NCBI GenBank assembly: GCA_030526765.1
Contig: JAUNCB010000050.1
Coordinates: 1-7,212, forward strand
Reading direction: 5' to 3'
Length of the DNA stretch: 7,212 nt
From: Bacillota bacterium
GTDB lineage: Bacteria; Bacillota; Clostridia; Lachnospirales; Anaerotignaceae
Shown here: positions 1 to 7,212 of the stretch, in pieces
How the letters are laid out: each line of letters begins with the position of its first letter
Numbering within the stretch: the stretch's first letter is position 1
Translations under genes and position numbers: made by a program
Notes under the pieces: generated by a model
Told to the model about the DNA's origin: nothing
Seen by the model: the letters and a program-made list of their open reading frames with translations, nothing else
Database searches by the model: none

Positions 1-19
1 CAAACAGAAAACACCCCCA

Positions 20-60
20 AAACAACAAAAAAGAGGCTGCCCATAACGGTTGCCTCTTTC
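20..60 (-). terminator. Intrinsic terminator at the end of the frl operon
   Basis: On the minus strand an 8-bp stem (AAAGAGGC at 30-37 with GCCTCTTT at 52-59) extends past one mismatch by a G-T and two G-C pairs to a loop of about 6 nt. It is followed by a run of six T, then GTTGTTTT. It lies about 26 bp after the frlD stop codon. This is a textbook Rho-independent terminator and marks the end of the operon. The remaining bases to position 1 show no gene. Confidence 0.9.
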
Positions 61-85
61 GCTGTTCTGTTTCAATCGCTCCCTC

Positions 86-880
86 TTACCATGCCCCCGC
101 ATAGGAAAGGGTCACACTGCTGTTTGCCGCCCCTGCAGCCATCGCCTCCGGCACAGTTTTCCCCTCACAAACGGCATAAAGGAAGCCTGCAATAAAGCTG
201 TCCCCTGCCCCCATAGTATCTACCACATCCACAGGTACAATACCGTAAGTGTAGAATTCCCTGCCGTCATAAGCGATGCTGCCCGCTTCGCCCCTTGTAG
301 CCACTACCACCTTAGGGCCTTTGGCGTGCATTTCCAGAAGGAAGGCTCTGATTTCTTCCTCTCCCTGATCATCAATGGAGAAGAAGCCATAATCCACATA
401 AGGAATAGCGATCCCCACCACAGGATCATCCAGTTTTGTGGCAAAGTCAAAGGCAATGGTCGCACCTTTTTCCTTCAGCAAGGGCAGTTCCTGTTCACAC
501 ATTCCCCACAGACCGGATACCACCATATCATACTCCGCCAGAAAAGCAATATCCTCTGCATTCAGCTTGAACTCTGCCATAACGCCCTCATCATACTCAC
601 CGAAAACACGGTCCCCGTTGATGATTTCTACATGAGACACCGCCGTATTGCCCTCCAGCACCTTCATACGGGAAATATCCACGCCCTTTCCTGCAATGGC
701 ATCCAGCATGATCCTGCCGTAGGAGTCTGTACCAACGGCACCGATATAAGCAGATTCTCCGCCCAGCCGTTTCACATATACCGCCACATTAACGGGATTT
801 CCGCCGGGGTAAGCGTTGCCGTCACTGTAAGCATCCACACAGTTGTCGCCTGCCGCTGCAATTCTGATCTTTCTTTCCAT
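86..880 (-). CDS. frlD: FrlD-like fructoselysine 6-kinase (PfkB/ribokinase family)
   Basis: This 264-residue cytoplasmic sugar kinase is predicted to use ATP to phosphorylate fructoselysine (or a related Amadori product) on C6, making the substrate of the FrlB deglycase. It has PfkB-family marks: the N-terminal GDNCVD segment (11-16), the PGGNPVNVAVY sugar-binding region (25-35) and the C-terminal signature DTMGAGDSF (221-229), where D227 is the expected catalytic base. From memory it matches E. coli FrlD almost end to end, including GDRVFGEYDEGVMAEF (89-104) and a C-terminus ending GAW, and the length agrees (261 in E. coli). The ATG follows the frlC stop codon directly, with GGAGG inside the end of frlC, so translation is probably coupled. 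It is the last gene before the operon terminator. A ribokinase for another substrate is possible but unlikely with frlB and frlC adjacent. Confidence 0.93.
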   Translation of the reverse strand: MERKIRIAAAGDNCVDAYSDGNAYPGGNPVNVAVYVKRLGGESAYIGAVGTDSYGRIMLDAIAGKGVDISRMKVLEGNTAVSHVEIINGDRVFGEYDEGVMAEFKLNAEDIAFLAEYDMVVSGLWGMCEQELPLLKEKGATIAFDFATKLDDPVVGIAIPYVDYGFFSIDDQGEEEIRAFLLEMHAKGPKVVVATRGEAGSIAYDGREFYTYGIVPVDVVDTMGAGDSFIAGFLYAVCEGKTVPEAMAAGAANSSVTLSYAGAW

Positions 881-1705
881 TTATTCTTCCTCCAATAATT
901 CTCTCACTCGTTTGATCGCCATCCCTGCATAAACAGAGGGCTCCTTCAGGTAGCCTGTTACCAGCTCAATGGTGGCCTGTCCGTCATAGCCCGCTTCCTG
1001 AATCTCTTTCAGCATTTCTTTTAACGGCAGACATCCGTCTCCCGGCAAGATATGGCTGTCGCTGACACCGTCATTATCAATGATATGCAGATACTGGAAG
1101 CGTTCCCCCAGACGGCGCACATATTCCGCCGCAGGCTCTCCTGTGGTAAAGGGAACCGCCAAATCCACCATCCCCACCAGATTGGGAGACGGCACCAGAG
1201 ACAGCGTTCTGTCTAAATCCCTTAAGCTGGTAATAACATTGCTCTCATAAACCGTCAGAGGCTCCAGAACAAGGGTCACGCCCTTCTGCTCCGCATATTC
1301 CGTCAATCTGCGCAGGCTTTTCATCAGACGCTTCATGATATCCATATCCTTTGCTTCATAGCCTGCATGGCCGGCGGAAATCAGCATTTTCTTCGCCCCG
1401 ATCTCCGCAGTGACATCAATGGCATCCTCCAGATACATCATGCTGCGTTCCCACTGTATTTCATCTCCCATCATATAATTATAGGGATACCCGTTATGCT
1501 CCGGTGTAAAGCATTCCACAGGCATTTCATATTTATCGATCAGTTCACGGATATGAACTGCTGTTTTCAATTTCAGATCGCCCACAAAGGCATGGGGATA
1601 CCCTCCCCATAGTTCAATATAATCATAACCAAAGCGCTTTGCATCGGCAAAGGCCTTTTCCAGCGGGTATCTTTGATACCCAGAAGTAAATAAACCAAGT
1701 CTCAT
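881..1705 (-). CDS. frlC: FrlC-like fructoselysine 3-epimerase (xylose isomerase-like TIM barrel)
   Basis: This 274-residue protein is predicted to interconvert psicoselysine and fructoselysine (C3 epimerisation), feeding the epimer into the FrlD/FrlB route. It is an AP-endonuclease-2/xylose-isomerase-like barrel. E148 (in LEPL), D181 (in MVD), H207 (in LHIID) and E247 (in IELV) sit where this family places its divalent metal ligands. E. coli FrlC, recalled from memory, shares the opening FTxGxQRxPxExAFxDA, the GGxPHAF stretch (34-40), NGYPYN (71-76) and LVPSPxL (170-175). The start at 1705 is preferred because GAGGAGG lies 6-7 bp upstream and the protein then begins like FrlC. An in-frame ATG at 1750 would add 15 residues encoded by the hairpin array and lacks a good ribosome binding site. 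Unlike the other junctions, frlC is separated from frlB by a 342-bp gap, so its expression may differ from the genes upstream. Confidence 0.92.
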   Translation of the reverse strand: MRLGLFTSGYQRYPLEKAFADAKRFGYDYIELWGGYPHAFVGDLKLKTAVHIRELIDKYEMPVECFTPEHNGYPYNYMMGDEIQWERSMMYLEDAIDVTAEIGAKKMLISAGHAGYEAKDMDIMKRLMKSLRRLTEYAEQKGVTLVLEPLTVYESNVITSLRDLDRTLSLVPSPNLVGMVDLAVPFTTGEPAAEYVRRLGERFQYLHIIDNDGVSDSHILPGDGCLPLKEMLKEIQEAGYDGQATIELVTGYLKEPSVYAGMAIKRVRELLEEE

Positions 1706-1710
1706 AGAAT

Positions 1711-1717
1711 CCTCCTC
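1711..1717 (-). promoter_or_regulatory. frlC ribosome binding site fixing the start at 1705
   Basis: Minus-strand GAGGAGG lies 5-11 bases before the ATG at 1703-1705, giving near-ideal Shine-Dalgarno spacing. It abuts the last hairpin of the intergenic array (stem end at 1718), so that hairpin could influence ribosome access. This is the reason for rejecting the longer reading frame that starts at 1750. Confidence 0.8.
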
Positions 1718-2049
1718 TCTCGAGCCTTCGAGAACCTGCGCCGCAGGCAAATAAGGGTGCAGGGAAATTATTTCCCTGCCAGGGTCTTTGCTGCCAGTAC
1801 TTCGTACTGGTCAGTTTCGCACTGTAAGCAGTGCTGCAGGGCATCGCCCAAGAAAGAAAAGCCGCCGCAAAAATTTGCAGCGGCAAAGCGGAAGGGTTCG
1901 GGAGCAAAGCGCTCCCGAATGCGATCCGCAGGCGGAATTCACTTCCGCTGAGGAAAACAGGGCGTTTCCAGCCTGCGCCGGAACGCCTCTGTTTATACAT
2001 CAGTTTCAACTCGCCAAAATATCATTTTGGCGAAGGGGCTCCGCCCCTT
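1718..2049 (-). repeat. Tandem array of about 13 different inverted repeats filling the frlB-frlC gap
   Basis: This stretch is noncoding, and about three quarters of it lies in back-to-back perfect or near-perfect palindromes. Hairpin spans, with stem lengths: 1718-1733 (6 bp), 1735-1747 (6), 1759-1779 (9, loop TTA), 1794-1810 (7, loop TTC), 1819-1834 (6), 1839-1849 (4, loop ATC), 1861-1884 (10 with one mismatch), 1897-1919 (9), 1920-1930 (4, loop ATC), 1932-1948 (6), 1955-1994 (14 with two bulged bases), 2011-2033 (10, loop ATC) and 2033-2049 (7, loop TCC). Loops are given as on the plus strand. The stems differ in sequence, so this is not a simple repeat, though a few 8-9 nt words recur. 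The array starts inside the frlB stop codon and ends against the frlC Shine-Dalgarno sequence. Its function is unknown. It may protect or process mRNA, attenuate transcription, or be a mosaic of palindromic elements. Confidence 0.88.
1851..1884 (-). terminator. Possible intrinsic terminator inside the frl operon
   Basis: On the minus strand the hairpin made of GCCGC/GCGGC and GCAAA/TTTGC arms (1861-1884, one internal mismatch) is followed directly by TTTTCTTTCT (1851-1860). A GC-rich stem next to a U-rich tract is the form of an intrinsic terminator. It is the only hairpin in the array with such a tail. If active, it would reduce frlC and frlD expression relative to frlB and the transporter. 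The T-tract has two C interruptions, so partial termination is more likely than complete. Confidence 0.6.
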
Positions 2050-3046
2050 AATAATCAAACTGTCTGTAATATCTTCTGATCGGCATGGGATGGCAGTTGA
2101 TCTTTTCCACATGCGCATCAATGCGGTTTGTTACAGCGTGCATCACCAGATGGCTGATGTGACCGCGATATTTTTCGCTGATCCCTTCGATGGCATAGTC
2201 TTTGGTATCAATGATTTCATAGTTTGCACAAACCTTAGGCAGGAATGCTACCACTCTTTCGCTCAGCTTTCTCTGGGAATCTTCGCCAACGAATACAGTT
2301 ACTGCTGTGTTCTTGTCAACGATTTCCAGCATACCATGGAAGAATTCCGCAGAATGGATAGATTTTGTTCTGATCCAGTGCTGTTCTTCCCAGTAGCACA
2401 TTGCATAGGAGTATGTTGCACCGTACTGGTTGCCTGCGCCTACGAAATAGTGGATGGGGTCTTCGCAGTGTCTTTCTGCATAAGCCTTACCAAAGTCATC
2501 TGCCGCCTTTTCCACTTCTACCAGACCTTTTGCCAGATGCTGATCCATTTCAGCATAGAATGCATCGTAGTCTGCGAATTCACCTGCATTTTTCATGAAG
2601 CAGTCTGCTGTCATGAAGAATTTCAGCTGTTCATTGGCAGGGTAAGAAATACACCAGTCTACCATTTCTGCCAGAGCTGCTGTTTCCTTATCAATGAAGC
2701 CAAATACCTTCGCACCTGCAGCCTGCGCTTTTTTCACGCCGTCTACCATTTCGATGGTGCTGCCTGTTACGGAGGAAATGATCACGATGGTACCTTCCCC
2801 GATGCGGTTATTGCCTGTCGCAATATATTCTGCTGCGTTTTCCACAAAGAAATTCAGAGAAGACATTTCTTTCATGTGTACTTCCGCCTGAAGGCAGGAA
2901 GCCCATGTGCCGCCGATTCCCAGCCAGCAGATGTTTTTATAGCCTTCTGCACAGATTTTATTTACGATTTCTTCGATCTGAGGACGCAGTGCCAGCGCAC
3001 CCTGCACGCTGTCGATCTGCGCCTGTTCGTCAAATTTAATAATCAT
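2048..3046 (-). CDS. frlB: FrlB-like fructosamine 6-phosphate deglycase (SIS domain)
   Basis: This 332-residue cytoplasmic protein has two SIS (phosphosugar isomerase) halves. It is predicted to hydrolyse fructoselysine 6-phosphate, or another Amadori 6-phosphate, to glucose 6-phosphate and the free amino acid. The first SIS unit shows GIGGTWAS (43-50) and the phosphosugar-binding loop SSVTGST (91-97). Aligned by eye to E. coli FrlB and Salmonella FraB, E221 and H237 keep the 16-residue spacing of the catalytic Glu/His pair known from FraB. HSAEFFHGMLEIV (231-243) corresponds to the usual ESGEFRHGPLEIV, and the end RRYYRQFDY matches the FrlB C-terminus. The Arg and Pro of EFRHGP are Phe and Met here, so the amino acid specificity may differ. 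The start follows the binding-protein stop by 6 bp with GGAGAA upstream. A GlmS-like isomerase is less likely, since there is no glutaminase domain and the neighbours are frlC and frlD. Confidence 0.88.
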   Translation of the reverse strand: MIIKFDEQAQIDSVQGALALRPQIEEIVNKICAEGYKNICWLGIGGTWASCLQAEVHMKEMSSLNFFVENAAEYIATGNNRIGEGTIVIISSVTGSTIEMVDGVKKAQAAGAKVFGFIDKETAALAEMVDWCISYPANEQLKFFMTADCFMKNAGEFADYDAFYAEMDQHLAKGLVEVEKAADDFGKAYAERHCEDPIHYFVGAGNQYGATYSYAMCYWEEQHWIRTKSIHSAEFFHGMLEIVDKNTAVTVFVGEDSQRKLSERVVAFLPKVCANYEIIDTKDYAIEGISEKYRGHISHLVMHAVTNRIDAHVEKINCHPMPIRRYYRQFDY

Positions 3047-3052
3047 ACGCTA

Positions 3053-4099
3053 TTATTCTCCAACTTTCAGTTTCTGGTAGTAGTCATTGTAGATTGTCAG
3101 AGCTTCGCCAACGTCTTCCTGGAAGAATACGTTTTCTTTGTAATCAAAGATTCTTGCAGGGTCGTTTTTGTATGTTTCGGAAGCAACTGCTACAGCTGCA
3201 TCGTTAGGGCAGGAATAAGGGAATTCATCCAGATTCTTAGCCATTACTTCGGGTTCGCAGATGTAGTTCAGGAATTTTTCAGCCAGATCAACATGTTTTG
3301 CACCTGTGGGGATTACATACAGGTCCATACCCAGCTGGATCGCATCGTCTGTGAAAGGAGCGATCTTGATTGTATCTTTTTCAGCCATTGCCCAGGAAGC
3401 GTTGCCGTCGTATGTAACAGCTACGGATACTGTGCCGTTTGTCAGGTTCTGTTCTGCATTGCCGTAAGCAGCAACGTTTTCGTTGAATTTAACCAGCCAT
3501 TCGTAAGCTTCAGCCAGTTCTGCTTCGTTTGTGGAGTTAGGGTCATAGCCCAGTGCTACCAGAGCCATAGGGAACAGGTTTCTTGCACCGTCGATTGTGG
3601 AGATCTGGCCTTTCAGCGCGGGATCCAGCAGATCGTTGTAGCCTGTGATTTCTACAGGGCATGTAGCGGAATCATATACTACATAGATGTAGTTCATCAG
3701 ATAAGGTACGCAGTAGCCCTTGGATACCCAGTAAGCATCGTTGATGTTAGAGGAGTTGGGCACGTTGTCCAGATTGATTTCTTCTACATAGCCGCCGGCA
3801 ATCAGGGATTCCATGTAAGCGTCGCAAGTCATGATCAGGTCATATTCTTCGCCGCCGCCAGCTGTCAGTTTGTTGATCGCATCCGCATTGTCACTCATGT
3901 AGGACAGGTTGATGGTGCAGCCGTTTTCTTCTTCAAATGCTGCGATCAGTTCGTCAGAAATGTACTGCTGCCACATATAGATGTTCAGCTCTGTACTTGC
4001 TTCTGCTGCAGGTTCTTCTGCAGGTGCGTCGGAGCCGCCGCAAGCTGCAACAGAAAATACCATTGCGCCAGTCAGCAGCAGTGCTAAAAATTTTTTCAT
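3053..4099 (-). CDS. potD: PotD-like extracellular substrate-binding lipoprotein of an ABC importer
   Basis: This 348-residue protein has a lipoprotein signal peptide: KK at 2-3, a hydrophobic core at 4-16 and lipobox VAAC with lipidated C20, followed by an acidic/Ala/Pro linker to about 36. It would be anchored outside the membrane and deliver ligand to the permeases. It matches E. coli PotD along its length, including a C-terminal DVGxAxxIYxxYYQKLKxG (329-347). Aligned by eye, the PotD ligand residues W34, Y37, D168, D257, Y293 and Q327 are kept (W43, Y46, D170, D259, Y295, Q327). E36, E171, W229 and W255 are Q45, N173, Y230 and G257. It therefore keeps the fold and part of the amine-binding pocket but probably not polyamine specificity. 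Given frlBCD downstream, the inferred ligand is an Amadori product such as fructoselysine. GGGAGG precedes the ATG, 15 bp after the permease stop. The symbol denotes the family, not a proven substrate. Confidence 0.9.
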   Translation of the reverse strand: MKKFLALLLTGAMVFSVAACGGSDAPAEEPAAEASTELNIYMWQQYISDELIAAFEEENGCTINLSYMSDNADAINKLTAGGGEEYDLIMTCDAYMESLIAGGYVEEINLDNVPNSSNINDAYWVSKGYCVPYLMNYIYVVYDSATCPVEITGYNDLLDPALKGQISTIDGARNLFPMALVALGYDPNSTNEAELAEAYEWLVKFNENVAAYGNAEQNLTNGTVSVAVTYDGNASWAMAEKDTIKIAPFTDDAIQLGMDLYVIPTGAKHVDLAEKFLNYICEPEVMAKNLDEFPYSCPNDAAVAVASETYKNDPARIFDYKENVFFQEDVGEALTIYNDYYQKLKVGE

Positions 4100-4114
4100 A
4101 ATAAAAACCTCCCT

Positions 4115-4936
4115 TTAAATTTTACTCTTTTTCTTTTTCAAAGAGCCTTGGATAATATTATTCAAAATCATCGCCGTTACGATGACCAGAACCATGATTG
4201 TGGTCAATGCATTTACATCGGGTGTGATACCGGACTTATTCATTGACAGGATGAGTACAGGCAGCGTAGACTGTCTTGCCCCCGCCAGCATATTACTCAT
4301 AACAACGTCATCAAAGGACAGCGTGAAGGAAAGGAACGCTGCACTCATAACGCCGGGGAAAATGGTCGGCAATGTTACCCGCAGGAAGGTCTGCACCCGG
4401 TTTGCACCCAAGTCCATGGATGCCTCCTCCAGTGTTTCATTGTCGCCGCTGATACGGCCCTTGATCGTTACCACCGCATACGGGATACAGAAGGTGCAGT
4501 GACCGATCAGGATACTGCCCATGCCCAGTGCCAGCCCCAGCTTCATAAAGATGATCAGAAGGGCTACCGCCAGAACGATCTCCGGCACGATAATGGGGAT
4601 ATACAGCATATTGTTGATCAGTTTTTTCCCTTTGAATTCATATTTCTTCAGTCCAAGGGCACCAATGGTACCGATGACTACGGAAATGATGGTACTCAGG
4701 ATGGCAATGACAATGGTATACCACAAGCTGTCGATCAGCGCATGGTTGGTAAACAGCTTCCCGTACCATTCGGTAGTAAACCCATTCCAGTAATAGTTAT
4801 ATCTCTGGTCATTGAAGGAAAATGCCATCATGACAGCCACAGGGATATAAAGGATCGCATACACAAGGAATGCATACACATCGCTGAGGATACGGTTTCT
4901 TTTTTCTCTTTTTGCTCTTTTGGATAATGCTGCCAT
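4115..4936 (-). CDS. potC: PotC-like ABC transporter permease
   Basis: This 273-residue inner-membrane permease forms a heterodimer with the PotB-like subunit. It has a basic N-terminus (KRAKREKRNR, 6-15) and about six hydrophobic segments, near 20-41, 70-96, 107-134, 140-158, 192-215 and 243-262. The cytoplasmic EAA loop that docks on the ATPase is EEASMDLGANRVQTFLRVTLP (170-190). The downstream SFDDVVMSNMLAG (207-219), followed by LPVLILSM, is typical of the PotC/YdcV group of polyamine-type permeases. The C-terminus is Lys-rich. The ATG abuts the PotB-like TAA with GGAGGTG just upstream, so the two permeases are probably translationally coupled at matched levels. The transported substrate is inferred from the operon, not from this protein. 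Confidence 0.92.
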   Translation of the reverse strand: MAALSKRAKREKRNRILSDVYAFLVYAILYIPVAVMMAFSFNDQRYNYYWNGFTTEWYGKLFTNHALIDSLWYTIVIAILSTIISVVIGTIGALGLKKYEFKGKKLINNMLYIPIIVPEIVLAVALLIIFMKLGLALGMGSILIGHCTFCIPYAVVTIKGRISGDNETLEEASMDLGANRVQTFLRVTLPTIFPGVMSAAFLSFTLSFDDVVMSNMLAGARQSTLPVLILSMNKSGITPDVNALTTIMVLVIVTAMILNNIIQGSLKKKKSKI

Positions 4937-5812
4937 TTACACCACCTCCATATCTTCGATCTTCGCAAATCTTGTATAAATGAAGATGAGCAGCATCGTA
5001 ACAAGGATCAGCAGCACGGAAAGCGCCGCACCCAGCGGCCAGTTTCGGATGGAGCCAAACTGATTCTTGATGATATTACCGATATACATAACCTTACCGC
5101 CGCCCAGCATATCCGTTACGGTGTAGATACCCAGAGAAGGGATAAACACCAGAATGATTGCGGAAAAAATACCGGGGAAGGTGATCGGCAGAGTTATTTT
5201 CATGAATGTTGTTCTGGCATTGGCACCCAGATCGGCAGATGCCTCCAGCAGGGATTTCTCCAGTTTTTCAATGGTGCTGTACAAAGGCAGCACTGCAAAG
5301 GGAAGCATATTGGTGATCAGACCGATCAACACCAGTTCGTCTGTATAGATAAAACCGATAGGCTTATCCACCAGACCCGTATTCACCAGAAAATTATTTA
5401 CAGGGCCGCTGGTCTGGAACAGCAGCAGCCATGCATTCAGACGCATCAGTGAGTTCGTCCAGAAGGGGATCATCAGCAGCGTGATCATCTTTGCTGCGGT
5501 ATCCTTGGGCTTTCTTGCAATGATATAGGCAAAGGGATAGCCGATCAGAATACAAAGCAGTGTTGTAACACCGGCCGCCTGCAGGGATTTCAGAATAACC
5601 TTGAAATAGGTAGGGTCAAGGATGGTCTGATAGCTTTCCATGGTAGGCTGATATACCACATCACCAAACACGCCTCTGGACATAAAGCTGATAAAAATAA
5701 TATACAGCAGCGGGATCGTCACAAAGAGGATCATCCACAGGGATACAGGCCCTGCCATTGCCATTTTGGGCAGCAGGTTCTTTTTCTTAGGCATTGCATT
5801 CGCACTACTCAT
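4937..5812 (-). CDS. potB: PotB-like ABC transporter permease
   Basis: This 291-residue inner-membrane permease is the partner of the PotC-like protein. A short basic N-terminus (KKKNLLPK, 9-16) is followed by about six membrane segments, near 21-44, 74-98, 107-131, 160-180, 212-235 and 259-280. The EAA loop EASADLGANARTTFMKITLP (190-209) is well preserved and should contact the ATPase. NAWLLLF (126-132) and TDMLGGGKVMYIGNII (233-248) fit the PotB/PotH group. The start is the ATG at 5810-5812, which overlaps the ATPase TGA stop by one base (TGATG) and has AGGGGG upstream. A TTG one codon earlier is open but less likely. No disruption is seen. The Pot-type family is clear, while the substrate (polyamine or Amadori compound) is open. 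Confidence 0.92.
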   Translation of the reverse strand: MSSANAMPKKKNLLPKMAMAGPVSLWMILFVTIPLLYIIFISFMSRGVFGDVVYQPTMESYQTILDPTYFKVILKSLQAAGVTTLLCILIGYPFAYIIARKPKDTAAKMITLLMIPFWTNSLMRLNAWLLLFQTSGPVNNFLVNTGLVDKPIGFIYTDELVLIGLITNMLPFAVLPLYSTIEKLEKSLLEASADLGANARTTFMKITLPITFPGIFSAIILVFIPSLGIYTVTDMLGGGKVMYIGNIIKNQFGSIRNWPLGAALSVLLILVTMLLIFIYTRFAKIEDMEVV

Positions 5813-6894
5813 CAAACCGCCCCCTGCCCGAATTTCTTGATGGCAACCGCTTTTTCAGGCTTCCAGCATACATATACCGCTGCGCCCTCCTTCACCGCCT
5901 GATCCTGCTCGAATCTGGAATATTTCACTTCCATACCGCCCTTCAGATCGATGGCAGTTTTCACCACAGAGCCCTGATAGATAAAGTCCTTGATGGTGCC
6001 GGACAATGTAAAGCCTTTCACAGGAGAAGGAGAAGCCTCCAGATATTCGGGACGGATGGAAACATGCATTTCCTCTCCCACAGCAAAATCCTCGCCGCAC
6101 ACCTGCACTGTGCCTTCTTCCGTTTCCACAGTCAGCACATTGCCTTCTTTTTCGATGACCTTGCCGTCAAAAATATTGGATTCTCCGATAAATCCGGCAA
6201 CAAATCTTGTTTTGGGATTTTCGTAAATTTCTGTAGGGCTGTCCAGCTGCTCCAGAATGCCGTCATGCATAACTGCGATCCTGTCGCTCATGGTCAATGC
6301 TTCCTCCTGATCGTGGGTAACATAAATAAATGTAATGCCCAGCTTCTTCTGCAGACGCTTCAGTTCGATCTGCATCTGCTTACGCAGCTTCAGGTCCAGT
6401 GCCCCCAGAGGTTCATCCAGCAGCAGCACCTTCGGTCTGTTTACCAGCGCACGGGCAATGGCCACGCGCTGCTTCTGCCCGCCGGAAAGCTCGTCCGGTT
6501 TTCTTTTGGCATAGGGCTCCATCTGCACCATTCTCAGCATTTCCGTTACGCGCTCATTGATCTCTGCCTTGGGCACCTTTTTGATGGTCAGACCATAGGC
6601 AATATTATTGAATACTGTCATATGAGGGAACAGCGCATAATTCTGGAACACTGTGTTTACATTTCTTTCAAAGGGTTCCTTATTTTCTACTCTTTCGCCT
6701 TCCACCTTGATCGTGCCTGCAGAAGCCTCTTCAAAACCTGCAATCATACGAAGGGTCGTTGTTTTACCGCAGCCGGAGGGGCCCAGAAGGGTCAGAAATT
6801 CGCCCTCTGCAATCTCCAGATTCAAATCCTTTACGACCTCATTGTTGCCAAATCTTTTTACTACACCTTCTAAGGTAATAATGGGTTGTTTCAT
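5812..6894 (-). CDS. potA: PotA-like ABC transporter ATP-binding protein
   Basis: This 360-residue cytoplasmic ATPase powers the import system. Motifs in order are Walker A GPSGCGKTT (38-46), the Q-loop at Q84 within FQNYALFPHMTV, signature LSGGQKQR (136-143), Walker B VLLLDEP (156-162, catalytic E161), D-loop GALD (164-167) and the switch histidine H194 in VTHDQEEAL. The C-terminal third, from about 235, is a TOBE-type regulatory domain with SIRPE (279-283), as in PotA, MalK and related importers. The start is taken as the ATG at 6892-6894 because AGGTG (6903-6907) lies 8 bp upstream. A GTG at 6901-6903 is in frame but overlaps that site. It is the first gene of the operon, about 54 nt after the predicted transcription start, and overlaps potB by one base. 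In many Gram-positive sugar importers one ATPase is shared. Here a dedicated one is encoded. Confidence 0.94.
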   Translation of the reverse strand: MKQPIITLEGVVKRFGNNEVVKDLNLEIAEGEFLTLLGPSGCGKTTTLRMIAGFEEASAGTIKVEGERVENKEPFERNVNTVFQNYALFPHMTVFNNIAYGLTIKKVPKAEINERVTEMLRMVQMEPYAKRKPDELSGGQKQRVAIARALVNRPKVLLLDEPLGALDLKLRKQMQIELKRLQKKLGITFIYVTHDQEEALTMSDRIAVMHDGILEQLDSPTEIYENPKTRFVAGFIGESNIFDGKVIEKEGNVLTVETEEGTVQVCGEDFAVGEEMHVSIRPEYLEASPSPVKGFTLSGTIKDFIYQGSVVKTAIDLKGGMEVKYSRFEQDQAVKEGAAVYVCWKPEKAVAIKKFGQGAV

Positions 6895-6934
6895 ACTTGC
6901 CACACCTTTTCTCGTTCACTTGTTCTATGATTTG

Positions 6935-6957
6935 AGTATAATTCCTCGCATAATACT
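6935..6957. promoter_or_regulatory. Imperfect dyad over the -10 region and transcription start (possible operator)
   Basis: AGTATAAT (6935-6942) and ATAATACT (6950-6957) form an inverted repeat with one mismatched pair around a 7-bp spacer. It overlaps the predicted -10 box and start point, the usual place for a repressor. The dyad is AT-rich and could arise by chance, so the operator role is inference only. Confidence 0.35.
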
Positions 6958-6983
6958 ATAGCACCACCAAGAAAATATTACAA
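6955..6983 (-). promoter_or_regulatory. Predicted sigma-A promoter of the transporter-frl operon
   Basis: On the minus strand, -35 TTGTAA (6978-6983, 4 of 6 consensus bases) and -10 TATAGT (6955-6960, 5 of 6) are separated by exactly 17 bp. The start point would be near 6948, giving a leader of about 54 nt before the ATPase ATG. That is too short for most riboswitches. No comparable promoter was noticed between the other genes. Confidence 0.65.
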
Positions 6984-7008
6984 TAAAGGTTTCCAATCGT
7001 TTTATTTC

Positions 7009-7025
7009 TTGTGCGAACTGCACAA
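7009..7025. promoter_or_regulatory. Perfect palindrome upstream of the promoter (possible regulator site)
   Basis: TTGTGC (7009-7014) and GCACAA (7020-7025) form a perfect 6+6 dyad with a 5-bp spacer, centred about 69 bp upstream of the predicted transcription start. The symmetry and position suit a dimeric activator, or a repressor acting from upstream. It has no T-tract and lies between genes, so it is not a terminator. The binding protein is unknown, and no regulator gene lies within the window. Confidence 0.45.
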
Positions 7026-7034
7026 ATATATTCT

Positions 7035-7046
7035 ATTGCAAGCAAT
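7035..7046. promoter_or_regulatory. Second short palindrome upstream of the promoter
   Basis: ATTGC and GCAAT flank a 2-bp centre. This dyad lies about 23 bp, roughly two helical turns, from the centre of the palindrome at 7009-7025. Paired sites on one face of the helix would fit cooperative binding, but the element is short and the assignment is weak. Confidence 0.3.
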
Positions 7047-7114
7047 CAATTCGACATGATTTTCATTCAGTTTAACAAATCCTCCCCATAGTCCCTTTTC
7101 AAAATATGCCCATA

Positions 7115-7149
7115 TAAAAAGCTGTGTGTGGATTTCCCGCACACAGCTT
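7115..7149 (-). terminator. Intrinsic terminator of the upstream gene
   Basis: A perfect 10-bp stem (AAGCTGTGTG at 7119-7128 with CACACAGCTT at 7140-7149), extendable inward by G-C pairs, is followed on the minus strand by TTTTTAT. It begins about 5 bp after the stop codon of the partial upstream gene, so it separates that gene from the transporter-frl operon. Between this terminator and the promoter (6984-7114) only the two dyads at 7009-7046 stand out. Confidence 0.88.
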
Positions 7150-7154
7150 CAGCC

Positions 7155-7212
7155 TTATCCCTTATATTCTCTTAAAAAACCGATCAGTTTTTCGATATCT
7201 GCCCGATTGTTA
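7155..7212 (-). CDS. C-terminal end of an unidentified upstream gene (partial)
   Basis: Reading the minus strand from the window edge, 18 codons are visible, giving NNRADIEKLIGFLREYKG before TAA at 7155-7157. The Lys/Glu/Leu-rich amphipathic composition and the terminator directly after the stop support a real gene end. There is too little to assign a family. It could be a regulator of the operon, but nothing visible shows that. Confidence 0.6.
   Translation of the reverse strand, partial: NNRADIEKLIGFLREYKG

Follow-up and report, generated by a model that had tools for sequence, protein, structure and literature searches.

The interval between the fructoselysine genes frlB and frlC is a composite of a central terminator-like hairpin and a dispersed repeat block on either side of it. 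The hairpin is shared with orthologous junctions, and the comparison of sequences makes it probable that the left repeat landed at a stem-loop as a non-autonomous mini-transposon of the IS1182 type.

Composition of the frlB–frlC array

The window (the whole stretch of 7,212 nucleotides that was analysed) carries an operon in which genes for a polyamine-type ABC transporter accompany the fructoselysine genes, with the array between frlB and frlC. At its other junctions the genes of the operon overlap or stand no more than 15 bp apart, in agreement with an earlier note on this DNA. The features of the interval and the genes that bound it are as follows.

2048–3046, minus strand: frlB (fructoselysine-6-phosphate deglycase-like), upstream of the array; open reading frame of 332 residues whose best NCBIfam match is the deglycase model, far below its cut-off
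1888–2047, minus strand: left block, a family-1 hairpin repeat of 160 bp, lacking the 3′ tail and the terminal inverted repeats that complete units have
2035–2047 (P1), 2011–2033 (P2), 1955–1994 (P3), 1932–1948 (P4) and 1888–1930 (P5), minus strand: hairpins of the left block, from the fold and comparison with 46 other anchor hits
1852–1884, minus strand: central terminator-like hairpin (stem-loop 1861–1884, T-rich tract 1852–1860), shared with orthologous junctions
1718–1851, minus strand: right block, a family-2 repeat with dispersed matches in genomes of the genus
1839–1849, 1819–1834, 1794–1810, 1759–1779, 1735–1747 and 1718–1733, minus strand: hairpins of the right block, from comparison, stem search and fold
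about 1774–1849 (module B) and about 1737–1785 (module C), minus strand: modules of the right block, from matches in genomes of the genus
1711–1716, minus strand: Shine–Dalgarno sequence of frlC (AGGAGG), read from the sequence and partly paired in the local fold
881–1705, minus strand: frlC (fructoselysine 3-epimerase), downstream of the array; 348.1 bits with NCBIfam model NF007360 (cut-off 305)

The frlD product, like that of frlC, passes its NCBIfam cut-off (352.8 bits against 247). FrlB matches the deglycase model weakly (60.8 bits, cut-off 430), and the name frlB rests on this best match and on the neighbouring genes; the closest matches of FrlB among named public genomes are from Anaerotignum, which makes a species of that genus the very likely host. 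An open frame of 686 residues on the plus strand (2027–4087) runs antisense to frlB and to the gene for the substrate-binding protein. It is probably a shadow ORF, as the codon model places the coding strand as the minus strand.

A greedy search of 1718–2047 found 11 non-overlapping perfect stems of 5–10 bp, seven of which are of at least 6 bp. Dinucleotide shuffles of the same interval (n = 1000) gave a mean of 2.7 and a maximum of eight perfect stems, or a mean of 0.8 and a maximum of four when only stems of at least 6 bp were counted, and each of the 56 other 330-bp tiles of the window holds five at most. The chain of hairpins reported in the earlier note is therefore real and unlikely to be a product of chance, although its extent had been put slightly too high: instead of about 13 hairpins covering 75% of the interval, the local fold, in which pairs span at most 60 nt, forms 12 hairpin loops with 68% of the bases paired, the unrestricted fold has ten loops, and the perfect stems with their loops occupy 57% of 1718–2047. 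The span was correctly described as running from stop codon to Shine–Dalgarno sequence, with the first stem starting at 2047, adjoining the frlB stop codon (2048–2050), and the last ending at 1718, adjoining the AGGAGG at 1711–1716. Folding of the minus-strand RNA against shuffled controls, suggested earlier as a check, gave −169.8 kcal/mol for 1700–2060 compared with −121.05 kcal/mol (s.d. 5.78) for 100 shuffles (z = −8.4). The folding energies of the two strands of the array are about equal (−161.2 and −157.3 kcal/mol).

The central hairpin consists of a 10-bp stem followed by TTTTCTTTC. In L009, L010, L011 and L028, which are orthologous junctions, frlB and frlC are separated by a single hairpin with a T-rich tract, the same hairpin that stands in the middle of the array in the window, and both the left and the right block are absent. 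The gap contains no gene at these four junctions, so that the idea of the array as a decayed gene is not borne out where the orthologous junctions were read. At the same junction in genome G007 (locus L167) the central hairpin is accompanied by a portion of the right block, and the left block is missing. The blocks are thus present or absent by lineage. The identity to the window is 86.6% for L009 and 87.2% for G007 in frlC, and 91.8% (whole gene) and 94.0% (over 469 nt), respectively, in frlB; since the two are about equally near to the window, no strict order of arrival of the blocks is claimed.

With its G+C-rich stem, T tract and shared site, the central hairpin has the sequence characteristics of an intrinsic terminator, and we regard it as a putative one that may adjust how strongly the downstream genes are expressed relative to those upstream. 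Hairpins of this terminator-like kind occur no further than 150 nt from the frlB stop codon in 15 of 45 orthologous loci, compared with 0.46 loci expected on shuffling; the count comes from a second attempt with a loosened detector and rerun shuffles on loci entered by hand, mainly from the upper part of a list of 80. The first, stricter detector gave ten of 45 with 2.7 expected and overlooked hairpins that are visible in L009–L011.

The search for the hairpins in the host genome and its relatives, also suggested in the earlier note, identified both flanking blocks as dispersed repeats. The right block has 24 matches in six of the nine genomes of the genus, the window's own counted. Positions 1737–1785 recur with 100% identity at one place each in G002 and G004, module B was found at loci of G006, G007 and G008, and module C at many places in the genus. 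Family-2 copies also open with a small G+C-rich hairpin. The dispersal of the right block and its absence from orthologues suggest that it is mobile.

The family-1 repeat and its genomic setting

The left block has the family-1 layout of P1, P2, a linker, a bulged P3, the motif TCCTC, P4 and a P5 interrupted by an internal loop. From 36 of the 47 anchor hits a covariance model (R1) was made of the 117-position core. Left out of the structure alignment were L170 and L176 (false), L163 (a probable duplicate of L117), L117 itself, L095 (P3 missing), L003, L106 and L110 (expanded P3), and L162 with two copies from L164 (nested insert). R1 matches the window at 1888–1996 with 105.4 bits and finds at least seven matches in the host genome, that of the window included, scores having been computed for 150 of 775 candidates. 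Searching the same genome by DNA found diverged family-1 copies; extended to other genomes, the DNA search detected the family in all nine of the genus and in 14 of 31 relatives, genus included. Of 246 genomes sampled across the order, 40 contain family 1 by the model (E up to 1e-4), as do, among the genomes listed, 23 of 32 of the window's own taxonomic family; at most 15 candidates were scored per genome in this order-wide search, and the copy numbers are lower bounds. Among the sampled genomes the family spans three taxonomic families of the order.

Rfam gave no match in the window, whether the limit was the gathering score or an E-value of up to 1; two matches below threshold, to mir-216 and ncr952, involve copies L008 and L004, where they touch on the 5′ hairpins or the flank. 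A search for plasmid or phage carriage in distant mode with a single copy (L002:9–170) found no match. Family 1 is unnamed in open-licence PMC texts on palindromic repeats of Lachnospiraceae or Anaerotignum and on IS1182 MITEs (best 20 of 108, 15 of 27 and 15 of 190 matches), and of the family consensus strings sought in print only the shortest was matched, in texts on other subjects.

The surroundings of 44 of the 47 copies (all except L170, L176 and L163) were assigned with a codon-usage gene model trained on the genes of the window. None of the 44 lies inside a called gene. Where both neighbours were called (37 copies), these are codirectional in 26 cases (18 sense, eight antisense), convergent in nine and divergent in two. 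The core starts 48–75 nt past the stop codon in 17 of the 29 copies with an upstream gene on the same strand, which places P1 close to the stop codon. Some sites are kept between species: the copy at L004 follows a T-box leader and precedes a gene, and L106 and L155 are the same locus in other genomes; L091/L149 is another such site.

Several individual loci merit description. At L004/L106/L155 family 1 stands between a T-box-type terminator and the next gene, and the tip of P3 is very variable. At L008 (1501–1960) the repeat directly follows an SRP RNA gene. Palindromic units, identified by eye, are nested in P4 (L114, L183) or P5 (L162, L164) of family-1 hairpins, with CAAAGTG[AC]TGA at the 3′ side of the nested unit. 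L183 (G004:C8) holds a long array at about 1150–1600, in which a family-2 copy, itself upstream of a gene, comes after family 1 with its P4 nest. At L160/L174 and at L152/L188 the same junction carries family 1 in one genome and family 2 in another, as if it were a hot spot.

The kept sites bear on an alternative that we consider unlikely, namely that the array is a selected intra-operon RNA element which tunes the frlB:frlC ratio or protects the upstream mRNA, its mobility being incidental. The terminator-like hairpin at the junction in 15 of 45 loci is in keeping with such an element, as is the covariation of the family core. Over 33 pairs and 36 sequences, 93.2% of the cells pair, and double-sided changes occur in 126 cells compared with 33.8 in shuffles (none of 500 as high), a score that can be inflated by kinship among the sequences; further pair types number 33, below the 36.7 of the shuffles. 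Against a selected RNA element, both blocks are missing from L009, L010, L011 and L028, the copies stand beside unrelated genes in either orientation, and the two strands fold about equally well. The structured noncoding RNA listed in the earlier note as a possible role accordingly fares only in part: the core covaries, but Rfam has no match, neither strand is favoured by folding and G–U pairs are scarce.

This scarcity (12 G–U cells of about 1100 paired) is unevenly distributed. P4 and the inner part of P5 have 66 double changes and a single G–U cell, whereas the outer P5 stem shows the opposite, with nine G–U cells and no double changes. Because P4 and inner P5 change in pairs almost without G–U intermediates, we read the family-1 hairpins as acting at the level of DNA rather than RNA, possibly kept perfect by template switching. 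The same pattern, in which one arm appears to have been copied from the other, would suit a further alternative: that the perfect hairpins formed where they now stand, through template switching at imperfect palindromes, and that mobile elements had no part in it. Template switching in place leaves unexplained, however, that the same core, with its conserved linkers, bulge and internal loop, recurs at unrelated places.

Complete units, their target sites and a candidate transposase

In G211, G226 and G234 the family-1 copies extend to a sharp-ended unit of 228 bp. The G211 unit begins with TCAGGGTGTC at its 5′ end and finishes with GACAGTCTGA at its 3′ end, and copy L112 of G029 begins with TCAGCGTGTCGA and likewise finishes with GACAGTCTGA; in both, the ends form imperfect terminal inverted repeats. 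Among the matches listed, inspection by eye found only short internal inserts and no gene-sized version of the unit.

Flanking duplications were sought around 24 complete copies, defined as distinct matches covering at least positions 8–220 of the unit, at loci of G211, G226, G234 and G014. Direct repeats of 16–41 bp flank 14 of these near-complete copies and outscore every one of 552 mismatched control pairs, the highest of which reached 12; in ten of the 14, both repeats lie within four bases of the unit ends. The remaining ten copies have nothing above the control, four of them showing end matches of 6–7 bp, a level that the controls reach. An earlier flank test, which shares some copies with the present one, had found direct repeats unequalled by controls in ten of 55 copies, three of them from the genus of the window (L094, L157 and L098). 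The duplicated sequence varies from copy to copy, several examples resembling host terminators, and by a score of our own 12 of the 14 flanking repeats are palindromic at their ends, compared with 35 of 280 windows shifted into the flank. For L222, orthologous flanks occur without the unit in G246 and G014, the G014 site having one hairpin and a T tract, although with 71–74% identity the sites have diverged too far to decide the matter.

Sharp-ended units with duplicated flanks also have no explanation in template switching at the site and contradict it as the origin of the array, for which we hold it to be very improbable; it may have acted on the stems after insertion. Taken as a whole, family 1 is short, non-coding and dispersed, with terminal inverted repeats and target-site duplication (14 of 24), as MITEs are, and at the level of the family we file it with the IS1182-type MITEs. 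The left block of the window has no recognisable 3′ tail or end repeat and no flanking duplication above the control. A tail-like end was found in four of 44 copies from the genus of the window and its nearest relatives, where shuffles lead one to expect about 1.3. Lacking both the ends and the duplication, the window's copy is classed as a truncated relative of the family-1 MITEs and not as a complete MITE, and for the same reason its arrival by stem-loop-targeted transposition is something that we infer.

The candidate for moving family 1 is an IS1182-family transposase. Model NF033551 was matched above its cut-off in one of 18 and one of 20 genomes (two of 38 carrier or control genomes), with weaker matches in two and five further genomes of the respective sets and no match in the genome of the window. 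The transposase of G029 (416.9 bits, cut-off 270) is adjoined at locus L263 by a family-1 unit, and an identical 25-base palindrome stands before the unit, between the unit and the transposon, and after the transposon. The transposon ends are TCAGTCTGTCAA on both sides and the 3′ end of the unit is TCAGACTGTCGA in the same sense, so that the ends of the family-1 unit resemble those of the IS1182-family transposon. The G029 units L101 and L112 likewise lie between copies of a palindrome. Partial relatives of the transposase occur in G071 and G126 with ends of this kind, adjoining palindromes; at one place, G126:C2, the palindrome beside one transposon end is not the one beside the other. The G012 transposase, also above the cut-off, has other ends. 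It is the adjacency in G029, the similarity of the ends and the common target that point to IS1182.

The IS1634 family, which is known for long direct repeats, was considered as a mobiliser and rejected, with none of 18 genomes above the cut-off and one weak match in G211.

Proposed origin and relation to known systems

Complete relatives of the left block often stand between two copies of a host hairpin, which makes the repeats likely to be tiny hairpin-landing transposons. Among the roles put forward in the earlier note, the accumulation of palindromic elements at a landing site is the one supported, by the dispersal of both blocks, their absence from L009, L010, L011 and L028 and the position of complete relatives between duplicated palindromes. 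In the proposed mechanism, an IS1182-type transposase would attack the feet of a stem-loop or cruciform, and the whole hairpin would be duplicated (or replaced) as a result. The truncated left copy of the window would have come by this stem-loop route, and the right block may move by a similar one. As hairpins are what the elements consist of, every insertion would bring further targets with it and arrays could grow by accretion. The array would be transcribed with the operon and is predicted to lower or uncouple the expression of frlC–frlD relative to the upstream genes; with a terminator-like stem set among stable hairpins, the fraction of transcripts extending into frlC and frlD would be expected to shift.

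Stem-loop targeting has a precedent in IS1272, a member of the IS1182 family. According to the portions of the two reports drawn on here, IS1272 targets stem-loops, terminators included, and removes the stem-loop, leaving no duplication (PMC4923244, PMC5678879); the model in the latter includes one pathway that joins at the 5′ feet of the stem-loop and duplicates it whole (PMC5678879). On these descriptions, family 1 resembles IS1272/IS1182 in that its ends adjoin stem-loops, often terminators, without preference for primary sequence, and it is further tied to the IS1182 family by the transposase with similar end repeats that stands beside a unit in G029. It differs from IS1272 as there described in that many copies show duplication of the entire hairpin, rather than its replacement or deletion without target duplication, and in that the units are gene-less and hairpin-built. 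By analogy, the hairpin duplications look like products of the pathway that duplicates the whole stem-loop (PMC5678879).

Bacterial MITEs, as characterized in the part of PMC3049150 used here, are likewise short, non-coding and strongly paired, with terminal inverted repeats, duplications and ends like those of full transposons. Family 1 stands apart from them through the length (16–41 bp) and mostly palindromic character of its duplications, and the window's copy through its want of ends and duplication. The BOX, RUP and SPRITE elements of Streptococcus pneumoniae are comparable as interspersed structured repeats of about 100–200 bp, BOX being modular and SPRITE terminator-like. They are set apart by their description in the same part of PMC3049150, which gives one family as without a comparable empty site or clear flanking evidence and has no hairpin duplication. 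REPs and the GTAG- and CGTC-tagged palindromes are, like family 1, extragenic and mainly 3′ of genes in the account drawn from PMC3733652, but the REPs described there are 20–40 bp with tagged ends. A REP-type nature of the blocks, with a RAYT (Y1) transposase as their mobiliser, seems to us extremely unlikely: the copies are extragenic, palindromic and mostly not between divergent genes, and Y1_Tnp is matched in 16 of the 31 genomes examined, but it has no match in the genome of the window (G000, 1.64 Mb, 356 contigs, about 96% complete), the genus genomes G002, G006, G007 and G008 carry family 1 without a Y1_Tnp match, and the units are of 160–228 bp with terminal inverted repeats and target duplications. 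Genome G018, of the same taxonomic family, has 37 Y1 transposase matches, of which a considerable share are broken.

For stem-loop-targeted transposition of IS1182 type, a wider and more tentative proposal, which we think possible rather than probable, is that the Lachnospirales harbour a self-feeding system. Hairpin-built mini-transposons and an IS1182-type transposase would recognize stem-loops or cruciforms whatever their sequence, duplicate the entire host terminator on inserting and add at least five fresh hairpins as targets each time. Terminators across these genomes would in this way be multiplied, set inside one another and rewired into long hairpin arrays, with the perfection of the stems maintained at the level of DNA.

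Family 1 is a repeat family without an Rfam match that lies mostly after genes and near terminators, where it could alter transcript ends. Its copies are apparent natural cases of the duplicating pathway and are numerous enough to test the model as it is set out in the part of PMC5678879 drawn on here. The family-1 elements would also provide a concrete route by which long hairpin arrays may come to stand between genes.
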